From positions 248,001 through 312,000 of the forward strand of contig JAMLHB010000001.1 of assembly GCA_023957375.1 (NCBI GenBank): 64,000 nucleotides of DNA. Reading direction: 5' to 3'. The notes beneath the pieces were generated by a model. The model had not been told where the DNA came from and ran no database searches. It saw only the letters and a list, made by a program, of their open reading frames with translations. This stretch comes from Flavobacteriales bacterium (GTDB taxonomy: Bacteria; Bacteroidota; Bacteroidia; Flavobacteriales_F; PHOS-HE28). Shown here in pieces: positions 1 to 64,000 of this stretch. Both the position numbers and the translations under genes were made by a program. How positions within the stretch are numbered: position 1 is the stretch's first letter; each line of letters opens with the position of its first letter.

Positions 1-153
1 GCGCTCTGCATCGTGGTGAGCATCAACTACGAGTGGCTCAATTTCAACCACGATTACACCTTTTATGTGATCGTGTACGGCTGGGTGTTCCTGCTGTGGT
101 ACATCTGGGTGAGGCGCTTCGCACCCCGTAAAGCACCGGCCAAGGCCACATGA
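1..153 (+). CDS. C-terminal end of an exosortase-like membrane protein (partial)
   Basis: Reading frame 1 is open from the window edge to TGA at 151-153, giving about 50 residues; the 5' part lies outside the window. The fragment has one long hydrophobic stretch (FYVIVYGWVFLLWYIWV) followed by a basic tail. An NFNHDYTF...LLWYIWVRRF pattern resembles the C-terminus of Bacteroidota exosortase/archaeosortase-family integral membrane transpeptidases, as I remember them. The stop overlaps the next start (ATGA, 150-153), so the two are translationally coupled. Placement beside an exopolysaccharide cluster fits, since exosortases usually sit in such clusters. No catalytic residue is inside the window, so the family call is tentative; another polytopic membrane protein remains possible. 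Confidence 0.45.
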   Translation, partial: ALCIVVSINYEWLNFNHDYTFYVIVYGWVFLLWYIWVRRFAPRKAPAKAT

Positions 154-644
154 GCCGCCAAGGCATCCGCTGGGACCGCCGTGTGGAAACGGCGCTGGTG
201 ATGGTGGCGGGCATCGCCTATGGCAGTTGGCGCGAGTTCGCCTTCATCAACCTCAACTACCAGATCGACCACGTGCAGCACCACACGCCGTTCTCCTACG
301 CGCATTCCATGGTGCAGGGCTGGACGCGCGGCATGGACCTGCAAACCCTGTTGGCGATCAAATGGGCCTTGGCACTGCTGTCCATGCTGGTGATCGCCGG
401 GTTGAGCATCACGCTGGCCCGGGTGCTCCTCGGCAGTTGGCGCCACGCAAGGCCCATCCTCATGGGCTTTATGGCGTTTGCGCTGCTTTCGTTGGCCCTG
501 CATGCGGGTGCCCGCTGGTCACCACCCTTGGAAATGGTGTCCATCCGGCTTTCGCACATGTTGCAGTACCCCGTGCCGCTGGTGTTGGTGTTAGTGGCTG
601 CCTGGGGCTTCCAAGGCGAAGGGGCCAAGCCGCCCGGGCAGTGA
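150..644 (+). CDS. Small polytopic membrane protein, possibly exosortase-associated
   Basis: A 164-residue protein starting at the ATG that overlaps the upstream stop codon. It has about four hydrophobic segments, near residues 10-25, 68-95, 100-118 and 133-152, and no recognisable soluble domain. Bacteroidota exosortase genes are commonly followed by a small membrane partner (XrtF- or XrtX-associated proteins). Size, topology and the 4-bp overlap fit that arrangement, which is why this role is suggested. The sequence itself carries no diagnostic motif I can name. A long antisense frame overlaps it but has no signal-peptide or domain features and is taken as a shadow. Confidence 0.5.
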   Translation: MSRQGIRWDRRVETALVMVAGIAYGSWREFAFINLNYQIDHVQHHTPFSYAHSMVQGWTRGMDLQTLLAIKWALALLSMLVIAGLSITLARVLLGSWRHARPILMGFMAFALLSLALHAGARWSPPLEMVSIRLSHMLQYPVPLVLVLVAAWGFQGEGAKPPGQ

Positions 645-785
645 CAGGTTAGGTGTTTGGGCCTAAACCGGTTGGGTGCGCAATAGGACCTTCGGGACAA
701 AGGGACGACGATGAAACATTGGCATGAAACATGGCCCAAGTAGTTTCTTTGCTGCTGCCTTGACCACAGGGTAGCAGCGCCTGGA

Positions 786-1829
786 ATGAACTCGAAGCAA
801 GCATTTTCCGCAACTCTACGGTTCATGGGCTTGGTGGCCGGGATCCTTATCGTGGTCCACATGGCCCTCCCCCCGTTTTGGGGCAATCCCGGCCTTTCCG
901 AAAAAGTCAGTTTTGTGAAACGAAATGGGCACGCCTATGACCGCCTGTTCCTGGGGTCCAGCCATATCTATCGCCAATTATCGCCAGCGTTGTTCGATTC
1001 CGCGCTGCACGATGGATCCAGGTCGTTCAACATGGGATATGCCGCTACCTTTTCCCCGGAGGCGGAACTAGCTTGTGGGTACTTGTTGGCGCAGCCGGCA
1101 CTTGCTGTCAAGGAAATGTATGTTGAGGTGAGCCCGTTCATGGAGTTCAAGGGGAAAAACTTGAGTAGCGCCCGGGCCTGGTACATGGTCAGCCCTACAG
1201 TATGGTGGCTGTTGTTCAACCATGCCAGGGAGTTGGGCATCGGGTCCGACCAAAACAGGTGGACCCTGATGAAGGGGGTGAGCGAGGCATGCGTGAAGGC
1301 TGGCCTGACCCTTGGGCTTTTTGACCAATTGAGCAAGCTTGAAGTGCGCAGCAGCGCACTTGTTTTCGGACCCCGGGGCGATGGGTTCATGCCCTTGGAG
1401 GAGGAAATGAGGCTGAGCTTCACGAATGACCTCGACCGCCGGGTGACTGAACTGGAACGAGACAACTTGCTGATCCAACAGCGCATGGAGCAGGTTCGGG
1501 GATATTACTCCTCGATGGCCGATCTCCATGTGAGCAAGCCGCACCTCGACATGTTGATGCACTTGATGGAATTGGGCGACCGGAAGGGAGTGAAGGTGTA
1601 CTTTATCCTTCCGCCCTTGATCAGCTCGCCGGAAGCGCTCGCTGTGTTCATGGCCTTGCCGGAGGAAAGACGAATTGACCTGTGCGACCCGGCGAGGTAT
1701 CCTGAGTTCTATCTTTTTGAAAATGCATTTGACAAGGGCCACCTCAACGACCGGGGCAGTCGGCTGTTCACCGCAGCGCTTGCCAACGAGGTAAAGCGCA
1801 TGCACGCAGCCGGGGAGCGGCAGCCATAG
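786..1829 (+). CDS. SGNH/GDSL-type protein with N-terminal membrane anchor
   Basis: A 347-residue protein with one N-terminal hydrophobic segment (about residues 11-29), then a soluble region. LFLGSSHIYRQLSP (about residues 55-68) looks like the block I motif of SGNH hydrolases and of DltD/AlgX-like O-acyltransferase accessories, with a Ser nucleophile in GSSH. Near the C-terminus DKGHLNDRGSRLF carries a D-x-x-H-like catalytic pair. The expected role is adding or removing acyl groups on an exported polysaccharide at the membrane. It lies 141 bp after the exosortase-associated gene on the same strand, consistent with an exopolysaccharide locus. Codon use is slightly less GC-rich than its neighbours. 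Confidence 0.55.
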   Translation: MNSKQAFSATLRFMGLVAGILIVVHMALPPFWGNPGLSEKVSFVKRNGHAYDRLFLGSSHIYRQLSPALFDSALHDGSRSFNMGYAATFSPEAELACGYLLAQPALAVKEMYVEVSPFMEFKGKNLSSARAWYMVSPTVWWLLFNHARELGIGSDQNRWTLMKGVSEACVKAGLTLGLFDQLSKLEVRSSALVFGPRGDGFMPLEEEMRLSFTNDLDRRVTELERDNLLIQQRMEQVRGYYSSMADLHVSKPHLDMLMHLMELGDRKGVKVYFILPPLISSPEALAVFMALPEERRIDLCDPARYPEFYLFENAFDKGHLNDRGSRLFTAALANEVKRMHAAGERQP

Positions 1830-1861
1830 GGCCGGCTCCCTGTTCCACAGGCGCGGGGAGG

Positions 1862-2164
1862 CAGGGCAAACGCATCTAAACAGGTTGATAGCATTGGGTT
1901 TTGTGCGACGCCCTTCGGGGTCGAAATTCTCTTTATACCGAATGTACTACGCTATATCACCCCGTTGGGTCAAGCATTGGATCGGTTGCGGCATCCCGAA
2001 AGTGCTAAGCCCCTTGCCCCAGTCTTGTGGCGATCATGGAAGCGCACTTTGTGACCCCGTAGGGTGTCACACAGCGTAGGTGTTGGAATTCTGCGGGGAT
2101 TCGACCCCGAAGGGTGTCGCACAGGCGAGAAGCCTTAGCATTGAAATAAGATGCGTTTGCCCTG
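1862..2164. mobile_element. 303-bp MITE-like element with terminal inverted repeats and 10-bp target duplication
   Basis: The left end CAGGGCAAACGCATCT (1862-1877) is the exact reverse complement of the right end (2149-2164). The element is bounded by the perfect 10-bp direct repeat CGCGGGGAGG at 1852-1861 and 2165-2174, a classic target-site duplication. Further in, both arms carry a TGTGCGACRCCCTTCGGGG-type block, so the related arms extend about 60 bp. The interior holds REP-like palindromes at about 1907-1922 (inverted), 2053-2068 and 2103-2118, and no convincing gene. No transposase lies in the window, so it would be non-autonomous. A 55-bp relative sits at 56851-56905. Confidence 0.8.
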
Positions 2165-2189
2165 CGCGGGGAGGGAACCCCACGGGGGC

Positions 2190-2197
2190 TATTTTCG
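2190..2197 (+). promoter_or_regulatory. Putative -7 box TATTTTCG for wecB operon
   Basis: This matches the Bacteroidota -7 consensus TAnnTTTG in its TTCG variant. It lies 45 nt before the wecB ATG and 15 bp beyond the right target duplication of the 303-bp element, so the element sits immediately upstream of this promoter. No clear -33 TTTG is visible. Confidence 0.4.
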
Positions 2198-2242
2198 CGC
2201 CCGGCGCGGCATTCGCACGGCGGTGCCGCAATCTAGGGAGGC

Positions 2243-3328
2243 ATGAAGAAGTTGATGGTGGTGGTGGGCACGCGCCCGAATTTCATCAAAGTGACGCGCT
2301 TCAAGGCGGTGGCCGCACGGCGTGGAATGGACGTGCAACTGGTACACACCGGCCAGCACTACGACGACCGGATGAGCACGGTGTTCTTCGACCAGTTCGG
2401 CCTGCGGCCAGACCGCTTCTTGGACACCCCGCAGGCCAGCCCGGCCGCGCAAATGGGCCACATCATGATCGGCCTGGAAACGGAAGTCGCTGCCTGGAAG
2501 CCCGACCTGGTGATGGTGCCGGGCGATGTGAACAGCACGCTGGCCGGCGCGCTGGTGGCCAACAAAATGGGCCTGCCCCTGGCCCACTTGGAAAGTGGCC
2601 TGCGCAGTGGCGACATGGGCATGCCGGAAGAGATCAACCGCATCCTCACCGACCGCATCACCGACCACTTTTTTGTTACGGAGCAAAGCGGCATTGACCA
2701 CTTGATCGCAGAAGGCAGGCCCAAGGAAGCGATCCACTTGGTGGGCAACACCATGATCGACACGCTGGTAGCCTATGATGCCCAAGTGCAGGCTTCCACC
2801 GTGCTGCAGGACCTCGCACTCGGCAGCGGCGGACATGTGCTGATGACCATCCACCGGCCCGCCACGGTAGACCACCCGGCCGAGCTGGCCAAGCTCGTGG
2901 AGCTGATCGCTTTTGTGGCCAAGGATCGCCCGGTGGTGTTCCCCGTGCATCCACGCACCACCGCCAAGTTGGAGGCCACCAGCCTGATGCCGAAACTGAA
3001 GGCGTTGAAGCACCTGCGCATCACCGGGCCGATGGATTACTTCAACTTCCAACAGCTCATCGCCACCTGCGCCTTTGTGATCACCGACAGTGGCGGCATC
3101 CAGGAAGAAACCACTTATCGCCGCGTGCCCTGCCTCACCCTGCGCCCCAACACCGAGCGGCCCATCACCGTGACCATGGGCACCAATGAACTGATCACGT
3201 TTGACCTGGATGCGCTGCGCGATGCCATCGGGCGCATCGAGGCCGGCACGTTCAAAAAAGGGGAAGTGCCACCCTTGTGGGATGGCCATGCCACGGAACG
3301 CGTGTTTGACGTATTGGAGAAGCAGTGA
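2243..3328 (+). CDS. wecB: UDP-N-acetylglucosamine 2-epimerase (non-hydrolysing)
   Basis: A 361-residue protein, full length for the WecB/MnaA family. It interconverts UDP-GlcNAc and UDP-ManNAc in the cytoplasm, supplying ManNAc units for polysaccharide. Diagnostic blocks are GTRPNFIK (residues 9-16), HTGQHYD (about 36-42), HLESGLRS near 115, PEEINR near 126, and SGGIQEE (about 282-288) in the C-terminal nucleotide-binding half. The family's THRxEN signature reads TIHRPATV here, a departure at the Glu-Asn pair. AGGGAGG at 2234-2240 is a rare good ribosome site just before the ATG. Its TGA overlaps the GTG of the next glycosyltransferase (GTGA, 3325-3328), indicating an operon. Confidence 0.92.
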   Translation: MKKLMVVVGTRPNFIKVTRFKAVAARRGMDVQLVHTGQHYDDRMSTVFFDQFGLRPDRFLDTPQASPAAQMGHIMIGLETEVAAWKPDLVMVPGDVNSTLAGALVANKMGLPLAHLESGLRSGDMGMPEEINRILTDRITDHFFVTEQSGIDHLIAEGRPKEAIHLVGNTMIDTLVAYDAQVQASTVLQDLALGSGGHVLMTIHRPATVDHPAELAKLVELIAFVAKDRPVVFPVHPRTTAKLEATSLMPKLKALKHLRITGPMDYFNFQQLIATCAFVITDSGGIQEETTYRRVPCLTLRPNTERPITVTMGTNELITFDLDALRDAIGRIEAGTFKKGEVPPLWDGHATERVFDVLEKQ

Positions 3329-4458
3329 TCCTCTTTTTAACCTATAACGACCAGCCCAGCGGGGTGTACTGGAGCCAGGTGTGCGACGTGGTGGCGCACC
3401 TGAACACCCTCGAAGGCCCGCGCGTGAGGCTGGTTGCCTTGGTGAGCGCCAGGGGTTACTTCAGCATCCGGCGGAAGGTCAGGGCGCACAGCCCGGATGC
3501 CATCGTGCTGCCCATGGTGCCGAGGATGAAGCGCTGGCGGGCGAATGCGGCCCTGGTGGCCTTGGCCTGCCGATGGTTCCGCCCCACTGGGATCATGGCG
3601 CGTGGTGTGCTGGCCACATGGATGGCGCTGCGTGCGCGCGAAAAGGGCCTGGTGAAGCACGTTTGCTTTGATGCGCGCGGAGCCTACGCGGCCGAGTGGG
3701 AGGAATACCGCATCGTGGATGATGACGCACTGATCGGGCAGTTCCGCGACGTGGAGGGCGAAGCGGTCCGTTCCGCTGATGTAAGGCTCGCCGTGAGCGA
3801 AGCGTTGGTGCGGCATTGGCGGGAACGCTACGGCTACACGGGAGAGGAGCATGTAGTGGTCCCCTGTACCCTGGGCCGGGCTCATGAGGGCCCTGTTGCG
3901 GCGGTTGGGAATGTGCGGAGCGGGCTCGGCTTCACCGAAAGCGATGTGGTGCTGGTGTATTCGGGAAGTGTGGCGGGTTGGCAATCCTTTGAGCTCTTAG
4001 GTGGAATACTGGGCGGGGCACTTGAAGCACAGCGCCGGCTCAAGGTGCTTTTCCTGAGCCCGCCGGACAACGGCATTGACCGGTTGGCCGCGGATTTCCC
4101 GGGAAGGGTGGTGCGGCAATTCCTGAAGGCGGAAGAAGTGCCGCCCATGCTGCAAGCCTGCGATGCGGCTTTGCTGGTGCGGGAGGATACCCTCACCAAC
4201 CGGGTAGCCTCGCCCACCAAGTTCGCGGAATACCTGGCCGCAGGGTTGCCGGTGGTGATCAGTGCGCACATTGGCGATCTTTCCGCCTTGGTGGAGGGGC
4301 AAGGACTTGGTGCCGTTTGGCGTGAAGGTGCCACTTTGCCGGCATTGGAACGGCCCTCCAGCGCGGACCGCGCCAAGTACCGTGCCTTTGCCGTGGCGCA
4401 TTTCACCAAGAAAGGGCGATCAACGGAATACCGCAGCCTGCTTGGTGCGTTGGCCTGA
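3325..4458 (+). CDS. Glycosyltransferase, GT4-like
   Basis: A 377-residue protein beginning with GTG that overlaps the wecB stop by 4 bp. The C-terminal half has a GT-B fold pattern: a VLVYSGSVAGW start of the nucleotide-binding domain (about residue 211), a CDAALLVRED segment and SPTKFAEYLAAGLPVV (about residues 296-311), which corresponds to the E-x7-E region that binds the sugar nucleotide in GT4 enzymes. The N-terminal acceptor domain is divergent. It is probably cytoplasmic or membrane-peripheral, adding a sugar to the lipid-linked repeat unit. Coupling with wecB suggests a ManNAc-type donor, but that is inference. It converges with the next gene, 14 bp away. Confidence 0.8.
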   Translation: MILFLTYNDQPSGVYWSQVCDVVAHLNTLEGPRVRLVALVSARGYFSIRRKVRAHSPDAIVLPMVPRMKRWRANAALVALACRWFRPTGIMARGVLATWMALRAREKGLVKHVCFDARGAYAAEWEEYRIVDDDALIGQFRDVEGEAVRSADVRLAVSEALVRHWRERYGYTGEEHVVVPCTLGRAHEGPVAAVGNVRSGLGFTESDVVLVYSGSVAGWQSFELLGGILGGALEAQRRLKVLFLSPPDNGIDRLAADFPGRVVRQFLKAEEVPPMLQACDAALLVREDTLTNRVASPTKFAEYLAAGLPVVISAHIGDLSALVEGQGLGAVWREGATLPALERPSSADRAKYRAFAVAHFTKKGRSTEYRSLLGALA

Positions 4459-4472
4459 AAGGCGGGTCCCGG

Positions 4473-5750
4473 TCAAACCAATACCTCGCTGATCAATCGG
4501 TCAGTGACACTGGGCAGTAAGTAGGCGCTGTGGTCGGCGTTCCGGTCGCACTCCACCTTGCGCTCCCGGCTGAGGATGCGCGGAAGTTCGGAGGCCAATT
4601 CCTCCACGCGCAGTGACACGCCCATGCGCCCTTCCTCCACGGTGCGGCTTACCAACCCCGGCTCGCCCACGTGCAGGATGGGCGTGCCCGCGTAAAAGAT
4701 CTCCTGGAACTTGGTGCCCAAAAGGTCTTTGTTCTTCCCGGGGATGAACAGCACCACGAGGTCCGAATTTCCGATCAGGCCGAGTGCGGTGCGGGGCGGC
4801 ACCTGTTCATGGAAAATGATGTGTTCCTGCCATCCGCGGGCCGCTACCTGCTGTTCATACCACTGCACGCCATGGCCGGTGATGTATAGGTCAAACCTGA
4901 AACTTTCGAATGCAGCCGGTCGATGGTCCCGCAGGAATTGCACGGCCTGCAGAAGCTTGGTGAAGTACAGCTCCGCCTCCGGCCCTCCATACATGCTGCC
5001 GGCGTAGATCATCCTGAACAGGCCGTCCGGTTGGCGATGCACGGAACGGTCGATGTCATCCGGATCTACTGCATGGGGCACTACGTGCAGGTGTGCTGAA
5101 GCGCCGGGATAAGCGTTTCGCAGGTGCGCAATTATGGAGGGTGCTGGTGATGTCAATCGTTGCGCGCTTGATACGGCCATGGCTTCCAGCGCTTGCTCAT
5201 CCGCCATCCGTCGGCTGTCCATGGTGGACAGTCCGTAATGGCCCCCCCAGGTCCACTCGTCCCTGAAATCCAGTGTGAGCCTGATCTGCGGATGCAGCGC
5301 TTTCAGCTCGGCGGCATAAGCCATCAGCCTGAACGGGGCACCGGACACCACCACGTGGCGGATCGCATGTTGCTTGACCAGCCCGGCCGCCAAGGCCAGC
5401 AGCGGCCTGCGCCAAAAAATGGAGGCGTCATACCAATTGCCCTTTGCGAGCATGGGAAGGACCCGCATCCAGAAGTTGTACAGCAGTCTTTCCCGAAGGT
5501 TAGTCAGCGGGCGGGTGGTCAGCACGCGTGGGTAGCGGGCAGGCAACGGATGGTGGGTGATGCGGGGGGCGGTTGCGTCAGTGGCCCACAGCGAATCCAG
5601 TTGACCGGCATGCCCGGCACTGCGGATCACATGCACCGGATGCCCGCGCCGGGCCAGCTCCTTGGCGAACTTGGCCCAGCGACGCCCACCGATGCCTCGC
5701 ACCGGAGGGAATTCCAAGCAGATCAGCAACAACGGCTCGCCCGGACCCAT
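4473..5750 (-). CDS. Glycosyltransferase, GT4-like (paralogue A of a tandem pair)
   Basis: About 425 residues; ATG at 5750 is chosen because it aligns with the start of the upstream paralogue. A GTG at 5759, only 1 nt after that paralogue's stop, is an alternative. The N-terminal FPPVRGIGGRRWAKFAKELA matches the usual GT4 acceptor-domain opening of a loop followed by a helix. The C-terminal domain shows a MIYAGSMYGG strand-loop and a GTKFQEIFYAGTPILHVGE donor-binding block. It follows its paralogue on the same strand with a gap of only about 10 bp, so both are probably co-transcribed from the box at 7046-7053. The sugar added is unknown. Confidence 0.82.
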   Translation of the reverse strand: MGPGEPLLLICLEFPPVRGIGGRRWAKFAKELARRGHPVHVIRSAGHAGQLDSLWATDATAPRITHHPLPARYPRVLTTRPLTNLRERLLYNFWMRVLPMLAKGNWYDASIFWRRPLLALAAGLVKQHAIRHVVVSGAPFRLMAYAAELKALHPQIRLTLDFRDEWTWGGHYGLSTMDSRRMADEQALEAMAVSSAQRLTSPAPSIIAHLRNAYPGASAHLHVVPHAVDPDDIDRSVHRQPDGLFRMIYAGSMYGGPEAELYFTKLLQAVQFLRDHRPAAFESFRFDLYITGHGVQWYEQQVAARGWQEHIIFHEQVPPRTALGLIGNSDLVVLFIPGKNKDLLGTKFQEIFYAGTPILHVGEPGLVSRTVEEGRMGVSLRVEELASELPRILSRERKVECDRNADHSAYLLPSVTDRLISEVLV

Positions 5751-5760
5751 CCAGTGCACT

Positions 5761-7041
5761 TCAGATCAACACCTCGGCCAAAAGCCGGTCGGTCACGTTG
5801 GACAGCAGGTAGGCGCTGTGGTCGGCGTAGCGGTCCACTTCCACGGTGCGTTCCCTGCTGATGATCCGCGGAAGCTCCTTCACCAATTCATCCACGCGCA
5901 GGGATGCGCCCATGCGCTTTTCCTCCACCGTGCGGCTGACTATGCCCGATTCGCCCACATGCAGGATCGGCGTGCCCGTGTAAAAGATCTCCTGGAACTT
6001 GGTGCCCACGATATCGCGGTTGCCCGAGGGGATGAACAGGACCACTAAGTCCGAGGCCCGGATGCGGCGGAATGCTTCGCGGGAGGGCAGGGGCGCATGG
6101 AAGCGGATGGTGCCGGCCAGGCCGCGGGCGGCAACCAGTTGTTCATACTTGGCCGTGCCGTGGCCGGTGATGTACAGGTCCATCCCGCAGGTGGCGAACA
6201 CCTCCGGCCGCGTTTCCCGAAGGGCGGTGAATGCATTCAACAATTGGTCGAAGTAGACATCGGCCTCCCCGGCACCATACAAACTGCCCGCGTACACCAT
6301 CCTGAATCCCGGGTGCTTCACCGGTGGGGCGCTGTTGTCTATGTCCTCGGGGTCCACGCAGTGCGGCACGTGGATGAAATGTTCCGCAGGGATCGCCGGA
6401 TAGGTTGCCCGCAGGTGCCCCAGGATGCCGGGCGAAGGGGAAATGACCCTGGCGGCGGCGTGCATCACCACGGCTTCCAAATGCTGCTCGTACCGCAGGC
6501 GGCGCACGCCGATGGAACCGAGTCCATAACTGCCCGCCCAGGTCCAGGCATCCCGGAAGTCCACCACTAAGCCAACCTGCGGGAACCGCTGCCTCAGTTC
6601 CGCGCCAAAAGCCAGCATCCGGAATGGTGCGCCGGTTGCGACCACGTGCCGGATGCCGTGCATTTCCATCAGCTTGGTGGCCTTGTTCAGCAATGGTTTC
6701 CGCCAGAAGATGCTTTCATCATACCAATTGCCTTTGCATATCAGGGGCAGCAGTTTCGTCCAAGCATGGTAGCGCAACTTGTCGCCAAGGGAGTGCACAT
6801 CGGTCCTCCGCAGTACCGAAGGGTAAAGCCTGGGAAGGGGATGGCGATGGATGTTGGGCTGCTTGGCGTCCGCCATCCAAGGTGACTCTGCCGTCCCCGG
6901 GATCGGTTCACTGTGGATCACGTGCACCGGGTGGCCACGCTTCGCCAATTCCTTGGCGAACTTCGCCCAGCGCCGCCCGCCGATGTCGAGCACGGGCGGA
7001 AATGCGTGGCAAAGCAACAGGATCGGTTCCCCAGGGGCCAT
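5761..7041 (-). CDS. Glycosyltransferase, GT4-like (paralogue B of a tandem pair)
   Basis: A 426-residue protein, clearly paralogous along its whole length to the downstream gene. Shared landmarks are MAPGEP against MGPGEP at the start, GGRRWAKFAKELAKRGHPVH near residue 22, MVYAGSLYG near residue 250, and GTKFQEIFYTGTPILHVGE near residue 345. Both copies keep the donor-site block, so both look active; divergence is spread over the length, which indicates an old duplication rather than recent gene conversion. A TAGATTTG box ends only 4 nt before its ATG, pointing to a leaderless transcript. It is divergent from the epimerase at 7121. Confidence 0.82.
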   Translation of the reverse strand: MAPGEPILLLCHAFPPVLDIGGRRWAKFAKELAKRGHPVHVIHSEPIPGTAESPWMADAKQPNIHRHPLPRLYPSVLRRTDVHSLGDKLRYHAWTKLLPLICKGNWYDESIFWRKPLLNKATKLMEMHGIRHVVATGAPFRMLAFGAELRQRFPQVGLVVDFRDAWTWAGSYGLGSIGVRRLRYEQHLEAVVMHAAARVISPSPGILGHLRATYPAIPAEHFIHVPHCVDPEDIDNSAPPVKHPGFRMVYAGSLYGAGEADVYFDQLLNAFTALRETRPEVFATCGMDLYITGHGTAKYEQLVAARGLAGTIRFHAPLPSREAFRRIRASDLVVLFIPSGNRDIVGTKFQEIFYTGTPILHVGESGIVSRTVEEKRMGASLRVDELVKELPRIISRERTVEVDRYADHSAYLLSNVTDRLLAEVLI

Positions 7042-7045
7042 GGGG

Positions 7046-7053
7046 CAAATCTA
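7046..7053 (-). promoter_or_regulatory. -7 box TAGATTTG, leaderless spacing
   Basis: A perfect TAnnTTTG match on the minus strand, followed by CCCC and the ATG of the glycosyltransferase at 7041. Transcription would begin at or within a few nucleotides of the start codon. Confidence 0.6.
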
Positions 7054-7120
7054 TCAGGACGTTGGATCCGGGCCCATGCGATGCCCTCGGTTTGATTAGT
7101 TTGGTCCCCGATTGAGGGAT

Positions 7121-8125
7121 ATGGAAAGGCACGCGATCATTACGGGCGGAGCAGGGTTCATCGGCAGCCATCTGGTGGACAGGTTGCTGGGCCAGCCGGG
7201 CTGGCACGTATCGGTGGTCGACAATTTCCACCCGTTCTATCCACGGGAGGTGAAAGAAGCCAATGTGGCACGCCACCGCAGCAACCCGGCTTTTGACCTG
7301 ATCGAGGGCGACATCCTGGACGACGACGTATTGAAGCAGGCTTTTGAACAAACGAAGGGGCGCCAGACCATGGTGGTTCATTTGGCGGCCTTGGCAGGGG
7401 TGCGGCCCAGTTTGGCCGACCCCATAGGCTACCACCGGGTGAACGTCACCGGCACGCTGAAGTTGTTGGAAGCAGCGCGCCACTACCGTGCGGCCCATTT
7501 CGTGCAGGGCAGCAGCAGCAGCGTGTATGGCGACCATCCGGCGGTGCCATGGAAGGAGGACCTGACCGGCCTGAAGCCCATCAGCCCGTATGCGGCCACC
7601 AAATTGGCCGCCGAATCCTTTGTCCAAGTATATGCCCGCCTGCATGGCATGGATTGCACCGTGCTGCGCTTATTCACCGCATACGGACCCAGGCAACGCC
7701 CCGACCTGGCGATCCATGGCTTTTTCCGGAAGATGATCGACGGAAAGCCGATCCAGCAGTTCGGCGACGGCGGTACCCAGCGCGACTATACGTATGTGGG
7801 CGATGTGGTGGACGGTATTTGCCGGGCGATGGACCGGCCCATGGCGAGAAAACCAGGCCAGGGAGCCTACGAAGTGTTCAACCTGGGAAATTCCGAGGCA
7901 GTGCCCCTGCGGGTCCTGATCGCTTCCATTGAGGGAGTATCCGGGCGCAAGGCCATCATAAAAAAGCTCCCCGAGCAACCGGGCGATGTGCACCGCACCT
8001 TGGCCGATATCGCCAAAGCACGCGAACAACTCGGCTATGCACCGCAGACCACGCTTGCCGAAGGCTTGGGCCAATTTGCCCGGTGGTTCGCCACGGTGGG
8101 GCCGGTTGGTAAAGCCGTGGGCTGA
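7121..8125 (+). CDS. NAD-dependent sugar-nucleotide epimerase (UDP-glucuronate 4-epimerase-like)
   Basis: A 334-residue extended short-chain dehydrogenase starting at ATG 7121, in preference to the in-frame TTG 9 nt upstream. GGAGFIGSHLVDRL (about residues 9-22) is the NAD-binding Rossmann loop; SSSSVYG and SPYAATKLAAE give the Ser/Tyr-x3-Lys catalytic set (about residues 130 and 152-162). The HLAALAGVRPS motif after the Rossmann fold is typical of the UDP-glucuronate epimerase branch. It probably makes UDP-galacturonate or a related donor for the locus. It is divergent from the glycosyltransferase pair and followed by another glycosyltransferase 15 bp later. Confidence 0.85.
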   Translation: MERHAIITGGAGFIGSHLVDRLLGQPGWHVSVVDNFHPFYPREVKEANVARHRSNPAFDLIEGDILDDDVLKQAFEQTKGRQTMVVHLAALAGVRPSLADPIGYHRVNVTGTLKLLEAARHYRAAHFVQGSSSSVYGDHPAVPWKEDLTGLKPISPYAATKLAAESFVQVYARLHGMDCTVLRLFTAYGPRQRPDLAIHGFFRKMIDGKPIQQFGDGGTQRDYTYVGDVVDGICRAMDRPMARKPGQGAYEVFNLGNSEAVPLRVLIASIEGVSGRKAIIKKLPEQPGDVHRTLADIAKAREQLGYAPQTTLAEGLGQFARWFATVGPVGKAVG

Positions 8126-8140
8126 TACGGGTTTGGCATC

Positions 8141-9178
8141 ATGCGCACGGTTGCCATTAGCCATAAGACCAGGTACTGGCAAGAGTATTGCTTTGGCAAT
8201 CCGCCCGAAGGCTACCGCTATGTGCGTGGTTGGGATATGCCGTGGCACCTACTCGGCCTGCGGGCGGAATTCGTTGCGAACACAAAGGTCTTCCTGCCCA
8301 AAGGCGGAACCGACCTGTACCACACCTACAACGGCGTGGTGGCCAACGCACACCCCTGGGTGGTGGAGGTGGAAGACTATTTGCCGCGCTATGAGCAGCT
8401 GAGCCGCTCCCATCCGCTGTTCAAATGGGCGCTGCGCCGCTTGGCCGGGAAACATTGCAAGGCGCTGATATATACCAGCCTGGAGGCCATGGGCCGCAAC
8501 AGGGCCGGTTTGGAGGCCGCCGGGGTGGACCCCGAAAAGATGACCGTGATCTACCGGGCAGTGGAACAATACGCTCCGTTGGAGCGGGCGGCCGACCGCT
8601 TCACCATTCTATTTGCCGGCAATGGTTTTTACCGCAAGGGCGGGGTGGAGTTATTGAAGGCGTTCAAGGCATTGGGCCAGCCCGAGGCCAGACTGGTGAT
8701 CATCAGCAGGCTGGAAGTGGACTGGGGCGTTTTTCCCGGCAACGATACCATCGAGTGGGCCCGCAAAGCCATTGCCGATGACCCCCGTATCGTCCTTCTG
8801 GAAGAGCTGCCCCACGCACAGGTGATCGAGCAGATGAGAAGGGCCGACGTTTTCGTGGGTACCACTTTCATGGACCCCTTCAACAACACCGTGCTGGAGG
8901 CCATGGGCTGCCGGGTGCCGGTGATCTGCTCGGACGTAGGGGCGCTTCCGGAGGTGGTGCGGGACGGGGCGAACGGGTGGATGCTTTCGGTGAAGGGCCG
9001 CACGAGCGATGACATTGCCGAAGAGGTGGCGGCCCGCTTGCGCCAATTGATGGACGACCCCGGGTTGAGGCAACGGATGGGCATGGCCAATGATGCGATC
9101 ATCGGCGAACGCTTCAACTTGCAGGTGCGCAACGCCGCATTGGGCCGCTTGTATGATGTGGCCTTGGCCGCCCGCTAA
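8141..9178 (+). CDS. Glycosyltransferase, GT4-like
   Basis: A 345-residue GT-B enzyme. The central FTILFAGNGFYRKGGVELLK block (about residue 147 onward) opens the donor-binding domain, and PFNNTVLEAMGCRVPVICSD (about residues 246-265) is the canonical E-x7 donor-site motif of GT4. GALPEVVRDGANGW follows, as is usual. The N-terminal region is short and contains an unusual KTRYWQEYCFGNPPEG stretch. It lies 15 bp after the epimerase on the same strand, so the two are likely co-transcribed. It overlaps the 3' end of the opposite-strand gene by 4 bp (9175-9178), leaving no room for a terminator. Confidence 0.87.
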   Translation: MRTVAISHKTRYWQEYCFGNPPEGYRYVRGWDMPWHLLGLRAEFVANTKVFLPKGGTDLYHTYNGVVANAHPWVVEVEDYLPRYEQLSRSHPLFKWALRRLAGKHCKALIYTSLEAMGRNRAGLEAAGVDPEKMTVIYRAVEQYAPLERAADRFTILFAGNGFYRKGGVELLKAFKALGQPEARLVIISRLEVDWGVFPGNDTIEWARKAIADDPRIVLLEELPHAQVIEQMRRADVFVGTTFMDPFNNTVLEAMGCRVPVICSDVGALPEVVRDGANGWMLSVKGRTSDDIAEEVAARLRQLMDDPGLRQRMGMANDAIIGERFNLQVRNAALGRLYDVALAAR

Positions 9179-10329
9179 GAAACGCCCAAGTGGTCGGACG
9201 GGTGCATGTCTTTCAAGGCTTCCACATGCCGGCGCGCCACCACCGGCCAGGCAAACTGCTCCTTGGCCATGCGGTAGCCCGCAGCTCCCATGCGGCTGCG
9301 CTGCCCCGGACCGGTGTCCGCTAAACGCCGCACCGCCTGGTAGAGGGCTTCGGCGTCGCCCGGTGGCAAGAGGTAGCCGCTTTCCCCGGGTGCCACCAAC
9401 TCGGCTGCGGCACCCACATCGCTTACCAGCACCGGGCGTGCGTGGGCCATGGCCTCCAACACCACCGTGGGCATGCCCTCGAAGCGGGTGGGCAGCACGA
9501 ACCCGTGGCACGCTTGGTACAGCCGGACCAGTTCATCGTCCCCCACACGGCCCAACAGGCGCACGTTGGCCGGAACACCTGCAGAACGGTACGTTTCGAA
9601 CAACGGCCCCGTGCCCGCCAAATTGAATTGTACCGCATCCCCGAGGTTCCCGCCTTGCAGGCGATCGGCCACCCCCATCAGCAGATCAATTCCCTTGTTG
9701 AACGCAAAGCGGCCCACGAACAGGAGCTGCAGGGGGCCTTCATCGGCGGGATAGGGTGGCGCATGGGGCGGAACTTCCACCGCGTTGGGCAGCTCTACCA
9801 CCTGGGTGGCAGTACCTTTTACGACCTGCTCCAAGATAGGGGTCAGTTTTCCGCCAAGCGAAACAACGCGGGCACTGTTCCGTGCCACATGGCGCACCAA
9901 GCGCCGGAACGGCCAGCCCATCCAGCGTTCCTTGCGGGTGAGTCCTTGGAACATCTCCAAACCATGCGGGTGCACCATCAATTGGCTGCTGAACCGCGTG
10001 ATGTTCTTCCAGATGCTGAAGCCTTGGGAGAGGATCGCCCGGGGGCCGCCGGGCTGGTCCATTTCGGCTTGGAGCGCTGCTGCCATGCGCCCGCTGTAGG
10101 CCCACAGCTCCCCTAAGTAAAGCTTGCGGCCATCGATGTCCGGCACGTGCACCTCGCGGATCCCCAGCGCCGGATCGAACAATCCGGTGGCATGGGGGTG
10201 AAACACCGTGAGGCGCACCCCCGGAATGGTGGCCATGTGCTCGGCCAACAGGCGGGAATGCCGTTGCATGCCCCCGGTAACCTCCGGAAAGATGCCGTCC
10301 GTGCAAAGCGCGATGTGCAATTCGGCCAT
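9175..10329 (-). CDS. Glycosyltransferase, GT4 family
   Basis: A 384-residue textbook GT4 enzyme. DGIFPEVTGGMQRHSRLLAE (about residues 11-30) is the glycine-rich acceptor-domain loop. VVELPNAVEVPP precedes the C-terminal Rossmann domain; LLFVGRFAFNKGIDLL (about residues 200-215) and LPTRFEGMPTVVLEAMAHA (about residues 275-293) form the donor site with both glutamates of E-x7-E. The first 30 nt upstream contain CATTTTTG, one mismatch from the -7 consensus, 5 nt before the ATG. It lies immediately downstream of the epimerase at 10361 on the same strand, with a 31-bp gap. Confidence 0.9.
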   Translation of the reverse strand: MAELHIALCTDGIFPEVTGGMQRHSRLLAEHMATIPGVRLTVFHPHATGLFDPALGIREVHVPDIDGRKLYLGELWAYSGRMAAALQAEMDQPGGPRAILSQGFSIWKNITRFSSQLMVHPHGLEMFQGLTRKERWMGWPFRRLVRHVARNSARVVSLGGKLTPILEQVVKGTATQVVELPNAVEVPPHAPPYPADEGPLQLLFVGRFAFNKGIDLLMGVADRLQGGNLGDAVQFNLAGTGPLFETYRSAGVPANVRLLGRVGDDELVRLYQACHGFVLPTRFEGMPTVVLEAMAHARPVLVSDVGAAAELVAPGESGYLLPPGDAEALYQAVRRLADTGPGQRSRMGAAGYRMAKEQFAWPVVARRHVEALKDMHPSDHLGVS

Positions 10330-10360
10330 GGTGGCAAAAATGGGGGAGAAGACCGCGGGC

Positions 10361-11296
10361 TTACCGGAACACGGGCCGGTCGCTCTGCAGCAAGGTGGCC
10401 ACGCCTTCGTCGATGTCGCGGCGCGGCACCCAACCCGTGCGGGCCTTCAACTTGGACACGTCCGCCAGCAGGTGCATGCGTTCCACTTTGCGCACCCGCG
10501 CCGGGTCCACCTCAATGGATAGGGATTCGCCCAGTTGGCGCTCAAAGGCCTCCACGACCTCGCGCACGGAATATTCAATGCCCCGGCCGATGTTGAACAC
10601 CTCGTAGCCGGTGATCCCCGCTTCCAACAGAGCGGCCATGGCCCGTGCCATGTCCTCGGTGTGGATAAAGTCGCGCTTGGGGTCCAAGTTGCCCAAGCGC
10701 AGGTTGCGGGCGCCGGCCAGCACCTGCCGCTGGATCTCCGGGATCAGGTGCGGGTTGGTCTCGTTGGGGCCGAAGGCATTGAAGAAACGGCCCACCACCG
10801 CAGGGATGCCCGTGGTGCCGTGGAAAGCCTGGGCGATGCGCTCACAAGCCAACTTGGTGGTTCCATAGATATCCAAGGGGCCGGTGGGGTGGCTTTCGCC
10901 CAAGGCACCCTCCGCAATGGGGTACACCGCTGCCGTGCTGGCTACAAACACCTGTTCCACGCCGGGCGTGGCCGCTGCGGCATCCAGCACGTGGATGGTG
11001 CCGTTGATGTTGATGTCGGCAGCCTCCGTCGGGTGTTGGTTGCAATAAGGAATGAAGTGCACCGCAGCCAAATGAACAACCCAATGCGGGGACATATCGC
11101 CCATGGCGGCGCGGGTGCCGGCCGCATCCCGGATGTCCACTTGCATGAAGCGCCCATCGGGCACCGGGGCCAATTCCCTGCGTCCGAAGGAAAGGTTGTC
11201 CAAGATGCCCACCTCATGGCCTTGGGCCACCAAGTATGCGCTGACTGCCGAGCCGATGAAGCCAGCACCGCCCGTGATAAGGATGCGTTTTGCCAC
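10361..11296 (-). CDS. NAD-dependent epimerase/dehydratase (GalE/RmlB-like SDR)
   Basis: A 311-residue extended SDR. The start is set at GTG 11296: the ORF extends further upstream, but homologous sequence begins at AKRILITGGAGFIGS and a TACCTTCG promoter box ends only 4 nt upstream of this GTG. Features are GGAGFIGS (Rossmann loop), HLAAVHFIPYC near residue 75, STAAVYP (catalytic Ser) and IYGTTKLACE (Tyr-x3-Lys). It is probably a UDP-glucose/GlcNAc 4-epimerase or similar activity for polysaccharide precursors; the exact substrate cannot be read from sequence. It is divergent from the polymerase-like gene at 11468. Confidence 0.85.
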   Translation of the reverse strand: MAKRILITGGAGFIGSAVSAYLVAQGHEVGILDNLSFGRRELAPVPDGRFMQVDIRDAAGTRAAMGDMSPHWVVHLAAVHFIPYCNQHPTEAADININGTIHVLDAAAATPGVEQVFVASTAAVYPIAEGALGESHPTGPLDIYGTTKLACERIAQAFHGTTGIPAVVGRFFNAFGPNETNPHLIPEIQRQVLAGARNLRLGNLDPKRDFIHTEDMARAMAALLEAGITGYEVFNIGRGIEYSVREVVEAFERQLGESLSIEVDPARVRKVERMHLLADVSKLKARTGWVPRRDIDEGVATLLQSDRPVFR

Positions 11297-11300
11297 GGCG

Positions 11301-11308
11301 CGAAGGTA
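11301..11308 (-). promoter_or_regulatory. -7 box TACCTTCG, leaderless spacing
   Basis: A TAnnTTCG match on the minus strand separated from the GTG start at 11296 by 4 nt. It supports that GTG rather than an upstream start, and predicts a transcript with essentially no leader. Confidence 0.6.
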
Positions 11309-11430
11309 GGCGATGGGGCAGGTAGGTGGCGGGGCGCTCCATCCCCGCGCCTTCCCGCAAGGTGGGCCGTTTGTGCAAGCCGGAAGGCCCATTGCGCTTG
11401 CGCCATCAAGCTCCTTCAACGGCAGGCGCC

Positions 11431-11438
11431 TAAATTTG
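11431..11438 (+). promoter_or_regulatory. -7 box TAAATTTG
   Basis: A perfect TAnnTTTG match 29 nt before the ATG of the membrane polymerase/ligase gene at 11468. It faces away from the epimerase promoter at 11301-11308, forming a compact divergent promoter region. Confidence 0.5.
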
Positions 11439-11467
11439 CGGGTTCAGGTCGGGATTAGGCAAAGCGC

Positions 11468-12838
11468 ATGAGGCAATTCCTGAGGGAGCATTACCAACTG
11501 GTGGCCTTCATCCTGCTGTGGATCTTCTTGGCGGCGCGTGTTCCCTGGTTGCTGTACGGCATCCTGCCCATAGGCATATTCCTGCTGCGCAGGGCCGACC
11601 GCTGGCAGGATATCCTGTTCAGCTTCATCATGGTCCTGGTGCTTTCGGACATGTTGCGCGGATTGCCGGGCATGCGCGTGATGGCGGGGGCCAAGGGCGT
11701 CGTGGCCTTGGCCTTGGGCCTGGTGGTGCTGGTGGACCAGGTGCGCATGCAGCCCATGGCCCGGCTGTTCTACATCTTCCTGCCGTTCTTCGCCTATGCT
11801 TTTTTTCCCATCATCTGGTCCGAGGTGCCGGTTACGGCTTTCGAAAAGACCTTGTCCTACGGGTTGTTGTTCTTAGTCGTGCCCAATTTCGTGCTCTACA
11901 ACTTCCGGCTCCATGGCTGGGATTTCTTCAAGAACCTGGTCTGGTTCCTGGTGCTGGTCCTGGCGGCGCAACCGTTGCTGCCCATCTTCTGGCCCGCGGA
12001 AAACTTCTATGTCGCCGAACGCTTCACCGGCTTCTTTGGCAACCCCAACGGCATGGCCATCTTCGTGTACCTGACCCTGGTGCTCTTCACGGTGGTGAAC
12101 CAACTGCACCGCGGCCTGTTTTCACGCACTTCCGTCATCTTCATTTATGCCGTGCTGGCCTACTACCTGATCACTTGCGGGGCTCGTACTTCCCTGATGT
12201 CGTCCCTGATGTTCCTGGTGTTCATCCAATTCTTCCGCATCTCGCTGCTCTTGGGCATCATCTCCTTCATTGCGTTCATCGGCCTGGCGGAACTGCTGTC
12301 CAGCAACCTGCCGTTCGTCATCAATGCGTTGGGCCTGCACGAATACATGCGTGTGGACACCTTGGCCGACGGGTCGGGCCGGTACATCGCATGGCAGTAT
12401 GTTTGGCAGCAGATCAATGAGAAGGGCTTCTTTTTGTTCGGCGGGGGCTTTGAGAATGAATACGTGATCATGGAGCGGGCCTATCCCATCCTCTCCCCGT
12501 TGGGCCACGAGGGCGGTGCACATAACAGTTACCTCACCTTCTGGCTCAATGTGGGCATCGTGGGGCTCATCCTTTACTTCCGCAGCTTTGCCCTCATCTT
12601 CATCAAAGCCGGCAAGAACACCTCCTTGGCCATGGCGGTCATGTTCTCCGTGCTCTTCTCGGTGCTTTACGAAAGCTGGCTCACGGCCTCGCTCAACCCA
12701 TACACCATCCTGCTGCTGGTGATCCTTACCGTGATGTCCGAGGAGGAGATCATCGGTTCGCTCTCAACCGACGTGGAAGAGCTTGAAGCAAAACCGGTTT
12801 TGGTGTCCAATGAACCATTGATCCTTCCGGCACGCTAG
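11468..12838 (+). CDS. O-antigen ligase/polymerase (Wzy/WaaL-type) membrane protein
   Basis: A 456-residue integral membrane protein with roughly ten or more hydrophobic helices across residues 5-430. Family landmarks are GFFGNPNGMAIF (about residues 187-198), CGARTSLMSSLM (about 237-248), SGRYIAWQYVW (about 303-313) and GGAHNSYLTFWLNVGIVGL (about 349-367). The last is the conserved H-N-S-Y element in the large periplasmic loop of Wzy_C proteins. It joins repeat units or transfers glycan to an acceptor at the periplasmic face of the inner membrane. Sequence alone does not separate polymerase from ligase. It is followed 31 bp later by an epimerase and then asnB on the same strand. Confidence 0.85.
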   Translation: MRQFLREHYQLVAFILLWIFLAARVPWLLYGILPIGIFLLRRADRWQDILFSFIMVLVLSDMLRGLPGMRVMAGAKGVVALALGLVVLVDQVRMQPMARLFYIFLPFFAYAFFPIIWSEVPVTAFEKTLSYGLLFLVVPNFVLYNFRLHGWDFFKNLVWFLVLVLAAQPLLPIFWPAENFYVAERFTGFFGNPNGMAIFVYLTLVLFTVVNQLHRGLFSRTSVIFIYAVLAYYLITCGARTSLMSSLMFLVFIQFFRISLLLGIISFIAFIGLAELLSSNLPFVINALGLHEYMRVDTLADGSGRYIAWQYVWQQINEKGFFLFGGGFENEYVIMERAYPILSPLGHEGGAHNSYLTFWLNVGIVGLILYFRSFALIFIKAGKNTSLAMAVMFSVLFSVLYESWLTASLNPYTILLLVILTVMSEEEIIGSLSTDVEELEAKPVLVSNEPLILPAR

Positions 12839-12869
12839 CGGAATCCACCGATCACAACGCCTAATATCC

Positions 12870-13808
12870 ATGTCCCGCATTCTTGTTACCGGTGGAGCCG
12901 GATTCATCCCCAGTGCATTGACCATCCGCTTGTCCCAATTGCCCGGCACGGAGCTGTTGGCAGTGGACAACCTGACCACCGGAAACCTGGACAAGCTTGA
13001 ACTTGGCCGCCATCCCGCCATCCGGTTCATCAAATGCGACGTCAACCGCTTTGAGGATATCAGCAGCGTGTTCTACGCCTTCCGGCCCGAGTTCGTCTTC
13101 CACTATGCCGCCGTGGTGGGCGTGAAGCGCACCACCGACCACCCGGTGAACGTACTGCACGACATCGACGGTATCCGCAACGTGCTGGACCTGTGCAAGA
13201 ATTCGGGCGTGAAGCGTGTGTTCTTCAGCAGCAGCAGCGAGGTATACGGCGAACCGGTGGAGTTTCCGCAGAACGAGCACACCACCCCGCTGAACAGCAA
13301 ACTGCCCTATGCCATCGTGAAGAACGTCGGTGAGGCCTTTCTGCGCAGCTACCACCACGAATACGGCCTGGACTATACCATCTTCCGCTTCTTCAACACC
13401 TATGGCCCCAAGCAGAGCAAGGATTTCGTGGTCAGCAAGTTCATCCGGGCCGCATTGAAGAGGGAGGACATCACCATCTATGGCGACGGCAGGCAGACAC
13501 GCACCTTCTGCTTTATCGACGACAACATTGAGGCCACCGCCAACGCCTTCCGGAACGGGGAGGTGATCAATGACGTGGCCAACATCGGGAACGACCGGGA
13601 AACATGCATCCTGGACCTGGCCAAGCTGGTGATCGAGCTGACCGGGAGCAAGTCCAAGATCGTGCATCTGCCCCCGCTGGAAGTAGGCGACATGACGCGC
13701 CGGATGCCGGATATCGCCCGCATGCGCCAACTGCTGGGCCGCGAGCTGATGCCCCTGCGCCATGGGTTGGAGCGTGTGTTGGCCGACACCAGCCATATAC
13801 TGGATTAA
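12870..13808 (+). CDS. NAD-dependent epimerase/dehydratase (SDR)
   Basis: A 312-residue extended SDR. TGGAGFIPSALTIRL (residues 7-21) is the Rossmann loop with a Pro where Gly is usual (GFIPS instead of GFIGS). FFSSSSEVYGEP gives the catalytic Ser; the canonical YxxxK reads YAIVKNVGE (about residue 149), so Tyr and Lys are both kept. RFFNTYGPKQSKDFVVSKFI follows the usual substrate-domain pattern. It is probably a UDP-sugar epimerase or decarboxylase. It lies 31 bp after the polymerase-like gene and 8 bp before asnB, on one strand, so the three likely form one transcript. Confidence 0.85.
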   Translation: MSRILVTGGAGFIPSALTIRLSQLPGTELLAVDNLTTGNLDKLELGRHPAIRFIKCDVNRFEDISSVFYAFRPEFVFHYAAVVGVKRTTDHPVNVLHDIDGIRNVLDLCKNSGVKRVFFSSSSEVYGEPVEFPQNEHTTPLNSKLPYAIVKNVGEAFLRSYHHEYGLDYTIFRFFNTYGPKQSKDFVVSKFIRAALKREDITIYGDGRQTRTFCFIDDNIEATANAFRNGEVINDVANIGNDRETCILDLAKLVIELTGSKSKIVHLPPLEVGDMTRRMPDIARMRQLLGRELMPLRHGLERVLADTSHILD

Positions 13809-13816
13809 CCGGAAGC

Positions 13817-15703
13817 ATGTGCGGCATCGCGGGCATCGCAGCTCCAGCGGACGACCCTGGGCATGCGGGGGATTTTTCCCCCGCCTTGGACCGCATGAGC
13901 GGTGCCCTGGTCCATCGCGGCCCTGATGCCGGCGGCCGGTGGCAAGGCGGCAAGGTCCTCCTTGCCCATCGAAGGCTGGGCGTCATCGATCCCGGGCGCG
14001 GGGCCGATCAACCCATGCACAGCCCCGATGGCCGCTTCCAGATCGTGTACAACGGCGAAGTCTACAATTTCAAGGAATTGCGCAGTGCCCTGCCCGGCCA
14101 TCCGTTCCGCACCAACAGCGATACGGAAGTGGTCCTTGCCGCCTGGGCCGACCGCGGAGACCGCTGCCTGAAACAGCTCGAGGGCATGTTCGCCTTCGCG
14201 ATCTGGGATGTACAAGGGGAGGAGTTGACCCTGGTACGTGACCGGTTCGGGGAAAAACCCGTGTACTATGCCCAACTGGGCAAACGCTTGCTCTTTGCCA
14301 GTGAATTGAGAGCCTTGCTGGCCTCGGACATGGTTCCCCGCGAGTTGGACCAGGAGGCACTGATCGACCACATGCGCCACGGCGCGGTGCATGGTCCTTC
14401 CACCTTGGTGCAGGGGGTGCGCATGTTGCAGCCGGGACACCTGCTGCGCTGGAGTGCTTCCGGGGGTATCCGCATCCGGCGCTGGTGGAACATGGCTGAA
14501 AGTGTGGATCCCGCAGTAGGGGATCTGCCGCGTGCCGAATTGCTTCGGCAGGTGCGCGACCGGTTTTTCCACGCCGTGGAAAAGCGCTTGGTGGCTGACG
14601 TGCCCGTGGGGGCATTCCTCAGCGGGGGCATCGACAGCAGCGCCGTGGTGGGGGCAATGGCGCAGGTGTCGGCCACGCCGGTTCACACCTTTACGATCAC
14701 CTTCGATGAGGCGGAGTTCAGTGAGGCGCGCTTCGCGAAGATCATTGCTGAAAAATTCGGTACCAAGCACACCGAGATCCGCTTACGCCCCGAGGAGATG
14801 CTGCACCTGCTGCCGCAGGCGTTGGCCGGCATGGATCATCCAAGCGCCGACGGACCCAATACGTGGGTGGTGTCCAAAATGACCAAGGAAGCGGGCATTA
14901 CCGTGGCGCTCAGCGGTCTGGGCGGCGATGAACTGTTTGCCGGTTACGAGGTGTTCAAGCGCTCCCTAGCCTTGTTGCGCAACAGGCACATCACCGCGTT
15001 TCCCCGCCCGCTGCGCAACCTGGCCGCCTACTTAATGCAGAAGGCACGGCCGGGTGCCGCCGGCTGGAAGGCCGCCGAACTGCTCAAGCTTTCCGCATGG
15101 CGCGTGGCCGATACTTATCCCTTGGCCCGCTTGTCGCTGGGCGATGGTGAACTGCGCAAGCTCCTCACGGGCCCCCTTGGCCCGGATGCCGTGGCCGCCG
15201 ATGTGCGCCACGAACTGGAGGAGGTGCATGCCGCCCGGTTGCCGCCATTGGCACAAGTGAGCTTGGCCGAACTGGGTTCCTACCTGGTGGACACCCTGCT
15301 GCGCGACACCGACCAGATGGCCATGGCCCATGCGTTGGAAGTGCGTGCACCATTCCTCGACCACACCTTGGCGTCGTTGGTAATGGGCGTGCCCGACCGG
15401 GCCAAATTCCCGCACACGCCCAAAAAGCTCCTGACCGATGCGTTGGGTGACTTGCTTCCCAAGGAGGTGGTGCACCGGCCCAAGATGGGTTTCACCCTGC
15501 CATGGGACCAGTGGATGAGGGAACCCTTGCGCCACTTCTGTGCGGTGCGCATGGAAAGCCTTGGGCGACGGGCCCAGTTTGATGCAAGCGGTGTGAAGCA
15601 CCTGTGGGAGCGCTTCCTGTCACGCGACCCGGCCATCACCTGGACCCGGGTGTGGATGCTGGTGGTATTGGAGGAATGGATGCAGGCCAACCAAGTGGAG
15701 TAG
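13817..15703 (+). CDS. asnB: Asparagine synthase-type amidotransferase (AsnB family), copy 1
   Basis: A 628-residue protein. ATG 13817 is chosen because it places the glutaminase nucleophile at Cys2 (MCGIAGIAA), as required after methionine removal. The N-terminal glutamine amidotransferase domain shows HRGPDAGG near residue 34 and a VYNGEVYNF block. The synthetase domain has the PP-loop SGGIDSS (about residues 271-277) that binds ATP, and GLGGDELFAGY near 370. In polysaccharide loci such enzymes usually amidate sugar uronates rather than only making asparagine; the location favours that here. It converges with a second AsnB-family gene, with a 163-bp inverted-repeat element between them. Confidence 0.88.
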   Translation: MCGIAGIAAPADDPGHAGDFSPALDRMSGALVHRGPDAGGRWQGGKVLLAHRRLGVIDPGRGADQPMHSPDGRFQIVYNGEVYNFKELRSALPGHPFRTNSDTEVVLAAWADRGDRCLKQLEGMFAFAIWDVQGEELTLVRDRFGEKPVYYAQLGKRLLFASELRALLASDMVPRELDQEALIDHMRHGAVHGPSTLVQGVRMLQPGHLLRWSASGGIRIRRWWNMAESVDPAVGDLPRAELLRQVRDRFFHAVEKRLVADVPVGAFLSGGIDSSAVVGAMAQVSATPVHTFTITFDEAEFSEARFAKIIAEKFGTKHTEIRLRPEEMLHLLPQALAGMDHPSADGPNTWVVSKMTKEAGITVALSGLGGDELFAGYEVFKRSLALLRNRHITAFPRPLRNLAAYLMQKARPGAAGWKAAELLKLSAWRVADTYPLARLSLGDGELRKLLTGPLGPDAVAADVRHELEEVHAARLPPLAQVSLAELGSYLVDTLLRDTDQMAMAHALEVRAPFLDHTLASLVMGVPDRAKFPHTPKKLLTDALGDLLPKEVVHRPKMGFTLPWDQWMREPLRHFCAVRMESLGRRAQFDASGVKHLWERFLSRDPAITWTRVWMLVVLEEWMQANQVE

Positions 15704-15735
15704 GCGGGGCGGCGGTTGTGGCCGGTTGGGCCTTT

Positions 15736-15898
15736 ATACCCTTTCGCAATAAAGCCCCATCCGATCTACTTGCTCTTTTTCCGCATGGCCTCTCCGATGA
15801 GGTCATTCCGTAGACACCGCTACGCAACGCCCTCCTCGTATCGCCCTGCGAAAAAATAGCTGCGCATCTTTGGACGGCCCCTTATTGCGAAAGGGTAT
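15736..15898. repeat. Inverted-repeat element, copy A (163 bp)
   Basis: A 17-bp perfect stem, ATACCCTTTCGCAATAA at 15736-15752, is the reverse complement of 15882-15898. The enclosed core 15761-15877 matches 41341-41457 over 117 bp without gaps, at roughly 85% identity. The right stem begins at the last base of the TAA stop codon of the minus-strand asnB gene (15898-15900). It lies between two convergent genes and could form a bidirectional terminator-like hairpin. No gene is evident inside. Confidence 0.75.
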
Positions 15899-17772
15899 TA
15901 TTGCCCGGCCACGTGCAAGTTCCACCAATGGGACAGCACAAAGTGCGGCCAGAATTCCTTTCCCGTAACCCGTCCCTCCGCGATCCGTTGCCGGAACCGG
16001 GGTGAGTAGAGCCTGAAACTATCGTCCATGGCCAGCACCAGGTCGCGTTGGGCCATGGCCTGCGCATGGTCAAGCACCTTTTCCATGGGGATCTCGAAGC
16101 CCACTTTGGGGCGATCAATGATCGAACTTGGCAACAGCTTGGCGGCAAACCGCTTGAGGGCCAGCTTTTCACCCCCCTTGCCGAACAACAGAGAGGTCTT
16201 CAAGCGCAGGCTCTGCTCCACCAGCCGGTGGTCCAAAAAGGGTACGCGGGCCTCGATGGAGGCGGCCATGGACATGCGGTCCACCCGCGCAAGCAGGTAT
16301 TCGGGCAAGTGGAATTGCAGGTCGAACGCGCTCAGGCGCTGCACCAGGTCCGCTTCCCGGCAGGCAGGGGCATCATAGTGGCTGCGGACGATGCTGTAAG
16401 GGTCGCGGGCCTGCTCCAGAAATTCAGCCGCGAACACCGTTTCTTGGCGCTTCAGGGCCATGGCATCAATGCCGCCCCAAATGATGTACTGCCCCAGGAC
16501 GTGGCGATGTGCCCATGCCGACCACCCGGGCTTGCGCCGGGCCAAAGGCCCCGCCATGGCAAGCAGTGCCTTCCAGAACGGGCGCGGCGCCATGTGCAGG
16601 GCCCGGTCCACGCGGTACGCATCGTGCCAGTGCCGGTAGCCGATGAACAGCTCATCGGATCCCTCCCCGCTCAGGCACACCTTCACCCCCTCGGCACGTG
16701 CCTTCTCGCTCAGCAGCAACAAAGGGCCGCACGCGCTGTTGGCTATGGGCTCGTCCAAAATGCCGAACACCCGTTGCTGGGCATGCAGGTATTCTTCCGG
16801 CGTTATGCGGATGGCATGGTGCCGCGTGTTGAGGTGCTCGGAGACCACCAGGGCAGCGGGCAGCTCGCTTTGGTAGCCCGGGTGGTTCCCTGCAAAACCG
16901 ATACTGAACGTGTTGACACGCCGACCGCCGCGCGAAGCCAAGGCGGTGATCACCGAGGAATCCAGCCCGCCGGACAAATAGGTGCCTACCTCAACATCGG
17001 CCACCAGCTGCAGGTCCACCGATTCCTGCAACAGTTCCATGCACCCTCCCGCGTCGCCAAGGTCGCGCCCATGGGAGGCCGCGATCAGGGGGTGCCAATA
17101 GGCCATGGGGTTGGCCTGCCCACCGTTCAGTTCCAGCAGATGCCCGGCTGGAAGTTTGCAGATCCCTTCCAGAAAGGTGGCCGTTCCTTCCACCTGCAGA
17201 AAATTGAAATAGCCGGCCAGTTCCCGCCGGTTGGCCCGGCGACTGCCCAGAATGGCCTTCGGTTCGCTGGCGAAGGTGAACACACCTTGGTGGTACTTGT
17301 AATAGAAGGGCTTTATCCCCACCCGGTCCCGCGCTGCCAGCACCGTGCCTTCGTCATTGTCGATGAACACGAACGCGAACATCCCGTTCAGATGGGCCAG
17401 GGCATCCTTGCCCCACTGGATACAGGCATAGAGCAGGGTCTCGGTATCGGAGTGGTGGGTGGTGAACCGGTGCCCCAAGCCTTCCAGTTCTCCCCGCAAC
17501 GCGCTGTTGTTGTACAATTCCCCATTGTACACCAGCCAGTAGCGCCCGTCCGGGGTTGACATGGGCTGGTTGGCGTTGGGCGCAAGGTCCAGGATGGAGA
17601 GCCGTGCATGGCCCAGCTTCCAGCGCAGGCGCGCAGGCGGTTGCGCCAACGCCCCGGAGCGCAGCGTGACCAAGGCATCGGGGCCGCGGTGGGCAAGGCG
17701 CTGGATGTCGAAGGTATCCAACTGCTCTTTCGCACCGGCCTGCCACGTGATGGATCCCGCAATGCCGCACAT
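15898..17772 (-). CDS. asnB: Asparagine synthase-type amidotransferase (AsnB family), copy 2
   Basis: A 624-residue protein starting MCGIAGSITW, with Cys2 as the glutaminase nucleophile. HRGPDAL near residue 32 and the LVYNGELYNN block belong to the amidotransferase domain; SGGLDSS (about residues 267-273) is the ATP pyrophosphatase loop, and SGEGSDELFIGY near 370 follows. It differs throughout from the convergent copy, so the two are not a recent duplicate and may act on different substrates in polysaccharide synthesis. A TACATTTG box lies 70 nt upstream. Its TAA stop shares its final A with the inverted-repeat element that follows. Confidence 0.87.
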   Translation of the reverse strand: MCGIAGSITWQAGAKEQLDTFDIQRLAHRGPDALVTLRSGALAQPPARLRWKLGHARLSILDLAPNANQPMSTPDGRYWLVYNGELYNNSALRGELEGLGHRFTTHHSDTETLLYACIQWGKDALAHLNGMFAFVFIDNDEGTVLAARDRVGIKPFYYKYHQGVFTFASEPKAILGSRRANRRELAGYFNFLQVEGTATFLEGICKLPAGHLLELNGGQANPMAYWHPLIAASHGRDLGDAGGCMELLQESVDLQLVADVEVGTYLSGGLDSSVITALASRGGRRVNTFSIGFAGNHPGYQSELPAALVVSEHLNTRHHAIRITPEEYLHAQQRVFGILDEPIANSACGPLLLLSEKARAEGVKVCLSGEGSDELFIGYRHWHDAYRVDRALHMAPRPFWKALLAMAGPLARRKPGWSAWAHRHVLGQYIIWGGIDAMALKRQETVFAAEFLEQARDPYSIVRSHYDAPACREADLVQRLSAFDLQFHLPEYLLARVDRMSMAASIEARVPFLDHRLVEQSLRLKTSLLFGKGGEKLALKRFAAKLLPSSIIDRPKVGFEIPMEKVLDHAQAMAQRDLVLAMDDSFRLYSPRFRQRIAEGRVTGKEFWPHFVLSHWWNLHVAGQ

Positions 17773-17842
17773 CGGTTCTTCAACAGGCCGCGCCTATGCC
17801 TTTCCCGTAACGCATGGAATGGCCGTGAAGGCGTTGGGCGGC

Positions 17843-17850
17843 CAAATGTA
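17843..17850 (-). promoter_or_regulatory. -7 box TACATTTG for asnB copy 2
   Basis: A perfect TAnnTTTG match on the minus strand, 70 nt before the ATG at 17772. It lies downstream of the terminator hairpin of the preceding gene, so the gene can be transcribed independently. Confidence 0.45.
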
Positions 17851-17916
17851 GCCGCTGCCGTCGCGCGATGGCTGCGGTGTCCTGCATGCCGTTGTAGAAC
17901 CCTGCCCGGCAAAGGA

Positions 17917-17936
17917 AAAGGGGCCGCAGCCCCTTT
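17917..17936 (-). terminator. Intrinsic terminator after the DUF6089-like gene
   Basis: Stem AAAGGGGC (17917-17924) pairs with GCCCCTTT (17929-17936) around a CGCA loop. Read on the minus strand it is followed by TTTTCC-type pyrimidines. It lies 23 bp past the stop of the gene at 17960. Confidence 0.7.
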
Positions 17937-17959
17937 CCCATGGAGATGTTCCGCACGGC

Positions 17960-18907
17960 TTAGAACTTTGCACGGCTCTTGCGCCCGATGCGCTTTTTGC
18001 CGCGCATCCAGTTGTAGCGCTGCCGGTAGTAATTCGATTGGCCCCGCAGCACATAGCTGTACGTCAGGGTCATGGTCAGGTAGCTGTCGTTGTGGGTGGG
18101 GTCCCCGCGCTTGTTGCCTGCGGTATACTGGGCCAAGCCCACCGGGTCGGGGGTAAGGCCGTCGGGGCCATAGATGTAGCCGGACTGGTTGGCCAGCAGC
18201 GCTGCTTGGCCCGTGGCTCCGCCCGGAAGCTCGGCGGGGTCGGCATACACCGTACTGGCATCGTCCAAGTAATCGCTGAAGGTGGTCCGCCAGCCGAAAT
18301 CCCACCCGACGCGGTGGCGGCGCTTGAACGTGAAGTGGAAGCCCATGCCTGCCGGGACGGCAAAGCCCATGGACGAGTATCCGGCCAGTTCAGTGTCCAA
18401 GTCCCGTAGGCCGAAGTATTCACCGGTGTGGTTGAGCTGGCCCTTGGGGTTGCTCAGGTACAAGGCGGCGCCCACGTATGCGAACAGGCGGAAATCGGTG
18501 CGGTAGCGGCCGCGGCCCCCCAGGTCATTGTCCTGGAACAGGGTGAACTCCGGCCGGGCGTAGATCTCCAGCATGTCGTTGCGGAAGTTCAAGTTGCGGC
18601 CCACACGCGGCTCGTTGGTGCTCAAATGGTCCGCGCCTTGTATCCGCATGTACATCAGGCCGGCGTTCACCGACCAGGAACGGGTGAGCTTGCGGCGTGC
18701 GAACGCACCCACCGCCCAGCGTGTCTGGCTCAGCTTCATGTCCCAGATGAAATCCTGGCGCGTTTTTTCCTTGCCGCCCATTTCACCCAGGTAGTTGGCC
18801 CCGCCTAAGTGCCCACCAATGTCCCAGTCGTACTGGGCGCGGCTTTCGCCCGCCATGGTAAGCCCAAGCACCACCAACAATGCCAAGGGTATTTTTCCTG
18901 CCTGCAT
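17960..18907 (-). CDS. DUF6089/PorG-like outer-membrane beta-barrel protein
   Basis: A 315-residue protein from ATG 18907; an upstream in-frame ATG would place a basic stretch before the signal peptide. Residues 1-25 form a signal peptide ending in SRAQ. The mature part starts DWDIGGHLGGANYLGEMGG, close to the GG-x-G-x-NY-x-G-[DE] opening I associate with DUF6089 proteins. That family includes PorG of the type IX secretion/gliding apparatus. The rest is rich in alternating aromatic/polar strands, as expected for a barrel, and ends in a very basic tail (RGKKRIGRKSRAKF), which is unusual for an outer-membrane protein. A terminator follows it. Confidence 0.7.
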   Translation of the reverse strand: MQAGKIPLALLVVLGLTMAGESRAQYDWDIGGHLGGANYLGEMGGKEKTRQDFIWDMKLSQTRWAVGAFARRKLTRSWSVNAGLMYMRIQGADHLSTNEPRVGRNLNFRNDMLEIYARPEFTLFQDNDLGGRGRYRTDFRLFAYVGAALYLSNPKGQLNHTGEYFGLRDLDTELAGYSSMGFAVPAGMGFHFTFKRRHRVGWDFGWRTTFSDYLDDASTVYADPAELPGGATGQAALLANQSGYIYGPDGLTPDPVGLAQYTAGNKRGDPTHNDSYLTMTLTYSYVLRGQSNYYRQRYNWMRGKKRIGRKSRAKF

Positions 18908-19013
18908 ACGGATAAGGGTTCTCCTGTTGACTGGCAAACTTAGAAAAAACAAAGCTCGTTCAACGCAAGCACCGGAAATAGGATATCAACGATCACCGCT
19001 CCGGTGGGGGTTC

Positions 19014-19021
19014 TACCTTCG
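19014..19021 (+). promoter_or_regulatory. -7 box TACCTTCG, near-leaderless spacing
   Basis: A TAnnTTCG match ending 7 nt before the ATG of the flavin oxidoreductase gene at 19029. It supports that start over any upstream in-frame codon. Confidence 0.55.
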
Positions 19022-19028
19022 CGGCCCC

Positions 19029-20003
19029 ATGAATCCACCCTTGGCCGCAAGTGCCGCCAACCGTATAACGTCCCTTTTTGGCGTCCGCTATCCCTTGGTA
19101 CAAGCGGGCATGATCTGGAATTCGGGCTGGCGCCTGGCCTCGGCGGCCAGTAACGCCGGTGCGTTGGGGGTCATCGGGTCGGGATCCATGTATCCGGAGG
19201 TGCTGCGCGAGCATGTGAAAAAATGCAAGGCGGCCACTTCCAGGCCTTTCGCGGTGAACATCCCCATGCTGTACCCTGCCGTGGAGGAGCACATAGCCAC
19301 GGTGATCGAACATCAGGTGCCCATTGTGTTCACCAGCGCGGGCAACCCGGCTACCTGGACCGGCAAGCTCAAGGAGGCGGGTATCACCGTGGTGCACGTG
19401 GTGGCCAGCGTCAAATTTGCCTTGAAGGCCGAACAGGCGGGCGTGGATGCCGTGGTGGCCGAGGGATTTGAGGCAGGGGGCCACAACGGGCGCGAGGAAA
19501 CGACCACCATGGTGCTGGTTCCCATGGTATGCGACGCGGTGCAGGTGCCGGTGATCGCCGCAGGGGGCATCGCCGACGGGCGCACCATGCTGGCCGCCAT
19601 GGTCCTGGGTGCCGACGCCGTGCAGATGGGCACCCGGTTCGCCTGCTCGGAGGAAAGCAGCGCACACCCCGCGTTCAAGAAGCATGTGTTGGACAGCCGT
19701 GAAGGCGATACGGTGCTTACGCTGAAGGAATTGGCCCCGGTGCGCTTGATGCGGAACAAGTTCTTCAGCGAACTGCAGGAAGCGTACGCCCGCTGTGCCA
19801 CGGCGGACGACCTGAAGCGGATACTCGGCCGTGCCCGCGCTAAGTGCGGCATGTTCGAGGGCGACCTCGAAGAGGGTGAACTGGAAATCGGGCAGGTGGC
19901 TGCCGCCATCCGCGAGATGCTCCCGGCAGCCGGCATTGTGGAAAAGGTGATGAATGAGTTCAGGGAAGCACAAGTGCGCATGGGAGCCTTGAACTTCCCT
20001 TGA
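19029..20003 (+). CDS. NAD(P)H-dependent flavin oxidoreductase (nitronate monooxygenase / FabK-like)
   Basis: A 324-residue TIM-barrel flavoenzyme. PLVQAGMIWNSGWRLASAAS (about residues 19-38) is the N-terminal FMN-binding stretch, AEGFEAGGHNGRE (about residues 148-160) contains the conserved glycine-rich and His region, and AAGGIADGRTM plus GADAVQMGTRFACSEES complete the FMN phosphate site. The family covers enoyl-ACP reductase II (fatty-acid synthesis) and nitronate monooxygenases; sequence inspection does not separate them. The start is fixed by the promoter box 7 nt upstream. The gene is followed 51 bp later by a secreted fibronectin-repeat protein. Confidence 0.83.
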   Translation: MNPPLAASAANRITSLFGVRYPLVQAGMIWNSGWRLASAASNAGALGVIGSGSMYPEVLREHVKKCKAATSRPFAVNIPMLYPAVEEHIATVIEHQVPIVFTSAGNPATWTGKLKEAGITVVHVVASVKFALKAEQAGVDAVVAEGFEAGGHNGREETTTMVLVPMVCDAVQVPVIAAGGIADGRTMLAAMVLGADAVQMGTRFACSEESSAHPAFKKHVLDSREGDTVLTLKELAPVRLMRNKFFSELQEAYARCATADDLKRILGRARAKCGMFEGDLEEGELEIGQVAAAIREMLPAAGIVEKVMNEFREAQVRMGALNFP

Positions 20004-20054
20004 ATGCGCATGGCGGTCGGCACAGGGCAAACGAAAGCAGTCGAAGAGACGTCA

Positions 20055-22160
20055 ATGGACCGGATACCGATCGGCATGAACCTGCGTTGGTGCATCGTGC
20101 GCATCTGGGCTTTGTTCACCGCAATGGCAGGCCTGCCCCTGTTGGCGGCAAGTGCTGTGCTGGACCCGCCCGACCTGCGCTGTGCCTCGGTGCTGGCGAA
20201 CGGCGGGGTGCAGCTCACTTGGCAGGTCCCGGCGGACCCTGGTGGCGATTTCCTTCGCTATGAGGTCTTCCACGCTACGGCGGCAACCGGGCCCTATGGA
20301 TGGGTTGGCCAGGTGAATAGCTATGCCACCACCACCTTCACCCATTTGGGTGCCGGGGCCAATGCGGCTCCCCAATTTTATTACATCACCACCGTATCTA
20401 CCTCCGGCCCGCCCAACACCTCGGCCAACAGCGACACCCTGGCCACCAGTTTCCTCCAAGTCACCCAAAGCGTACCCTTGGGAAGTGCCGTGCTGAATTG
20501 GACATCCGCAGGCATTCCGTCCGTAGCCGCCGAATTACCGTTCGGGTACGTGGAAAGGGGAACTGATCAGCCCAGCTTGCAAATCGTGGATTCAGTGGCT
20601 GCCGCCCTCCACCACTGGCAATGGGTGGTGGACATCTGCGAGGATTCGCTCGTTTTCAGAATAACCCAGTGGGATGCCAGCGGGTGCTTTGCCCAAAGCA
20701 ACGTCCACGGTGCCGTGTTCCAAGACATCACCCCGCCCGCCGTTCCCAACATCGTGGCCATTACCGTGGATACCGCCACCAACCAGGCCGTGCTGCATTG
20801 GAACCCCAGCCCCGAACCCGATACGGACGGCTACATCATCGTGCTGAACGACGGTGGAACAAACACCATCGTGGACACCATATACGGGCAGTTCAACACC
20901 TCCTACACGTGGCCGGCCAGCGATGCAGGGCTGGGGCCCGAGTCATATACGGTTGCCGCCATCGATACCTGCTGGAAAGGCACCCCGCCCAGCCCCAATA
21001 CCAGCGCGGCATCCGCGCCCCATACCACCGTTTATCTCCACACCCGGTACGACGCCTGCGCGAAAACCATCCGTGTGCAACGCACCGATTACGTTGGATG
21101 GCCCGTGGACCATTATGACCTCTTCCGCAGGATCGGGCAGAACGGCACTTGGAGCTTGGTGGCCGCCTTGGCGCCTACCACGGTGGACCACGTGCTGACC
21201 GGCGTATTGCCCGATACCACCTATTGCTTCGTGGTCCGCGCCGTGGGTACCGATACCACCCGGCAAGCGCTCTCCAACCAAGTTTGCCGTACCACTTCCT
21301 ATCCGCCCACGCCTCAGTGGAACTATCTGCGGACCGCCACCGTGGAGGCACCGGACCGTGTGTTGGTCGTCGACAGTTTGGACACCGGGGGCTTCACCCG
21401 GCGGGTGGTGCTCGAACGCAGCTTGAACGGCTCACCTTGGGAGGCTGTGGCCAGCACGACGCCCACCGGTGCAGCAACGGTGAGCTTCACCGACCTTGAC
21501 GTCAATACCGCCGAACGCAGCTACAGCTACCGCGTGCTGGTGGAGGACAGTTGCGGAAATACCGTGGCCACCAGCAACATGGGCAATTCCTTGCTGCTTA
21601 CCGCCACCGCCGGGCCAGGTGGCATCAACCACCTGCGCTGGAACGGATATGTGCAATGGGCCGGTTCCGTGCTCGGCTACGACGTATACCGCAGCGTGGC
21701 CGACGGACCCTTCCAATGGCTGGCCACCATGCCGCCCAACCAGTGGGCAATGGACGACAACGTGGAGAGCCTCTCCCAAAGTCCGGGCAAGTTTTGCTAC
21801 TATGTGGAAGCCAGCGAAACGGGCAATGCCTCGGGGATCAACGCCACATCCACCAGCAACGTGGCCTGCAGCGTGCAGCACGAGGAGATCTGGGTGCCCA
21901 ACGCCTTCATTGAGGGCGGGTACAACAACACCTTCCAGCCCGTGCTGGCCTATGCCGACGTGAACGGGTACGAGCTCACCATCTTTAATCGCTGGGGCCA
22001 GGCCATCTGGACCACCAACAACCCCTACCAGGCCTGGAACGGACAGGTGAACGGCACTACGGTGCCCCAAGGGGTTTACGCGTGGTATTGCAGCTTTCGC
22101 AACGGTGCCGGAAGAACCGTGGAAAAGCGCGGCACGGTGACGTTCCTGCCCGGCAGGTGA
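20055..22160 (+). CDS. Secreted fibronectin type III repeat protein with CHU_C (gliding-motility type) C-terminal domain
   Basis: About 701 residues from ATG 20055 (ATG 20076 gives the cleaner signal peptide MNLRWCIVRIW...LLAASA and is the main alternative). After the signal, several fibronectin-like units follow, each opening with a P-x-L-x-W or LHW strand and carrying a DGY-type turn (for example VLHWNPSPEPDTDGYIIVL). The last about 90 residues, from WVPNAFIEGGYNNTFQP through TIFNRWGQAIWTT to GVYAWYCSFRNGAG, are a CHU_C/TIGR04131 domain used for type IX secretion and surface attachment in Bacteroidota. It is probably a cell-surface adhesin or matrix protein. There are no catalytic motifs. 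Confidence 0.82.
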   Translation: MDRIPIGMNLRWCIVRIWALFTAMAGLPLLAASAVLDPPDLRCASVLANGGVQLTWQVPADPGGDFLRYEVFHATAATGPYGWVGQVNSYATTTFTHLGAGANAAPQFYYITTVSTSGPPNTSANSDTLATSFLQVTQSVPLGSAVLNWTSAGIPSVAAELPFGYVERGTDQPSLQIVDSVAAALHHWQWVVDICEDSLVFRITQWDASGCFAQSNVHGAVFQDITPPAVPNIVAITVDTATNQAVLHWNPSPEPDTDGYIIVLNDGGTNTIVDTIYGQFNTSYTWPASDAGLGPESYTVAAIDTCWKGTPPSPNTSAASAPHTTVYLHTRYDACAKTIRVQRTDYVGWPVDHYDLFRRIGQNGTWSLVAALAPTTVDHVLTGVLPDTTYCFVVRAVGTDTTRQALSNQVCRTTSYPPTPQWNYLRTATVEAPDRVLVVDSLDTGGFTRRVVLERSLNGSPWEAVASTTPTGAATVSFTDLDVNTAERSYSYRVLVEDSCGNTVATSNMGNSLLLTATAGPGGINHLRWNGYVQWAGSVLGYDVYRSVADGPFQWLATMPPNQWAMDDNVESLSQSPGKFCYYVEASETGNASGINATSTSNVACSVQHEEIWVPNAFIEGGYNNTFQPVLAYADVNGYELTIFNRWGQAIWTTNNPYQAWNGQVNGTTVPQGVYAWYCSFRNGAGRTVEKRGTVTFLPGR

Positions 22161-22285
22161 CCATGGTGCCCCGGTGCGGTCCGTGCCTGAAGGCGGACGG
22201 TGCAAGAATGGTGGGTTTCACATGGGAAGGAATACCGCTGGTGGGCCATCTTTGCCTTCCCCCATACCAAGGCAGGCAACGACGC

Positions 22286-23164
22286 ATGAAAAACATCCAC
22301 CTCCCGGCCTTGTTGGCCGCTGTTGTCCTTGTCCTTGGCTCTTGCCGCAAGGAAGCCGGACAAGCCCCGGGCACCACGCCCGTGCCCACCGTGGCAGAGG
22401 TGTTCCACAATGTGTCCTACGGCACCCATCCCCAACAGGTGTACGACCTCTACTTGCCGGCGGACCGCTCAGCGGCAAGGACCAAGGTGATCGTGCTGGT
22501 GCACGGCGGTGGTTGGGTGGGAGGCGACAAGTCGTCCATGGACACCTTGGTGGGCCATATCCAAGCCACCCATCCCCACCATGCCATCGCCAACCTGAAT
22601 TACGTGCTGGGCGACAGCAGCACCAAGGCATTCCCCAACCAAGTGACCAACATCGGGCAAGCCCTCGGCCAGATCGCCGCGCAAAGTGCCCAGCTGCAGG
22701 TCCTGCCGCAATTCGCCTTGGTGGGCACCAGTGCCGGCGCGCATTTGGCCATGCTGTATGACTATGCCTACGACAGCGGCGACCGGGTGAAAATGGTGGC
22801 CGACATCGTGGGGCCTTCCGATCTCACCGACCCCTTCTATGTGGGCAACCCGCTGTTCCAAGCGGCATTCATCCAGCTTACGGACGGAACCGCGTTCCCT
22901 CCCGGCACCAACTTGAACCAAGCCCTCAGCCCCGTGTTCCAGGTTGGCCCGGCCAGCAGCCCCACGGTGATGTTCTATGGCACTACGGACAACTTGGTGC
23001 CCACGGCCAATGCCTACACGCTGGATTCAGCCCTTTCCGCCCACGGCATACCGCATCAGCTCACCATTTACCAAGGTGGCCATGGCGATTGGGCCGAAGC
23101 CGACATCGCCGATGTGCTGCAACAGGTCAGCCAGTACGTAGACCTCTATTTGCCAGTGGAGTAG
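22286..23164 (+). CDS. Lipoprotein alpha/beta hydrolase (esterase)
   Basis: A 292-residue protein from ATG 22286. Residues 1-20 form a lipoprotein signal with lipobox LGSC (Cys20), so the enzyme is membrane anchored outside the cytoplasm. HGGGW (about residues 73-77) is the oxyanion-hole motif of the BD-FAE / hormone-sensitive-lipase type; GTSAG places the nucleophile at Ser149; Asp235 (GTTDNLVP) and His266 (GGHGDW) complete a triad. It probably hydrolyses short acyl or carbohydrate esters. It lies 125 bp after the CHU_C protein, and its 3' end converges with the desaturase across a 196-bp gap. Confidence 0.83.
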   Translation: MKNIHLPALLAAVVLVLGSCRKEAGQAPGTTPVPTVAEVFHNVSYGTHPQQVYDLYLPADRSAARTKVIVLVHGGGWVGGDKSSMDTLVGHIQATHPHHAIANLNYVLGDSSTKAFPNQVTNIGQALGQIAAQSAQLQVLPQFALVGTSAGAHLAMLYDYAYDSGDRVKMVADIVGPSDLTDPFYVGNPLFQAAFIQLTDGTAFPPGTNLNQALSPVFQVGPASSPTVMFYGTTDNLVPTANAYTLDSALSAHGIPHQLTIYQGGHGDWAEADIADVLQQVSQYVDLYLPVE

Positions 23165-23360
23165 GGTGCATCCGCGGTTGGACCCTCCTGCCGCCCGGGT
23201 GCGGGAGGTGACGCAGGTGCAACGCCAGCAATGCATGGGCCCCCCATGGGGCCTCGACACCGATCCGTGCCATGGATCGCTTGGGGCCCGCTGGCGGCCG
23301 AATGCCGCGGTGGATAAGCTTCCGTGCACCGCCACTGCGGTCGTGCCGGCTTTTCCGCGC

Positions 23361-24467
23361 TCATGAGTCCAAGTGCTCAAACACGTGTCGCAAGGGCTGG
23401 TTGCGCGCATTCATCCGCAGCAGCTGGTAGTGCTTGTGCAGGGCCGTGAGCAACGGGATCCGCTTGTACGGCAGGTTTTTTTCCCGCGCAAAGGCCACCA
23501 GCTCCTCGGTCACCTCCTTGTAGTAGGGATAACTGTACATGGGGAAGAGGTGGTGCACCACATGGAAATTGAAGTTGCCCAACACATGCCGGATGAACCA
23601 GTTGTTCTTCCGCAGGTCGTTGGTCACTTCCAGCTGGTGCCGGAGCCAGCCATAGGGCAGCATGTTGTGGTCATCGGGCAGGGGGAACGCATTGTCCGGC
23701 AGCGGGTGCAGCGGGAGCAGCACGAACAGCGCAAAGACGCTGGCCACCAGGATCTGCAACGCCCACGCCCCAAAGGCCAGGCCGAGGGAAACCTGGAAGA
23801 AGAGCACCGGCACCGCGATCTGATAGAAGAAGTAGAACGCCTTGAAGAGGATCAGCTTCACTTTTTCACTGGACGGGATGGGGCCGTGCACGCGTTGGAT
23901 GATGCGGTCCTTGCCGAAGAAGTCGCGGAAATCGCGCAGCAGCATCCAGTTGAACAGATACAGCGGGTAGATGAAGAAGATGTACTTGTCCTGGTATTTC
24001 TGCATCCCCTTGGCTTGGCCATGCGGGTACACTTTGATGGGCCCGTTTTTCGCCATGTCCGTGTCCCAGCCTTCCACGTTGGGGTAGTGGTGATGGCTTT
24101 CCATGTGCCGCTTTTCCCAGATGTAGCTGTTGGCGCCCACCAGGTCGAACAGGCGCATCACCCAGCGGTTGTACTTCTTCGTTTGGTATATGCTGTTGTG
24201 CGCCGCCTCGTGCACCAAGTTGAGGTAGATGAGCACCACGGTGAGGCCCATGATGACAAACAAGGCTGTATACAAACCTGGCCGATCGCCCGAGAACAGC
24301 GCGGTGAAATAGCAGCCGAAATAGAGCACTGGTAGAATGATCGCTTTGGCCTTCATGTATCGGCTGCGGTCTTCCTTGATGGCTTTTACCCGGTGGCTCA
24401 CCCTGGCGTTGATCTCCCTGAAAAGTGCTGCCTCCTGTCGGTATTTTGGAAATTCTGCTTGGCTCAT
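23361..24467 (-). CDS. Fatty acid desaturase (membrane, three-His-box family)
   Basis: A 368-residue integral membrane di-iron enzyme. The three histidine boxes are all present: HEAAHN (His86 and His90), HMESHHHYP (His121, His125, His126) and HVVHHLFP near residues 304-311. Hydrophobic segments lie near residues 42-58, 66-84, 175-190 and 215-250. It introduces a double bond into fatty acyl chains, adjusting membrane fluidity; the electron donor is not encoded nearby. TAACTTCG at 24526-24533 lies 58 nt upstream of the ATG and is a candidate promoter. The gene is divergent from hsdR, across a 332-bp gap that otherwise shows nothing recognisable. Confidence 0.88.
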   Translation of the reverse strand: MSQAEFPKYRQEAALFREINARVSHRVKAIKEDRSRYMKAKAIILPVLYFGCYFTALFSGDRPGLYTALFVIMGLTVVLIYLNLVHEAAHNSIYQTKKYNRWVMRLFDLVGANSYIWEKRHMESHHHYPNVEGWDTDMAKNGPIKVYPHGQAKGMQKYQDKYIFFIYPLYLFNWMLLRDFRDFFGKDRIIQRVHGPIPSSEKVKLILFKAFYFFYQIAVPVLFFQVSLGLAFGAWALQILVASVFALFVLLPLHPLPDNAFPLPDDHNMLPYGWLRHQLEVTNDLRKNNWFIRHVLGNFNFHVVHHLFPMYSYPYYKEVTEELVAFAREKNLPYKRIPLLTALHKHYQLLRMNARNQPLRHVFEHLDS

Positions 24468-24525
24468 TACCGGCCTTTTGAATGAGTGGCCACGGACCGT
24501 TGCACAAGTGCGTTTCTCGTTGATG

Positions 24526-24533
24526 CGAAGTTA
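24526..24533 (-). promoter_or_regulatory. -7 box TAACTTCG for the desaturase gene
   Basis: A minus-strand TAnnTTCG match 58 nt before the ATG at 24467. The rest of the divergent gap up to hsdR (24534-24799) shows only a weak TTACTTTG at 24779-24786, which could serve hsdR 13 nt downstream. Confidence 0.4.
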
Positions 24534-24799
24534 CCCATTTGCAAGAGAAAACATCCCGGCAGCCTGAAAGGTTGGGTGGTGGAAGGCAGAGGACCAATTC
24601 GCCAAAGGGACCGAATGCGGCCACACACCGAGGCGTGGCCCAAGCACCATCCTTGGCGGGAGCATCGCTTGGCACTCACGCTGGGTCTCGCCGCCACGCG
24701 GCTCCGGGCACGGGCGGGCGCTGGGGGAACATCCCGAACGCAGGGCGCTACCAGCATTCTCCGCAGGCACGAAGCACCTTACTTTGCACGCGCTCCCCA

Positions 24800-27700
24800 A
24801 TGGCCTTCAACGAAAACACACGGGTAAAGCTCCCGGCCATCCTGCACCTTTGCCGGTTGGGCTATACGTATCTGCCGTTGGGCAAGGCCAAATGGGACCC
24901 GAACACCAACATTTTCACGGGCATCTTCCTGGAGAGCGTCGGCAAGCTGAACCCCGAACGCACGCCGGACGAGATCAAGCGGGCCTTGGATGAGGTCACC
25001 CTTGCGCTGGACAACGAAGACCTGGGGCAAGCCTTTTACAAGCTGCTCACCTACGGAACGGGCGTTAAGCTGTTCGACTTCAACGATCCGGGGAACAACA
25101 GCTACCACGTGGTCACCGAGCTGACCTGCAAGAACGGCGAGGATGAATTCCGGCCGGACATCACCTTGCTCTTCAACGGCATGCCGCTGGCCTTCATCGA
25201 AGTGAAGAAGCCCAACAACCGCGAAGGCATACTGGCGGAACGCGACCGCATCAACACGCGGTTCAAGAACACCAAGTTCAGGCGCTTCATCAACCTCAGC
25301 CAGTTGCTGGTGTTCAGCAACAACATGGAGTACGATACCGAAAGCATCGAGCCGGTGCAGGGTGCCTTTTACTCCACCACCTCCTACAGCGAGGCTTCCT
25401 TCAACTGCTTCCGTGAAGAACAGACCTTCGACCTGCAGGCGCTGCTGGCACCGGAGGATGATTCGCTGGAGACCGCCGTGCTGAAGGACAACAACCTGGT
25501 GGCCATCAAGCATTCGCCGGAGTTCCTGACCAACAAGGACCCGCGCAACCCCACCAACCGGGTGCTCACCTCGCTCTGTTCCAAGGAGCGCTTCGCCACG
25601 CTGCTGAAGTATGCCATCGCTTATGTGCGCACCACCAAGGGCTTGGAGAAGCACATCATGCGCTACCCGCAGTTCTTCGCTACCAAGGCCATTGAGCGCA
25701 AGCTGGACGCGGGGGTGCGCAAGGGCATCATCTGGCACACGCAGGGCAGCGGAAAAACCGCCCTCGCCTACTACAACGTCCATGCGCTTACGGACTACTA
25801 CCAAGGAAAGGGCATCGTGCCCAAGTTCTTCTTCATCGTGGACCGGCTGGACCTGCTGGACCAGGCGAAGAGGGAATTCACCTGCCGTGGCCTGAAGGTG
25901 CATGTGGTGGATTCCCGTGATGACATGGTGAAGGACTTCAGCCGCCCCGGCGCCATACACAACGACCGCGGCGAGCGTGAGATCACCGTGGTGAACATCC
26001 AGAAATTCAAGGAGGAGACCGATGTGGTGAAGGGCGGCGACTACAACTTGGGCACCCAGCGGGTGTTCTTCCTGGACGAAGTACACCGCAGCTACGACCC
26101 CGAAGGCAGCTTCCTGGCCAACCTGGTGAACGCGGACCGCAACGCCATCACCATCGGCCTTACCGGCACGCCGCTGATCAGCACCGACCGCCGCAGCAAG
26201 GACCTTTTCGGCGACTACATCCACAAGTACTACTACAACGCCTCCATTGCCGACGGCTACACGCTGAAGCTGATCCGCGAAGGCATTGAGACCAACTACA
26301 AGGCCCGGCTAAGGGAAGCGCTGAAGGAGATCGAGGTGCTCAAGGGCATGGGCGACAAAAGGCAGGTCTTCGCGCATGCCCGCTTCGTGGAGCCCATGCT
26401 GGACTACATCGTGGAGGATTTCGTGAAGAGCCGCATCCGCCTGGACGATCACAGCATCGGCGGGCTGGTGGTGTGCGACAGCAACGAACAGGCGCGCAAG
26501 GTGCTGGAGGTGTTCAAGAGCAAATACAATCCGCAGTTGCCCACCCTTGCCGAAGTGCAGCCCTACGCCATGGCCGCGGAACCGGCGGCGGTGTACGGGG
26601 ACTATACCAGTCGCCACAAACAGGCGCTCACCGCCGCATTGATCCTGCACGACTTCGGCAACACGGAAGAACGGAAGGAGCAGATCGAGCAGTTCAAGGA
26701 AGGCAAGATCGACCTGCTCTTCGTGAACAACATGCTGCTTACCGGCTTCGATGCACCGCGCCTGAAGAAACTCTACCTCGGCCGCAAGGTGAAGAGCCAC
26801 AACCTGCTGCAGACCCTTACGCGGGTGAACCGCACCTACCGCGCCCACCGCTACGGCTACGTGGTGGACTTTGCCGACATCACCAAGGAGTTCGACGCCA
26901 CCAACAAGGCCTATTTCGATGAGCTGCAGCAGGAGCTGGGCGATGAAATGGGCAGCTACAGCAGCCTGTTCAAGACCAAGGAGGAGATCGAGGCCGAGAT
27001 CGCCGACATCCAGGAACACCTGTTCCGTTTCGACCTGCTGAATGCCGAGGCCTTCAGCCAGCAGATCAGCCAGATCCAGGACCGGGCCGAAATGCTGGCC
27101 ATCAAGAAGGCGCTGGAGAACGTCAAGAGCCTCTACAACCTGATCCGCCTCCTCGGCCACTTCGACCTGCTGGGGAAGTTCGACTTCAAGAAACTGGGGC
27201 AGCTCTACAACGTGGCCGCGGACCACCTGCACCTGCTGAACCTGAAGGAAAGCCTGAAGAACGACCCGGACAGCATCAACCTGCTGAACGTGGCCCTGGA
27301 GGACGTGCTTTTCCAGTTCCGCAAGGTGAGCGAGGATGAACTGGTGATCGCCGATGAACTGAAGAACACCCTGCGCCAGACCCGCGAGGCCCTCGCCGGC
27401 AACTTTGACAAGAAGGACCCGGTGTTCATCTCGCTCTACGACGAACTGAAACGCCTGTTCGACAAGAAGAACCTGGACGAGGTGACCCAGGAGGACATGA
27501 AGCGCAACATCGGCGAGCTGCGCAAGATCCACGACAAGGTGGCCGAGCTGAACCGCCGCAACGAACTACTGCGCGGCAAGTACCGGGGCGACGCCAAGTA
27601 CGCCCGCGTCCACAAGCGCGTGCTGGAGCGCGGCGGCATCAGCCAGCGCGAAAGCCAGATCAATGAAATGCTCCTGGAAGTGAAGCGCGAAGCCGACGAC

Positions 27701-27883
27701 ACGGTGGGGGCCAACGAAAAGTTGTTGAGCAACGAGGCCTACTTTGCCCAATTGCTCATGGGCTACGTGACCACCGCGCTGGACAAGGAAAAGCTCCAAT
27801 GGGACGCTCCCGGCGCGCAGTTCATCAACGCCTGCGTGGTGCGCGAGTACATGAACGAATTCAACGGAAGGGTGGCATGGTAA
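24800..27883 (+). CDS. hsdR: Type I restriction endonuclease, R subunit
   Basis: A 1027-residue protein from ATG 24800; the frame is open further upstream but lacks family sequence there. The N-terminal nuclease domain shows the PD-D/ExK set: Asp120 (RPDITLLF) and Glu134-x-Lys136 (FIEVKK). The translocase has Walker A QGSGKT (residues 315-320) and the DEAD-like box DEVH (residues 426-429), then a TGFDAPRL...LLQTLTRVNRTYR helicase motif VI region near 650. The C-terminal third is helical and charged, for contact with the methylase core. It cleaves unmodified DNA after ATP-driven translocation, in complex with HsdM and HsdS. Two REP-like palindromes separate it from hsdM. Confidence 0.95.
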   Translation: MAFNENTRVKLPAILHLCRLGYTYLPLGKAKWDPNTNIFTGIFLESVGKLNPERTPDEIKRALDEVTLALDNEDLGQAFYKLLTYGTGVKLFDFNDPGNNSYHVVTELTCKNGEDEFRPDITLLFNGMPLAFIEVKKPNNREGILAERDRINTRFKNTKFRRFINLSQLLVFSNNMEYDTESIEPVQGAFYSTTSYSEASFNCFREEQTFDLQALLAPEDDSLETAVLKDNNLVAIKHSPEFLTNKDPRNPTNRVLTSLCSKERFATLLKYAIAYVRTTKGLEKHIMRYPQFFATKAIERKLDAGVRKGIIWHTQGSGKTALAYYNVHALTDYYQGKGIVPKFFFIVDRLDLLDQAKREFTCRGLKVHVVDSRDDMVKDFSRPGAIHNDRGEREITVVNIQKFKEETDVVKGGDYNLGTQRVFFLDEVHRSYDPEGSFLANLVNADRNAITIGLTGTPLISTDRRSKDLFGDYIHKYYYNASIADGYTLKLIREGIETNYKARLREALKEIEVLKGMGDKRQVFAHARFVEPMLDYIVEDFVKSRIRLDDHSIGGLVVCDSNEQARKVLEVFKSKYNPQLPTLAEVQPYAMAAEPAAVYGDYTSRHKQALTAALILHDFGNTEERKEQIEQFKEGKIDLLFVNNMLLTGFDAPRLKKLYLGRKVKSHNLLQTLTRVNRTYRAHRYGYVVDFADITKEFDATNKAYFDELQQELGDEMGSYSSLFKTKEEIEAEIADIQEHLFRFDLLNAEAFSQQISQIQDRAEMLAIKKALENVKSLYNLIRLLGHFDLLGKFDFKKLGQLYNVAADHLHLLNLKESLKNDPDSINLLNVALEDVLFQFRKVSEDELVIADELKNTLRQTREALAGNFDKKDPVFISLYDELKRLFDKKNLDEVTQEDMKRNIGELRKIHDKVAELNRRNELLRGKYRGDAKYARVHKRVLERGGISQRESQINEMLLEVKREADDTVGANEKLLSNEAYFAQLLMGYVTTALDKEKLQWDAPGAQFINACVVREYMNEFNGRVAW

Positions 27884-27984
27884 TGATGTGCGAACACCGG
27901 GCAGGTGCGGGATGGCCATGGATTGGTGAAACAACCCGCCATGCCGCCATAAAAGCACACAACCGTGCCGTGCCCGCCAATACA

Positions 27985-28046
27985 GACCCCGGAGGGGTCG
28001 CACAGCGTTGCATGAAAGCTGCAACCAAGCCGACCCTGAAAGGGTC
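27985..28046. repeat. Two REP-like palindromes between hsdR and hsdM
   Basis: GACCCCGGAGGGGTC at 27985-27999 and GACCCTGAAAGGGTC at 28032-28046, each followed by GCACAGC in the same orientation and separated by 32 bp. These match the units at 2053, 2103 and 41068-41224. They fill most of the 199-bp hsdR-hsdM gap and would fold into hairpins in a shared transcript. Confidence 0.7.
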
Positions 28047-28082
28047 GCACAGCCACCATTCCATTCCTCGTACCCATCCGCA

Positions 28083-29699
28083 ATGACCACCGATTTCACC
28101 GCGCAGACCAAGGCGCTGATCGACGACCTGAAGAGCGTGTGCGCCAGCTACGGCTTGGGCAACGACGGCAACGAGTACAAGATCATCACCCAGGCCTTCC
28201 TCTACAAATTCCTCAACGACAAGTTCGCCCATGAGGTGAAGCGGCTGGACCCCAAGTTGGCCAAGGCCGAGAACTGGGAAGAAGCCCTCGCCAAATACAG
28301 CGACCAGGAATTCGACAAGCTGCTGCTGAAGCTGCCCGCGGACTGCGCGCGCCTGCAACGCCACCAGACCCTGGCCTACCTGTACAACAACCAGAACAAG
28401 CCTGAATTCCACAAGCTCTTTGACGACACCCTCCGCGATGTGGCCGTGCTCAACACCGACATCTTCAGCGTGAAGGAGGACACCGGCGAAAAGATCATCC
28501 TCTTCGATGAGCTCAGCCAGTACATCAACAGCCCCGCCAAGCGCGACGCCTTCTGCATCGCCCTCGTCAACAAGCTGGTGCCCTTCAGCTTCGAGGGCAT
28601 CTTCAACCAAAAGTTCGACTTCTTCGCCACCATCTTCGAGTACTTGATCAAGGACTACAACAAGGACGGCGGCGGCAAATACGCCGAGTACTACACCCCG
28701 CACGCCATCGCCAAGATCATGGCCGCCATCCTGGTGCCGGGGCCGGTAAGGAACGTGACCTGCTACGACCCCGGCGCGGGCACGGGCCAACTGCTCATGA
28801 GCTTGGCCCACGCCATCGGCGAGACGCAATGCACCCTCTACGCGCAGGACATCAGCCAGAAGAGCAGCAGCATGCTCCGCCTCAACCTGGTGCTGAACAA
28901 CCTGGTGCATTCCATCCCCAACATCATCCAGGGCGATACCATCCGCCATCCCTACACCGGCGGCAGCTGGCCGGCGCAGTTCGACTACATCGTGAGCAAC
29001 CCGCCCTTCAAGCTGGATTTCAGCGACCACCGCGACGAACTGGACAGCAAGGCCAACGCCGGGCGCTTCTTCGCCGGCATCCCCAAGGTGCCCAACAAGA
29101 AGAAGGAGAGCATGGCCATCTACCTGCTCTTCATCCAGCACATCATGCACGCGCTGGGGCCCAAGGGCAAGGCCGCCATTGTGGTGCCCACCGGCTTCCT
29201 TACCGCGCAAAGCGGCATCGAACTGAAGATCCGGCAGAAGCTGGTGGACGGCCGCATGCTGCGCGGCGTGGTGAGCATGCCCAGCAACATCTTCGCCACC
29301 ACCGGCACCAACGTGAGCGTGCTCTTTTTGGACAAGGCCAACGCCAAGGGCGAGATCGTGCTGATGGACGCCAGCAAATTGGGCACCACCATCAAAGAGG
29401 GCAAGAACCAGAAAACGCTGCTCTCCGTGGAAGAAGAGGACCGCATCATCGAAACCTTCAACCAGCACCAGGCCATGGACGACTTCAGCGTGGTGCTGGG
29501 CTATGCCGAGATCGCCGCCAAGAATTACTCTTTCAGCGCGGGGCAGTATTTTGAGGTGAAGCTCAAACATGTGGAGATTACCCCACAGGAGTTTGCAATG
29601 AAGATCCGGGAACACCAAGCGGCTTTGTCCCGGCTCCATTCGGAGGTCACTGCATTGGAGAACAAGATTGAAGAGCACCTGGACGCGCTTTCATTATGA
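28083..29699 (+). CDS. hsdM: Type I restriction-modification DNA methyltransferase, M subunit
   Basis: A 538-residue N6-adenine methylase. ATG 28083 starts at the HsdM helical N-domain (MTTDFTAQTKALIDDL). The AdoMet site is DPGAGTG (residues 229-235) and the catalytic motif IV is NPPF (306-309), preceded by YYTPHAIAKIM (about residues 203-213), typical of HsdM. With HsdS it methylates the host recognition site and forms the core to which HsdR binds. The stop overlaps the hsdS start by 4 bp (ATGA, 29696-29699), so M and S are translated in step. GC content is as high as in the surrounding genome, unlike parts of hsdS. Confidence 0.95.
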   Translation: MTTDFTAQTKALIDDLKSVCASYGLGNDGNEYKIITQAFLYKFLNDKFAHEVKRLDPKLAKAENWEEALAKYSDQEFDKLLLKLPADCARLQRHQTLAYLYNNQNKPEFHKLFDDTLRDVAVLNTDIFSVKEDTGEKIILFDELSQYINSPAKRDAFCIALVNKLVPFSFEGIFNQKFDFFATIFEYLIKDYNKDGGGKYAEYYTPHAIAKIMAAILVPGPVRNVTCYDPGAGTGQLLMSLAHAIGETQCTLYAQDISQKSSSMLRLNLVLNNLVHSIPNIIQGDTIRHPYTGGSWPAQFDYIVSNPPFKLDFSDHRDELDSKANAGRFFAGIPKVPNKKKESMAIYLLFIQHIMHALGPKGKAAIVVPTGFLTAQSGIELKIRQKLVDGRMLRGVVSMPSNIFATTGTNVSVLFLDKANAKGEIVLMDASKLGTTIKEGKNQKTLLSVEEEDRIIETFNQHQAMDDFSVVLGYAEIAAKNYSFSAGQYFEVKLKHVEITPQEFAMKIREHQAALSRLHSEVTALENKIEEHLDALSL

Positions 29700-31168
29700 G
29701 GAAGTGGAGGCCTGAAAAGTTGGGCGACATTGCCGAGGTGCTGCTCGGTAAAATGCTCGATAAAGAGAAGAACAAGGGCGAACCACATCCATATCTGTCT
29801 AACAAGGACGTTCGCTGGGGTGCGTTCAATACCGAGGGTCTCAACCTCATGCGATTTGAGGCGGATGAACATGAACGGTTCGGGCTCAGGTACGGCGACC
29901 TTGTTGTTTGTGAGGGTGGTGAACCGGGTCGATGTGCGATCTGGCGGGAGGAAGTGGCCGACATGAAGATCCAGAAGGCCCTGCATCGCGTTCGGGTCAA
30001 CGAGGGATACAGCAACGAGTTCATCTACTACAGGATGCTTCTTGCAGGTAGAACAGGTGGCCTTGACAAGTACCTGATAGGTTCAACTATCAAGCACCTG
30101 ACCGGGGTAAACCTGAAGCGGGTCGAGTTCGATTATCCAACCTACGAAGAACAGAAACGCATCGCCTCCGTCCTCTCCGCCCTCGACGCCAAGATCGCCC
30201 TGAACACGCGGATCAACGCGGAGCTGGAGGCCTTGGCCAAGTTGGTGTACGACTACTGGTTCGTGCAGTTCGATTTTCCCATCAGCGCCGCCCAGGCCAA
30301 GCGCATGGGCAAGCCTACGCTGGCCGGCATGCCCTACAAGAGCAGCGGCGGGGCCATGGTACACAACCAGGAGCTGAAACGGGAGGTGCCGGAGGGGTGG
30401 GAAGCTGACACACTCGACAGTTTCGTTGAACTGACACGAGGTGTGACTTACAGCAAGGATGATCTTACTGATTGCACAGACGAGAATGCCATTCCATTGC
30501 TCCGTGCAACGAACATTAGCGGTTCAGTAATCGACCTTCGCGACCTCCAGTACGTACCGAAGTCGATCGTATCGGAAGACCAGCTTCTACGCTTCCCTGA
30601 TGTTCTCATTACGATGTCCAGCGGTAGCAAGGCGCACGTTGGCAAGAAGGCATACTTCTACTTCGATGACAGGGTCTGCTTTGGGGCCTTCTGTTCAAGG
30701 ATCCGGATCAATAAGGACTACACCTTCTACGTCGGAAACTTCTTGAAGTCCGATTGGTTTGGTAGTCACATTCGGAACGTTAGCCTGGGCACGAACATCA
30801 ACAACCTCACTAACGAACATATCAAGGGTTGCTCGATACTCCGCCCTACGAAGGATGTCGTGGCGGTTTTCGAGAAACTGGTCGCACCTCTCTTTGACCT
30901 CATCGGTAGCAACGTGAGACAGAACCAGGAACTCACCACGCTGCGGGATTGGCTGTTGCCATTGCTGATGAACGGGCAGGTGGTGGTTCGATCAGATGCT
31001 TCGACTTCGCTCAGTGCAAGTGATCAGGCGATCGGGCGATCAGATGCTTCCGCCGCAGCCTTGGCGAAGGAGGATGATGGGAGTGTGGGTCCGCCATCGC
31101 GCAGCGCTACGGCGGAGAACATGTCGATGGCTGCGGAGCCTGCGGGGCGGTATGGGAAGAAGCGTTGA
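29696..31168 (+). CDS. hsdS: Type I restriction-modification specificity subunit
   Basis: A 490-residue protein with two target-recognition domains. TRD1 covers about residues 1-140, followed by the central helical spacer EEQKRIASVLSALDAKIALN (about 148-167); TRD2 starts around GWEADTLDSFVELTRGVTYS (about 233) and ends before NQELTTLRDWLLPLLMNGQV (about 407). The spacer segments are GC-rich whereas TRD stretches (near 29720-30100 and 30420-30920) are visibly less so, as expected for swapped recognition domains. After the normal end the protein runs on for about 60 residues of Ala/Ser/Asp-rich sequence (RSDAS...ENMSMAAEPAGRYGKKR) that is repeated twice downstream. Its stop abuts the opposite-strand gene with no gap. 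Confidence 0.93.
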   Translation: MRKWRPEKLGDIAEVLLGKMLDKEKNKGEPHPYLSNKDVRWGAFNTEGLNLMRFEADEHERFGLRYGDLVVCEGGEPGRCAIWREEVADMKIQKALHRVRVNEGYSNEFIYYRMLLAGRTGGLDKYLIGSTIKHLTGVNLKRVEFDYPTYEEQKRIASVLSALDAKIALNTRINAELEALAKLVYDYWFVQFDFPISAAQAKRMGKPTLAGMPYKSSGGAMVHNQELKREVPEGWEADTLDSFVELTRGVTYSKDDLTDCTDENAIPLLRATNISGSVIDLRDLQYVPKSIVSEDQLLRFPDVLITMSSGSKAHVGKKAYFYFDDRVCFGAFCSRIRINKDYTFYVGNFLKSDWFGSHIRNVSLGTNINNLTNEHIKGCSILRPTKDVVAVFEKLVAPLFDLIGSNVRQNQELTTLRDWLLPLLMNGQVVVRSDASTSLSASDQAIGRSDASAAALAKEDDGSVGPPSRSATAENMSMAAEPAGRYGKKR

Positions 31169-32020
31169 TCAGCCGACCGCTACCTGCTTGCGCTCATCAA
31201 GGAAGGCGCGTCGTTGGGCTTCGTCATTCCAATCCACCAGTTCGCCCTCGTTGCCCAGCATCTTCCGGCTATTCTCCATGTACTCGGTCGCAGTTGCATC
31301 CGGGTCGGTCTTCACCACGGAGATCGCCTTCATCCCGGACGGCCCCTTCAAGCGGTGGATGTCCTTGTACATGTAGGCGGTAAGGCCGGCGTGTTCATAC
31401 AAACGCTTGCCTTGGCCATGTGTGAAGTCAAAGGTCTCGATCAGGTACAGCACGCTGTTCTCCTGTGAAAACTCAGGCCGGTACACTACGCTACCACCTC
31501 CTACGACGGGTTGTCGCCGACGCACCGGATGCACAATGCCCTCGGGTGTCTTGTGGTCGTCCACAAGAATATTCAGGTCAAGCAGTTCCGTTGCGATGGA
31601 ATTGGCCAGCTGCGTGCCCGTCACCAGCACGGGGTCGCCCTCGCGCACGGCTTCGGCAAAACCCTTGCCCACGAACCTGGAATAGAGGTGATCCACCACC
31701 TGCTCCAGCGGGTCGTCCCCTATGTCTAGCACATTGCCGCCTTTGATCAAGCCATAGTTTGAGCGTTCCCCATCAATGAGGTCTTCCAGCTTGGGAACCG
31801 TTTGGCCCTGGTCCTGCCAATACTTCACCCATTGCAAAAACACGTCGGGTTCGTTCAAGGGCCGCAGCTTTCGCCTGTCCATGGTGCCCGTTTCATCCTC
31901 TCCCAGAAAGCGCGAAAGCGTACGTTCGCCCATGCGTGCTATCACGCCCACATTGCGCGGCTCCTTGCGCAAGGGGTCCGCCTGGTATTGGGCAATGAGG
32001 TATTGTACGCGGGCATTCAT
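31169..32020 (-). CDS. DUF3037-like protein, partner of HipA-like kinase (pair 1)
   Basis: A 283-residue protein. ATG 32020 is chosen because it overlaps the upstream stop as ATGA (32017-32020); another ATG lies 9 nt before it. The N-terminal VQYLIAQYQADPLRKEPRNV followed by GVIAR resembles the opening of DUF3037 (a hydrophobic strand, D-P, then N-V-G-V), although the whole protein is longer than the usual DUF3037 domain. The middle contains no enzyme motif I recognise. Coupling to a HipA-like kinase suggests a two-gene toxin-antitoxin or defence module. The 3' end abuts the hsdS stop from the opposite strand. Function is inferred from context only. Confidence 0.55.
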   Translation of the reverse strand: MNARVQYLIAQYQADPLRKEPRNVGVIARMGERTLSRFLGEDETGTMDRRKLRPLNEPDVFLQWVKYWQDQGQTVPKLEDLIDGERSNYGLIKGGNVLDIGDDPLEQVVDHLYSRFVGKGFAEAVREGDPVLVTGTQLANSIATELLDLNILVDDHKTPEGIVHPVRRRQPVVGGGSVVYRPEFSQENSVLYLIETFDFTHGQGKRLYEHAGLTAYMYKDIHRLKGPSGMKAISVVKTDPDATATEYMENSRKMLGNEGELVDWNDEAQRRAFLDERKQVAVG

Positions 32021-32748
32021 GGTTTCCACGGAAGGGTCCCTAAGTTAAGGCTTGGGAACGCTTGTTTGTTCGCGGCAACAATGTTCGGCAACCGGGTACG
32101 CCGGTCCATCAGGTATGCGCGAAAGAAATCCACGTTGCCGGGTTCAAGGCCTACTTCCACGGCTTTATTCAAGGCATCGGTGATCTGGTGTTCGGCCACC
32201 GCCATGATGCGCTGGTGCCAGCGCTTGAAGGTGCTGGCATCCACGAGCTCCTGTGCCAGGCAATGGGCCCCGATGGCAGGCAGGTCGCGCATTTTCTCAG
32301 CGTATTCCCGTTGTGGCAGGTCGGTAGGCATCAATGCACGGGAGTGGTCGAAGAGCTGAACGGCGTCCGTTTTCTCATAGTGCATCAGGTTCTTGGCATG
32401 GCGGTCCGGATTGAGGGCCCAAGCATCGAACAACACAATACCGGCGCAGAGGTCCGGCTGGCGTGCCACCAATAGTTCGGGTATCACGGGTGGCAGCTTT
32501 TCACCCGACAGGTTGAAATTCAATGACACGAACCAGGACCTATCCCCTTCCTTGACCAGAAAACCCGGTGGAACAGGAAGGCCGACAGCCGCAGCTAAAC
32601 GGGCGCAGATGTACTCGTTGGCCACGATGTGCGGCTCCGCAGGGTTGCTCGTCTTGGCCACGCCCGAAACACTGATCAAGCGGGGTTCCGAAACACCTTC
32701 ACCGACCGGGTCTCCCCAATCCATTATCTTATAGTGCGTGGCAGGCAT
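32017..32748 (-). CDS. HipA-like Ser/Thr kinase family protein (pair 1)
   Basis: A 243-residue protein starting at ATG 32748 (MPATHYKIMDWGD). An upstream in-frame extension has a biased composition and is rejected. HipA-type landmarks are NEYICARLAAAVGLPVPPGF (about residues 43-62), the catalytic-loop-like NPDRHAKNLM (about residues 113-122; Asp and downstream Asn) and the metal-binding-like LFDHSRALM (about residues 132-140). It lacks the N-terminal half of classical HipA, so it fits the shorter HipA_2-type group. It is likely an ATP-dependent protein kinase acting as a toxin or regulator. It overlaps its DUF3037-like partner by 4 bp, and the pair is opposite in direction to the restriction genes. 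Confidence 0.68.
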   Translation of the reverse strand: MPATHYKIMDWGDPVGEGVSEPRLISVSGVAKTSNPAEPHIVANEYICARLAAAVGLPVPPGFLVKEGDRSWFVSLNFNLSGEKLPPVIPELLVARQPDLCAGIVLFDAWALNPDRHAKNLMHYEKTDAVQLFDHSRALMPTDLPQREYAEKMRDLPAIGAHCLAQELVDASTFKRWHQRIMAVAEHQITDALNKAVEVGLEPGNVDFFRAYLMDRRTRLPNIVAANKQAFPSLNLGTLPWKP

Positions 32749-32868
32749 CTTGGGTAAATATGGCGTTTTTCGGATTGACCGGTTCAGGAGGGAAAACGAT
32801 GAACCCCGTTGGCCGGGGTTCATCCTGCTTGGCCTTTTGGCCTGTAGTACCGAAGGTTCGCAGCAAGT

Positions 32869-33006
32869 TTACTTGCGCTCCTTCTCGGTGGTGCGCGGAT
32901 GGCGCTCCGCATATCGCCGGGTTACGAATTGCCCGGACTCCGAACTGCGGTAGTTGTGTCCTTTCCCGGACGACGAACCACCTCCATGTTTGCCTCTGTT
33001 TGCCAT
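32869..33006 (-). CDS. Small basic Gly/Ser-rich conserved-type protein (45 aa)
   Basis: ATG 33006 gives a 45-residue protein that begins MANRGKHGGGSSSGKGHNYR and ends GQFVTRRYAERHPRTTEKER. This layout, a Gly/Ser/Lys start then S-G-[RQ]-[YF]-V-T-x2-YA-x2-[HN]P-x-TT, matches a family of very short proteins found widely in bacteria (often labelled only hypothetical, or misannotated as a transporter), as I recall it. It has no membrane segment and is probably a nucleic-acid or protein-binding peptide. It lies upstream of and in the same direction as the HipA-like pair, so it may belong to that module. The longer frame upstream of this ATG is not supported. Confidence 0.55.
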   Translation of the reverse strand: MANRGKHGGGSSSGKGHNYRSSESGQFVTRRYAERHPRTTEKERK

Positions 33007-33083
33007 GGATTCAGGTTGGACGCGGGAGTGGTTTGCCCGCTGTCCGGGAAACGAAGTTAATCGTTGGCTCAACGTCATGTCGT

Positions 33084-33497
33084 ATGAATGTATCCCAGCA
33101 ACATGTTGATACTCAGAAGGCTTTAACTGTTAACCACTTCAAAATAACAGTTACATTTGCCGTCTTTGTTTTGACGTGTATTATGTCATCCGTGCTTAGG
33201 ACCATCCGATGTCTTTTCAATGGCAAGACGGACGTAGGCGAGCACCTCGTTACACAATTGACTGCTTTCGTTCTTGAAGAACAGGCAGATTGCGAGAACG
33301 GTCGATCAGATGCTTCCGCCGACCGCGTGCGACCGAAGCTGGCGGAGGCGCAAGCCTTGTGTTACTCGCCGAAGCACAGCGAAGGAGAGGCGAAGGAGGA
33401 TGATGGGAGTGCGGGTCCGCCTTCGCGCAGCGCTACGGCGGAGAACATGGCGATGGCTGCGGAGCCTGCGGGGCGGTATGGGAAGAAGCCAGCTTGA
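33084..33497 (+). CDS. Doubtful ORF: membrane-anchored start fused to hsdS-tail repeat
   Basis: 137 codons from ATG 33084. The first part is AT-richer than anything around it, with a hydrophobic stretch FKITVTFAVFVLTCI near residues 24-38. From about codon 73 (33300) the frame reads into a copy of the hsdS C-terminal repeat (RSDAS...KEDDGSAGPPSRSATAEN). A TACATTTG box at 33152-33159 lies inside the frame and may instead serve a start at 33183. It may be the remnant of a cargo gene joined to the repeat, or no gene at all. Nothing in it is a recognised domain. Confidence 0.25.
   Translation: MNVSQQHVDTQKALTVNHFKITVTFAVFVLTCIMSSVLRTIRCLFNGKTDVGEHLVTQLTAFVLEEQADCENGRSDASADRVRPKLAEAQALCYSPKHSEGEAKEDDGSAGPPSRSATAENMAMAAEPAGRYGKKPA
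33299..33494 (+). repeat. hsdS 3'-tail repeat, copy 2
   Basis: Matches the 3' end of hsdS (about 31036-31164) and the copy at about 34912-35043. The part from GAAGGAGGATGATGGGA onward is nearly identical in all three. This copy carries an extra insertion of about 45 bp near 33321-33390 (codons reading RVRPKLAEAQALCYSPKHSE). It stands between the small protein/HipA pair 1 and the DUF1828 pair. Confidence 0.8.
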
Positions 33498-33508
33498 GGG
33501 GTGATGCC

Positions 33509-34288
33509 TCAAGCCACTTTGCGCAACAGCTTCCGCTCAAAGTCATCACGGGCATCGAGTGATGCGATCATTTCGCCGCCCACATTGGAAAGGCGGGCCA
33601 GGTCGGGGCGCGGAATGGTGCCTTGGTCGGCGAAGATCAGGAGCGAGTCGAAGTCGGCATTGGCACGCTTCAGCCGCTCCAGCACAATGGTTGCCAGGCG
33701 GGCCTTGTCCTTGTTGGGCACGCCGAATACGAACAGCGGGGCATGCTTCCCCTCGATCCTATAGTCGATGGGATAGTCACGGGCATTATCCATCGCCTCG
33801 TACACGTAGTCTTCACTGATCTTTTCGGCAGCCACAATGCGCATCAGGTTCTCCCGCAGGTCTTCGTAGAACGTGGATTCCGCTCTTGCCCGGTTCAGGA
33901 AGGTGATGTCGTTGAGCTTGATCAGCGCGTGGGAGAGACGGAAGATGGCGGGTGCGAGGCTGTCCGGCTCGGCATCCACATAGAACTCGCCCTCATCCTC
34001 GGCGATCTTGCCCTCGGCCATGATCTGGTCGAAGAGCTTGCCCCGTGTGCCCTTGCGGAACTTGTCGGTATCGTTTTCATAGCTCAGGTGATTGAGCGTG
34101 TGCCCCATGTCGCTCACCCGCAAGAGTCCGCCCGGCAGTTGCTTCAGATACACCTGGTAAGGGTCGCCATCCGGGAAGGAGAAGGGTGTACGGATGATGG
34201 CCAGTTCCTTGTTTTTGGGCAATACCTGCACCTCGGAACACATCGCCTTGCAAAGCAACTCCTGTAGTTTGGGCAGGTCGGCGTTCAT
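33509..34288 (-). CDS. DUF1828-type protein
   Basis: A 259-residue protein with ATG 34288 overlapping the upstream stop (ATGA, 34285-34288). The N-terminal third has the DUF1828 hallmark: PFSFPDGDPYQVYLKQLPGG then VSDMGHTLNHLSYE (about residues 35-72). The C-terminal half ends in a conserved-looking VPNKDKARLATIVLERLK block that may match the DUF1829-type partner region. The function of this family is unknown; it occurs in mobile and defence loci, and two-gene coupling with the upstream ORF suggests a toxin-antitoxin or anti-phage pair. It is opposite in direction to hsdRMS and flanked on both sides by hsdS-tail repeats. Confidence 0.65.
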   Translation of the reverse strand: MNADLPKLQELLCKAMCSEVQVLPKNKELAIIRTPFSFPDGDPYQVYLKQLPGGLLRVSDMGHTLNHLSYENDTDKFRKGTRGKLFDQIMAEGKIAEDEGEFYVDAEPDSLAPAIFRLSHALIKLNDITFLNRARAESTFYEDLRENLMRIVAAEKISEDYVYEAMDNARDYPIDYRIEGKHAPLFVFGVPNKDKARLATIVLERLKRANADFDSLLIFADQGTIPRPDLARLSNVGGEMIASLDARDDFERKLLRKVA

Positions 34289-34776
34289 GTTACTGGGAAC
34301 AACGTAGGTTCATCCGGTTGTGTTGCAAGCCCCGAAATACGGCAGTCCGTCACCAAGCAATGCAGGGCACCGGCAAGAGTTCTGTAACGATCCGTTGTTG
34401 ATGCATGGCCTTCGGGCTTGAATCCAGCCTGAATATAACGCTCGGTGGTCCTGTGGATATGGCACTTGGCCTCCAACCATTCATTCTCGAGGCGGTTGAA
34501 GTGGTCCAAGTGCGGTCCGTTGTATCGGCAAAGCGTGAGTGTTTCACCGTTCGGGGCCAGCCAGCTTAGGCCACAGGAGAAGTCGTCCTCCATGCCTGGC
34601 CTGGTGTTTTGCCGGGTATAGACCTGGAAGGTGTGCTCCTTCCTATCATCTGCAAGCGCGTAGTTCCGCTGCAGTCGTCCTTCGATCCTACTGTCGCGTG
34701 CACCCGGGTTGGCAACCCGCTTGGGCAAACCCAGCAGGCGCTCAATTTCTGCATCGTTGATCGATTCAAAAGCCAT
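34285..34776 (-). CDS. Hypothetical protein coupled to the DUF1828-type gene
   Basis: A 163-residue protein from ATG 34776 (MAFESINDAEIERLLGLPKR). A further upstream ATG adds 14 residues of unlikely sequence. Visible features are an N-terminal helix with LLGLPKRVANPGARD, a central strand-rich region (KEHTFQVYTRQN, DDFSCGLSWLAPNG, LTLCRYNGPH) and several conserved-looking His residues (HLDHFN, KCHIHRTTERYIQAG). It may belong to one of the small protein families that accompany DUF1828 proteins, but I cannot name it with confidence. The 4-bp overlap shows it is translated with the next gene. Confidence 0.55.
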   Translation of the reverse strand: MAFESINDAEIERLLGLPKRVANPGARDSRIEGRLQRNYALADDRKEHTFQVYTRQNTRPGMEDDFSCGLSWLAPNGETLTLCRYNGPHLDHFNRLENEWLEAKCHIHRTTERYIQAGFKPEGHASTTDRYRTLAGALHCLVTDCRISGLATQPDEPTLFPVT

Positions 34777-34846
34777 TGCACGAACATACGGCAAGGGTGG
34801 GAACCGGTATTGGCACAACTACGCGGCTTGTTTATGACCAACGCTA

Positions 34847-35047
34847 CGGGATTGGCTGTTGCCATTGCTGATGAACGGGCAGGTGGTGGTGGGATCGGAA
34901 GATCAGAAGATCAGTCGATCAGATGCTTCCGCCGCAGCCTTGGCGAAGGAGGATGATGGGAATGCGGGTCCGCCTTCGCGCAGCGCTACGGCGGAGAACA
35001 TGGCGATGGCTGCGGAGGCGGTGGGGCGGTATGGGAAGAAGAAATGA
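34847..35047 (+). pseudogene. Detached hsdS 3' end (tail repeat, copy 3)
   Basis: From 34849 the sequence repeats hsdS positions 30948-30986 almost base for base (reading DWLLPLLMNGQVVV), followed by the Ala/Ser tail and a TGA at 35045-35047. There is no upstream TRD, so this is an orphan 3' end of a second hsdS or a scar of insertion. Its TGA overlaps the ATG of the following HipA-like gene as ATGA, suggesting that an ancestral hsdS was directly coupled to that gene before other modules were inserted. Confidence 0.78.
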
Positions 35048-35862
35048 ACCTGCCACTGCGCCATAGCATCACGGAGCTCGTTCGGGTGTGGGACACGAAC
35101 ATCAACCCGGTGCAGGTGATCGCCGATGATGTGAAGGACTATGTGGCCAAGCACAACCGCGGCCAGGCGCCTTGTACCCGCTTGCGGAACGAGGTGCTGG
35201 CGCATGCCTACGCGGGGATCTGGGGCTTGCCTGTGCTGGAGGCTGCGCTCCTGAAGGTGGACCCGCTGCATGTGGGGCGGCACCTATCCGGCACGTGCCA
35301 ACCCGCCTACTTCAAGCACACCTGTTTCGCAACGCGCTTCCGGAAGGACTCCACCGAGTTCAACCGGTTCCTGGACCAAGCTAACGCCTACGAGGGCAAG
35401 CGGTTCGTGAACCGGCAAGACCTGTTGAAGATCGCCCTCTTTGATATCTGGCTGGCCAACGATGACCGCACCGGCAACCACCCCAACCTGCTGGTAACGG
35501 CCGACGGCGAAGGGTTCACCATCCGGGTGATGGACCACGAAGGCATTTTTTACGGGAACAACCCGGAGCGGCCCTTGCCGCATTTGACCTTGGAAGACAG
35601 CATCTTGACCCATCCGGCCCTGCGGAACCTGCTGGGCCGGAACTTCAAAAGAAACACGAACCTGGTGCAGCAGGCCGTGGGGAACTTCTACCTTTGGGCC
35701 TCGGCTTGTGAACAACGCACCGATGAGATCCTTTCCCTGCTGCCCGCCGATTGGCGCATCGATGTAGCCACCTTCCGGCCGTTGGTGCAGCAACGGCTTT
35801 TTGCGCAGGACCGGCTCCGGGCCGTTGAACACCACTTTCACGAATTGCTGCAGCAATGCTGA
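35044..35862 (+). CDS. HipA-like Ser/Thr kinase family protein (pair 2)
   Basis: A 272-residue protein with start overlapping the orphan hsdS tail stop. LRNEVLAHAYAGIWGLPVLE (about residues 47-66) corresponds to the N-lobe helix of HipA_2-type kinases, LANDDRTGNHPNLLV (about residues 137-151) to the catalytic loop and VMDHEGIF (about residues 160-167) to the metal-binding segment. It is clearly different from the kinase at 32017; the DRHxxN loop there reads DRTGNHPN here. Together with the next gene it forms a second, same-strand kinase/DUF3037-like pair in the island. It is expected to phosphorylate a protein target; toxicity or immunity is inferred from context. Confidence 0.65.
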   Translation: MNLPLRHSITELVRVWDTNINPVQVIADDVKDYVAKHNRGQAPCTRLRNEVLAHAYAGIWGLPVLEAALLKVDPLHVGRHLSGTCQPAYFKHTCFATRFRKDSTEFNRFLDQANAYEGKRFVNRQDLLKIALFDIWLANDDRTGNHPNLLVTADGEGFTIRVMDHEGIFYGNNPERPLPHLTLEDSILTHPALRNLLGRNFKRNTNLVQQAVGNFYLWASACEQRTDEILSLLPADWRIDVATFRPLVQQRLFAQDRLRAVEHHFHELLQQC

Positions 35863-35896
35863 GCAGAACGCCAGCGCCGGGCCTCGGCGCCATGAG

Positions 35897-36748
35897 ATGA
35901 GCTTCTACTCCATCCTCTTTGCCGGTATCAACCCGGCCAGCGGCGACCAGCTCGCCGTAGGGCTCTTCATGCGCGGTGCGCAACAACTGCACTTCGCCTG
36001 GAGCAGGCACCGCACGGCCCTGATCAGGGAACTGATGGGCGCCGATGCGGAAAAGCTGCTGGTGCAGAACCTGAAGGCCCTGGAGCGCAAGGCCGCCGAA
36101 GAGGCCCTGCCGGAACAGCACGGAACCGCCATGCAGGTTGAAAGCCGCCACGCCGGCCATGAACTCAACGAACCCTACTTCCACTACCTGGCCAAGTACA
36201 GCACGAACCTGCTGACCATCGGGCCGGCAACGTCCATCACCTTGGAAGCAGGCGGGGAGCAATTCAAAGAGCTGTTCCGCCTGTTGGTGGACGACCGCTC
36301 CCCGGCTGTTGCCAGTAGCCGCGCACGGGATATCGACGAAACGAAATCACGGCTGAAGGAGCGCATTGCCGCCCGGGTGAACTGGGATGCCCGCATCACC
36401 CGCGAGGAGGTGCCCGGCCTGCTCTTTCCCTCGGTCCAACTGGATTTCGTGGGCCGGAACGGACAGGACGTGATCGGCGAGGTGGTGGATTTCGAGAAGC
36501 GCGAGTTCCACCTCGAGGCGGACATCAACAAACTGGCCAACGTGGCCTACGTGCTGCAACAGGCCGGCCGCTTAGGCAAAGCTTACGTGGTGGGCGACGA
36601 ACCGGATGCGGGGGAATACCCCCGCCAACATGAGGCATGGAAGGCCCTGAACGGGTCCACACAGCTGGAGCTGGTCCCCACCGATGAGATGGACCGCATT
36701 GTGGAGCACCTGAATGCGAAGAACGTGCAGCCGTGGAGGAGGAGCTAA
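35897..36748 (+). CDS. DUF3037-like protein, partner of HipA-like kinase (pair 2)
   Basis: A 283-residue protein from ATG 35897, 34 bp after the kinase gene. The opening SFYSILFAGINPASGDQLAV followed by GLFMR follows the DUF3037 pattern of a strand, a P-x(3)-D turn and a V-G-[VL] strand. The length is the same as that of the partner protein in pair 1 (283 residues), but sequence similarity is low. The C-terminal half is of mixed helix/strand character (PGLLFPSVQLDFVGRNGQDV, then VDFEKREFHLEADINKLAN) with no known active site. It is the last gene of the defence island; the gap after it (36749-36967) shows nothing recognisable. Confidence 0.52.
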   Translation: MSFYSILFAGINPASGDQLAVGLFMRGAQQLHFAWSRHRTALIRELMGADAEKLLVQNLKALERKAAEEALPEQHGTAMQVESRHAGHELNEPYFHYLAKYSTNLLTIGPATSITLEAGGEQFKELFRLLVDDRSPAVASSRARDIDETKSRLKERIAARVNWDARITREEVPGLLFPSVQLDFVGRNGQDVIGEVVDFEKREFHLEADINKLANVAYVLQQAGRLGKAYVVGDEPDAGEYPRQHEAWKALNGSTQLELVPTDEMDRIVEHLNAKNVQPWRRS

Positions 36749-36967
36749 GGCATCCTGCCTGGCCTGTCTTTTTCGGCTTCCTTGGTGCTGGCGTGGGCAC
36801 TGGGCCATCTTCAGATCATAAGAGAGTAGCCCGGATGGATTTCATGGGTCCCGGATGCGGCCGCGCATTGACGTGTGCAACTTGAGCGGTGGAACACATG
36901 GGACACCCACTGCCTGGCCGGTCACACGGATGGGGCGTGCATCTTGGTTATTCAACCCCCGACCAGT

Positions 36968-37513
36968 TCACTCTTCCAGGTCGCGCTGGATGATCTCGCC
37001 CATGCGTTTCCGAAAAGCGGGTACGGCGTCCCGTGTAACCGTGCACGCATCGTTCATTCGGGTCATCCGGTCAGGACGCAATTGCTCCGCATTGACATAA
37101 CCGTTCAGTTCGTACACATCGCGCATGCGCATTTCCGCATCTTGGACCTTGCCGACCAATTGGGCAAACTCCTTGTTGAACGCTTCATCGAAGTACTTCT
37201 CGCACTTGATCTTGGCTAGGGCCAGGGCATGAGCTACACGGCGCAAGCCGTCGATCACTTCACGCTTGGCTTCATCCGGTCCGGAGGTCGGCGGTTGCAG
37301 GCTTTTCCAAGCCAGGAACTGGGCTTGTTGCCATTCAGCCATGCAGTCGTCGGCGGCTTCCAAGGCCTTGAAGCGTGCGGTGTGCAGCAGGTCGTAGCGC
37401 TTCAGGTTGCGGGCGTAAAGTTTTCTGATGCGCTCCAATCGGACGGCGACCCAGGTGCCGAGTACTGCAATTACCGCCAATTGAGCGAGGGCGATCCAGT
37501 CGGCGGCTTGCAT
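36968..37513 (-). CDS. Hypothetical protein with one N-terminal membrane helix and helical cytoplasmic domain
   Basis: A 181-residue protein from ATG 37513, chosen because it directly precedes the single hydrophobic segment (WIALAQLAVIAVLGTWVAV, about residues 5-23). The upstream extension reads as non-coding. The remainder is charged and alpha-helical (RIRKLYARNLKRYDLLHTAR, later EVIDGLRRVAHALALAKIK), like many small membrane-anchored coiled proteins next to mobile islands. No domain is recognised. It converges with the island genes and lies divergent from guaB, with 191 bp between them. Confidence 0.55.
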   Translation of the reverse strand: MQAADWIALAQLAVIAVLGTWVAVRLERIRKLYARNLKRYDLLHTARFKALEAADDCMAEWQQAQFLAWKSLQPPTSGPDEAKREVIDGLRRVAHALALAKIKCEKYFDEAFNKEFAQLVGKVQDAEMRMRDVYELNGYVNAEQLRPDRMTRMNDACTVTRDAVPAFRKRMGEIIQRDLEE

Positions 37514-37659
37514 CGAATAGGCTTTTGGTGGCGCTGCTCCATGGCAATTCATGTGCCACCATGCCCTACGCCCCACGCATTTATGAATGGCCTGGCCATC
37601 ATGCGTGGCCAAAACCACATCCCAGGCGGGAGCGAGGCTGATCGCGACTGGGGTGGTAA

Positions 37660-39234
<1,575 letters not shown>

Positions 39235-39383
39235 TCAGCAATTTGCCAATTCGCCAAAGGCTGAAGTTGGTACGCCCGGCGCAGTTGTTCAACCCGTAAC
39301 GGAAGATGGAAGGGTTGTTCGTTGTTGGTTGTTAGGGTGTGGTTCGTAGGGCGTAGCTCACACCGCGCACTATCAGCTACGAA

Positions 39384-40169
39384 CTACATGCCGCTCACTC
39401 CCAATCCAAAAAGCGCGATATCGTACTTCACGGGGTCGGCGGGGTCGAAGCGGCGCAAGGCCAAGGTGAGTTCCTCCACGGCTTTCCAATCATCCTGCTT
39501 GCGGTGAAGCAAGCCCAGCTCACGTGCTATCCGGCCGGTATGCACGTCCAAGGGCACGCGCAGGACCGATGCGGGGATGCGCTTCCATAGGCCCAGGTCC
39601 ACCCCCCGGTCGGCTGGCCGCACCATCCACCGAAGGAACAAGTTGATGCGCTTGGCATTGCTGCCGTGCTGCGGGTTCGCCACGTGCTTTTCCGTGCGCT
39701 GTGCGTGCTTGGGCTCCAGCAGGCGCTGGCGGAACAAGCCGATCATTTCAGCCATCGGCGGCAATGGCGTATGGGGACGGGCTGGCAGAAAAGCCGCTTC
39801 AAGCCCGCCGTGGTGTTGGTACAGGTGGCGAAGTCCGAGGATGAAGGTGCGCAAGTCGCCGCCGTTGAAGGTGCGGTGCACAAAGGCATCCACGCGCTTC
39901 AGTTCACGTTCGTCGGCGTACATCACAAAGTCGAACGGCCTCCCGTCCATCAATTCCGCCATGCGCCAAGCGTTGGCAATGATGGCCTTGCGTTGGCCCC
40001 AGGCAATGGTGGCCGTCAGGAAGCCGATCGCTTCGGCATCCTGGCGCAGGGAGAAGGAACGCGGCACCTGGATCGGGTCGTCCACGAGGAATGCCGGGGT
40101 AGCATACCGGTGGTAGGCATCATCGAGCAATTCGCGCAACCCTGCGGCACGTGGCATTTCCCGCGTCAT
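39384..40169 (-). CDS. TIGR02757 / DUF2400 family protein
   Basis: A 261-residue protein from ATG 40169; ATG 40157 is a close alternative. The family pattern is visible: LDDAYHRYATPAFLVDDPIQ near residue 15, then IGFLTATIAWGQRKAIIANA near 48, GGLEAAF near 118, GSNAKRINLFLRWMVRPADR near 171 and VPLDVHTGRIARELGLL near 205. The helix-rich fold with a conserved V-D-x-H-x-x-R resembles HhH-GPD-like proteins, but no enzymatic role is established to my knowledge. It converges with guaB. A GTTCGTAG...CTACGAAC inverted repeat (39342-39349 and 39377-39384) overlaps its stop and may terminate transcription. Confidence 0.85.
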   Translation of the reverse strand: MTREMPRAAGLRELLDDAYHRYATPAFLVDDPIQVPRSFSLRQDAEAIGFLTATIAWGQRKAIIANAWRMAELMDGRPFDFVMYADERELKRVDAFVHRTFNGGDLRTFILGLRHLYQHHGGLEAAFLPARPHTPLPPMAEMIGLFRQRLLEPKHAQRTEKHVANPQHGSNAKRINLFLRWMVRPADRGVDLGLWKRIPASVLRVPLDVHTGRIARELGLLHRKQDDWKAVEELTLALRRFDPADPVKYDIALFGLGVSGM

Positions 40170-40249
40170 GGGCGAACTGGTGGCCTCACGGACCCGCTTC
40201 CACTGCAATGGCCAGCTTCATGCATTGCCCGGACGGGATGTCGGCCCGC

Positions 40250-40891
40250 TCACTTCCGGGGTGCGGCACCAGGCTCCGCTTTCGGCGATGGTGAGGCCAC
40301 GGGCGGCGCGGGGTTGGGGGATTCCCGTGTGCCATCCACTCCTTTTACGGCCTGGGGTTTCGGCCCCGGTGAAGGAGCCGTTTGCAGCACACGCGACTTC
40401 TTCACGCGTTTGGTGACCGGGCCTGGCTTCGGGAGGGGTTGGCCAGTTGCCGGTTTAGCCGCGCTGTGGTCGGATACGCCCTGGCTCCCGGTGTCTTTGC
40501 CCGGTGCCATTACCGGCGCATGGTTCAAGGTGTCCTGTTGGTACCACAAGCACGGAACCTGTACGTTCTCCACCTGCTCCCCAATGACGCCGCAACTCGT
40601 GGCCGTGCGCCCTTCCGCATCCATGACCGAAATGCACCCCGCGCCTACCTTGTCCAGTTCGTTGCGAAGAATGGTGTAGGGTGCCACGCCACCTTGCACG
40701 TGCCAGGTGGCACCACCTTCGGCACGCACCTCATGGCGCAGGATGTGGTTATTGGCACTGTTCGGGTCGAATTCGCCGCAGTAGTAATTGATCACCACGC
40801 GGTCCGTGGTGTGCACGACAACGCTGAAGTCGCCGCCTTCGATCATTGCCGGCATGCTCATCACAAGGAGGGAGTAGATCAGTGTGTGCAT
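40250..40891 (-). CDS. Secreted hypothetical protein with Pro/Lys-rich tail
   Basis: A 213-residue protein. Residues 1-14 (MHTLIYSLLVMSMP) act as a short signal-like segment. The central region has paired cysteines (YYCGEF, GAGCISV, TSCGVI, PCLWYQ), suggesting a small disulphide-bonded extracytoplasmic domain. From about residue 135 it becomes a low-complexity Pro/Lys/Ser tail (PLPKPGPVTKRVKK, SPSPKAEPGAAPRK). I do not recognise a family. TACATTTA at 40912-40919, one mismatch from the -7 box, lies 20 nt upstream. The same variant occurs before the large T9SS gene (47830-47837). Confidence 0.55.
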   Translation of the reverse strand: MHTLIYSLLVMSMPAMIEGGDFSVVVHTTDRVVINYYCGEFDPNSANNHILRHEVRAEGGATWHVQGGVAPYTILRNELDKVGAGCISVMDAEGRTATSCGVIGEQVENVQVPCLWYQQDTLNHAPVMAPGKDTGSQGVSDHSAAKPATGQPLPKPGPVTKRVKKSRVLQTAPSPGPKPQAVKGVDGTRESPNPAPPVASPSPKAEPGAAPRK

Positions 40892-41008
40892 GGCGCGGGG
40901 TATTTATAGGGTAAATGTACGATCCAAATGATGCACGTTTAAGTGCACAAGAACCATGCCTGTTTCCGTTCGGGGTAAACAAGCTCCGGAATAAACTGGA
41001 AGGCCCTC

Positions 41009-41478
41009 ATACCAATTAGCCATTCAATATCCACTGGCGTCCGGGACAACATCCCAACACCGGCTGCGACACCCTCCGGGGTCGGCGCGCACACGGGCCT
41101 GTTGGTCTATAAGCTTTGACCCCTCCGGGGTCAGGCCCCTTTGTTGACGCTGGGTTCTTGACCCCGGAGGGGTCGCAGCTTGTAACATTTGCCCACCACA
41201 TGGTATTCGACCCCGGAGGGTGTCGCAGCCGGTGTGCCTGACACGGGGAGCTGCGTTGCACGCCCCATCCATTTCCATACAGGGCAGGGCGCCCCGACCT
41301 ATGCCGTTGCTTATCCCGGACACCAATGATTCAATATCAGCCGATCTGCTTGCTCTTTTTCCACATGGCTTCTCCGTGCCATGCGTTCCGTAGGCACCGC
41401 TACGCAACGCCCGTTACGGATCGCCCTGCGAAAAATTAGCTGCGCATCTTTGGCCGGAATTGAATGTCTAATTGGTAT
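41009..41478. repeat. Inverted-repeat element, copy B (470 bp), with nested REP palindromes
   Basis: The left stem ATACCAATTAGCCATTCAAT (41009-41028) pairs with 41459-41478 at 19 of 20 positions. The core 41341-41457 matches copy A (15761-15877). A second, degenerate left end (ACACCAATGATTCAATATC, from 41320) lies inside, so a shorter unit of about 159 bp like copy A can be defined. Between the two left ends sit four REP-like palindromes: 41068-41083 and 41118-41132 in one orientation, then 41160-41174 and 41209-41224 in the other. The right stem begins at the last base of the TAA of the phosphatase gene. It fills the 40892-41477 gap, with no gene seen. Confidence 0.78.
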
Positions 41479-42278
41479 TAAGCGTCCTGGCGCTGCCAAT
41501 TGCGCTCGATCACTTCCAGCAATTCCTCGTGGATCGCGTTGTTGCTGGCCACGATCTCTTCGTCGAACACTGGATCCTTGGCAGGGTGGAAGCCACTGAC
41601 ACGTCCGCCGGCCTCGCGGACCAGGATGACGCCAGCGGCCACGTCCCAGCTGTTGAGCCCGTATTCGTAAAAGGCTTCGAAGCGTCCGCAGGCCACGTAG
41701 GCCAGGTCGGCGGCGGCACTGCCCAAGCGGCGGATGCCCCGGGTACGGTGCATCAGCTCGCGCAGCAGGTCCATGTATTCGCTCTCAAAGCCGAAGTCGT
41801 CGTATGGAAAGCCGGTGGCCAGGAGGCTGTCCTGCAATTGGTCCCTGGTGGATACGCTGATGGGGTTGCCATTGAGGGTGGCGCCGCCGCCCCGCCAAGC
41901 CGCAAAGCATTCGTCGCGCGTCACCTCCAGCACTACGCCCAGCAGAATTTCCTCCTTTTGCACCAAGGCCACACTGGTGCAATAGCTGGGCACGCCGTGC
42001 ACGAAATTGGTGGTGCCGTCCAAGGGGTCGATCACCCAATTCAGGCCCTGGGAGGGTTCGCCCGTGCCCTCCTCGGCGATGAAGCCGGCTTCCGGGAGCA
42101 ATTCACGCAGTCCTTCCACGAACCGCTGCTCAGCCTCCTTGTCCACGTAGCTCACTAAGTTGTTGAGGCTCTTGTTTTCCACCCGGTCATCGGTGAAGCG
42201 TTGGCTTTCCACGCGGATGAACGCCGCCACGTCCCTGCTCAGCAGGGCTACTTGTTCAGTGAGCTTTTTCAGGTCCAT
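41478..42278 (-). CDS. Inositol monophosphatase family protein
   Basis: A 266-residue Mg-dependent phosphatase. Metal ligands are visible at Glu70 (IAEEGTG) and in the signature DPLDGTTNF (residues 84-92: Asp84, Asp87), with the C-terminal WDVAAG motif near residue 206 supplying the third Asp. Substrates in bacteria include inositol-1-phosphate and other sugar or nucleotide phosphates (SuhB/CysQ group); the exact one cannot be told. It overlaps the 3' end of lgt by 23 bp (42256-42278) and is probably co-transcribed with it. Its TAA is the first part of the TAATACC end of the following inverted-repeat element. Confidence 0.88.
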   Translation of the reverse strand: MDLKKLTEQVALLSRDVAAFIRVESQRFTDDRVENKSLNNLVSYVDKEAEQRFVEGLRELLPEAGFIAEEGTGEPSQGLNWVIDPLDGTTNFVHGVPSYCTSVALVQKEEILLGVVLEVTRDECFAAWRGGGATLNGNPISVSTRDQLQDSLLATGFPYDDFGFESEYMDLLRELMHRTRGIRRLGSAAADLAYVACGRFEAFYEYGLNSWDVAAGVILVREAGGRVSGFHPAKDPVFDEEIVASNNAIHEELLEVIERNWQRQDA

Positions 42279-43449
42279 GGGAATGATGTCTTTTCAGGGC
42301 GATCAGGCTACCAGCGCCCAGGAGCACCAGCCCGAGGCTGATCACTTCGGCCTGGGTCCACGTACCGAGGAAGAGTTCGTTGACTCGGATCTTTTCGATC
42401 AGGAAGCGTTCCACGCCGTTCATGATCAAGTAAACCGCAAAAAGCGCTCCCGGCAGCCCAATGCGCTTGCGCAGCCACCACAACGCGCCGAAAAGCAGCA
42501 GGCACATGATGGTTTCATAAAGCGGGGTGGGGAAGACGCCCGGCACCAAGTGGGTGCAGTAACCCTCGAAGCAGGTGCCGTCCGTGATGGGAACACCGCT
42601 GTACCCGCCCCGGTGCGGGCCCAGCACGGCGTTTACGTTGTTGGGGTAGTCGTAGCTCCACAACCACTGGGGGATCCCCCCCGGCTTGGTGGCAGTGTTG
42701 GCAATGCCCCAGTCGCCGTCGCCGCTCACCTGGCAGCCCAAGCGCCCGATGCCATAGGCCAGCATCAAACCTGGAGCGGCAGCGTCCATGCTGGGAAGGA
42801 TGGCCATGCCGTGCTTTTTGAAGTAGCGCACCACCATGGCGCCCGCCACGATGAGGCCGCCATACATGGTGAGTCCCGAGACCAGGTCTTGCACATTGCC
42901 CGTGGCCACCAGGTCCAGGAAATCGCGGGGGCTCTCCAACCAATGGAAGACCTTGGCACCGACAAAACCCCACAGTGCGGCTGTAAGTGTGATGTTGCCC
43001 GCTTGTTGCCATGGGTGCACGGTAAGGGTTTCCTGCTTGGGTTGCGGCAAGCGCTGCTTTTGCTTTTCGCGCCACAGCAGCCACACCAGCAAGGCTGCCA
43101 CGGCAATGCCGCCTGCGAAACTGCCTTTGCCGCTGAGCAGGAAGCCTGGCGGATTGGCGGTAACCTCGGCGGAGTACAGCAGGATGTAGAGGCCCTTCCA
43201 GCCCAGGATGAATCCCACCAGGCCTTGCATGGCTAATTCACCCGGCTGCGCACCAGCCCCCACGGTCACGGTGCGCTGCGTAGCTTGTAACAGGCCCGCT
43301 CCCTCCTTGCGCCGCAATTCCAGCACCAAGGTCCAATACGCCGCCATGAAGGCAATTGCCACGAAGAACCCAAAACTGTTGAGGAACTTCAGCACGGGCC
43401 AGTCCAGCCCGGTGAGGTCCAGGAGGGCATGGTAGAGGGTGGGGTACAT
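42256..43449 (-). CDS. lgt: Prolipoprotein diacylglyceryl transferase
   Basis: A 397-residue integral membrane enzyme that moves diacylglycerol from phosphatidylglycerol onto the lipobox cysteine of prelipoproteins. The signature YGIGRLGCQVSGDGDWG (about residues 240-256) matches the Lgt G-R-x-G-C...G-D-x-x-G pattern. Upstream SFGFFVAIAFMAAYW and YGGLIVAGAMVVRYF are membrane segments. It is longer than the roughly 280 residues of proteobacterial Lgt because of extra sequence after the first helix (about 50-140), a feature I associate with Bacteroidota. TATCTTCG at 43535-43542 is a candidate promoter. The phosphatase gene follows with a 23-bp overlap. Confidence 0.88.
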   Translation of the reverse strand: MYPTLYHALLDLTGLDWPVLKFLNSFGFFVAIAFMAAYWTLVLELRRKEGAGLLQATQRTVTVGAGAQPGELAMQGLVGFILGWKGLYILLYSAEVTANPPGFLLSGKGSFAGGIAVAALLVWLLWREKQKQRLPQPKQETLTVHPWQQAGNITLTAALWGFVGAKVFHWLESPRDFLDLVATGNVQDLVSGLTMYGGLIVAGAMVVRYFKKHGMAILPSMDAAAPGLMLAYGIGRLGCQVSGDGDWGIANTATKPGGIPQWLWSYDYPNNVNAVLGPHRGGYSGVPITDGTCFEGYCTHLVPGVFPTPLYETIMCLLLFGALWWLRKRIGLPGALFAVYLIMNGVERFLIEKIRVNELFLGTWTQAEVISLGLVLLGAGSLIALKRHHSHGPEKAH

Positions 43450-43534
43450 GGTATGGCGGGCAGTCTGTTTGCCGGTCAGAAGGAGCCCTGCTCTCCACGA
43501 ATGCGGAACCCCGGCGGCGTCGGTTTTACGGTGG

Positions 43535-43542
43535 CGAAGATA
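43535..43542 (-). promoter_or_regulatory. -7 box TATCTTCG for lgt
   Basis: A minus-strand TAnnTTCG match 85 nt before the lgt ATG, between lgt and the terminator of the T9SS gene. Confidence 0.4.
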
Positions 43543-43638
43543 TCGGCATGTGGAGAAAGCACAGCGGGCAAGACCCGAGCCGGGGAGGGGAAGTCAGCGG
43601 ATTTCGCCCGGCTTGCGTGCGGTAGGGGGGATAGAAAC

Positions 43639-43668
43639 GAAGGGGCCGCCCTTTCGGACAGCCCCTTC
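43639..43668 (-). terminator. Terminator hairpin after the large T9SS gene
   Basis: GAAGGGGC (43639-43646) pairs with GCCCCTTC (43661-43668) around a 14-nt loop, 20 bp beyond the stop of the gene at 43689. The following bases on the minus strand (GTTTCTATCC) include only a short T run, so efficiency is uncertain. Confidence 0.6.
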
Positions 43669-43688
43669 ATGGCCTGGTAATGCTTTGG

Positions 43689-46600
43689 TTACCGCTTCAC
43701 AAATCGCGCGCGTGCTTGGATCGCTCCTTGGCGGTCGGTGATCAGCAGGTTGTAACTGCCGGGTGCAAGATCCGAAATGTCCAAACGGGTTGTCCCGTCC
43801 TGCTCCATGGTCAATTTGCCCAGCATGTCGAACACCTTCACATGCACAGGGGCTTGGCCCGGGGTGGTGATGAACAACTCCGTGGTGGCCGGGTTGGGGT
43901 GGATGGCCACGCCTTGCACGGCAGCTTCCTCGGTAATGCCCACGTTCTCTTCGCACACGCACGTGTTGCTCCACGTTCCGCCGAAGCCGCTGGTGGCGAT
44001 GCAGGGTGTGCCCGGCATAGCCGGCCCGTCCACCACGCCTTCGCAATCCACCACACTGGGGCCGGACACCACCAAGGAGTAGTCCTCAGCCTGCCCGTAG
44101 GTGTAAGTGGCGCAGGGGTCGGTGGGGGCGGTGGTGCGGTTCTTGATGATCCGCATGTACGAGGTGCCGAGCACGGCATTGGTGGGCACTTGGATGGTGG
44201 CTGAGCGAACGTTGGTGCACAGGTCGTTGGTCAATTCGCCCAAGGAGCTGTATGCATCAAACACGCCGTCGCCGTTCCAGTCGAAGTGCACCACGATCCG
44301 GTTGGAGTTGTTGCCATTGGTGTTGCCCGTGACCGAGATGACGTAGGAACTGCCCGTTTGCACATGCGCCACCACGGAAGAGAAGTCCTCCAAGCCGGGA
44401 GATCCGTTGATCGCGGGATCGGAATCGTGGTTGATGTCCGAGAACGTGACGTTGCAGATCGGCTCCACCGTGCTGAAGCTCGTGGTGCAGTAGCACTCCG
44501 TAGGGCCTTTGAGGGTTACCTGCAGCGGGGTGCTGTACGCGGTGCCTCCGCCGTCGCAGGTCATTTCCAAACGGTACCAGGTCGTCGCGGTTTGGGAGGT
44601 GCTGTACGTGGCTGCGGTGCTGTTGCCCGGGGCATCGGCCCAGATGGTCCCATTGGAGGATACTTCCCACTGGTAGCTGATGCCCGCATAGGTGGATTGG
44701 TCTTCAATGCCCAGCATGAAAGCCACTCCGGGGCATACGCTGGCGGGGCCCGTGGTGGCACCGGGGTCAGGCGTGCCTGAGCAGACCTCCACGGACACCA
44801 CGGAAATGTCATCCAAGGAAATGTACCAGGGCGCACTGGTGATCATGCCCTTGATGCCGATGTAATACATGCCGGTGGTGGCCGGGGAGAAATCACCCTC
44901 CACCACTTGGTAGTCACCGTTGACCAGCCCTTGCGCGTTCACCACGGTGTTTACCATGCCCGCCTCGGTGGGGTCGTTGCCATAAGCCAAGGTGAGGCTT
45001 GCGTTGGCGGCCGTGGCACCATCTTGGCGTGCATAGGCTGTGAACCGGTAGACGGTGCCGGCATTGAGGTTGATGGGGTGGAACAGCCAATCGGTGTTGC
45101 CATATTGCAGATAGGCGTTGAAGGCCCCCGTACGGGCTTGCCGGTTGTAGGTGGTCATGCTGCTGTTCGCGGTCCAGGCATTGCCGCCGCCGGTGCTCAG
45201 CTGGGACCAGCAGCCGCCCACACCCGTTTGATCGGCATAGCCGCTTTCGAACCCTTCGGTGAAGGGTGCGTCGGCCGCTACGCAGGGGGTGGTGAAGCTG
45301 CCTGTTCCCACCGTGCTGCTCAGATCGCCTGCTCCGCAATCGCTGCCTACATACAGGCTGTACGTGGTGTTGGGCTCCAGGCTGGAAATGGTGACGTTGG
45401 TGTCGTTGGTGGTGCCGTTGTCCACGATCTGGTCATTGGCATCGTGCAGTTCCCAGGAGTAACCACCTGCCGGATCGCTGCTGCTGGGGTTCCAGGTGAA
45501 GTCCACGCCGGAGGCGCTCAAATTGCTGAGCCCAAGGCCGGTGGGCGGCAGGCAGGTGGGAATGGTGCCGGTGCTGAACTGGATCTGCGCAATGGAACTC
45601 TGCGGGCCGTAGTTGGCTTCCGGTGGCGAGGACGGGTCGGGGTTGGTGCCGTCGCTGTAATAGAGCAGCCCGCGGTTACTGCCCGCACCGAACGACGCCC
45701 AATTGGCCGTGCAGCTATAACCGCCTACGTTTTCATCCACTGCTACCACCATGTTGCTGGTGCCGTCCCACAAGAATCCGGGGTTCAGGTTGATCTCCAT
45801 CCACTCGCCCTCCACCGGGTTTACCGGACCGGAGTAAACCAGTTCCATCGCAGAAAGAGGTATCCAATCGGTGGTGCTGCTGAAGCTGGCTTGCGTGGTG
45901 TTGCCCATGTACACGGTCCAGTTGTTCCAGTTGGCAGGTGTGGTGCTACCCCCCGTGTATTTGAACGCGATCTTGGTGATGTAGGGCTGCCCCAGGTATT
46001 CGCTGGCTAAGTAGATCTGCTGCGAATAGTTGTACCCATAGCAGGTGTAGATGGGGAAATAGCCGTTGGTACCGGCACCGCCACCGATCTGCACCAAGCC
46101 GGGCGTGAAGCCCAGGCCCATGGTCCAAGCACTTTCGCTGCCATCGCACACGCCCTGCACGTAAACCATGTAGGCCGTGCCGTTGGCCAAGGGCCCCAAG
46201 GTGATCGCCGGTGTGCCCGAGGCCACGTTGCCGCTGAGCTCCAGGCCAATTGGGCCGCTGCCCGGCTCCCCGGAGGTGCGCACCTCGTAGTTGTAGCTCA
46301 ATGAGGCGTTGTCCGTCCAAGTGATGTCCACGCTGGTGTCGGTCAGGTTGCTCAAGCCAACACCTTCCGGAGGTACACAATCGGGAACGGTGATCTCCAC
46401 CAGATAATCCTCGGTCTCTGCAAACGTGGTGGAGATCACGCAGGGATCCAATGAGCCGCCATCCTGGAAATAGGTGTACTGCACGCGCAGGCGGTGCACA
46501 CCCGGGGCTGCACTCACCATGAACGGCGGGAAACTCGTTGCTGTGGATGCGGGGATGTTGTTGCCGAGGAAGGCTACCCGTTCGGCGGCCTCGAACAATC

Positions 46601-47672
46601 CATTGTCGTTGTAGTCGATCCAAATGGCCGCACCGTGGTTGCCGCTGCCCGTCCCGCCGGTAATGGATGCCGCATAGGTGGATCCCGCGAGCAGTTGGGC
46701 GGCCGGAACGGTACCGGTGTAATCGGAGTATCCGTCAATACCCTCCGAAGGGGCGGAGGTGTTGTTCAGGTCGGCCAAGGTGAAGTTGATGATCTCATCC
46801 GCGTTGTTGGCCGCGCCGGTGGGGATGCAGTAACACTCGTTGGGCGCGTTCATGGTCACCAAGAGCGGGGTGCTGATCGCCGTGCTATGCTCATCGCAGG
46901 TGACTTGTACCCGGTACCAAGTGTCTTCGGACTGGGTGGTGGCATAGGTGCTTGCCGTGCTGGTGCCTGGTGCATTGGCCCAAGTAGTGCCGTCCGTGGA
47001 AGTTTCCCACTGGTAGGTGATGCCACTGTTCGTCGACGGGTTCTCCACACCCAGTGTGAAGGGTACTCCCAAGCAAGCGCCCGAAGGCCCCGTGGTGGCG
47101 CCTGGGGCGGGCGTGCCCACGCAGGGTTCCGCCGCCCAGTTCAGCTCGATGTGGATGGTGTAATTGGTGGTTGGGGGCGCATCCCAAGTGGAGATGACGA
47201 AGTAGTAGGTGGTGCCCCCCAGCACGGGCAGGTTGGGTATGGAACGGGTGGCTCCGCTGATCGCCGTGTGGTAGCCCACCGTGCTGCTGAACGGGCACCC
47301 GGTAAAAGCCCACAGGCCGATCCAATCGTCGTCATTGGTGGTGGAGATGGTGATCTCCTGGTTGCCTGAAGGCGTGTAGGCGTACACCACGTCGAAACCC
47401 GTCAGGTAATAATTGCTGCCGGTTCCGTTGGTGACGGCGTCAGTAGCCACCGGAGGGACATCCGCTTGGCCATAGTCGTTGCCATAGGTGGAAGTGTTCC
47501 CGGCATCATCAAAGGGCAGGGCGGTTACCTCAATGGGGGTGCCACAGACGCTTCCCACCTGTGCGTATAGCCCGGTGGCAAAGGCACCGGCTAACATCAG
47601 TAGGGAGATGAGGAGCCGAAGGCCCCACGATTGCTCGCGGGCCAGCTGAATAGTTCGTACAGATGCGGTCAT
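43689..47672 (-). CDS. Large T9SS-exported protein with GEVED and fibronectin/Ig-like domains
   Basis: About 1327 residues from ATG 47672 (MTASVRTIQLAREQSW), with a signal peptide ending near GLYAQ. A duplicated module is clear: a PGATTGPSG.C.GV(PA)F.LG(VI)E(ND)-type start, an ITYQWE.S.(DN)GT.WA.APG.STA Ig-like unit, then ECYC and a GEVED-type domain (IWIDYNDNGLFEAAERVAFL in the first, VVHFDWNGDGVFDAY in the second). Between them are fibronectin type III units (PPEGVGLSNLTDTSVDITW, PPTGLGLSNLSASGVDFTW). The end IHPNPATTELFITTPGQ to YNLLITDRQGAIQARARFV is a T9SS type A sorting domain. It is probably a surface-attached adhesin or matrix protein. Confidence 0.88.
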   Translation of the reverse strand: MTASVRTIQLAREQSWGLRLLISLLMLAGAFATGLYAQVGSVCGTPIEVTALPFDDAGNTSTYGNDYGQADVPPVATDAVTNGTGSNYYLTGFDVVYAYTPSGNQEITISTTNDDDWIGLWAFTGCPFSSTVGYHTAISGATRSIPNLPVLGGTTYYFVISTWDAPPTTNYTIHIELNWAAEPCVGTPAPGATTGPSGACLGVPFTLGVENPSTNSGITYQWETSTDGTTWANAPGTSTASTYATTQSEDTWYRVQVTCDEHSTAISTPLLVTMNAPNECYCIPTGAANNADEIINFTLADLNNTSAPSEGIDGYSDYTGTVPAAQLLAGSTYAASITGGTGSGNHGAAIWIDYNDNGLFEAAERVAFLGNNIPASTATSFPPFMVSAAPGVHRLRVQYTYFQDGGSLDPCVISTTFAETEDYLVEITVPDCVPPEGVGLSNLTDTSVDITWTDNASLSYNYEVRTSGEPGSGPIGLELSGNVASGTPAITLGPLANGTAYMVYVQGVCDGSESAWTMGLGFTPGLVQIGGGAGTNGYFPIYTCYGYNYSQQIYLASEYLGQPYITKIAFKYTGGSTTPANWNNWTVYMGNTTQASFSSTTDWIPLSAMELVYSGPVNPVEGEWMEINLNPGFLWDGTSNMVVAVDENVGGYSCTANWASFGAGSNRGLLYYSDGTNPDPSSPPEANYGPQSSIAQIQFSTGTIPTCLPPTGLGLSNLSASGVDFTWNPSSSDPAGGYSWELHDANDQIVDNGTTNDTNVTISSLEPNTTYSLYVGSDCGAGDLSSTVGTGSFTTPCVAADAPFTEGFESGYADQTGVGGCWSQLSTGGGNAWTANSSMTTYNRQARTGAFNAYLQYGNTDWLFHPINLNAGTVYRFTAYARQDGATAANASLTLAYGNDPTEAGMVNTVVNAQGLVNGDYQVVEGDFSPATTGMYYIGIKGMITSAPWYISLDDISVVSVEVCSGTPDPGATTGPASVCPGVAFMLGIEDQSTYAGISYQWEVSSNGTIWADAPGNSTAATYSTSQTATTWYRLEMTCDGGGTAYSTPLQVTLKGPTECYCTTSFSTVEPICNVTFSDINHDSDPAINGSPGLEDFSSVVAHVQTGSSYVISVTGNTNGNNSNRIVVHFDWNGDGVFDAYSSLGELTNDLCTNVRSATIQVPTNAVLGTSYMRIIKNRTTAPTDPCATYTYGQAEDYSLVVSGPSVVDCEGVVDGPAMPGTPCIATSGFGGTWSNTCVCEENVGITEEAAVQGVAIHPNPATTELFITTPGQAPVHVKVFDMLGKLTMEQDGTTRLDISDLAPGSYNLLITDRQGAIQARARFVKR

Positions 47673-47927
47673 GTTGGTTGGGTTAAGGGGTTCAGGTTTT
47701 CGAGATTCGCCGTGATGCCCATGGTCGGCATGGTCCACTTCTTCACTCGCATTGGGCGGTTGCGCACCAGGCAGGTGTTGTGCGCTCGAAGCAAGATGCG
47801 AACAAGGGCATGTTGGAAACCTCCGGCGGTAAATGTAACGAATCTGCCGGTCCAAGGGTGGCCGGGGCTTCGTGGAGCGCTTCATACGGCTCTACGCGCC
47901 TGTTGCGGATGCTACCCCGGCTGTTGA

Positions 47928-49292
47928 TCAATGCGCCATGGCCTTCGCAAAGGGTTGGCACCGCACATGGCCGTCCCCGTCCACGGCGCCGAGCCGAACG
48001 GTGCGCACGGTGTTGGCCCATGCCGCATCGTACGGCATGGCTACGCGCAGGTAGTTGTCGGTGTAGCCGGCCATGTCTTCCGGGCTGCCATCGCCGTCTT
48101 CACTGCCGTACTCGAACAATACGGGGCGCACGGTGCCGAGGTGGCGCTCCTGGAAAGCCCGGTGCAGCTTGGCCCCGAGGCTGCGCAGCTGGCGGGTGCG
48201 GTCGCGGCGCACGTCCATGGGCACGGTGTCGTCCATGCGCACGGCAGTGGTGTTGGCGCGCTCGCTGTACGTGAACACGTGCAGGTAATCCACCTCAATG
48301 CTCCGCAGGAAGGCGTGTGTTTTCAGGAACTCCCCGTCCGTTTCCCCCGGTGTGCCCGTGATGACGTCCGCACCGATGCAGGCGTGCGGCATCAGTTGCC
48401 TTATGCGCTCCACGCGTTCGGCATAAAGGGCCGTTCCATAGCGCCGCCGCATGCGCTCCAGGATGGTGTCGCTGCCGCTTTGCAGGGGCATGTGGAAATG
48501 CGGCATGAAGCGCTGGCTCCCTGCTACAAAGTTGATCACCTCTTCGCTGCACAGGTTGGGTTCAATGCTGCTGATGCGGAAACGCCGGATGCCCTCCACC
48601 CGATCCAATGCCCGTGCCAGTTCAAGGAAGTCTTCGCCGTGGCTGCGGCCGAAGTCGCCGGTGTTCACCCCCGTCAGGATCACTTCCTGCACGCCCGTGG
48701 CGGCGATGGCCTGCACGGTGGCCACGGTTTCGGCGATGGTACCGCTGCGGCTGCGGCCCCGCGCCAGCGGAATGGTGCAGAAGGAGCAGAAGTAATCGCA
48801 GCCGTCCTGCACCTTGAGGAAGGTGCGGGTGCGGCCGCCGGAAGGACCTGCCGCCATGCCCGGTTCGTTGGCGTTGAACGAGGGCACGAAGCGCTTTACC
48901 TCCTTGATGGCGCCGTACAGTGCCCGGCCGCAGCTTTGCTTGCCGTCGAGCTCCGCCAAATGGCCGGCGAGATCGAATTTTTCGTTGGCCCCCAGCACCA
49001 GGTCCACGCCGGGAATGGCGGCGATGGCCTCCGGTTTCAGTTGGGCGTAGCAACCCACCACGGCGATGAACGCCTCCGGGTTGATGCTGCGGAAGCGGCG
49101 GATGATGCGGCGACACTCACGGTCGGCATTTTCGGTGACGCTGCAAGTGTTGAGCACGAACACGTCCGGTCTTTCCTCCTCACGCACGCGGGCATAACCG
49201 GCATCCTCCAGCGACCGGGCCAGCGTACTGGTCTCGGCGAAGTTGAGCTTGCAGCCCAAGGTTTGGAAAGCAGCTTTTAGCGGGGTGCTCAT
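47928..49292 (-). CDS. mtaB: tRNA (t6A37) methylthiotransferase MtaB
   Basis: A 454-residue radical SAM enzyme adding a methylthio group to t6A at position 37 of tRNAs. ATG 49292 puts the first UPF0004 cysteine at Cys14 (TLGCKLN), followed by Cys50 (NTCSV) and Cys81 (VGCYAQ) for one [4Fe-4S] cluster. The radical SAM triad is CDYFCSFC (Cys165, Cys169, Cys172). The rest of the catalytic domain contains TGVNTGDFG and HMPLQSGSD, as in MtaB. The C-terminal TRAM-like region is present. A TAACTTCG box lies 45 nt upstream. The gene is divergent from traB/gumN-like 49902 across a 609-bp region. Confidence 0.93.
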   Translation of the reverse strand: MSTPLKAAFQTLGCKLNFAETSTLARSLEDAGYARVREEERPDVFVLNTCSVTENADRECRRIIRRFRSINPEAFIAVVGCYAQLKPEAIAAIPGVDLVLGANEKFDLAGHLAELDGKQSCGRALYGAIKEVKRFVPSFNANEPGMAAGPSGGRTRTFLKVQDGCDYFCSFCTIPLARGRSRSGTIAETVATVQAIAATGVQEVILTGVNTGDFGRSHGEDFLELARALDRVEGIRRFRISSIEPNLCSEEVINFVAGSQRFMPHFHMPLQSGSDTILERMRRRYGTALYAERVERIRQLMPHACIGADVITGTPGETDGEFLKTHAFLRSIEVDYLHVFTYSERANTTAVRMDDTVPMDVRRDRTRQLRSLGAKLHRAFQERHLGTVRPVLFEYGSEDGDGSPEDMAGYTDNYLRVAMPYDAAWANTVRTVRLGAVDGDGHVRCQPFAKAMAH

Positions 49293-49336
49293 CGCGGGGC
49301 GGGGAGTCGGGCACGAGGCCCTGTTCCAAGGAGGCG

Positions 49337-49344
49337 CGAAGTTA
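49337..49344 (-). promoter_or_regulatory. -7 box TAACTTCG for mtaB
   Basis: A minus-strand TAnnTTCG match, 44 nt before the mtaB ATG at 49292. Confidence 0.45.
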
Positions 49345-49430
49345 CCAAACGGGTTTTGGGGCAGGCAGGATGGGACAGGGCCATCGGGTCTAACGCGCCC
49401 TGCGGGCGCAGCTTCCAAAAAGTATTGAGA

Positions 49431-49460
49431 CACGGATGGACACCGATGCACACGGATCAT
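49431..49460. repeat. Imperfect 10-bp tandem repeat, three units
   Basis: Units CACGGATGGA, CACCGATGCA and CACGGATCAT follow one another directly. Each differs from the others at two to four positions. It lies in the mtaB-traB intergenic region. Confidence 0.7.
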
Positions 49461-49738
49461 CGACCCACCTACCAAGCAAAACAACCTTCCCTATCCGTGT
49501 TTTCCCGGCAGGCACCGGGGCGTGTGGCCCCGGTATCCACCGGGGCGTGGTTCAAGTCAGTGTGTGAATGCGCCGCTAAGCGCATGGATAAGACCCGATA
49601 GCCCCACAGGATGGGAACAGTGCGCAGTAGTGGAACGATGGCCAAGGAGACCGGAGCAACGGGCCGTAATTTTTTCCACCTTGTGGCAACCCATGGTGGT
49701 GGCCTTCGTCTTCAGGATCGAGCAGCCCCCCAAACCCC

Positions 49739-49864
49739 ATGTTGCGGTTACAACCCCATCCTGGCCAACGGTCCACCGACCGGGGCCAGGTCATCTTCCT
49801 CGGTGGCCTCATCAGCGCTGCGCTGGCCGTGGTCCTGCTGATGTTGGCCTACAAGCCTTGGTGA
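49739..49864 (+). CDS. Possible 41-aa single-helix membrane protein
   Basis: ATG 49739 to TGA 49864 reads MLRLQPHPGQRSTDRGQVIF then LGGLISAALAVVLLMLAYKPW. A basic N-terminus is followed by a clean hydrophobic helix, a layout typical of small inner-membrane proteins. It ends 37 bp before the start of the TraB/GumN-type gene on the same strand. No ribosome site or promoter box is obvious, and codon bias cannot be judged over so short a length. Confidence 0.3.
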   Translation: MLRLQPHPGQRSTDRGQVIFLGGLISAALAVVLLMLAYKPW

Positions 49865-49889
49865 TCGGTGGGCGGCCCGCTCCTGTAGC

Positions 49890-49897
49890 TACCTTCG
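49890..49897 (+). promoter_or_regulatory. -7 box TACCTTCG, leaderless spacing
   Basis: A TAnnTTCG match separated by 4 nt from the GTG start at 49902. It supports the GTG and implies a transcript with almost no leader. Confidence 0.55.
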
Positions 49898-49901
49898 TGC
49901 G

Positions 49902-50789
49902 GTGCGCACCTTCACGCTTGCTTTCCTCCTGCTGCCGTTGCCGGGCTGGTGCCAGGGTCCGGCGAATGCCCTGTTGTGGAGGATCGAGGGCCAAGGGCTG
50001 CCGGAACCAAGCTATGTGGTGGGCACCGTGCACAGCAAGGATGCGCGGGCTTTCCGCCAGGTGCCGCAGCTGCTCGGGGTGATGCAAGGCCGGAACGCCA
50101 TTGCCGGTGAGATCGACCTCACCACCGGCCCCCCCGTTACCCACCTGATGGCCGATCGCCTGATGCTGCCCGCAGGGAAGGAGCTGGGCGACTTCTTCAC
50201 CGCCAAGGAGCTCAGGCAGGTGCACAAGGCGCTCGGCGCGAAAATGGGCCCCATGGCCATGATGGCCGATCGTATGAAGCCCTTTTTCCTGATGGCTTTC
50301 CTCACGGAGGCCACCATGAAGGCGGACAGTTCCATGGTGCTGGACCAGTACTTGCAAGTGAAAGCCAAAGAGATGGGCAAGGAGGTGCTGGGGCTTGAAA
50401 CGGTGGAGGAACAATTGGCCGCGGTGGACGCGCTGCCGTTGCAGGACCAGGCGGACATGCTTTACCAAACTGTGAGGAGCGGGCAGGATGAAAAAATGAT
50501 GGATCGTTTCCTGGATGCCTATGCGGCGCAGGACCTGGGCCGATTGGCCAAGTTGGTGGCCAAGGGCAACATGCCGGAGCTGATGGGCGAGAAGCTGCTG
50601 AAGGACCGCAACCGCGTGATGGCCAACCGCATGGACAGCCTGATGCGGGGCGGACGCACCATCCTTTTTGCCATTGGCGCTGCCCACCTGCCCAGTGGAG
50701 GCGGGGTGCTGGATTTGTTACGGGGCATGGGATACCAAGCCACACCGATGTTGGAACCACACCCAGCGGGGGTGGAAGGGAAACACTGA
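49902..50789 (+). CDS. TraB/GumN family protein (secreted)
   Basis: A 295-residue protein from GTG 49902. The N-terminus MRTFTLAFLLLPLPGWCQ is a signal peptide. The mature part shows the TraB/GumN landmarks: LLWRIEGQGLPEPSYVVGTV followed by H (about residues 24-44), a MADRLM/FLMAFLTEATM helical middle, LETVEEQLAAVD near 167, and the C-terminal GGRTILFAIGAAHLPSGGGV (about residues 249-268) with the conserved H. The family is proposed to be metalloprotease-like; substrate and role in Bacteroidota are not known. It converges tail to tail with the next gene, leaving 2 bp. Confidence 0.85.
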   Translation: MRTFTLAFLLLPLPGWCQGPANALLWRIEGQGLPEPSYVVGTVHSKDARAFRQVPQLLGVMQGRNAIAGEIDLTTGPPVTHLMADRLMLPAGKELGDFFTAKELRQVHKALGAKMGPMAMMADRMKPFFLMAFLTEATMKADSSMVLDQYLQVKAKEMGKEVLGLETVEEQLAAVDALPLQDQADMLYQTVRSGQDEKMMDRFLDAYAAQDLGRLAKLVAKGNMPELMGEKLLKDRNRVMANRMDSLMRGGRTILFAIGAAHLPSGGGVLDLLRGMGYQATPMLEPHPAGVEGKH

Positions 50790-50791
50790 CC

Positions 50792-51937
50792 TCAGGGATC
50801 CTTGAACCCCAGCGAGGCGATGATGGCGTGGTGGTCGCTGAGTTCATCCGGCAGGGTGCGGAAGCCCCAGGAGCGGAATTGCGGCCCGTGCAGGATGTGG
50901 TCGATGCGGAAGCTGGGCGCATCGCCGATGTACGTATTGCCGAAACCGCGTCCGCTCTCCACGAAGGCATCCGTAAGGCCCGCGCGCCTGAGCTCGTGGT
51001 AGCTGTAGCTCATGGGTGTGTCGTTCAGGTCGCCGCAGTAGACCACTGGCCATGGTGAGCTGGCCATGTGCGCGGTGATGGCGGCCACCTCCGTGGAGCG
51101 CCGAAGGAAGGCATTCTTCATGCGCCGCAGGATGCGTGTGCCTGCGGTGGCCAGCGAATCCCGGCCTGCGCCCTGTTCCAGGCTGCGGATGAACTGGTAG
51201 TCGTTGTCGCCGAAGCGCAGGCTGGCCAAGTGGGCGGTGTAAACCCGGATGGTGTCGGCACCCAGGGCAATGTCCGCCCACAGGCAGAGGTTGTTCAGCT
51301 CGTCGGGGAAGTGCAGCGTGCCTTGGGCCACCACCGGAAAGGTGCTGAAGATGGCGATGCCGATGTAGTGGTCGCCGCGGGCATGCACCGTATACGCGTC
51401 GGCGCATGCGGTGAAACGGTAGCTGGATAGCAGGCTGTCCTTCACCATCAGTGGATTGCCAGGGCCCACATTGAGGAATTCCTGCATGCACAGGATGTCG
51501 GGGTCCTCCACGCGCAACAGCTCCATGATCTCGTCGCGGGTCTGTTGGTTGTGCGTCCAGTTGTACAGGTTGAACAAACGCACGTTCCAGCTCATTAGCG
51601 TGAACGGCTGGCGGGTGTCCGCGGGCTGCCGTGTGTGCCCGAAGGGTTGCACGTACTCGGCCAGGAAGCTCCAACCCAGCAGGATGGCCAGCAGCGAAGG
51701 CCATGCACGGCGGCGCCGGAACAGCAGCCACCAGCCGATGAAGAAGACATTGGCCCACAGCAGCCACGGATAGGCGATGCCGAACAGCGCCAGGGGCCAA
51801 AGGGCGGCAGGGCTCACCTGGGTGCCTATGTAGGCGAGCAGCAGGCCCGCAACGGCCAGGCCATTGGCCCACCAAAGCGGCCGGTGCCAGCGCGAGGGGC
51901 GCAGGCGGCCAAGGGCGGCCTGGCGGTCAGTGGTCAT
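50792..51937 (-). CDS. Endonuclease/exonuclease/phosphatase family protein with membrane N-terminus
   Basis: A 381-residue protein. Three hydrophobic segments lie near residues 22-42, 45-68 and 78-95, followed by a catalytic EEP domain: MSWNVRLFNLYNW (about residues 114-126, Asn metal ligand), ILCMQEFL (about residues 147-154, Glu ligand), GDLNDTPMSYSY (about residues 299-310) and the terminal IDHIL and SDHHAII motifs that provide Asp-His. The active site probably faces the periplasm. Its start overlaps the rhomboid gene's stop by 11 bp, so it is the last gene of the mutL-rhomboid-rhomboid-EEP run. Substrate (nucleic acid, lipid or other phosphodiester) is unknown. Confidence 0.85.
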   Translation of the reverse strand: MTTDRQAALGRLRPSRWHRPLWWANGLAVAGLLLAYIGTQVSPAALWPLALFGIAYPWLLWANVFFIGWWLLFRRRRAWPSLLAILLGWSFLAEYVQPFGHTRQPADTRQPFTLMSWNVRLFNLYNWTHNQQTRDEIMELLRVEDPDILCMQEFLNVGPGNPLMVKDSLLSSYRFTACADAYTVHARGDHYIGIAIFSTFPVVAQGTLHFPDELNNLCLWADIALGADTIRVYTAHLASLRFGDNDYQFIRSLEQGAGRDSLATAGTRILRRMKNAFLRRSTEVAAITAHMASSPWPVVYCGDLNDTPMSYSYHELRRAGLTDAFVESGRGFGNTYIGDAPSFRIDHILHGPQFRSWGFRTLPDELSDHHAIIASLGFKDP

Positions 51938-52835
51938 TGCCGCTCTTGAAGAGAAAGTCGCGCTCCTCTTTGCTCAGGCTGTCGTAGCCGCTGCGCGAGA
52001 TCTTGTCCAGGATGGCGTCGATGCGTTCCTGTTTCTGCTTCTTCAAGGCGTTGAAGTCGGCGTCGGACACGGTGCCCCGGGCATGGTGGGTCCGGCGCTT
52101 TTCCACGCGCAGCTTCGGTCCTTTGCTTCCGCTGAAGAGCTTCGGTATGCGCGAAATCCGGTCAATGAACGCACCGGACCAGTCGTTGCCCTTGGCCAAC
52201 TGCCGCGCGGCCCCATAGCCGTACAAGGCCCCGCCCAAGTGGGCCAAATGTCCGCCCGTGTTGTTGCCGGTACGGATGGCGATCAGGTCCAGCACCAGCA
52301 CGGCCAGGGCGATGTATTTCAGCCGTACCGGGCCCAGCAGGAAGAGGTTCACCACCATGTCCGGCCGGTAGCTGGCGATGCCGATGAACACGCCCATCAC
52401 GGCGGCGGAGGCACCCAGGATGGGGCCGTGGCTGCCCAAGGCCAGGTGGTCGGGCATCAACGAACCCAAGGCATAGAACGCGAAACCGGCCAAGCCGCCC
52501 AGCAGGTAGTTGCCCAGCAGCCGCTTGTCGCCGAGGATGCCTTGGAAGATCTGTCCGCTGAACCAGAACATCACCATGTTCCAAAACAGGTGCATCGGCG
52601 CCTGGTGGGTGAACATGTACGTCACCGGCGTCCACGGCTTGAACAACAGCTTGGAGGGGTTGCTGGTACCCATGAGCTGGTTCAGCAGCAACACGCTCAA
52701 TCCCTTGGTGTTGAACAGCCACCCCGCCAGTTCCACGGCCCAGATCAGCAGGAACACGCCAACGTTGACGATCAGCAGCTTCTTCAACATGCCGCCCGTG
52801 TGCCACTGGTGCTTGATGTCGTCGGCGATGGACAT
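51927..52835 (-). CDS. Rhomboid family intramembrane serine protease (1 of 2)
   Basis: A 302-residue polytopic membrane protein. HLFWNMVMFWFSGQIF (about residues 78-93) is the rhomboid TM2 motif with H-x(3)-N. GASAAVMGVFIGIA (about residues 141-154) has the catalytic Ser within G-x-S, and HLAHLGGALYGYGAA (about residues 198-212) has the catalytic His. The C-terminal cytoplasmic tail (about 215-302) is charged and ends with the helical DAILDKISRSGYDSLSKEER segment typical of Bacteroidota rhomboids. It cleaves transmembrane segments of unknown substrates. It is separated by 105 bp, containing a small tandem repeat, from the second rhomboid upstream. Confidence 0.9.
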   Translation of the reverse strand: MSIADDIKHQWHTGGMLKKLLIVNVGVFLLIWAVELAGWLFNTKGLSVLLLNQLMGTSNPSKLLFKPWTPVTYMFTHQAPMHLFWNMVMFWFSGQIFQGILGDKRLLGNYLLGGLAGFAFYALGSLMPDHLALGSHGPILGASAAVMGVFIGIASYRPDMVVNLFLLGPVRLKYIALAVLVLDLIAIRTGNNTGGHLAHLGGALYGYGAARQLAKGNDWSGAFIDRISRIPKLFSGSKGPKLRVEKRRTHHARGTVSDADFNALKKQKQERIDAILDKISRSGYDSLSKEERDFLFKSGNDH

Positions 52836-52861
52836 GGGGGAGAAAGAGGAAAGAGAAAAAT

Positions 52862-52900
52862 AGGAAAGTTGAAAGTGGAAAGTTGAAAGTGGAAAGTTAG
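52862..52900. repeat. Short tandem repeat GAAAGTTGAAAGTG
   Basis: Alternating GGAAAGTT/GAAAGTG blocks give about two and a half 14-bp units in the gap between the two rhomboid genes. The purine-rich run extends left to 52841. It is a candidate for slipped-strand length variation. Confidence 0.65.
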
Positions 52901-52940
52901 TGTGGGACCAGCTGGTGGTTTGTGACCGGTGAACTGCTGC

Positions 52941-53771
52941 CTACCGCCAACCGCCGCCTCCGAACACCCCCCTCCGCTTCCAGTACCGGATCAGGAAGAA
53001 GCCGAAGATGAGGCCGCCGAGGTGCGCATAGTGTGCCACATTATCGCCGGTCTGTTGGCGCACGCCCGCGAAGAGCTCCCACAGGCCGTACAGGGCCACG
53101 AAGTATTTCGCCTTGATGGGGATGGGCAGGAAAAGAAGCATCAGTTCCACATTGGGGAACAGCATGCCAAAGGCGATGAGGATGCCGAAGATGGCGCCGC
53201 TGGCCCCCACCATTACCCCGGCATAGTTCCAGAACATGGCCTGCACCTGTGTTCCGCTGCCGGGATGTTCGCGAATGATCCGGTTCATCACTTGGTCGGC
53301 CTCGTCCGGGGAAATGTGGCTGGCAGCCACGATCTCCTTCACCTCCGCGGTGGTTACGCCAACGGCTTCCAGTTCGGCTGCCTGCGACCGGGTTTCAGCA
53401 TAGCTCACGCTCATTTGCAGGGCGGCGGCACCCAGCCCGCACAGCAGGTAGTAGTTCAGGAAGCGCTTGGAGCCCATCACGTTTTCAATGGGCCCGCCGA
53501 ACATCCACAAGGCGAACATGTTGGAAACGATGTGCCAGTACCAGCCCGGTCCGCTGCCCGGCCCCGCATGCAGGAACATGTGCGTAAGGACCTGCCACGG
53601 CTTAAAATCCGGTGAACCGATCACGTGCAGGCCCAGCCAGTTGTCCAATACGCTGCGCCCAAGGCCATCGGTGCCCATGGCGATCTTCAGCAGCAGCATC
53701 AGCCCGTTGATGATCAACAGGTTTTTCACCACCTCTGGCAGGCGGGAGGCGGGGTTGGCGTAAGCTTGCAT
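52941..53771 (-). CDS. Rhomboid family intramembrane serine protease (2 of 2)
   Basis: A 276-residue protein. HIVSNMFALWMFGGPIEN (about residues 80-97) is the TM2 region, GVMVGASGAIFGILIAFGM (about residues 186-204) contains the catalytic Ser in GASG, and NVAHYAHLGGLIFGFF (about residues 246-261) the catalytic His. An inserted helical stretch (about 115-170) between TM3 and TM4 distinguishes it from its neighbour. Its ATG overlaps the mutL stop by one base (TGATG), so it is translated directly after MutL. The substrates are unknown. Confidence 0.9.
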   Translation of the reverse strand: MQAYANPASRLPEVVKNLLIINGLMLLLKIAMGTDGLGRSVLDNWLGLHVIGSPDFKPWQVLTHMFLHAGPGSGPGWYWHIVSNMFALWMFGGPIENVMGSKRFLNYYLLCGLGAAALQMSVSYAETRSQAAELEAVGVTTAEVKEIVAASHISPDEADQVMNRIIREHPGSGTQVQAMFWNYAGVMVGASGAIFGILIAFGMLFPNVELMLLFLPIPIKAKYFVALYGLWELFAGVRQQTGDNVAHYAHLGGLIFGFFLIRYWKRRGVFGGGGWR

Positions 53772-55582
53772 CAGCGTTCGAAGCGTTCGTTGAGCTCCCG
53801 GGGTCCGTAGGTGATCAGGATGGGCTTGCCACCCGGTGTGAAGTAGGGCATCTGGCAGGCGAAGAGGCGGTCGATCAGATCGTGCATCTCGGCGGTGCGC
53901 AGTGTTTTCAAGGGTTGCCGCAAGGCGCTGTGGGCGAAGCTGCGCGCCAAGGTGGCGTGCCGCTCGCTTTTCAGGTCGCCGCCCCGGGCGTGCACCTGTT
54001 CCAGCAATTGGCCCAACAGCCCGGCGGGGTCATCCGTGCCGGTTTCCGCGGGCATGCCGTTCACCACCACCGTGCGGCCACTTAGCATCTCTACATGGAA
54101 GCCCAAGGCGTGCAGGTCGGGCAATACCGAAACCAGCAAGGCATGGTCGGGAGCGTTCAATTCCATGCTTACCGGAAAAAGCAGGGTTTGGCTGCTGCCG
54201 CCTCCGTGCCCCAGGGAAGAAAGGGCCTGTTCATACAGGATCCGCTCCTGGGCCCGCTGCTGGTCCACCACCACAAAGCCGCTCTTCACTTGGGCCAGCA
54301 GGTAACGGCCCAACAGTTGGAACACCGGCCGTTGCCCGGTCCCTTCCAGGTCCGGCGACTGCTGTTTCGGGCCCGCTCCCGGAAGGGTTGCCGGTTCAGG
54401 CACCTGGCGCTGCCCCATGGATTCGTTGCCCAAGTCGAAGAGCTGCTGCCACCCGGCGCCGGAAGTATGCGGGGGCAGGTCGTGCGGCCTCCAGCGACCT
54501 TGGCCGATCGGGGGTTCGGTCGGAATGCCTTCCGGGATGGCTGCACCCTGCAACAGGGCCGGCTCCGGCTCAAAATCAATGCTGGGCGTGATGTTGAACC
54601 GCCCCAGTGCGCGGCGCACCGCGGCATGTACGATGGCGTACACGGCGCGGTCATCGCGGAACTTCACCTCCGTTTTGGTGGGGTGGATGTTGACGTCGAT
54701 CCAGGCCGGGTCCAGGTCCAGGAAGAGGAACCACCCCGGGTAGTTCTCCTTGGCGATCAGTTCGGCGTAGGCCTTGCGTACCGCGTGCTCCAGGTACGGG
54801 CTGCGAATGAAGCGCTGGTTGACGAAGAAATACTGCTCGCCCCGGTTGCGCCGGGCAAACTCAGGCTTGAGCACGAAGCCTTCCACGCGGACGAATTCCG
54901 TGGATTCCTCCACGGGCACCAGGCGCTCATCGTATTTGCGGCCCATGATGTGCACGATCCGCTGCCGTTCGTTCCCCGCTTCCAGGTTGAACAGCTCCTG
55001 ATCGTTGCTGATCAAGCGGAAATGAATGCCCGGATGGGCCAAGGCCACCCGCTGGAACTCCTCCAGCACATGCTTCATCTCCACGGCATCGCTCTTCAGG
55101 AATTGGCGCCGGGCCGGCACATTGTAGAACAGATTGCGCACCTGCAGGTTGGTGCCCGCCGGGCAGGCCACCACCTCCTGGGCCATCACGCGGCTGCCTT
55201 CGATCAGGATGCGCGTGCCCACGTCGTGGCCCTCCGTGCGCGTCTTCAGCTCCACCTGGGCGATGGCAGCGATGCTGGCCAGCGCCTCACCGCGGAAGCC
55301 CTTGGTGCGCACCGTGTGCAGTTCGTCCGCCGTGCGGATCTTGCTGGTGGCGTGCCGCTCGAAGCAGGTGCGCGCATCGGTGGGGCCCATGCCTTGCCCA
55401 TCGTCGATCACCTGGATCAGGGTGCGCCCGGCTTCCTTCACCACCAAGGTGATCTGGTGCGCACCGGCGTCGACGCTGTTTTCCAACAGCTCCTTCACCA
55501 CGCTGGCCGGGCGTTGAACCACTTCACCCGCCGCGATCTGGTTCGCCACATGGTCGGGGAGAAGGCGGATGATGTCGGTCAT
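53771..55582 (-). CDS. mutL: DNA mismatch repair protein MutL
   Basis: A 603-residue protein from ATG 55582 (MTDIIRLLPDHVANQIAAGE). The GHKL ATPase motifs are complete: ELLENSVDAGA (about residues 31-41), VIDDGQGMG (about residues 57-65) and TKGFRGEALASIAA (about residues 90-103). After a polar linker (about 340-430) the C-terminal dimerisation domain carries QQRAQERILYEQAL. The endonuclease motif DQHA(x)2E(x)4E reads DQQRAQERILYE, retaining Asp, Gln and both Glu but lacking the His; the CPHGRP-like motif is replaced near residue 585 by CQMPYFTPGGKP. The nick activity is therefore uncertain. It starts the run mutL-rhomboid-rhomboid-EEP. Confidence 0.95.
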   Translation of the reverse strand: MTDIIRLLPDHVANQIAAGEVVQRPASVVKELLENSVDAGAHQITLVVKEAGRTLIQVIDDGQGMGPTDARTCFERHATSKIRTADELHTVRTKGFRGEALASIAAIAQVELKTRTEGHDVGTRILIEGSRVMAQEVVACPAGTNLQVRNLFYNVPARRQFLKSDAVEMKHVLEEFQRVALAHPGIHFRLISNDQELFNLEAGNERQRIVHIMGRKYDERLVPVEESTEFVRVEGFVLKPEFARRNRGEQYFFVNQRFIRSPYLEHAVRKAYAELIAKENYPGWFLFLDLDPAWIDVNIHPTKTEVKFRDDRAVYAIVHAAVRRALGRFNITPSIDFEPEPALLQGAAIPEGIPTEPPIGQGRWRPHDLPPHTSGAGWQQLFDLGNESMGQRQVPEPATLPGAGPKQQSPDLEGTGQRPVFQLLGRYLLAQVKSGFVVVDQQRAQERILYEQALSSLGHGGGSSQTLLFPVSMELNAPDHALLVSVLPDLHALGFHVEMLSGRTVVVNGMPAETGTDDPAGLLGQLLEQVHARGGDLKSERHATLARSFAHSALRQPLKTLRTAEMHDLIDRLFACQMPYFTPGGKPILITYGPRELNERFER

Positions 55583-55682
55583 GCGGACAGGGTATGGCGG
55601 CCAAGGCTTCGGCGCAGCTGCAAAGATGCGGGCCAAGGGGCTAAATCACGCCGCCCGGATATTCCCGAAGGCCGTCCGGCGA

Positions 55683-56633
55683 TCAGTTCTTCACGAACCG
55701 GACCCGCTGCCAGGCCGCCTCCCGGCCCAATAACAGCACGTAGCTGCCGGGAACCAAGTGGCGCACATCCACTTGGGGAGCGCCCGTGGCCAACTTGCCC
55801 GTGGCCAGGATGCGGCCCTGCATGTCCAGCACTTGCCATCCGCTCCCTGGGAGCGCTTGGGGAACGTTCAGGTAGTGGGTGCAGGGGTTCGGCCATACTT
55901 CCGCCGTCTGCGCCGCGTGCTCCCCTACGCCCACATTGTTCTGGATGTAGAACATGGTGGATCCTTCATCGCTGATCATCACCGGGCACAGCCGGTTGTG
56001 GTTCCAAAAGACCACGTCACCTTCCTGGCTCTCCACCAACGCCACTCCGCTAATGGTGGCCGAGGGCAGGATCAATGTACCGTAACCGGCGAAGTTCCAA
56101 TGCTTGGTATTGATGACGCCCCCGGTGGAGTAATCATCGGTGAAGGATTCGCCCAAGGTGAACGGGAATTTCATGATCTGAACCGGGTCCGTGTAAATCA
56201 CCGGGTCGGGCAAGCCCACGTTGCGGTCCAGCAGGTCCATGCCTTGGCTGGTGGCGCGCAGGTAGTAGTACGCGGTGCCCACTCCCGTCGCGGTATGGGT
56301 CCACACCCAGTTGGCCGTGGGGAATTGAGCCGCATGGGCGGTGCCGGCGGCGGGGGTGAAGTTCATCGTCCCGATGGCCTGGAGGGTGAGGCCGGAAAGG
56401 TCCCATGTTTGGTTCGGACCATGGCCCAACTCCGGAAGCACCCCGGGCGCGACCAACCGCAGCATGTCGGTGGAGGCCCCGAAACTCCCCAAGTCCTCGT
56501 ACAGGATCGTTTGGGCGGATAGTGGCCCCAGCATCAGGCAGGCCAAGGAAGCAAGGACCGATCGCAAGGAACCCCTGGCAGCCCTGAACGGACGGCCGGG
56601 CGAGGGCGCGATCCGGGCGGTGGTGTGCAACAT
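55683..56633 (-). CDS. Secreted T9SS type A sorting-domain protein
   Basis: About 316 residues from ATG 56633; ATG 56669 is an alternative adding 12 residues. The segment SLRSVLASLACLMLGPLSAQ is the signal-peptide core. The middle (about 45-240) is beta-rich with no recognised domain and resembles other single-domain exported proteins of this phylum. The end VWPNPCTHYLNVPQALPG to YVLLLGREAAWQRVRFVKN (about the last 75 residues) is a T9SS type A C-terminal sorting domain, with the usual P-N-P start and K-N finish. It should be exported through the type IX system and attached to the surface or released. Confidence 0.78.
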   Translation of the reverse strand: MLHTTARIAPSPGRPFRAARGSLRSVLASLACLMLGPLSAQTILYEDLGSFGASTDMLRLVAPGVLPELGHGPNQTWDLSGLTLQAIGTMNFTPAAGTAHAAQFPTANWVWTHTATGVGTAYYYLRATSQGMDLLDRNVGLPDPVIYTDPVQIMKFPFTLGESFTDDYSTGGVINTKHWNFAGYGTLILPSATISGVALVESQEGDVVFWNHNRLCPVMISDEGSTMFYIQNNVGVGEHAAQTAEVWPNPCTHYLNVPQALPGSGWQVLDMQGRILATGKLATGAPQVDVRHLVPGSYVLLLGREAAWQRVRFVKN

Positions 56634-56850
56634 GGAGGATGCCTGGGTCGGGTTACTGGAGGTTCTCATCAAAGGGTTTGCAATGGCTTGGGCCGGTTGG
56701 GGGGCGGGGAAGTGGAAGGACAAATGAAGCACAAACCTTGGATCGGGCACGACGATCAGGGCCGCATGGCCGCATTTGGGGCAGGTCGTTGGCCGGTCTG
56801 GCCGTCAGCGCCGCGGGTGGCAAAAGCGGTGTGCCGCAGCGATCACCGGC

Positions 56851-56905
56851 CAGGGCGTCGCACAAACCTGTAGCTCTGACATTGAAATATGATGCGTTTG
56901 CCCTG
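56851..56905 (+). mobile_element. 55-bp mini-element with 10-bp target duplication
   Basis: It begins CAGGGC and ends GCCCTG, and is bounded by the perfect 10-bp direct repeat GATCACCGGC at 56841-56850 and 56906-56915. Its last 26 bases match the right end of the 303-bp element (2139-2164) at 25 of 26 positions. Ungapped alignment continues back to 2111, where the larger element has AGGGTGTCGCACA and this one AGGGCGTCGCACA. It therefore looks like a single terminal unit moved on its own. It lies 68 bp before the DUF4920 gene and next to its promoter box. Confidence 0.75.
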
Positions 56906-56937
56906 GATCACCGGCACGGTGTAGCGCAGGCGCGAAC

Positions 56938-56945
56938 TATCTTCG
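56938..56945 (+). promoter_or_regulatory. -7 box TATCTTCG for the DUF4920 operon
   Basis: A TAnnTTCG match 27 nt before the ATG at 56973. The 55-bp element ends 33 bp upstream, near the expected -33 region. Confidence 0.45.
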
Positions 56946-56972
56946 CGCTCCAACCGCACAGATCACTTCCGC

Positions 56973-57455
56973 ATGCGACCATTTACCCTCCTCTTGGTGT
57001 TGCCCTTGGCCTTCCACCTGCAGGCGCAGCAACCGGCCACGGCCGTGGGCGCCAACGCATCGTACACCAATTACGGCGACGCCATCACACCGGACGGTGC
57101 CATTGGCATGGCCGAGTTCGAGGCCGCCGCTGCCCGGAAAGATTCCCTGGAGGCCAAGGTGGAAGGGGAGATCATTGAAAGTTGCACCAAGAAAGGCTGC
57201 TGGATGACCGTGAAAATGAGCGACGGCTCGCCCATGATGGTGCGCTTCCGCGACTATGGCTTCTTCGTGCCCAAGCAGGGCTTGGAAGGCAAGGAGGTAG
57301 TGATGCAGGGTCGTGCCAAAAAGGAGGAAACCAGCGTAGCGATGCTGCGCCACTATGCCGAAGACGCGGGCAAGAGCAAGGAGGAGATCGCCGCCATCAC
57401 CGAGCCGGAGATCAGCTGGAAGTTCGAGGCGGATGGCGTGCTGATCAAGGAATGA
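56973..57455 (+). CDS. DUF4920 domain-containing exported protein
   Basis: A 160-residue protein. MRPFTLLLVLPLAFHLQAQ is a signal peptide. The mature region matches the DUF4920 layout as I recall it: YGDAITPDGAIGM near residue 34, VEGEIIESCTKKGCWMTVKM (about residues 63-82) with two Cys, and a MMVRFRDYGFFVP strand. The family is periplasmic and structurally related to small OB-like domains; no enzymatic activity is known. The stop overlaps the start of the PAP2 gene (ATGA, 57452-57455), giving a three-gene operon with the isoaspartyl peptidase. Confidence 0.85.
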   Translation: MRPFTLLLVLPLAFHLQAQQPATAVGANASYTNYGDAITPDGAIGMAEFEAAAARKDSLEAKVEGEIIESCTKKGCWMTVKMSDGSPMMVRFRDYGFFVPKQGLEGKEVVMQGRAKKEETSVAMLRHYAEDAGKSKEEIAAITEPEISWKFEADGVLIKE

Positions 57456-58216
57456 CGGGCTGCGGCCCCGGCGTGAATCTGCCAAGACCCCGGCTGCTGC
57501 TCGGCGCTTTGGTGCTTTCGGCGGTCGGTTGGGCTACGCAGGTACGGGCGCAAGATCCCGTTGCCCTCAGCCCTGGGCGTGAGGCTGCTGTACTCGGCAC
57601 TGCAGCAGCGCTGCACGGCTTCAGCATGTGGCGCCATGCGCAACAGACACCGAACAACCTGCCACTGCCCGCCATTGACCGGCTTTGCGGCCTGGACCGC
57701 GCCGTAGTGGGCAATTGGAATTCAGGCGCACACCGGGCCAGCAACATCCTCTTCTCATCGGCGGCTGCTGTTTCGTTGGCCGCCGCCTACGTGGCTCCCC
57801 ACGGCGGACAGGCTTGGGCACCACCGGTGATGGCATTGGAGAGCGGGCTGCTGGCATCGGGGCTTACCAACACGGTGAAGGAACTGGTGCGCCGCCCACG
57901 CCCCTATCTCTATGACCCCGCCTTGGCCGGCAAATTCACCCCAGGGCCGGAGGACCGGCTGAGCTTTTGGAGCGGTCACACCGCCAACATGGCCGCGATC
58001 ACTTTTTCCACCGCCTGCATAGTGCAGCGCTCGGATGCAGCACCGGTGATGAAAACAACCGCTTGGATAACAGCAGCCGCCGTGCCTGCCTGCATGGGTT
58101 ACCTGCGCATGCGGGCAGGCCGTCATTTCCCTACCGATGTGCTGGTGGGCTATGCAGCAGGCGCCACCGTGGGCTTGCTGGTGCCATACGTTCACCGCGC
58201 AACGAAAACCAACTGA
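57452..58216 (+). CDS. PAP2 family membrane phosphatase
   Basis: A 254-residue protein with a signal-anchor at residues 14-33 and further hydrophobic segments. The PAP2 phosphatase motifs are present: KELVRRPRPYLYD (K-x6-RP, about residues 149-161), SFWSGHTANM (SGH, about 172-181) and RMRAGRHFPTDVLVG (R-x5-H-x3-D, about 213-227). The first R of the third motif is preceded by M rather than the usual S, a mild variation. It dephosphorylates lipid phosphates such as undecaprenyl or phosphatidylglycerol phosphates at the outer face of the membrane; the specific substrate is not readable. It is coupled to DUF4920 by a 4-bp overlap. Confidence 0.85.
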   Translation: MTGCGPGVNLPRPRLLLGALVLSAVGWATQVRAQDPVALSPGREAAVLGTAAALHGFSMWRHAQQTPNNLPLPAIDRLCGLDRAVVGNWNSGAHRASNILFSSAAAVSLAAAYVAPHGGQAWAPPVMALESGLLASGLTNTVKELVRRPRPYLYDPALAGKFTPGPEDRLSFWSGHTANMAAITFSTACIVQRSDAAPVMKTTAWITAAAVPACMGYLRMRAGRHFPTDVLVGYAAGATVGLLVPYVHRATKTN

Positions 58217-58217
58217 T

Positions 58218-59141
58218 ATGCAAAAGATCGCCATCGCCGTGCACGGAGGTGCCGGCACCATTGACCCTTCCGCCATGACGGCGAAAATGGAGGCAGCCTA
58301 CAAAAACGCCCTTTCATTGGCCGTGCGGCGAGGCCACGGGGCCCTGTCGCAAGGCGGCAGCAGTTTGAATGCCGTGGAAACGGCCGTGCGGGTGCTGGAG
58401 GATTCACCGCTGTTCAATGCCGGCCGCGGCGCGGTGTTCAATGCGGACGGCGGGCACGAAATGGATGCGGCCGTGATGCAGGGCAACGACCTGCGCGCAG
58501 GTGCCGTGGCCGGTGTGCAGAACGTGAAGAACCCGGTGAGCCTGGCCCGCCTGGTGATGGAGAGGAGCGGCCATGTGCTGCTCAGCGGACGTGGTGCATT
58601 CGAATTCGCCCACCGCTGCAAGCTGCCCTTGGAGGATGATGCGTATTTCTTCGACCAGTTCCGCTACGATCAATGGCAGGAGGTGAAGGGTAGCGAACAA
58701 GTGCGCTTGGACCACAGCGCAGGAGAGAAGAAATTCGGCACCGTCGGGGCCGTGGCCCTGGATGTGCACGGCAACCTGGCCGCCGCCACCAGCACCGGCG
58801 GCATGACCAACAAGCGATGGGGACGCATTGGCGACAGCCCGGTGATCGGTGCGGGCACTTATGCGAACAATGAAACTTGCGCCATCAGCTGCACCGGCAA
58901 CGGCGAAGCCTTCCTGCGGGCCGTGGCCGCACATGACGTGCATGCACTGATGGCCTACAAGGGCCTTTCATTGAAAGAAGCCGTCCGGGTGGTGGTGCAT
59001 GAAAAGCTGCCGCCCTTGGACGGCGAAGGAGGCCTGATCGCCGTGGACCGCGACGGACGCGTGGTGCTGGACTTCAACTGCCCCGGTATGTACCGGGCGA
59101 AGATCGACGAAGCAGGAGAGGAAGTGGCGATCTTCCGGTAA
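58218..59141 (+). CDS. Isoaspartyl peptidase / type 2 L-asparaginase
   Basis: A 307-residue Ntn-hydrolase, starting 1 nt after the PAP2 stop. HGGAGTI (residues 9-15) is the N-terminal family block, then NAGRGAVFN (about 67-75). The autocleavage site is Gly174-Thr175 (KKFGTVGAVALD): Thr175 becomes the nucleophile of the beta subunit after self-processing. TSTGGMTNKRWGRIGDSPVI and GTGE-like TGNGEAF supply the substrate pocket. No signal peptide is seen, so it is cytoplasmic. It removes beta-aspartyl residues from damaged peptides and may hydrolyse asparagine. Confidence 0.93.
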   Translation: MQKIAIAVHGGAGTIDPSAMTAKMEAAYKNALSLAVRRGHGALSQGGSSLNAVETAVRVLEDSPLFNAGRGAVFNADGGHEMDAAVMQGNDLRAGAVAGVQNVKNPVSLARLVMERSGHVLLSGRGAFEFAHRCKLPLEDDAYFFDQFRYDQWQEVKGSEQVRLDHSAGEKKFGTVGAVALDVHGNLAAATSTGGMTNKRWGRIGDSPVIGAGTYANNETCAISCTGNGEAFLRAVAAHDVHALMAYKGLSLKEAVRVVVHEKLPPLDGEGGLIAVDRDGRVVLDFNCPGMYRAKIDEAGEEVAIFR

Positions 59142-59312
59142 GTCAATTTGATAATTCGGCCAAAGGGCTCCATTGGATCTTTGGCACCTTGGCGAATTTG
59201 TAAATCGACTCGCTTATCCGGTTCACCGACCGTTCGGCACCAGCCAAGGCAGCGGTTTATTCCGGTACTTGCATCTTTGTAACTGAAACCACCAAACCCA
59301 CGGACCACCGAA

Positions 59313-59900
59313 ATGAAACGTTCCACCATCATCCTCCTCGTCGCCTTGGGCGCCATCGTGCTCTGGGCCATCAACTTCCAGCGCGGCATGGTAGGCATGG
59401 ACGAAGGCGTTGCGGCACAGTGGAGCAACGTGGAAAACGCCTATCAGCTCCGGGCCGACAAGACCAAAAACATCGTGGAGATCATCAAGGGGTCGGCCGA
59501 TTTCGAAAAGAGCACCTTGACCGAGGTGATCGAAGCCCGGGCCAAGGCCACCAGCATCCAGCTCAAGGCGGACGACCTCACCCCGGAGAACCTCGCCAAG
59601 TTCGAGGAGGCCCAGCAGCAGCTCAGCGGCGCGTTGAGCCGCTTGATGGTGACCGTGGAACGCTACCCCGACCTGAAGACCACCACCGCCTTCCGCGATT
59701 TCCAAGCCCAGTATGAAGGCATGGAAAACCGCATCGGGGTGGAGCGCCGCAAGTTCAATGACCTCGCACGCGAATACAACGCCAAGGTCAAGCGCATCCC
59801 CAACAACCTGCTGGCCGGGCTGTTCGGCTTTGGGGAAAAGGCCTACTTCAAGGCACAGGAAGGTACCGATGTGGCGCCCGACATCAGCTTCACCAAGTGA
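59313..59900 (+). CDS. LemA family protein
   Basis: A 195-residue protein with one N-terminal membrane helix (IILLVALGAIVLWAINF, about residues 6-22) and a helical bundle outside it. AAQWSNVENAYQLRADKTKN (about residues 35-54) and YPDLKTTTAFRDFQAQYEG (about 118-136), then RIGVERRKFNDLAREYNAKV are the LemA hallmarks. Function is not firmly known; in many bacteria it is encoded together with TPM-domain proteins, as here. CATCTTTG about 35 nt upstream is one mismatch from the -7 box. The next gene starts at a GTG overlapping its stop (GTGA). Confidence 0.92.
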   Translation: MKRSTIILLVALGAIVLWAINFQRGMVGMDEGVAAQWSNVENAYQLRADKTKNIVEIIKGSADFEKSTLTEVIEARAKATSIQLKADDLTPENLAKFEEAQQQLSGALSRLMVTVERYPDLKTTTAFRDFQAQYEGMENRIGVERRKFNDLAREYNAKVKRIPNNLLAGLFGFGEKAYFKAQEGTDVAPDISFTK

Positions 59901-60346
59901 GAGAGCGCATCGCCATCGAAGAGTGGCTCCGGCCCGATGAGCACAACCGCGTCCGCGAGGCTGTCCGCATGGCGGAGAAGGGTACTAGTGGCGAGATCCG
60001 CGTGCATTTGGACCTGGCCATCCTGGACGATGTGCTCGACCATGCCGCGTACGTCTTCCACGAACTGGGCATGGACCGGACCCGGGAGCGCAACGGCGTA
60101 CTGCTGTATGTGAGCGTGCCGGGCCGCAAGGTGGCCGTGGTGGGCGACACGGCCATTCATGCGCAATTGGGTGATGCATTCTGGAAAGACGTGCTCGAGG
60201 AGGTCCTGGCGCATTTCCGCCACGACCGCTTTTGCGATGGGCTGTGCGCGGGCGTGGCCGTGCTGGGCGAGAAGTTGAAGAAGCACTTTCCGCACCGCGC
60301 GGACGACCGGAATGAACTGAGCGACGAGATCAGCTTTGGCACATGA
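59897..60346 (+). CDS. TPM-domain protein (small, cytoplasmic-looking)
   Basis: A 149-residue protein from GTG 59897. TPM features are AEKGTSGEIRVHLD (about residues 25-38), a RERNGVLLYVSVPGRKVAVV core (about residues 63-82) with the D-T-A-I-H turn, and AGVAVLGEKLKKHFP near 126. It lacks both a signal peptide and a C-terminal membrane helix, so it differs from the longer TPM protein that follows. Its stop overlaps the next start by 4 bp (ATGA). The TPM fold is linked to acid phosphatase or chaperone-like roles in other systems; its function here is unknown. Confidence 0.83.
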   Translation: MRERIAIEEWLRPDEHNRVREAVRMAEKGTSGEIRVHLDLAILDDVLDHAAYVFHELGMDRTRERNGVLLYVSVPGRKVAVVGDTAIHAQLGDAFWKDVLEEVLAHFRHDRFCDGLCAGVAVLGEKLKKHFPHRADDRNELSDEISFGT

Positions 60347-61152
60347 ACGTTGTACGCATGTTTCCTATCGCCGTGGCTGCAACCTTGGCTGTAGCGGCTT
60401 TTCCGGCCGTGCCCGATCCCTGCTTTCCGGCCAAGCCAGCCAACGAGAACAGGCTGGTGTTCCAGTACACGCCCTTTTTGGATGCCGGGCAGGAAGAGCA
60501 GCTCAATGCCAAACTCGTGCATTTCGCCCGCGAAACCAGCAACCGCATCGCGGTAGTTGCGGTGGACACCTTGTGCGGCTATCCACCCTCCGAGTTCGCC
60601 TTCCAACTGGGCGAAGCCTGGGGCATGGGCCGAAAGGGCATCGATAACGGCGTGCTGGTGCTGGTGAAGCCCAATGGCAAACCGGGTGACCGCCACGTGT
60701 TCATCGCCGTGGGTTACGGCCTGGAAGGGGCCATCCCGGACTTGATCGCCAAGCGCATTGTGGAGGAGGAGATCTTGCCGCGCTTCCGGAACGGCGACCT
60801 GTACGGCGGCATGGACAAGGCCACCACCGTGCTGATGGCCTTGGCCAAGGGGGAGATCGATGCCAAGAGCTACGGCAAGGAACCCGTCCCTTGGCTTCCC
60901 ATCGCGGGGATCGTGTTGTTCTTTGTGTTCATCATCCTGTCGGCGGTGGGGCGAACCCGGCGGTATGCCCGCGTGAACGGCATTGATTTCTGGGCGGCCT
61001 GGACCTTGATGAACGCGGCGAGCTCATCCCATGGGAGCAGCTGGCGCGGCTTTACCGGGGGCGGTGGCGGCGGTTTCAGCGGGGGAGGAGGCGGCTTCGG
61101 AGGATTTGGCGGTGGAAGTTTCGGTGGGGGCGGGGCTGGTGGTTCCTGGTAA
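60343..61152 (+). CDS. TPM-domain (YgcG-like) membrane protein with Gly-rich tail
   Basis: A 269-residue protein. A signal-like segment (about residues 5-24) precedes a TPM domain: LVFQYTPFLDAGQEEQLNAK, then SNRIAVVAVDTLCGYPPSEF (about residues 65-84), GIDNGVLVLVKPNG and IAVGYGLEGAIPDLIAKRI. A transmembrane helix near residues 183-203 follows, then an extreme glycine-rich C-terminus (GFTGGGGGGFSGGGGGFGG...GGAGGSW). This is the standard architecture of YgcG/PF04536 proteins paired with LemA. The operon order LemA, short TPM, long TPM has overlaps at both junctions. Confidence 0.92.
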   Translation: MNVVRMFPIAVAATLAVAAFPAVPDPCFPAKPANENRLVFQYTPFLDAGQEEQLNAKLVHFARETSNRIAVVAVDTLCGYPPSEFAFQLGEAWGMGRKGIDNGVLVLVKPNGKPGDRHVFIAVGYGLEGAIPDLIAKRIVEEEILPRFRNGDLYGGMDKATTVLMALAKGEIDAKSYGKEPVPWLPIAGIVLFFVFIILSAVGRTRRYARVNGIDFWAAWTLMNAASSSHGSSWRGFTGGGGGGFSGGGGGFGGFGGGSFGGGGAGGSW

Positions 61153-61155
61153 GCG

Positions 61156-61920
61156 ATGCCCGGATACAAGAAGTGGATCTTCGGCAGCTTGGGCTTTGCG
61201 CTCACGGGCACGCCCATCGGCGCGGTGATCGGCTTCGCCTTGGGTGCCTTGTTGGACAATGCCGAGGGTGTGGTGGTTGCCGCACCTGGCGGGGAGCGTC
61301 GCCGCTTCCAGCCGGGCAACGAGCGCCGCACCGCCACCCCGGGAGACCTGGCCGTGAGCTTGGTGATCCTCACCGCCGCCGTGATGAAGGCCGATGGCAA
61401 GGCTACGCACGGCGAGCTGGGGCACGTGCGCCGGTTTTTCGTCCACCAGTTCGGTCCGCAGCACAGCGCCGAACTGCTGCGCCTGCTCCGCGATGTGCTC
61501 AAGCGGGAGATCCCGCTGCGCGACGTGTGCCTGCAGATCCGCAGCCACCTTTCCCACCCCGAACGCCTGCAGGTGATGCACTACCTGATCGGCCTGGCCA
61601 ACGCGGACGGCATGGCCCGTATGGCGGAACGCAAAGTGCTCGAACGCATCGCGGCCGACCTGGGCATCAGCGAGAAGGACCTCGCCTCCTTGGATGCCAT
61701 GTTCCGGGGGCCTTCCGTGGACAGTGCCTACACGGTGCTGGAGGCGGACCCCAAGGCCAGCGACGAGGAGCTGAAAAAAGCCTACCGGCGCATGGCCATG
61801 AAACACCACCCGGACCGCGTGGCCAACCTGGGTGAGGAAGTGCAGAAGGCGGCCGCGGAGAAGTTCCGAAGAGTGCAGGAAGCCTGGGAGCGCGTGGCTG
61901 CGGAGCGCGGCATCAAGTGA
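61156..61920 (+). CDS. TerB/DjlA-like protein with C-terminal J domain
   Basis: A 254-residue protein beginning 3 nt after the TPM gene. The N-terminal WIFGSLGFALTGTPIGAVIG with FALGALL (about residues 7-33) is a DjlA-type membrane hairpin. Residues about 60-175 form a TerB-like helical domain (LVILTAAVMKADGKATHGEL, then IGLANADGMARMAERKVL). The end holds a J domain: YTVLEADPKASDEELKKAYR and the HPD tripeptide in MKHHPDRV (about residues 214-221). It is a DnaK co-chaperone, presumably acting on membrane or envelope clients. It is the last gene of the LemA operon and converges with kup. Confidence 0.92.
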   Translation: MPGYKKWIFGSLGFALTGTPIGAVIGFALGALLDNAEGVVVAAPGGERRRFQPGNERRTATPGDLAVSLVILTAAVMKADGKATHGELGHVRRFFVHQFGPQHSAELLRLLRDVLKREIPLRDVCLQIRSHLSHPERLQVMHYLIGLANADGMARMAERKVLERIAADLGISEKDLASLDAMFRGPSVDSAYTVLEADPKASDEELKKAYRRMAMKHHPDRVANLGEEVQKAAAEKFRRVQEAWERVAAERGIK

Positions 61921-61955
61921 GGGCCACAGGGGCAGGAACCTAAGGCACGCCCGGA

Positions 61956-63938
61956 TCAACCCCGTGTTCGGTGGTGCACCCGCACCAGCGGTACCTCGCG
62001 CGGGGCGGCGATCACCAAGGGCACCTTTTCCACCACGCTCACATTGGGGTCCAGCCCCATGGCATCGCGGTCGCTTTGTGACAGGGACTTCAGGGCGAAG
62101 TATGCGTCCAGCACGAAGCCGTCGCGCAGGCTGAACTCGTTCTCCACGGAGAGGACCCGTTCGGTGATCACATACAGGATATCCGTATGGAAGTCGCCCT
62201 TCTTGATGGATTCGTACTTGTTGCGGAACTCCAGCTCGTGGTCCGCGTCCAACTCCTCCAACACCCGGCGGAAGAACAGGTTGATCCGCGGCTGCACGCG
62301 GAAGCCCAAGTTGAAATCCACCCGGATCACCTTGTCGTCGATCAGCTCGCTGATGCGGTACTCCATCGTGTAGGGCTCGTCGGTGTAGTTCACGTGGATG
62401 AACCAATAGATCTCCGCCCGCTTCACCTTGCGCGCCAACAGACTGTTGACGATCCAACGCTCCACCTGGGAGGCATCGTCGGCCTTGGTGAGGTAGGCCA
62501 GGTGGGTGGCGTATTTGGGTATGTCCTTGTCGTTGCTCAGCTCGCGCAAAGCCTCCACGTGGTCCATCAACGGAACAAACTCGATGAAACTGTTGATGAT
62601 CTTGCGGGCCCGGAACCAGATGAACATCACCCCCAGCACCAGCACCACACCCACCAGCAGCAGCGGGAAATGGAGGATCTTCACGGCGTTGGCCACGAAG
62701 TTGGCCAGCTCCACCGTGAAGAACAACGCGATCAACGGGAGCACCAGCCACAGCTTCCAGCGCCGCACGAAGTGCATGTAGCCGAACAGCAACAGGGTGG
62801 TCATCAGCATGGCCACCACGATGAAGAACCCGTACGCCGCCTCCATGTTGGCACTGTTGCGGAAGTAGAACATCACGCCCATGCAGCCCGCCCACAGCAG
62901 CCAGTTCACGCTGGGGATATAGATCTGGCCGCGCACCAGGGTGGGGAATTTCACGCGCACACGTGGCCAGAAGTTCAGGGTGATCGCTTCGTTGATCAGG
63001 GTGAACGAGCCGCTGATCACCGCTTGGCAGGCCACAATGGCCGCCAGTGTGGAAATGGCCACGCCCACTAAGCGGAACCAGGGCGGCATCACCTCGAAGA
63101 ACGGGTTCAGCTCGCCCAGGTCGCTGCCTTGGTGCTTCAGCAGCCACGCACCTTGCCCCATGTAGTTGCACACCAGGGCGATCTTCACGAAGGTCCATGT
63201 GGCGCGGATGTTCCGACGGCCGCAGTGCCCCAGGTCGTTGTACAAGCCCTCTGCCCCGGTGGTGCACAGGAACACCGCGCCCAGCAGCCAGAACCCGCCG
63301 GGATATTGGGTGAGCAGTTGCACCGCGTATTTGGGGTTGAGGCTCGCCAGCACGTGCGGGTTGTGCGTGATCTGGGCCACGCCCAGCACGGTGAGCATGG
63401 TGAACCAGATGAGCATGATGGGCCCGAAGGAGAAACCGACCACCTTGGTGCCGAAACGCTGGAAGAAGAACAGCAGGCTGAGGATGATGGCCACCACCAT
63501 CACCGTGAGGGTGTTCCCCGCCTCGATGATGCCGGAGAAGGCGGGCACCCCGCTGAGGCCTTCGATCGCCGAGGAAACCGAAATGGACGGGGTGAGGATG
63601 CCGTCGGCCAGCAGGGTGGCGGCGCCGATGATGGCCGGTAGCCAGAGCCACTTGCCGAAGCGCCGCACCAGGGCGTAAAGGGAGAACACCCCGCCCTCAC
63701 CCCGGTTGTCCGCTTGCAGCGTGAGGTAGATGTACTTGAAGGAGGTGAGGATGGTGAGCGTCCAGAAGATGCAGCTCAGTCCGCCCAAAACCACGGTTTC
63801 CGTGATGGGGCCGGTGGCGCCCACGATCGCCTTGAACACGTAGAGCGGGGAGGTGCCGATATCCCCGAACACGATGCCCAAGGTCATCAGCATGCCGGCC
63901 CAGGTCAGCGGCTGCTGATGTGTTCTGTGCAGGGGCAT
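61956..63938 (-). CDS. kup: KUP-family potassium uptake transporter
   Basis: A 660-residue membrane protein. The start MPLHRTHQQPLTWAGMLMTL precedes the KUP signature GIVFGDIGTSPLYVFKAI (about residues 21-38). About twelve hydrophobic segments run to residue 440, followed by a soluble C-terminal domain (about 450-660), as in Kup/TrkD. VFLCTTGAEGLYNDLGHCGR near 208 and FEVMPPWFRLVG are further family blocks. It imports potassium by proton symport. TACATTCG at 63972-63979, 33 nt before the ATG, is a candidate promoter. A very long antisense/alternate frame overlapping its 3' half is a codon-bias shadow. Confidence 0.95.
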   Translation of the reverse strand: MPLHRTHQQPLTWAGMLMTLGIVFGDIGTSPLYVFKAIVGATGPITETVVLGGLSCIFWTLTILTSFKYIYLTLQADNRGEGGVFSLYALVRRFGKWLWLPAIIGAATLLADGILTPSISVSSAIEGLSGVPAFSGIIEAGNTLTVMVVAIILSLLFFFQRFGTKVVGFSFGPIMLIWFTMLTVLGVAQITHNPHVLASLNPKYAVQLLTQYPGGFWLLGAVFLCTTGAEGLYNDLGHCGRRNIRATWTFVKIALVCNYMGQGAWLLKHQGSDLGELNPFFEVMPPWFRLVGVAISTLAAIVACQAVISGSFTLINEAITLNFWPRVRVKFPTLVRGQIYIPSVNWLLWAGCMGVMFYFRNSANMEAAYGFFIVVAMLMTTLLLFGYMHFVRRWKLWLVLPLIALFFTVELANFVANAVKILHFPLLLVGVVLVLGVMFIWFRARKIINSFIEFVPLMDHVEALRELSNDKDIPKYATHLAYLTKADDASQVERWIVNSLLARKVKRAEIYWFIHVNYTDEPYTMEYRISELIDDKVIRVDFNLGFRVQPRINLFFRRVLEELDADHELEFRNKYESIKKGDFHTDILYVITERVLSVENEFSLRDGFVLDAYFALKSLSQSDRDAMGLDPNVSVVEKVPLVIAAPREVPLVRVHHRTRG

Positions 63939-63971
63939 GGCGATTTTCCGCGCCTTTCCAAAAGCGGGGCG

Positions 63972-63979
63972 CGAATGTA
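63972..63979 (-). promoter_or_regulatory. -7 box TACATTCG for kup
   Basis: A minus-strand TAnnTTCG match 33 nt before the kup ATG at 63938. Confidence 0.45.
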
Positions 63980-64000
63980 GGGCAGTTGGGCCGAACCATG

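Follow-up and report, generated by a model that had tools for sequence, protein, structure and literature searches.

The window analysed here, a stretch of 64,000 nucleotides from a Flavobacteriales genome, contains two copies of a repeat, A and B, whose stems differ in sequence while each arm remains complementary to its own partner. This raises the question of how both arms of a stem can change together. The original prediction ascribed the pattern to selection on secondary structure, or to stems acquired from the target, rather than to simple copying of the whole unit. The copies are very probably structured MITEs of approximately 163 bp, moved in trans by TNA-duplicating DDE transposases, most likely of the IS5-family/IS1031-like kind.

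Two hairpin copies and the family to which they belong

The outer stem of copy A, claimed to be perfect, pairs at 17 of 17 positions and encloses 129 bp (Table 1). In copy B, for which 19 of 20 pairs had been claimed, the 20-nt arms at 41009-41028 and 41459-41478 are 95% complementary, and its 117-bp core is 86% identical to that of copy A, in line with the predicted value of about 85%. The window contains two matches to a core motif; the expectation from 100 shuffles is 0.00. Copy B is 470 bp long only because a separate 297-bp element sits between its left arm and its core. This element has imperfect ends (CAYTGGYGTCCGGGAYAA) and nested GACCCC palindromes in its middle (41057-41084 / 41208-41235), which resemble those around Y1 transposase genes, and similar sequence also splits other hairpin copies (L007/L019, L010). 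Copy A sits between convergent asparagine-synthase/glutamine-amidotransferase paralogues (13604-15703, plus strand, and 15898-17772, minus strand) that are approximately 36% identical.

Table 1. Features of copies A and B, in positions of the window
Feature	Position	Strand	Remarks
Copy A, element between its two target duplications	15737..15897	- (sense strand = minus)	ends TACC...GGTA; R1 match 15732-15903 minus, 183.7 bits
Copy A, left TNA target duplication	15734..15736	.	TTA on +, TAA in sense; supported by family statistics
Copy A, right TNA target duplication	15898..15900	-	TAA stop codon of asparagine-synthase-like gene 15898-17772; element-free orthologues share the end position
Copy A, outer stem, left arm ATACCCTTTCGCAATAA	15736..15752	.	
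Copy A, outer stem, right arm TTATTGCGAAAGGGTAT	15882..15898	.	
Copy A, conserved inner-duplex strand (GCTCTTTTTCCGCAT on +)	15772..15786	-	
Copy A, conserved TAGCTGCGCATCTTTGG	15857..15873	-	first bases pair with 15772..15786; remainder is a short helix and internal loops
Copy A, conserved apical hairpin CGTAG-loop-CTACG	15809..15824	-	
Copy B, element between its target duplications, split by insert	41010..41477	-	R1 match 41316-41483 minus, 147.9 bits
Copy B, right TNA	41478..41480	-	TAA stop codon of inositol-monophosphatase-family gene 41478-42278
Copy B, left TNA	41007-41009		TGA in sense
Separate 297-bp element inside copy B	41032..41328	.	10-bp ATTCAATATC duplication at 41022-41031 and 41329-41338; GACCCC palindromes within

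When the 117-bp core was searched for in the same genome (3.83 Mb), 24 matches were obtained, three of which are second halves of interrupted copies; a covariance-model search added two further copies, giving approximately 23 in total. Uninterrupted copies measure 161-164 bp and have arms of 17-29 nt. By eye, at least seven stem types occur among the approximately 23 copies, so the claim that stems differ and stay self-complementary is borne out; the contrary picture, identical stems in most copies, was looked for in this set and not found.

Thirteen copies of the same genome served to build a covariance model, R1. Among 39 genomes of relatives it matched 15, all of the same genus, and none of the 16 from other families of the class. 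Within the genus, 30 of 45 genomes have matches, with 1 to 60 matches where the family is present, antisense echoes included. When 84,980 species genomes were scanned for a pattern of the family, 47 stretches were obtained, of which 40 were confirmed by R1; these belong to Bacteroidota and nearly all come from MAGs labelled Flavobacteriales or Bacteroidetes. The other seven (L103, L105, L108, L113, L114, L119 and L144) were not confirmed by the model. Two confirmed loci, L118 and L141, are labelled Chryseobacterium gleum; their scores equal those of hits in G015, a genome of the same genus as the window, and the label is therefore probably wrong. As sampled, the hairpin family is restricted to one genus, its absence from sister genera resting on the 16 genomes of the class and the pattern scan. 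The plasmid and phage records searched held no match to it, and no Rfam 15 family was matched by the whole window at gathering level or by copy A at E up to 5.

A covarying hairpin with a sense strand

For the 13 copies of the same genome, RNAalifold gave a single hairpin of 59 pairs, in 28 of which both partners are changed in one or more copies. In this alignment, 93.9% of the cells are paired, compared to 35-45% in slid controls, the covariation score is 0.413 against 0.165 after shuffling, and the 28 both-side changes were reached in 0 of 500 shuffles. The covariation analysis that the original prediction had proposed thus speaks for selection on secondary structure. Larger sets gave a similar result: 92.3% of cells are paired and 45/59 pairs changed on both sides among 86 copies (85 distinct), with 92.7% and 44/59 among 18 copies that have other ends and took no part in model building, both alignments being fitted to the model and leaning towards it.

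Two helices are variable, namely the outer stem and one inner helix under the apical loop, and conserved internal loops and the CGTAG/CTACG apex are found between them. The inner helices covary as well, with both-side changes at 12/17 pairs of helix 6 (85 copies) and 10/17 pairs of helix 5 (18 copies). Pair 57-133 is UG in 81 of the 85 copies. The hairpin also has a strand asymmetry. Within pairs that are mostly Watson-Crick, GU is more frequent than AC (37 against 9 in the MAFFT alignment, 350 against 93 in the larger alignment), a comparison that carries some bias, as the structure was predicted on that strand. Folding as RNA or single-stranded DNA, also suggested beforehand as a check, was more favourable for the sense strand than for its complement in 14/14 copies, with RNA and with DNA parameters. 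The hairpin is not followed by a U-tract, and a scan for intrinsic terminators was at chance level (one weak site, 0.5 expected).

Target duplication, ends and placement in stop codons

Ends were read from 125 matches (124 distinct). Both ends were not located by the script in 37/124, some through parsing alone, and these were dropped. The 87 copies with parsed ends were sorted by the script into 76 of the TACC type and 11 of the GAGCC type. A TNA triplet is present on both sides in 59 of the 87 and missing on one or both sides in 28. The two triplets are the same in 46 of these 59 (28 TAA, 11 TTA, 5 TCA and 2 TGA) and unequal in 13; shuffling of the middle base gave a mean of 22.3 matching pairs and never reached 46 in 20000 trials. 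The arms lie inside this TNA duplication and therefore belong to the element. The data contradict an origin of the stems in the target, whose sole contribution is the 3-bp TNA outside the arms; identical arms also recur at unrelated loci. Matched duplications were found in 1/12 copies with poorly paired arms and in 33/53 with well-paired arms (p=0.0009; the 12 include a few that the script had wrongly anchored), as expected if copies with mismatched arms are later recombinants. Several features of a MITE are found together here, namely small size, terminal inverted repeats, no transposase gene and a TNA target site duplication. Adjacent copies share one TNA in L266 and L201, so that insertion right at the edge of an existing element is possible; in L266, a single TAA is common to a TACC-type and a GAGCC-type copy.

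The ends are exchangeable, as one core carries at least three types: TACC..., GAGCCTGTT... and GTGTGGTAACCCG/TGTCGCAACCCG (L066, L264, with a variant in L277). The GAGCCTGTT ends occur in 22 of the 45 genomes of the genus, where a pattern search for them yielded inverted pairs all under approximately 350 bp (by eye) and no IS-sized unit. A 913-bp IS in one relative, G008 (L155 position 1067-2000), has ends that match the GAGCCTGTT type at 17/18 bases on each side, and its transposase fragment is assigned to the IS5 family (NF033580, 135.9 bits, cut-off 110). It is present as a single copy with a frame-broken transposase. Besides this decayed IS5-family IS with GGCCTGTTTGGGATCTTTT-type ends, no autonomous-like relative of the GAGCC ends was found. 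The GAGCC-type end also agrees with the printed end of ISLrh at 12-14/17 bases over four variants. According to the text of PMC12016507 available to us, ISLrh is an IS of the IS1031 subgroup in the IS5 family and TNA is the exclusive duplication of that subgroup, in line with the TNA duplication of the hairpin family.

The TACC-type end does not match the IS1031-like terminal sequence. An IS partner for it was found neither by arm pattern in the genome of the window, nor among the PF01609 and PF13340 loci of the genus, nor in a scan for TNA-flanked end pairs (359 loci, 1.22 Mb), nor by a second pattern in 45 genomes. The TACC transposase may be IS5/IS1031-like.

Related ends were also seen on other cores. 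L184 (position 337-443) and L182 (position 287-425) are two more hairpin families with ATACC...GGTAT ends and different cores of 107 and 139 bp, the mirror image of one core with several ends. At L178 (C1:1518800-1520900 of the same genome), a Y1-transposase pseudogene and GACCCC palindromes lie between the halves of another hairpin, which ends in ...GAATTGGTATAA and resembles an element with TACC ends around another core. The small inverted-repeat elements L183 and L194, and L185 and L196, have ends matching resident ISs (CCCGGATTATGCAGTAG; CAATGTCATTAAGTTAAGG) and are ordinary IS-derived MITEs of the same genome.

Whatever its middle base, a TNA triplet reads as a stop codon in one orientation, directly in the case of TAA and TGA and as the reverse complement in the case of TTA and TCA. 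The duplicated triplets show an excess at stop codons: 22 of 59 terminate an ORF that is at least 100 codons long, compared to 115 of 1213 other TNA triplets within 300 bp (9.5%), these counts being estimates from ORFs called mechanically in GC-rich DNA. Crudely predicted genes contain 26 of the 59 sites; when sites inside predicted genes are left out, the comparison is 12/33 against 33/310 (p=0.0003). Copies with matched duplications at stop codons are oriented sense to the gene in 15 cases and antisense in 4 (p=0.019), and the bias is weaker in the full set of 87, with 17 sense and 11 antisense copies among those whose duplication falls on an ORF stop.

Both window copies follow this rule. 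The gene at copy B, of the Inositol_P family, ends in ...RQDA-TAA at the element, and its orthologues without the element end in ...RQD, ...RQDS or ...RQDA, followed by TGA, TAG or TAA (30 loci, three of them, L279, L301 and L305, unusable as the script picked another frame). The gene at copy A is an asparagine synthase (TIGR01536) ending in ...HVAGQ-TAA; the ends are ...HIAGN-TGA and ...HMASR-TAA in its two closest relatives, with differences of a few residues in those further removed. Since these genes terminate at the same position in orthologues that lack the element, both copies, judged from this comparison, were inserted into native stop codons. Copy B has TAA next to the gene and TGA at its far end, which is consistent with an original TGA, the coding copy of which later changed from one stop to another. 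In a literature search limited to titles and the starts of abstracts, which is no proof of absence from print, neither MITEs placed in stop codons through TNA nor this hairpin family were found, and the term "stop codon" occurs nowhere in a review of prokaryotic MITEs (PMC10969869).

Explanations and comparison with known systems

If the copies are structured MITEs moved in trans, an insertion at a stop codon would rebuild the codon, every TNA being TAA or TGA on one strand, and leave the protein unchanged, so that such insertions would survive. The hairpin would be selected on the sense strand as RNA, as a putative 3'-UTR structure that probably ends or protects the upstream transcript. The variety of stems would follow because transposase-matched ends and a paired hairpin both require the arms to change together. 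A more tentative extension takes the core to be a portable RNA 3' end. At least three sets of transposon ends would have adopted this module, which would land exactly at the junction of coding sequence and 3' UTR through TNA as stop codon; its sense strand would be kept because the hairpin in the transcript helps the upstream gene by termination, decay protection or RNase processing.

A possible but doubtful alternative is that the arms covary only since a DDE transposase needs matching terminal repeats, with the hairpin itself unselected and the stems marking subfamilies adapted to different transposases. The TNA duplication and terminal repeats agree with this, as do the three end types, one of which is IS5-like. 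However, the inner helices lie far from the ends and covary too, and the excess of GU over AC on one strand is not predicted by recognition of double-stranded ends. The block-wise differences between stem types also fit template switching during replication, by which one arm would be replaced with the reverse complement of its partner in the absence of functional selection; the accessible part of PMC8794818 describes how this process creates and repairs hairpin stems with multi-base compensatory changes. As the sole cause it is unlikely, because perfect pairing would be expected, whereas the internal loops and the G-U pair at 57-133 are conserved. Template switching may aid the joint change of the arms in a selected hairpin but does not explain its conserved loops and wobble pairs.

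The structure on the sense strand and the preference of matched-duplication copies for the sense orientation at stop codons could also point to a functional regulatory RNA of the 3' UTR that is merely carried about and is not a selfish element. This seems improbable in view of the patchy presence of the family in the genus, neighbours that differ from site to site and the lack of an Rfam family. Movement by a RAYT (Y1) transposase, as for REP/BIME-type elements, is suggested by the Y1_Tnp genes in 33 of the 45 genomes of the genus. R1 matched at 0 of 20 Y1_Tnp loci, many of which are flanked by GACCC-type palindromes instead, and this link was rejected as extremely improbable. To our knowledge, a TNA duplication is also not expected from Y1 chemistry.

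The structured MITE explanation gives a simple rule for the harmless entry of transposons into gene-dense genomes, in which a TNA-specific transposase inserts in TAA or TGA and rebuilds the stop. In addition, the family is a case of a single structured core combined with several kinds of transposon ends, and provides a large natural covariation set within one genus that could separate the effects of end recognition, RNA structure and template switching.

Several known systems share part of these properties. ISs of the IS1031 subgroup of the IS5 family, such as ISLrh, and the MITEs derived from them have the same 3-bp TNA duplication and GAxCCTGT... ends (12-14/17 over the four variants compared with the printed end), and an IS5-family transposase with such ends is present in one relative. 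Unlike these, the hairpin family has mainly TACC... ends, a long covarying hairpin and no internal transposase, and no intact partner was found. REPIN/RAYT systems also consist of dispersed palindromes in the same genomes, but their short GACCC-type palindromes adjoin Y1 genes and are separate from the hairpin family. The bcr repeats of the Bacillus cereus group, as described in PMC3446304, are likewise dispersed, MITE-like or structured, and often within UTRs; they belong to another phylum, and no homology or shared ends with the hairpin family were seen. The NEMIS/Correia, ERIC/IRU, RUP and YPAL elements, as far as described in the part of PMC2229807 at hand, are similar in their length of 100-200 bp, terminal inverted repeats, target duplication and long stem-loop transcript, whereas the hairpin family differs in stems that vary widely between copies of one genome, in its TNA target, in its placement in stop codons and in the several end types on one core. 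By size, terminal repeats and duplication, the hairpin family can be classed as a MITE, and it works like the structured MITEs described there.

Follow-up and report, generated by a model that had tools for sequence, protein, structure and literature searches.

Genomic context and structure of the 55-bp unit

The stretch of DNA analysed here (64,000 nucleotides of a Flavobacteriales bacterium; hereafter the window) contains a gene coding for a DUF4920 protein and, divergent from it, an ORF with a weak match to a T9SS sorting domain. A 55-bp insertion with no transposase gene and no coding capacity lies between the two. The features discussed below are the following:

1852-2174, plus strand: 303-bp ISAs1-type MITE (1862-2164) with its duplication, the closest relative of the 55-bp unit
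55683-56750, minus strand: divergent ORF, weakly similar to a T9SS sorting domain; the insertion is upstream of its start
56841-56850, unstranded: left copy of the target-site duplication, GATCACCGGC, from flank comparison
56851-56905, plus strand: the 55-bp unit, most likely an ISAs1-type MITE remnant, from own-genome search and alignment
56851-56856, plus strand: CAGGGC, the sole surviving bases of the left repeat and putative deletion junction (shared AGGG/AGGGC); the one-deletion model with the best fit has its breakpoint right after base 6
56857-56865, plus strand: GTCGCACAA, what survives of a REP-like hairpin (its 3' arm); the 303-bp element has the whole hairpin, CGACCCCGAAGGGTGTCGCACAG
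56891-56905, plus strand: right terminal repeat, exactly GATGCGTTTGCCCTG
56906-56915, unstranded: right copy of the target-site duplication, GATCACCGGC, from flank comparison
56973-57455, plus strand: DUF4920 gene (PF16267, domain match), downstream of the insertion

The unit starts with CAGGGC and terminates in GATGCGTTTGCCCTG, and both of its ends begin with CAGGGC. As the original prediction had noted, an exact 10-bp repeat stands on both sides: GATCACCGGC at 56841-56850 and again at 56906-56915, identical at 10/10 positions. We compared the flanks of all CAGGG...CCCTG pairs in the window with a spacing of 30-700 bp. Only the 55-bp unit and the 303-bp element reached 10/10, and the next-best pairs had four mismatches (6/10 at most); the GATCACCGGC duplication is therefore not a chance match. 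What lies at this site is a genuine transposon insertion, its 10-base target duplication being perfect.

A TATCTTCGCG motif (56938-56947) follows about 30 bp beyond the end of the insertion, which stops, together with its duplication, just short of it. Motifs of this type are the only conserved piece upstream of DUF4920 in several relatives, and this one is probably the core promoter. Nine relatives could be read over more than 300 bp upstream of DUF4920. None has a terminal repeat there, and beyond the TATCTTCGC promoter-like motif their DNA has diverged past alignment, so that an empty site could not be recognized.

Relationship to a family of MITEs

Four REP-like hairpins lie within the 303-bp element, which is bounded by 15-bp terminal repeats (CAGGGCAAACGCATC) and by its own perfect 10-bp target duplication, CGCGGGGAGG (1852-1861 and 2165-2174). 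In the own-genome search, the 54 bases of the 55-bp unit that start at AGGG aligned to 2111-2164 without gaps, 43 of them being identical (80%, E = 4e-7), exactly as had been described. The right 15 bp of the unit are an exact copy of the terminal repeat, and within the window the only other exact occurrences of GATGCGTTTGCCCTG are the two ends of the 303-bp element. The left end is different: it shares CAGGGC with the 15-bp repeat, and positions 7-15 match at 0/9. Beyond CAGGGC, the unit continues with the hairpin arm that is placed near the right end of the 303-bp element (CGACCCCGAAGGGTGTCGCACA). The earlier description of the insert as one terminal unit of the larger element thus holds for its kinship to an end of 1862-2164 and for its own duplication, but only the right end has a 15-bp repeat. 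ISAs1-family MITEs are recognized by a terminal inverted repeat of about 15 bp at both ends; since the left end of the 55-bp unit matches in CAGGGC only, with 0/9 beyond, we term it a remnant and not an intact member.

Three near-identical MITE copies of 303/304 bp are present in the host genome, with a mutual identity of 298-299 of about 304 positions; the 55-bp unit is 20% diverged from them. The same genome also has a 239-bp copy with the duplication CGCTATTAAC, as well as older remnants. Exact copies of GATGCGTTTGCCCTG were found in 11 of the 45 genomes of the genus. For about 20 of these copies, a second terminal repeat completes an element of 141-583 bp whose 10-bp flanks match, mostly at 8-10 of 10 positions and in many cases at 10/10. 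These ISAs1-derived MITEs (1862-2164, L032, L033, L034, L073, L085 and others) have the right repeat and the duplication length of the 55-bp unit and share 80% identity with it over the terminal unit. Unlike it, they have kept both terminal repeats and measure 141-583 bp.

About 1.7 kb from the 239-bp copy (L034, C2:1192500-1197000 of the own genome) there is another left end, solo but with an identical CGCTATTAAC flank; this points to a segmental duplication that followed the insertion.

ISAs1 identity of the terminal repeat

Members of the ISAs1 family duplicate 8-10 bp of their target (ISfinder). A search with the PF13808 domain detected three ISAs1 copies in the host genome, each of 1,216 bp with perfect 10-bp duplications, ends reading CAGGGCTATCGCGTCTTAA, and a match to NF033564 (E = 3.5e-111). 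The repeat of these resident copies (CAGGGCTATCGCGTC) is related to, yet different from, that of the 55-bp unit. An ISAs1 copy with the matching repeat is absent from the host genome but present in a congener (G032), where a transposase of about 376 aa, assigned to ISAs1 by NCBIfam NF033564 (E = 1.3e-101), lies in an element of about 1.24 kb. At its right end this element reads GATGCGTTTGCCCTG without a mismatch; the left end shows slight decay, and no duplication was visible.

We also scanned 85,000 species with the pattern CAGGG-N20-50-GATGCGTTTGCCCTG and listed 80 loci. At L150, L158, L179, L184 and L185, from Bacteroidales and Flavobacteriaceae, the end follows apparent ISAs1-like transposase C-termini, recognized by eye from a GW-N-Y-L-K-like pattern. 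A described member of the family, ISArsp11, has ends CAGGGCTGATGCAAAGTCG and a 10-bp duplication, GGAACAGCAC (PMC6305408). From the congener copy, the resident copies, ISArsp11 and the C-termini that precede the same end, the CAGGGCAAACGCATC end is identified as an ISAs1-family terminal repeat. The 55-bp unit resembles ISAs1 insertion sequences such as ISArsp11 (PMC6305408) in the CAGGGC start of its ends and in its 10-bp duplication, and relatives with a full transposase in the genus carry an end identical to its own. It differs from them in having no transposase, in one repeat cut to 6 bases, and in its length of 55 bp as compared to 1.2-1.3 kb.

Search for further copies and other small elements

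A second 55-bp copy was detected neither in the own genome nor in its 44 congeners (45 genus genomes in all), nor in the phylum sample of 395 genomes, about 394 of which are further ones. The 80 loci listed from the 85,000-species scan likewise held no other 55-bp copy with flanking repeats, and a bare left end with a duplication was seen in 0/80. Most of these loci are chance or coding matches or inner parts of ISAs1-like right ends, and at least three pass the duplication test. The original prediction had seen in the insert a possible new class of mobile mini-element in Bacteroidota and had itself proposed the search for other copies as a test. By that test the claim fails, as no other 55-bp copy was found: the unit is single in its own genome, in the genus and in the phylum sample, and its end is a known one, that of ISAs1.

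The genus scan returned other short matches of 39-63 bp. Three of the four short matches in G019 are 40 bp long and arise where the end is preceded by chance by a CAGGGCAT from inside a longer MITE. The own flanks of two G019 matches (L165, L177) do not match.

Among the matches listed, small elements with both terminal repeats came from other phyla: one of 56 bp in a Verrucomicrobia MAG (L146; duplication 10/10), one of 68 bp in a Deltaproteobacteria MAG (L186/L241; 10/10, with a second site at which the flanks match at 8/10) and one of 69 bp in a Phycisphaerae MAG, from the Planctomycetota (L188; 8/9). No two-repeat mini-element was found in viral contigs. The three are comparable to the 55-bp unit in size and have the same terminal repeat and a target duplication, but both of their repeats are intact, their interior is unrelated, and the 68-bp one occurs at two sites. 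ISAs1-type elements can thus be as small as the 55-bp unit, but those proven at this size carry a repeat at either end.

Proposed origin and alternatives

We consider it probable that the 55-bp unit is the shrunken remnant of an ordinary MITE mobilized by an ISAs1-family DDE transposase. A MITE of about 300 bp, with 15-bp repeats (CAGGGCAAACGCATC) and internal REP-like hairpins, would have inserted between the gene of the putative T9SS protein and the DUF4920 gene, duplicating 10 bp of target. An internal deletion of about 248 bp, either later or possibly already prior to the insertion, would have fused CAGGGC, the tip of the left end, to the GTCGCAC hairpin arm close to the right end, with the shared AGGG(C) serving as microhomology, and left 55 bp with a single intact end. 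When a single deletion is modelled from the 303-bp copy, the best breakpoint retains exactly six left-end bases and gives 10/55 mismatches. Neighbouring breakpoints, or no contribution from the left end, give 11-12 mismatches of 55, so the deletion model fits slightly better. The two junction bases that depart from the right unit of the 303-bp element (base 1, A to C; base 6, T to C) are those supplied by the left-end CAGGGC; AGGG is common to both deletion sites, and AGGGC is found in the other hairpin variant. From this advantage of one to two mismatches and from the missing left repeat we infer the deletion; its placement before or after insertion and the present immobility of the unit are likewise part of the proposed history. 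The left end has the look of a deletion junction, not of a transposase site. The parent MITE itself was not found, the three host copies of 303/304 bp being 20% off, and neither a full-length MITE nor an empty site could be aligned at the orthologous position in relatives.

It is also conceivable, but rather unlikely, that the 55-bp unit itself transposed, its intact right end having been paired with a CAGGGC pseudo-end at the hairpin near the right end. The perfect duplication directly abuts both ends, CGCA is shifted by only one base from where the true repeat has it (CAGGGCGTCGCAC as against CAGGGCAAACGCATC), and size is no barrier, given the two-repeat elements of 56-69 bp in other phyla and the two sites of the 68-bp one. 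Against this, the inner positions of the left end are mismatched at 9/9, no further copy of the unit was detected in its own genome, among the congeners or in the phylum sample, and neither the genus MITEs nor the 80 loci listed include another element with this end that combines a CAGGG-only side with a duplication. Were it true, an ISAs1-family transposase would tolerate a nearly bare 6-bp tip on one side.

More improbable still is a junction that arose from two insertions, or from rearrangement or recombination between two MITEs, instead of a deletion within one. In its favour, the 15 bases directly after the C (AGGGCGTCGCACAAA) are identical to the 303-bp MITE's other end unit, and CATTGAAATA-GATGCG agrees with the right unit of that MITE. 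Recombination between different copies would, however, separate the flanking duplication, which is matched here. That an old solo end merely acquired an accidental 10-bp flank match seems hardly credible: the single terminal repeat agrees with it, and an empty site could not be aligned in relatives, but in the window only the two true elements reach 10/10 and all other pairs stay at 6/10 or below. Overall, the 55-bp unit most likely derives, by shrinkage of a MITE, from an element of a known kind, and does not represent a new class of tiny mobile elements.

Other elements of the host genome

A 297-bp element at 41032-41328 of the window is bounded by terminal repeats reading CAYTGGYGTCCGGGAYAA and by a perfect 10-bp duplication (ATTCAATATC), and the genome contains about eight copies of it. 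Its four REP-like hairpins (CGACCCCGGAGGGTGTCG) are laid out as in the ISAs1-type MITEs, and its terminal repeats are quite different. A further set of MITEs in the own genome (L242, L243, L244, L247), of 245-247 bp, has the resident ISAs1 end CAGGGCTATCGCGTCTTA, duplications of 9-10 bp and REP-like hairpins. In a single genome, the same hairpin cassette is thus flanked by three or more kinds of terminal repeats.

Among described systems, the MITEs of Porphyromonas gingivalis match IS5-family ends, and Correia elements, which measure about 107 and about 155 bp, form part of a different system (PMC2229807, PMC4596501). Correia/NEMIS elements and P. gingivalis MITEs are, like the 55-bp unit, small and non-autonomous, and their terminal repeats are akin to those of an insertion sequence resident in the genome; unlike it, they have no ISAs1-type ends (PMC2229807, PMC4596501).

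Implications for ISAs1-derived elements

With these data, a previously unnamed, genus-wide MITE family is now tied to ISAs1, which is mostly a point of annotation. The two-repeat elements of 56-69 bp in several phyla imply that the minimum length for the ISAs1 transposase family is about 70 bp or less. The 55-bp unit, for its part, would illustrate how a MITE may shrink until it resembles an independent mini-element.
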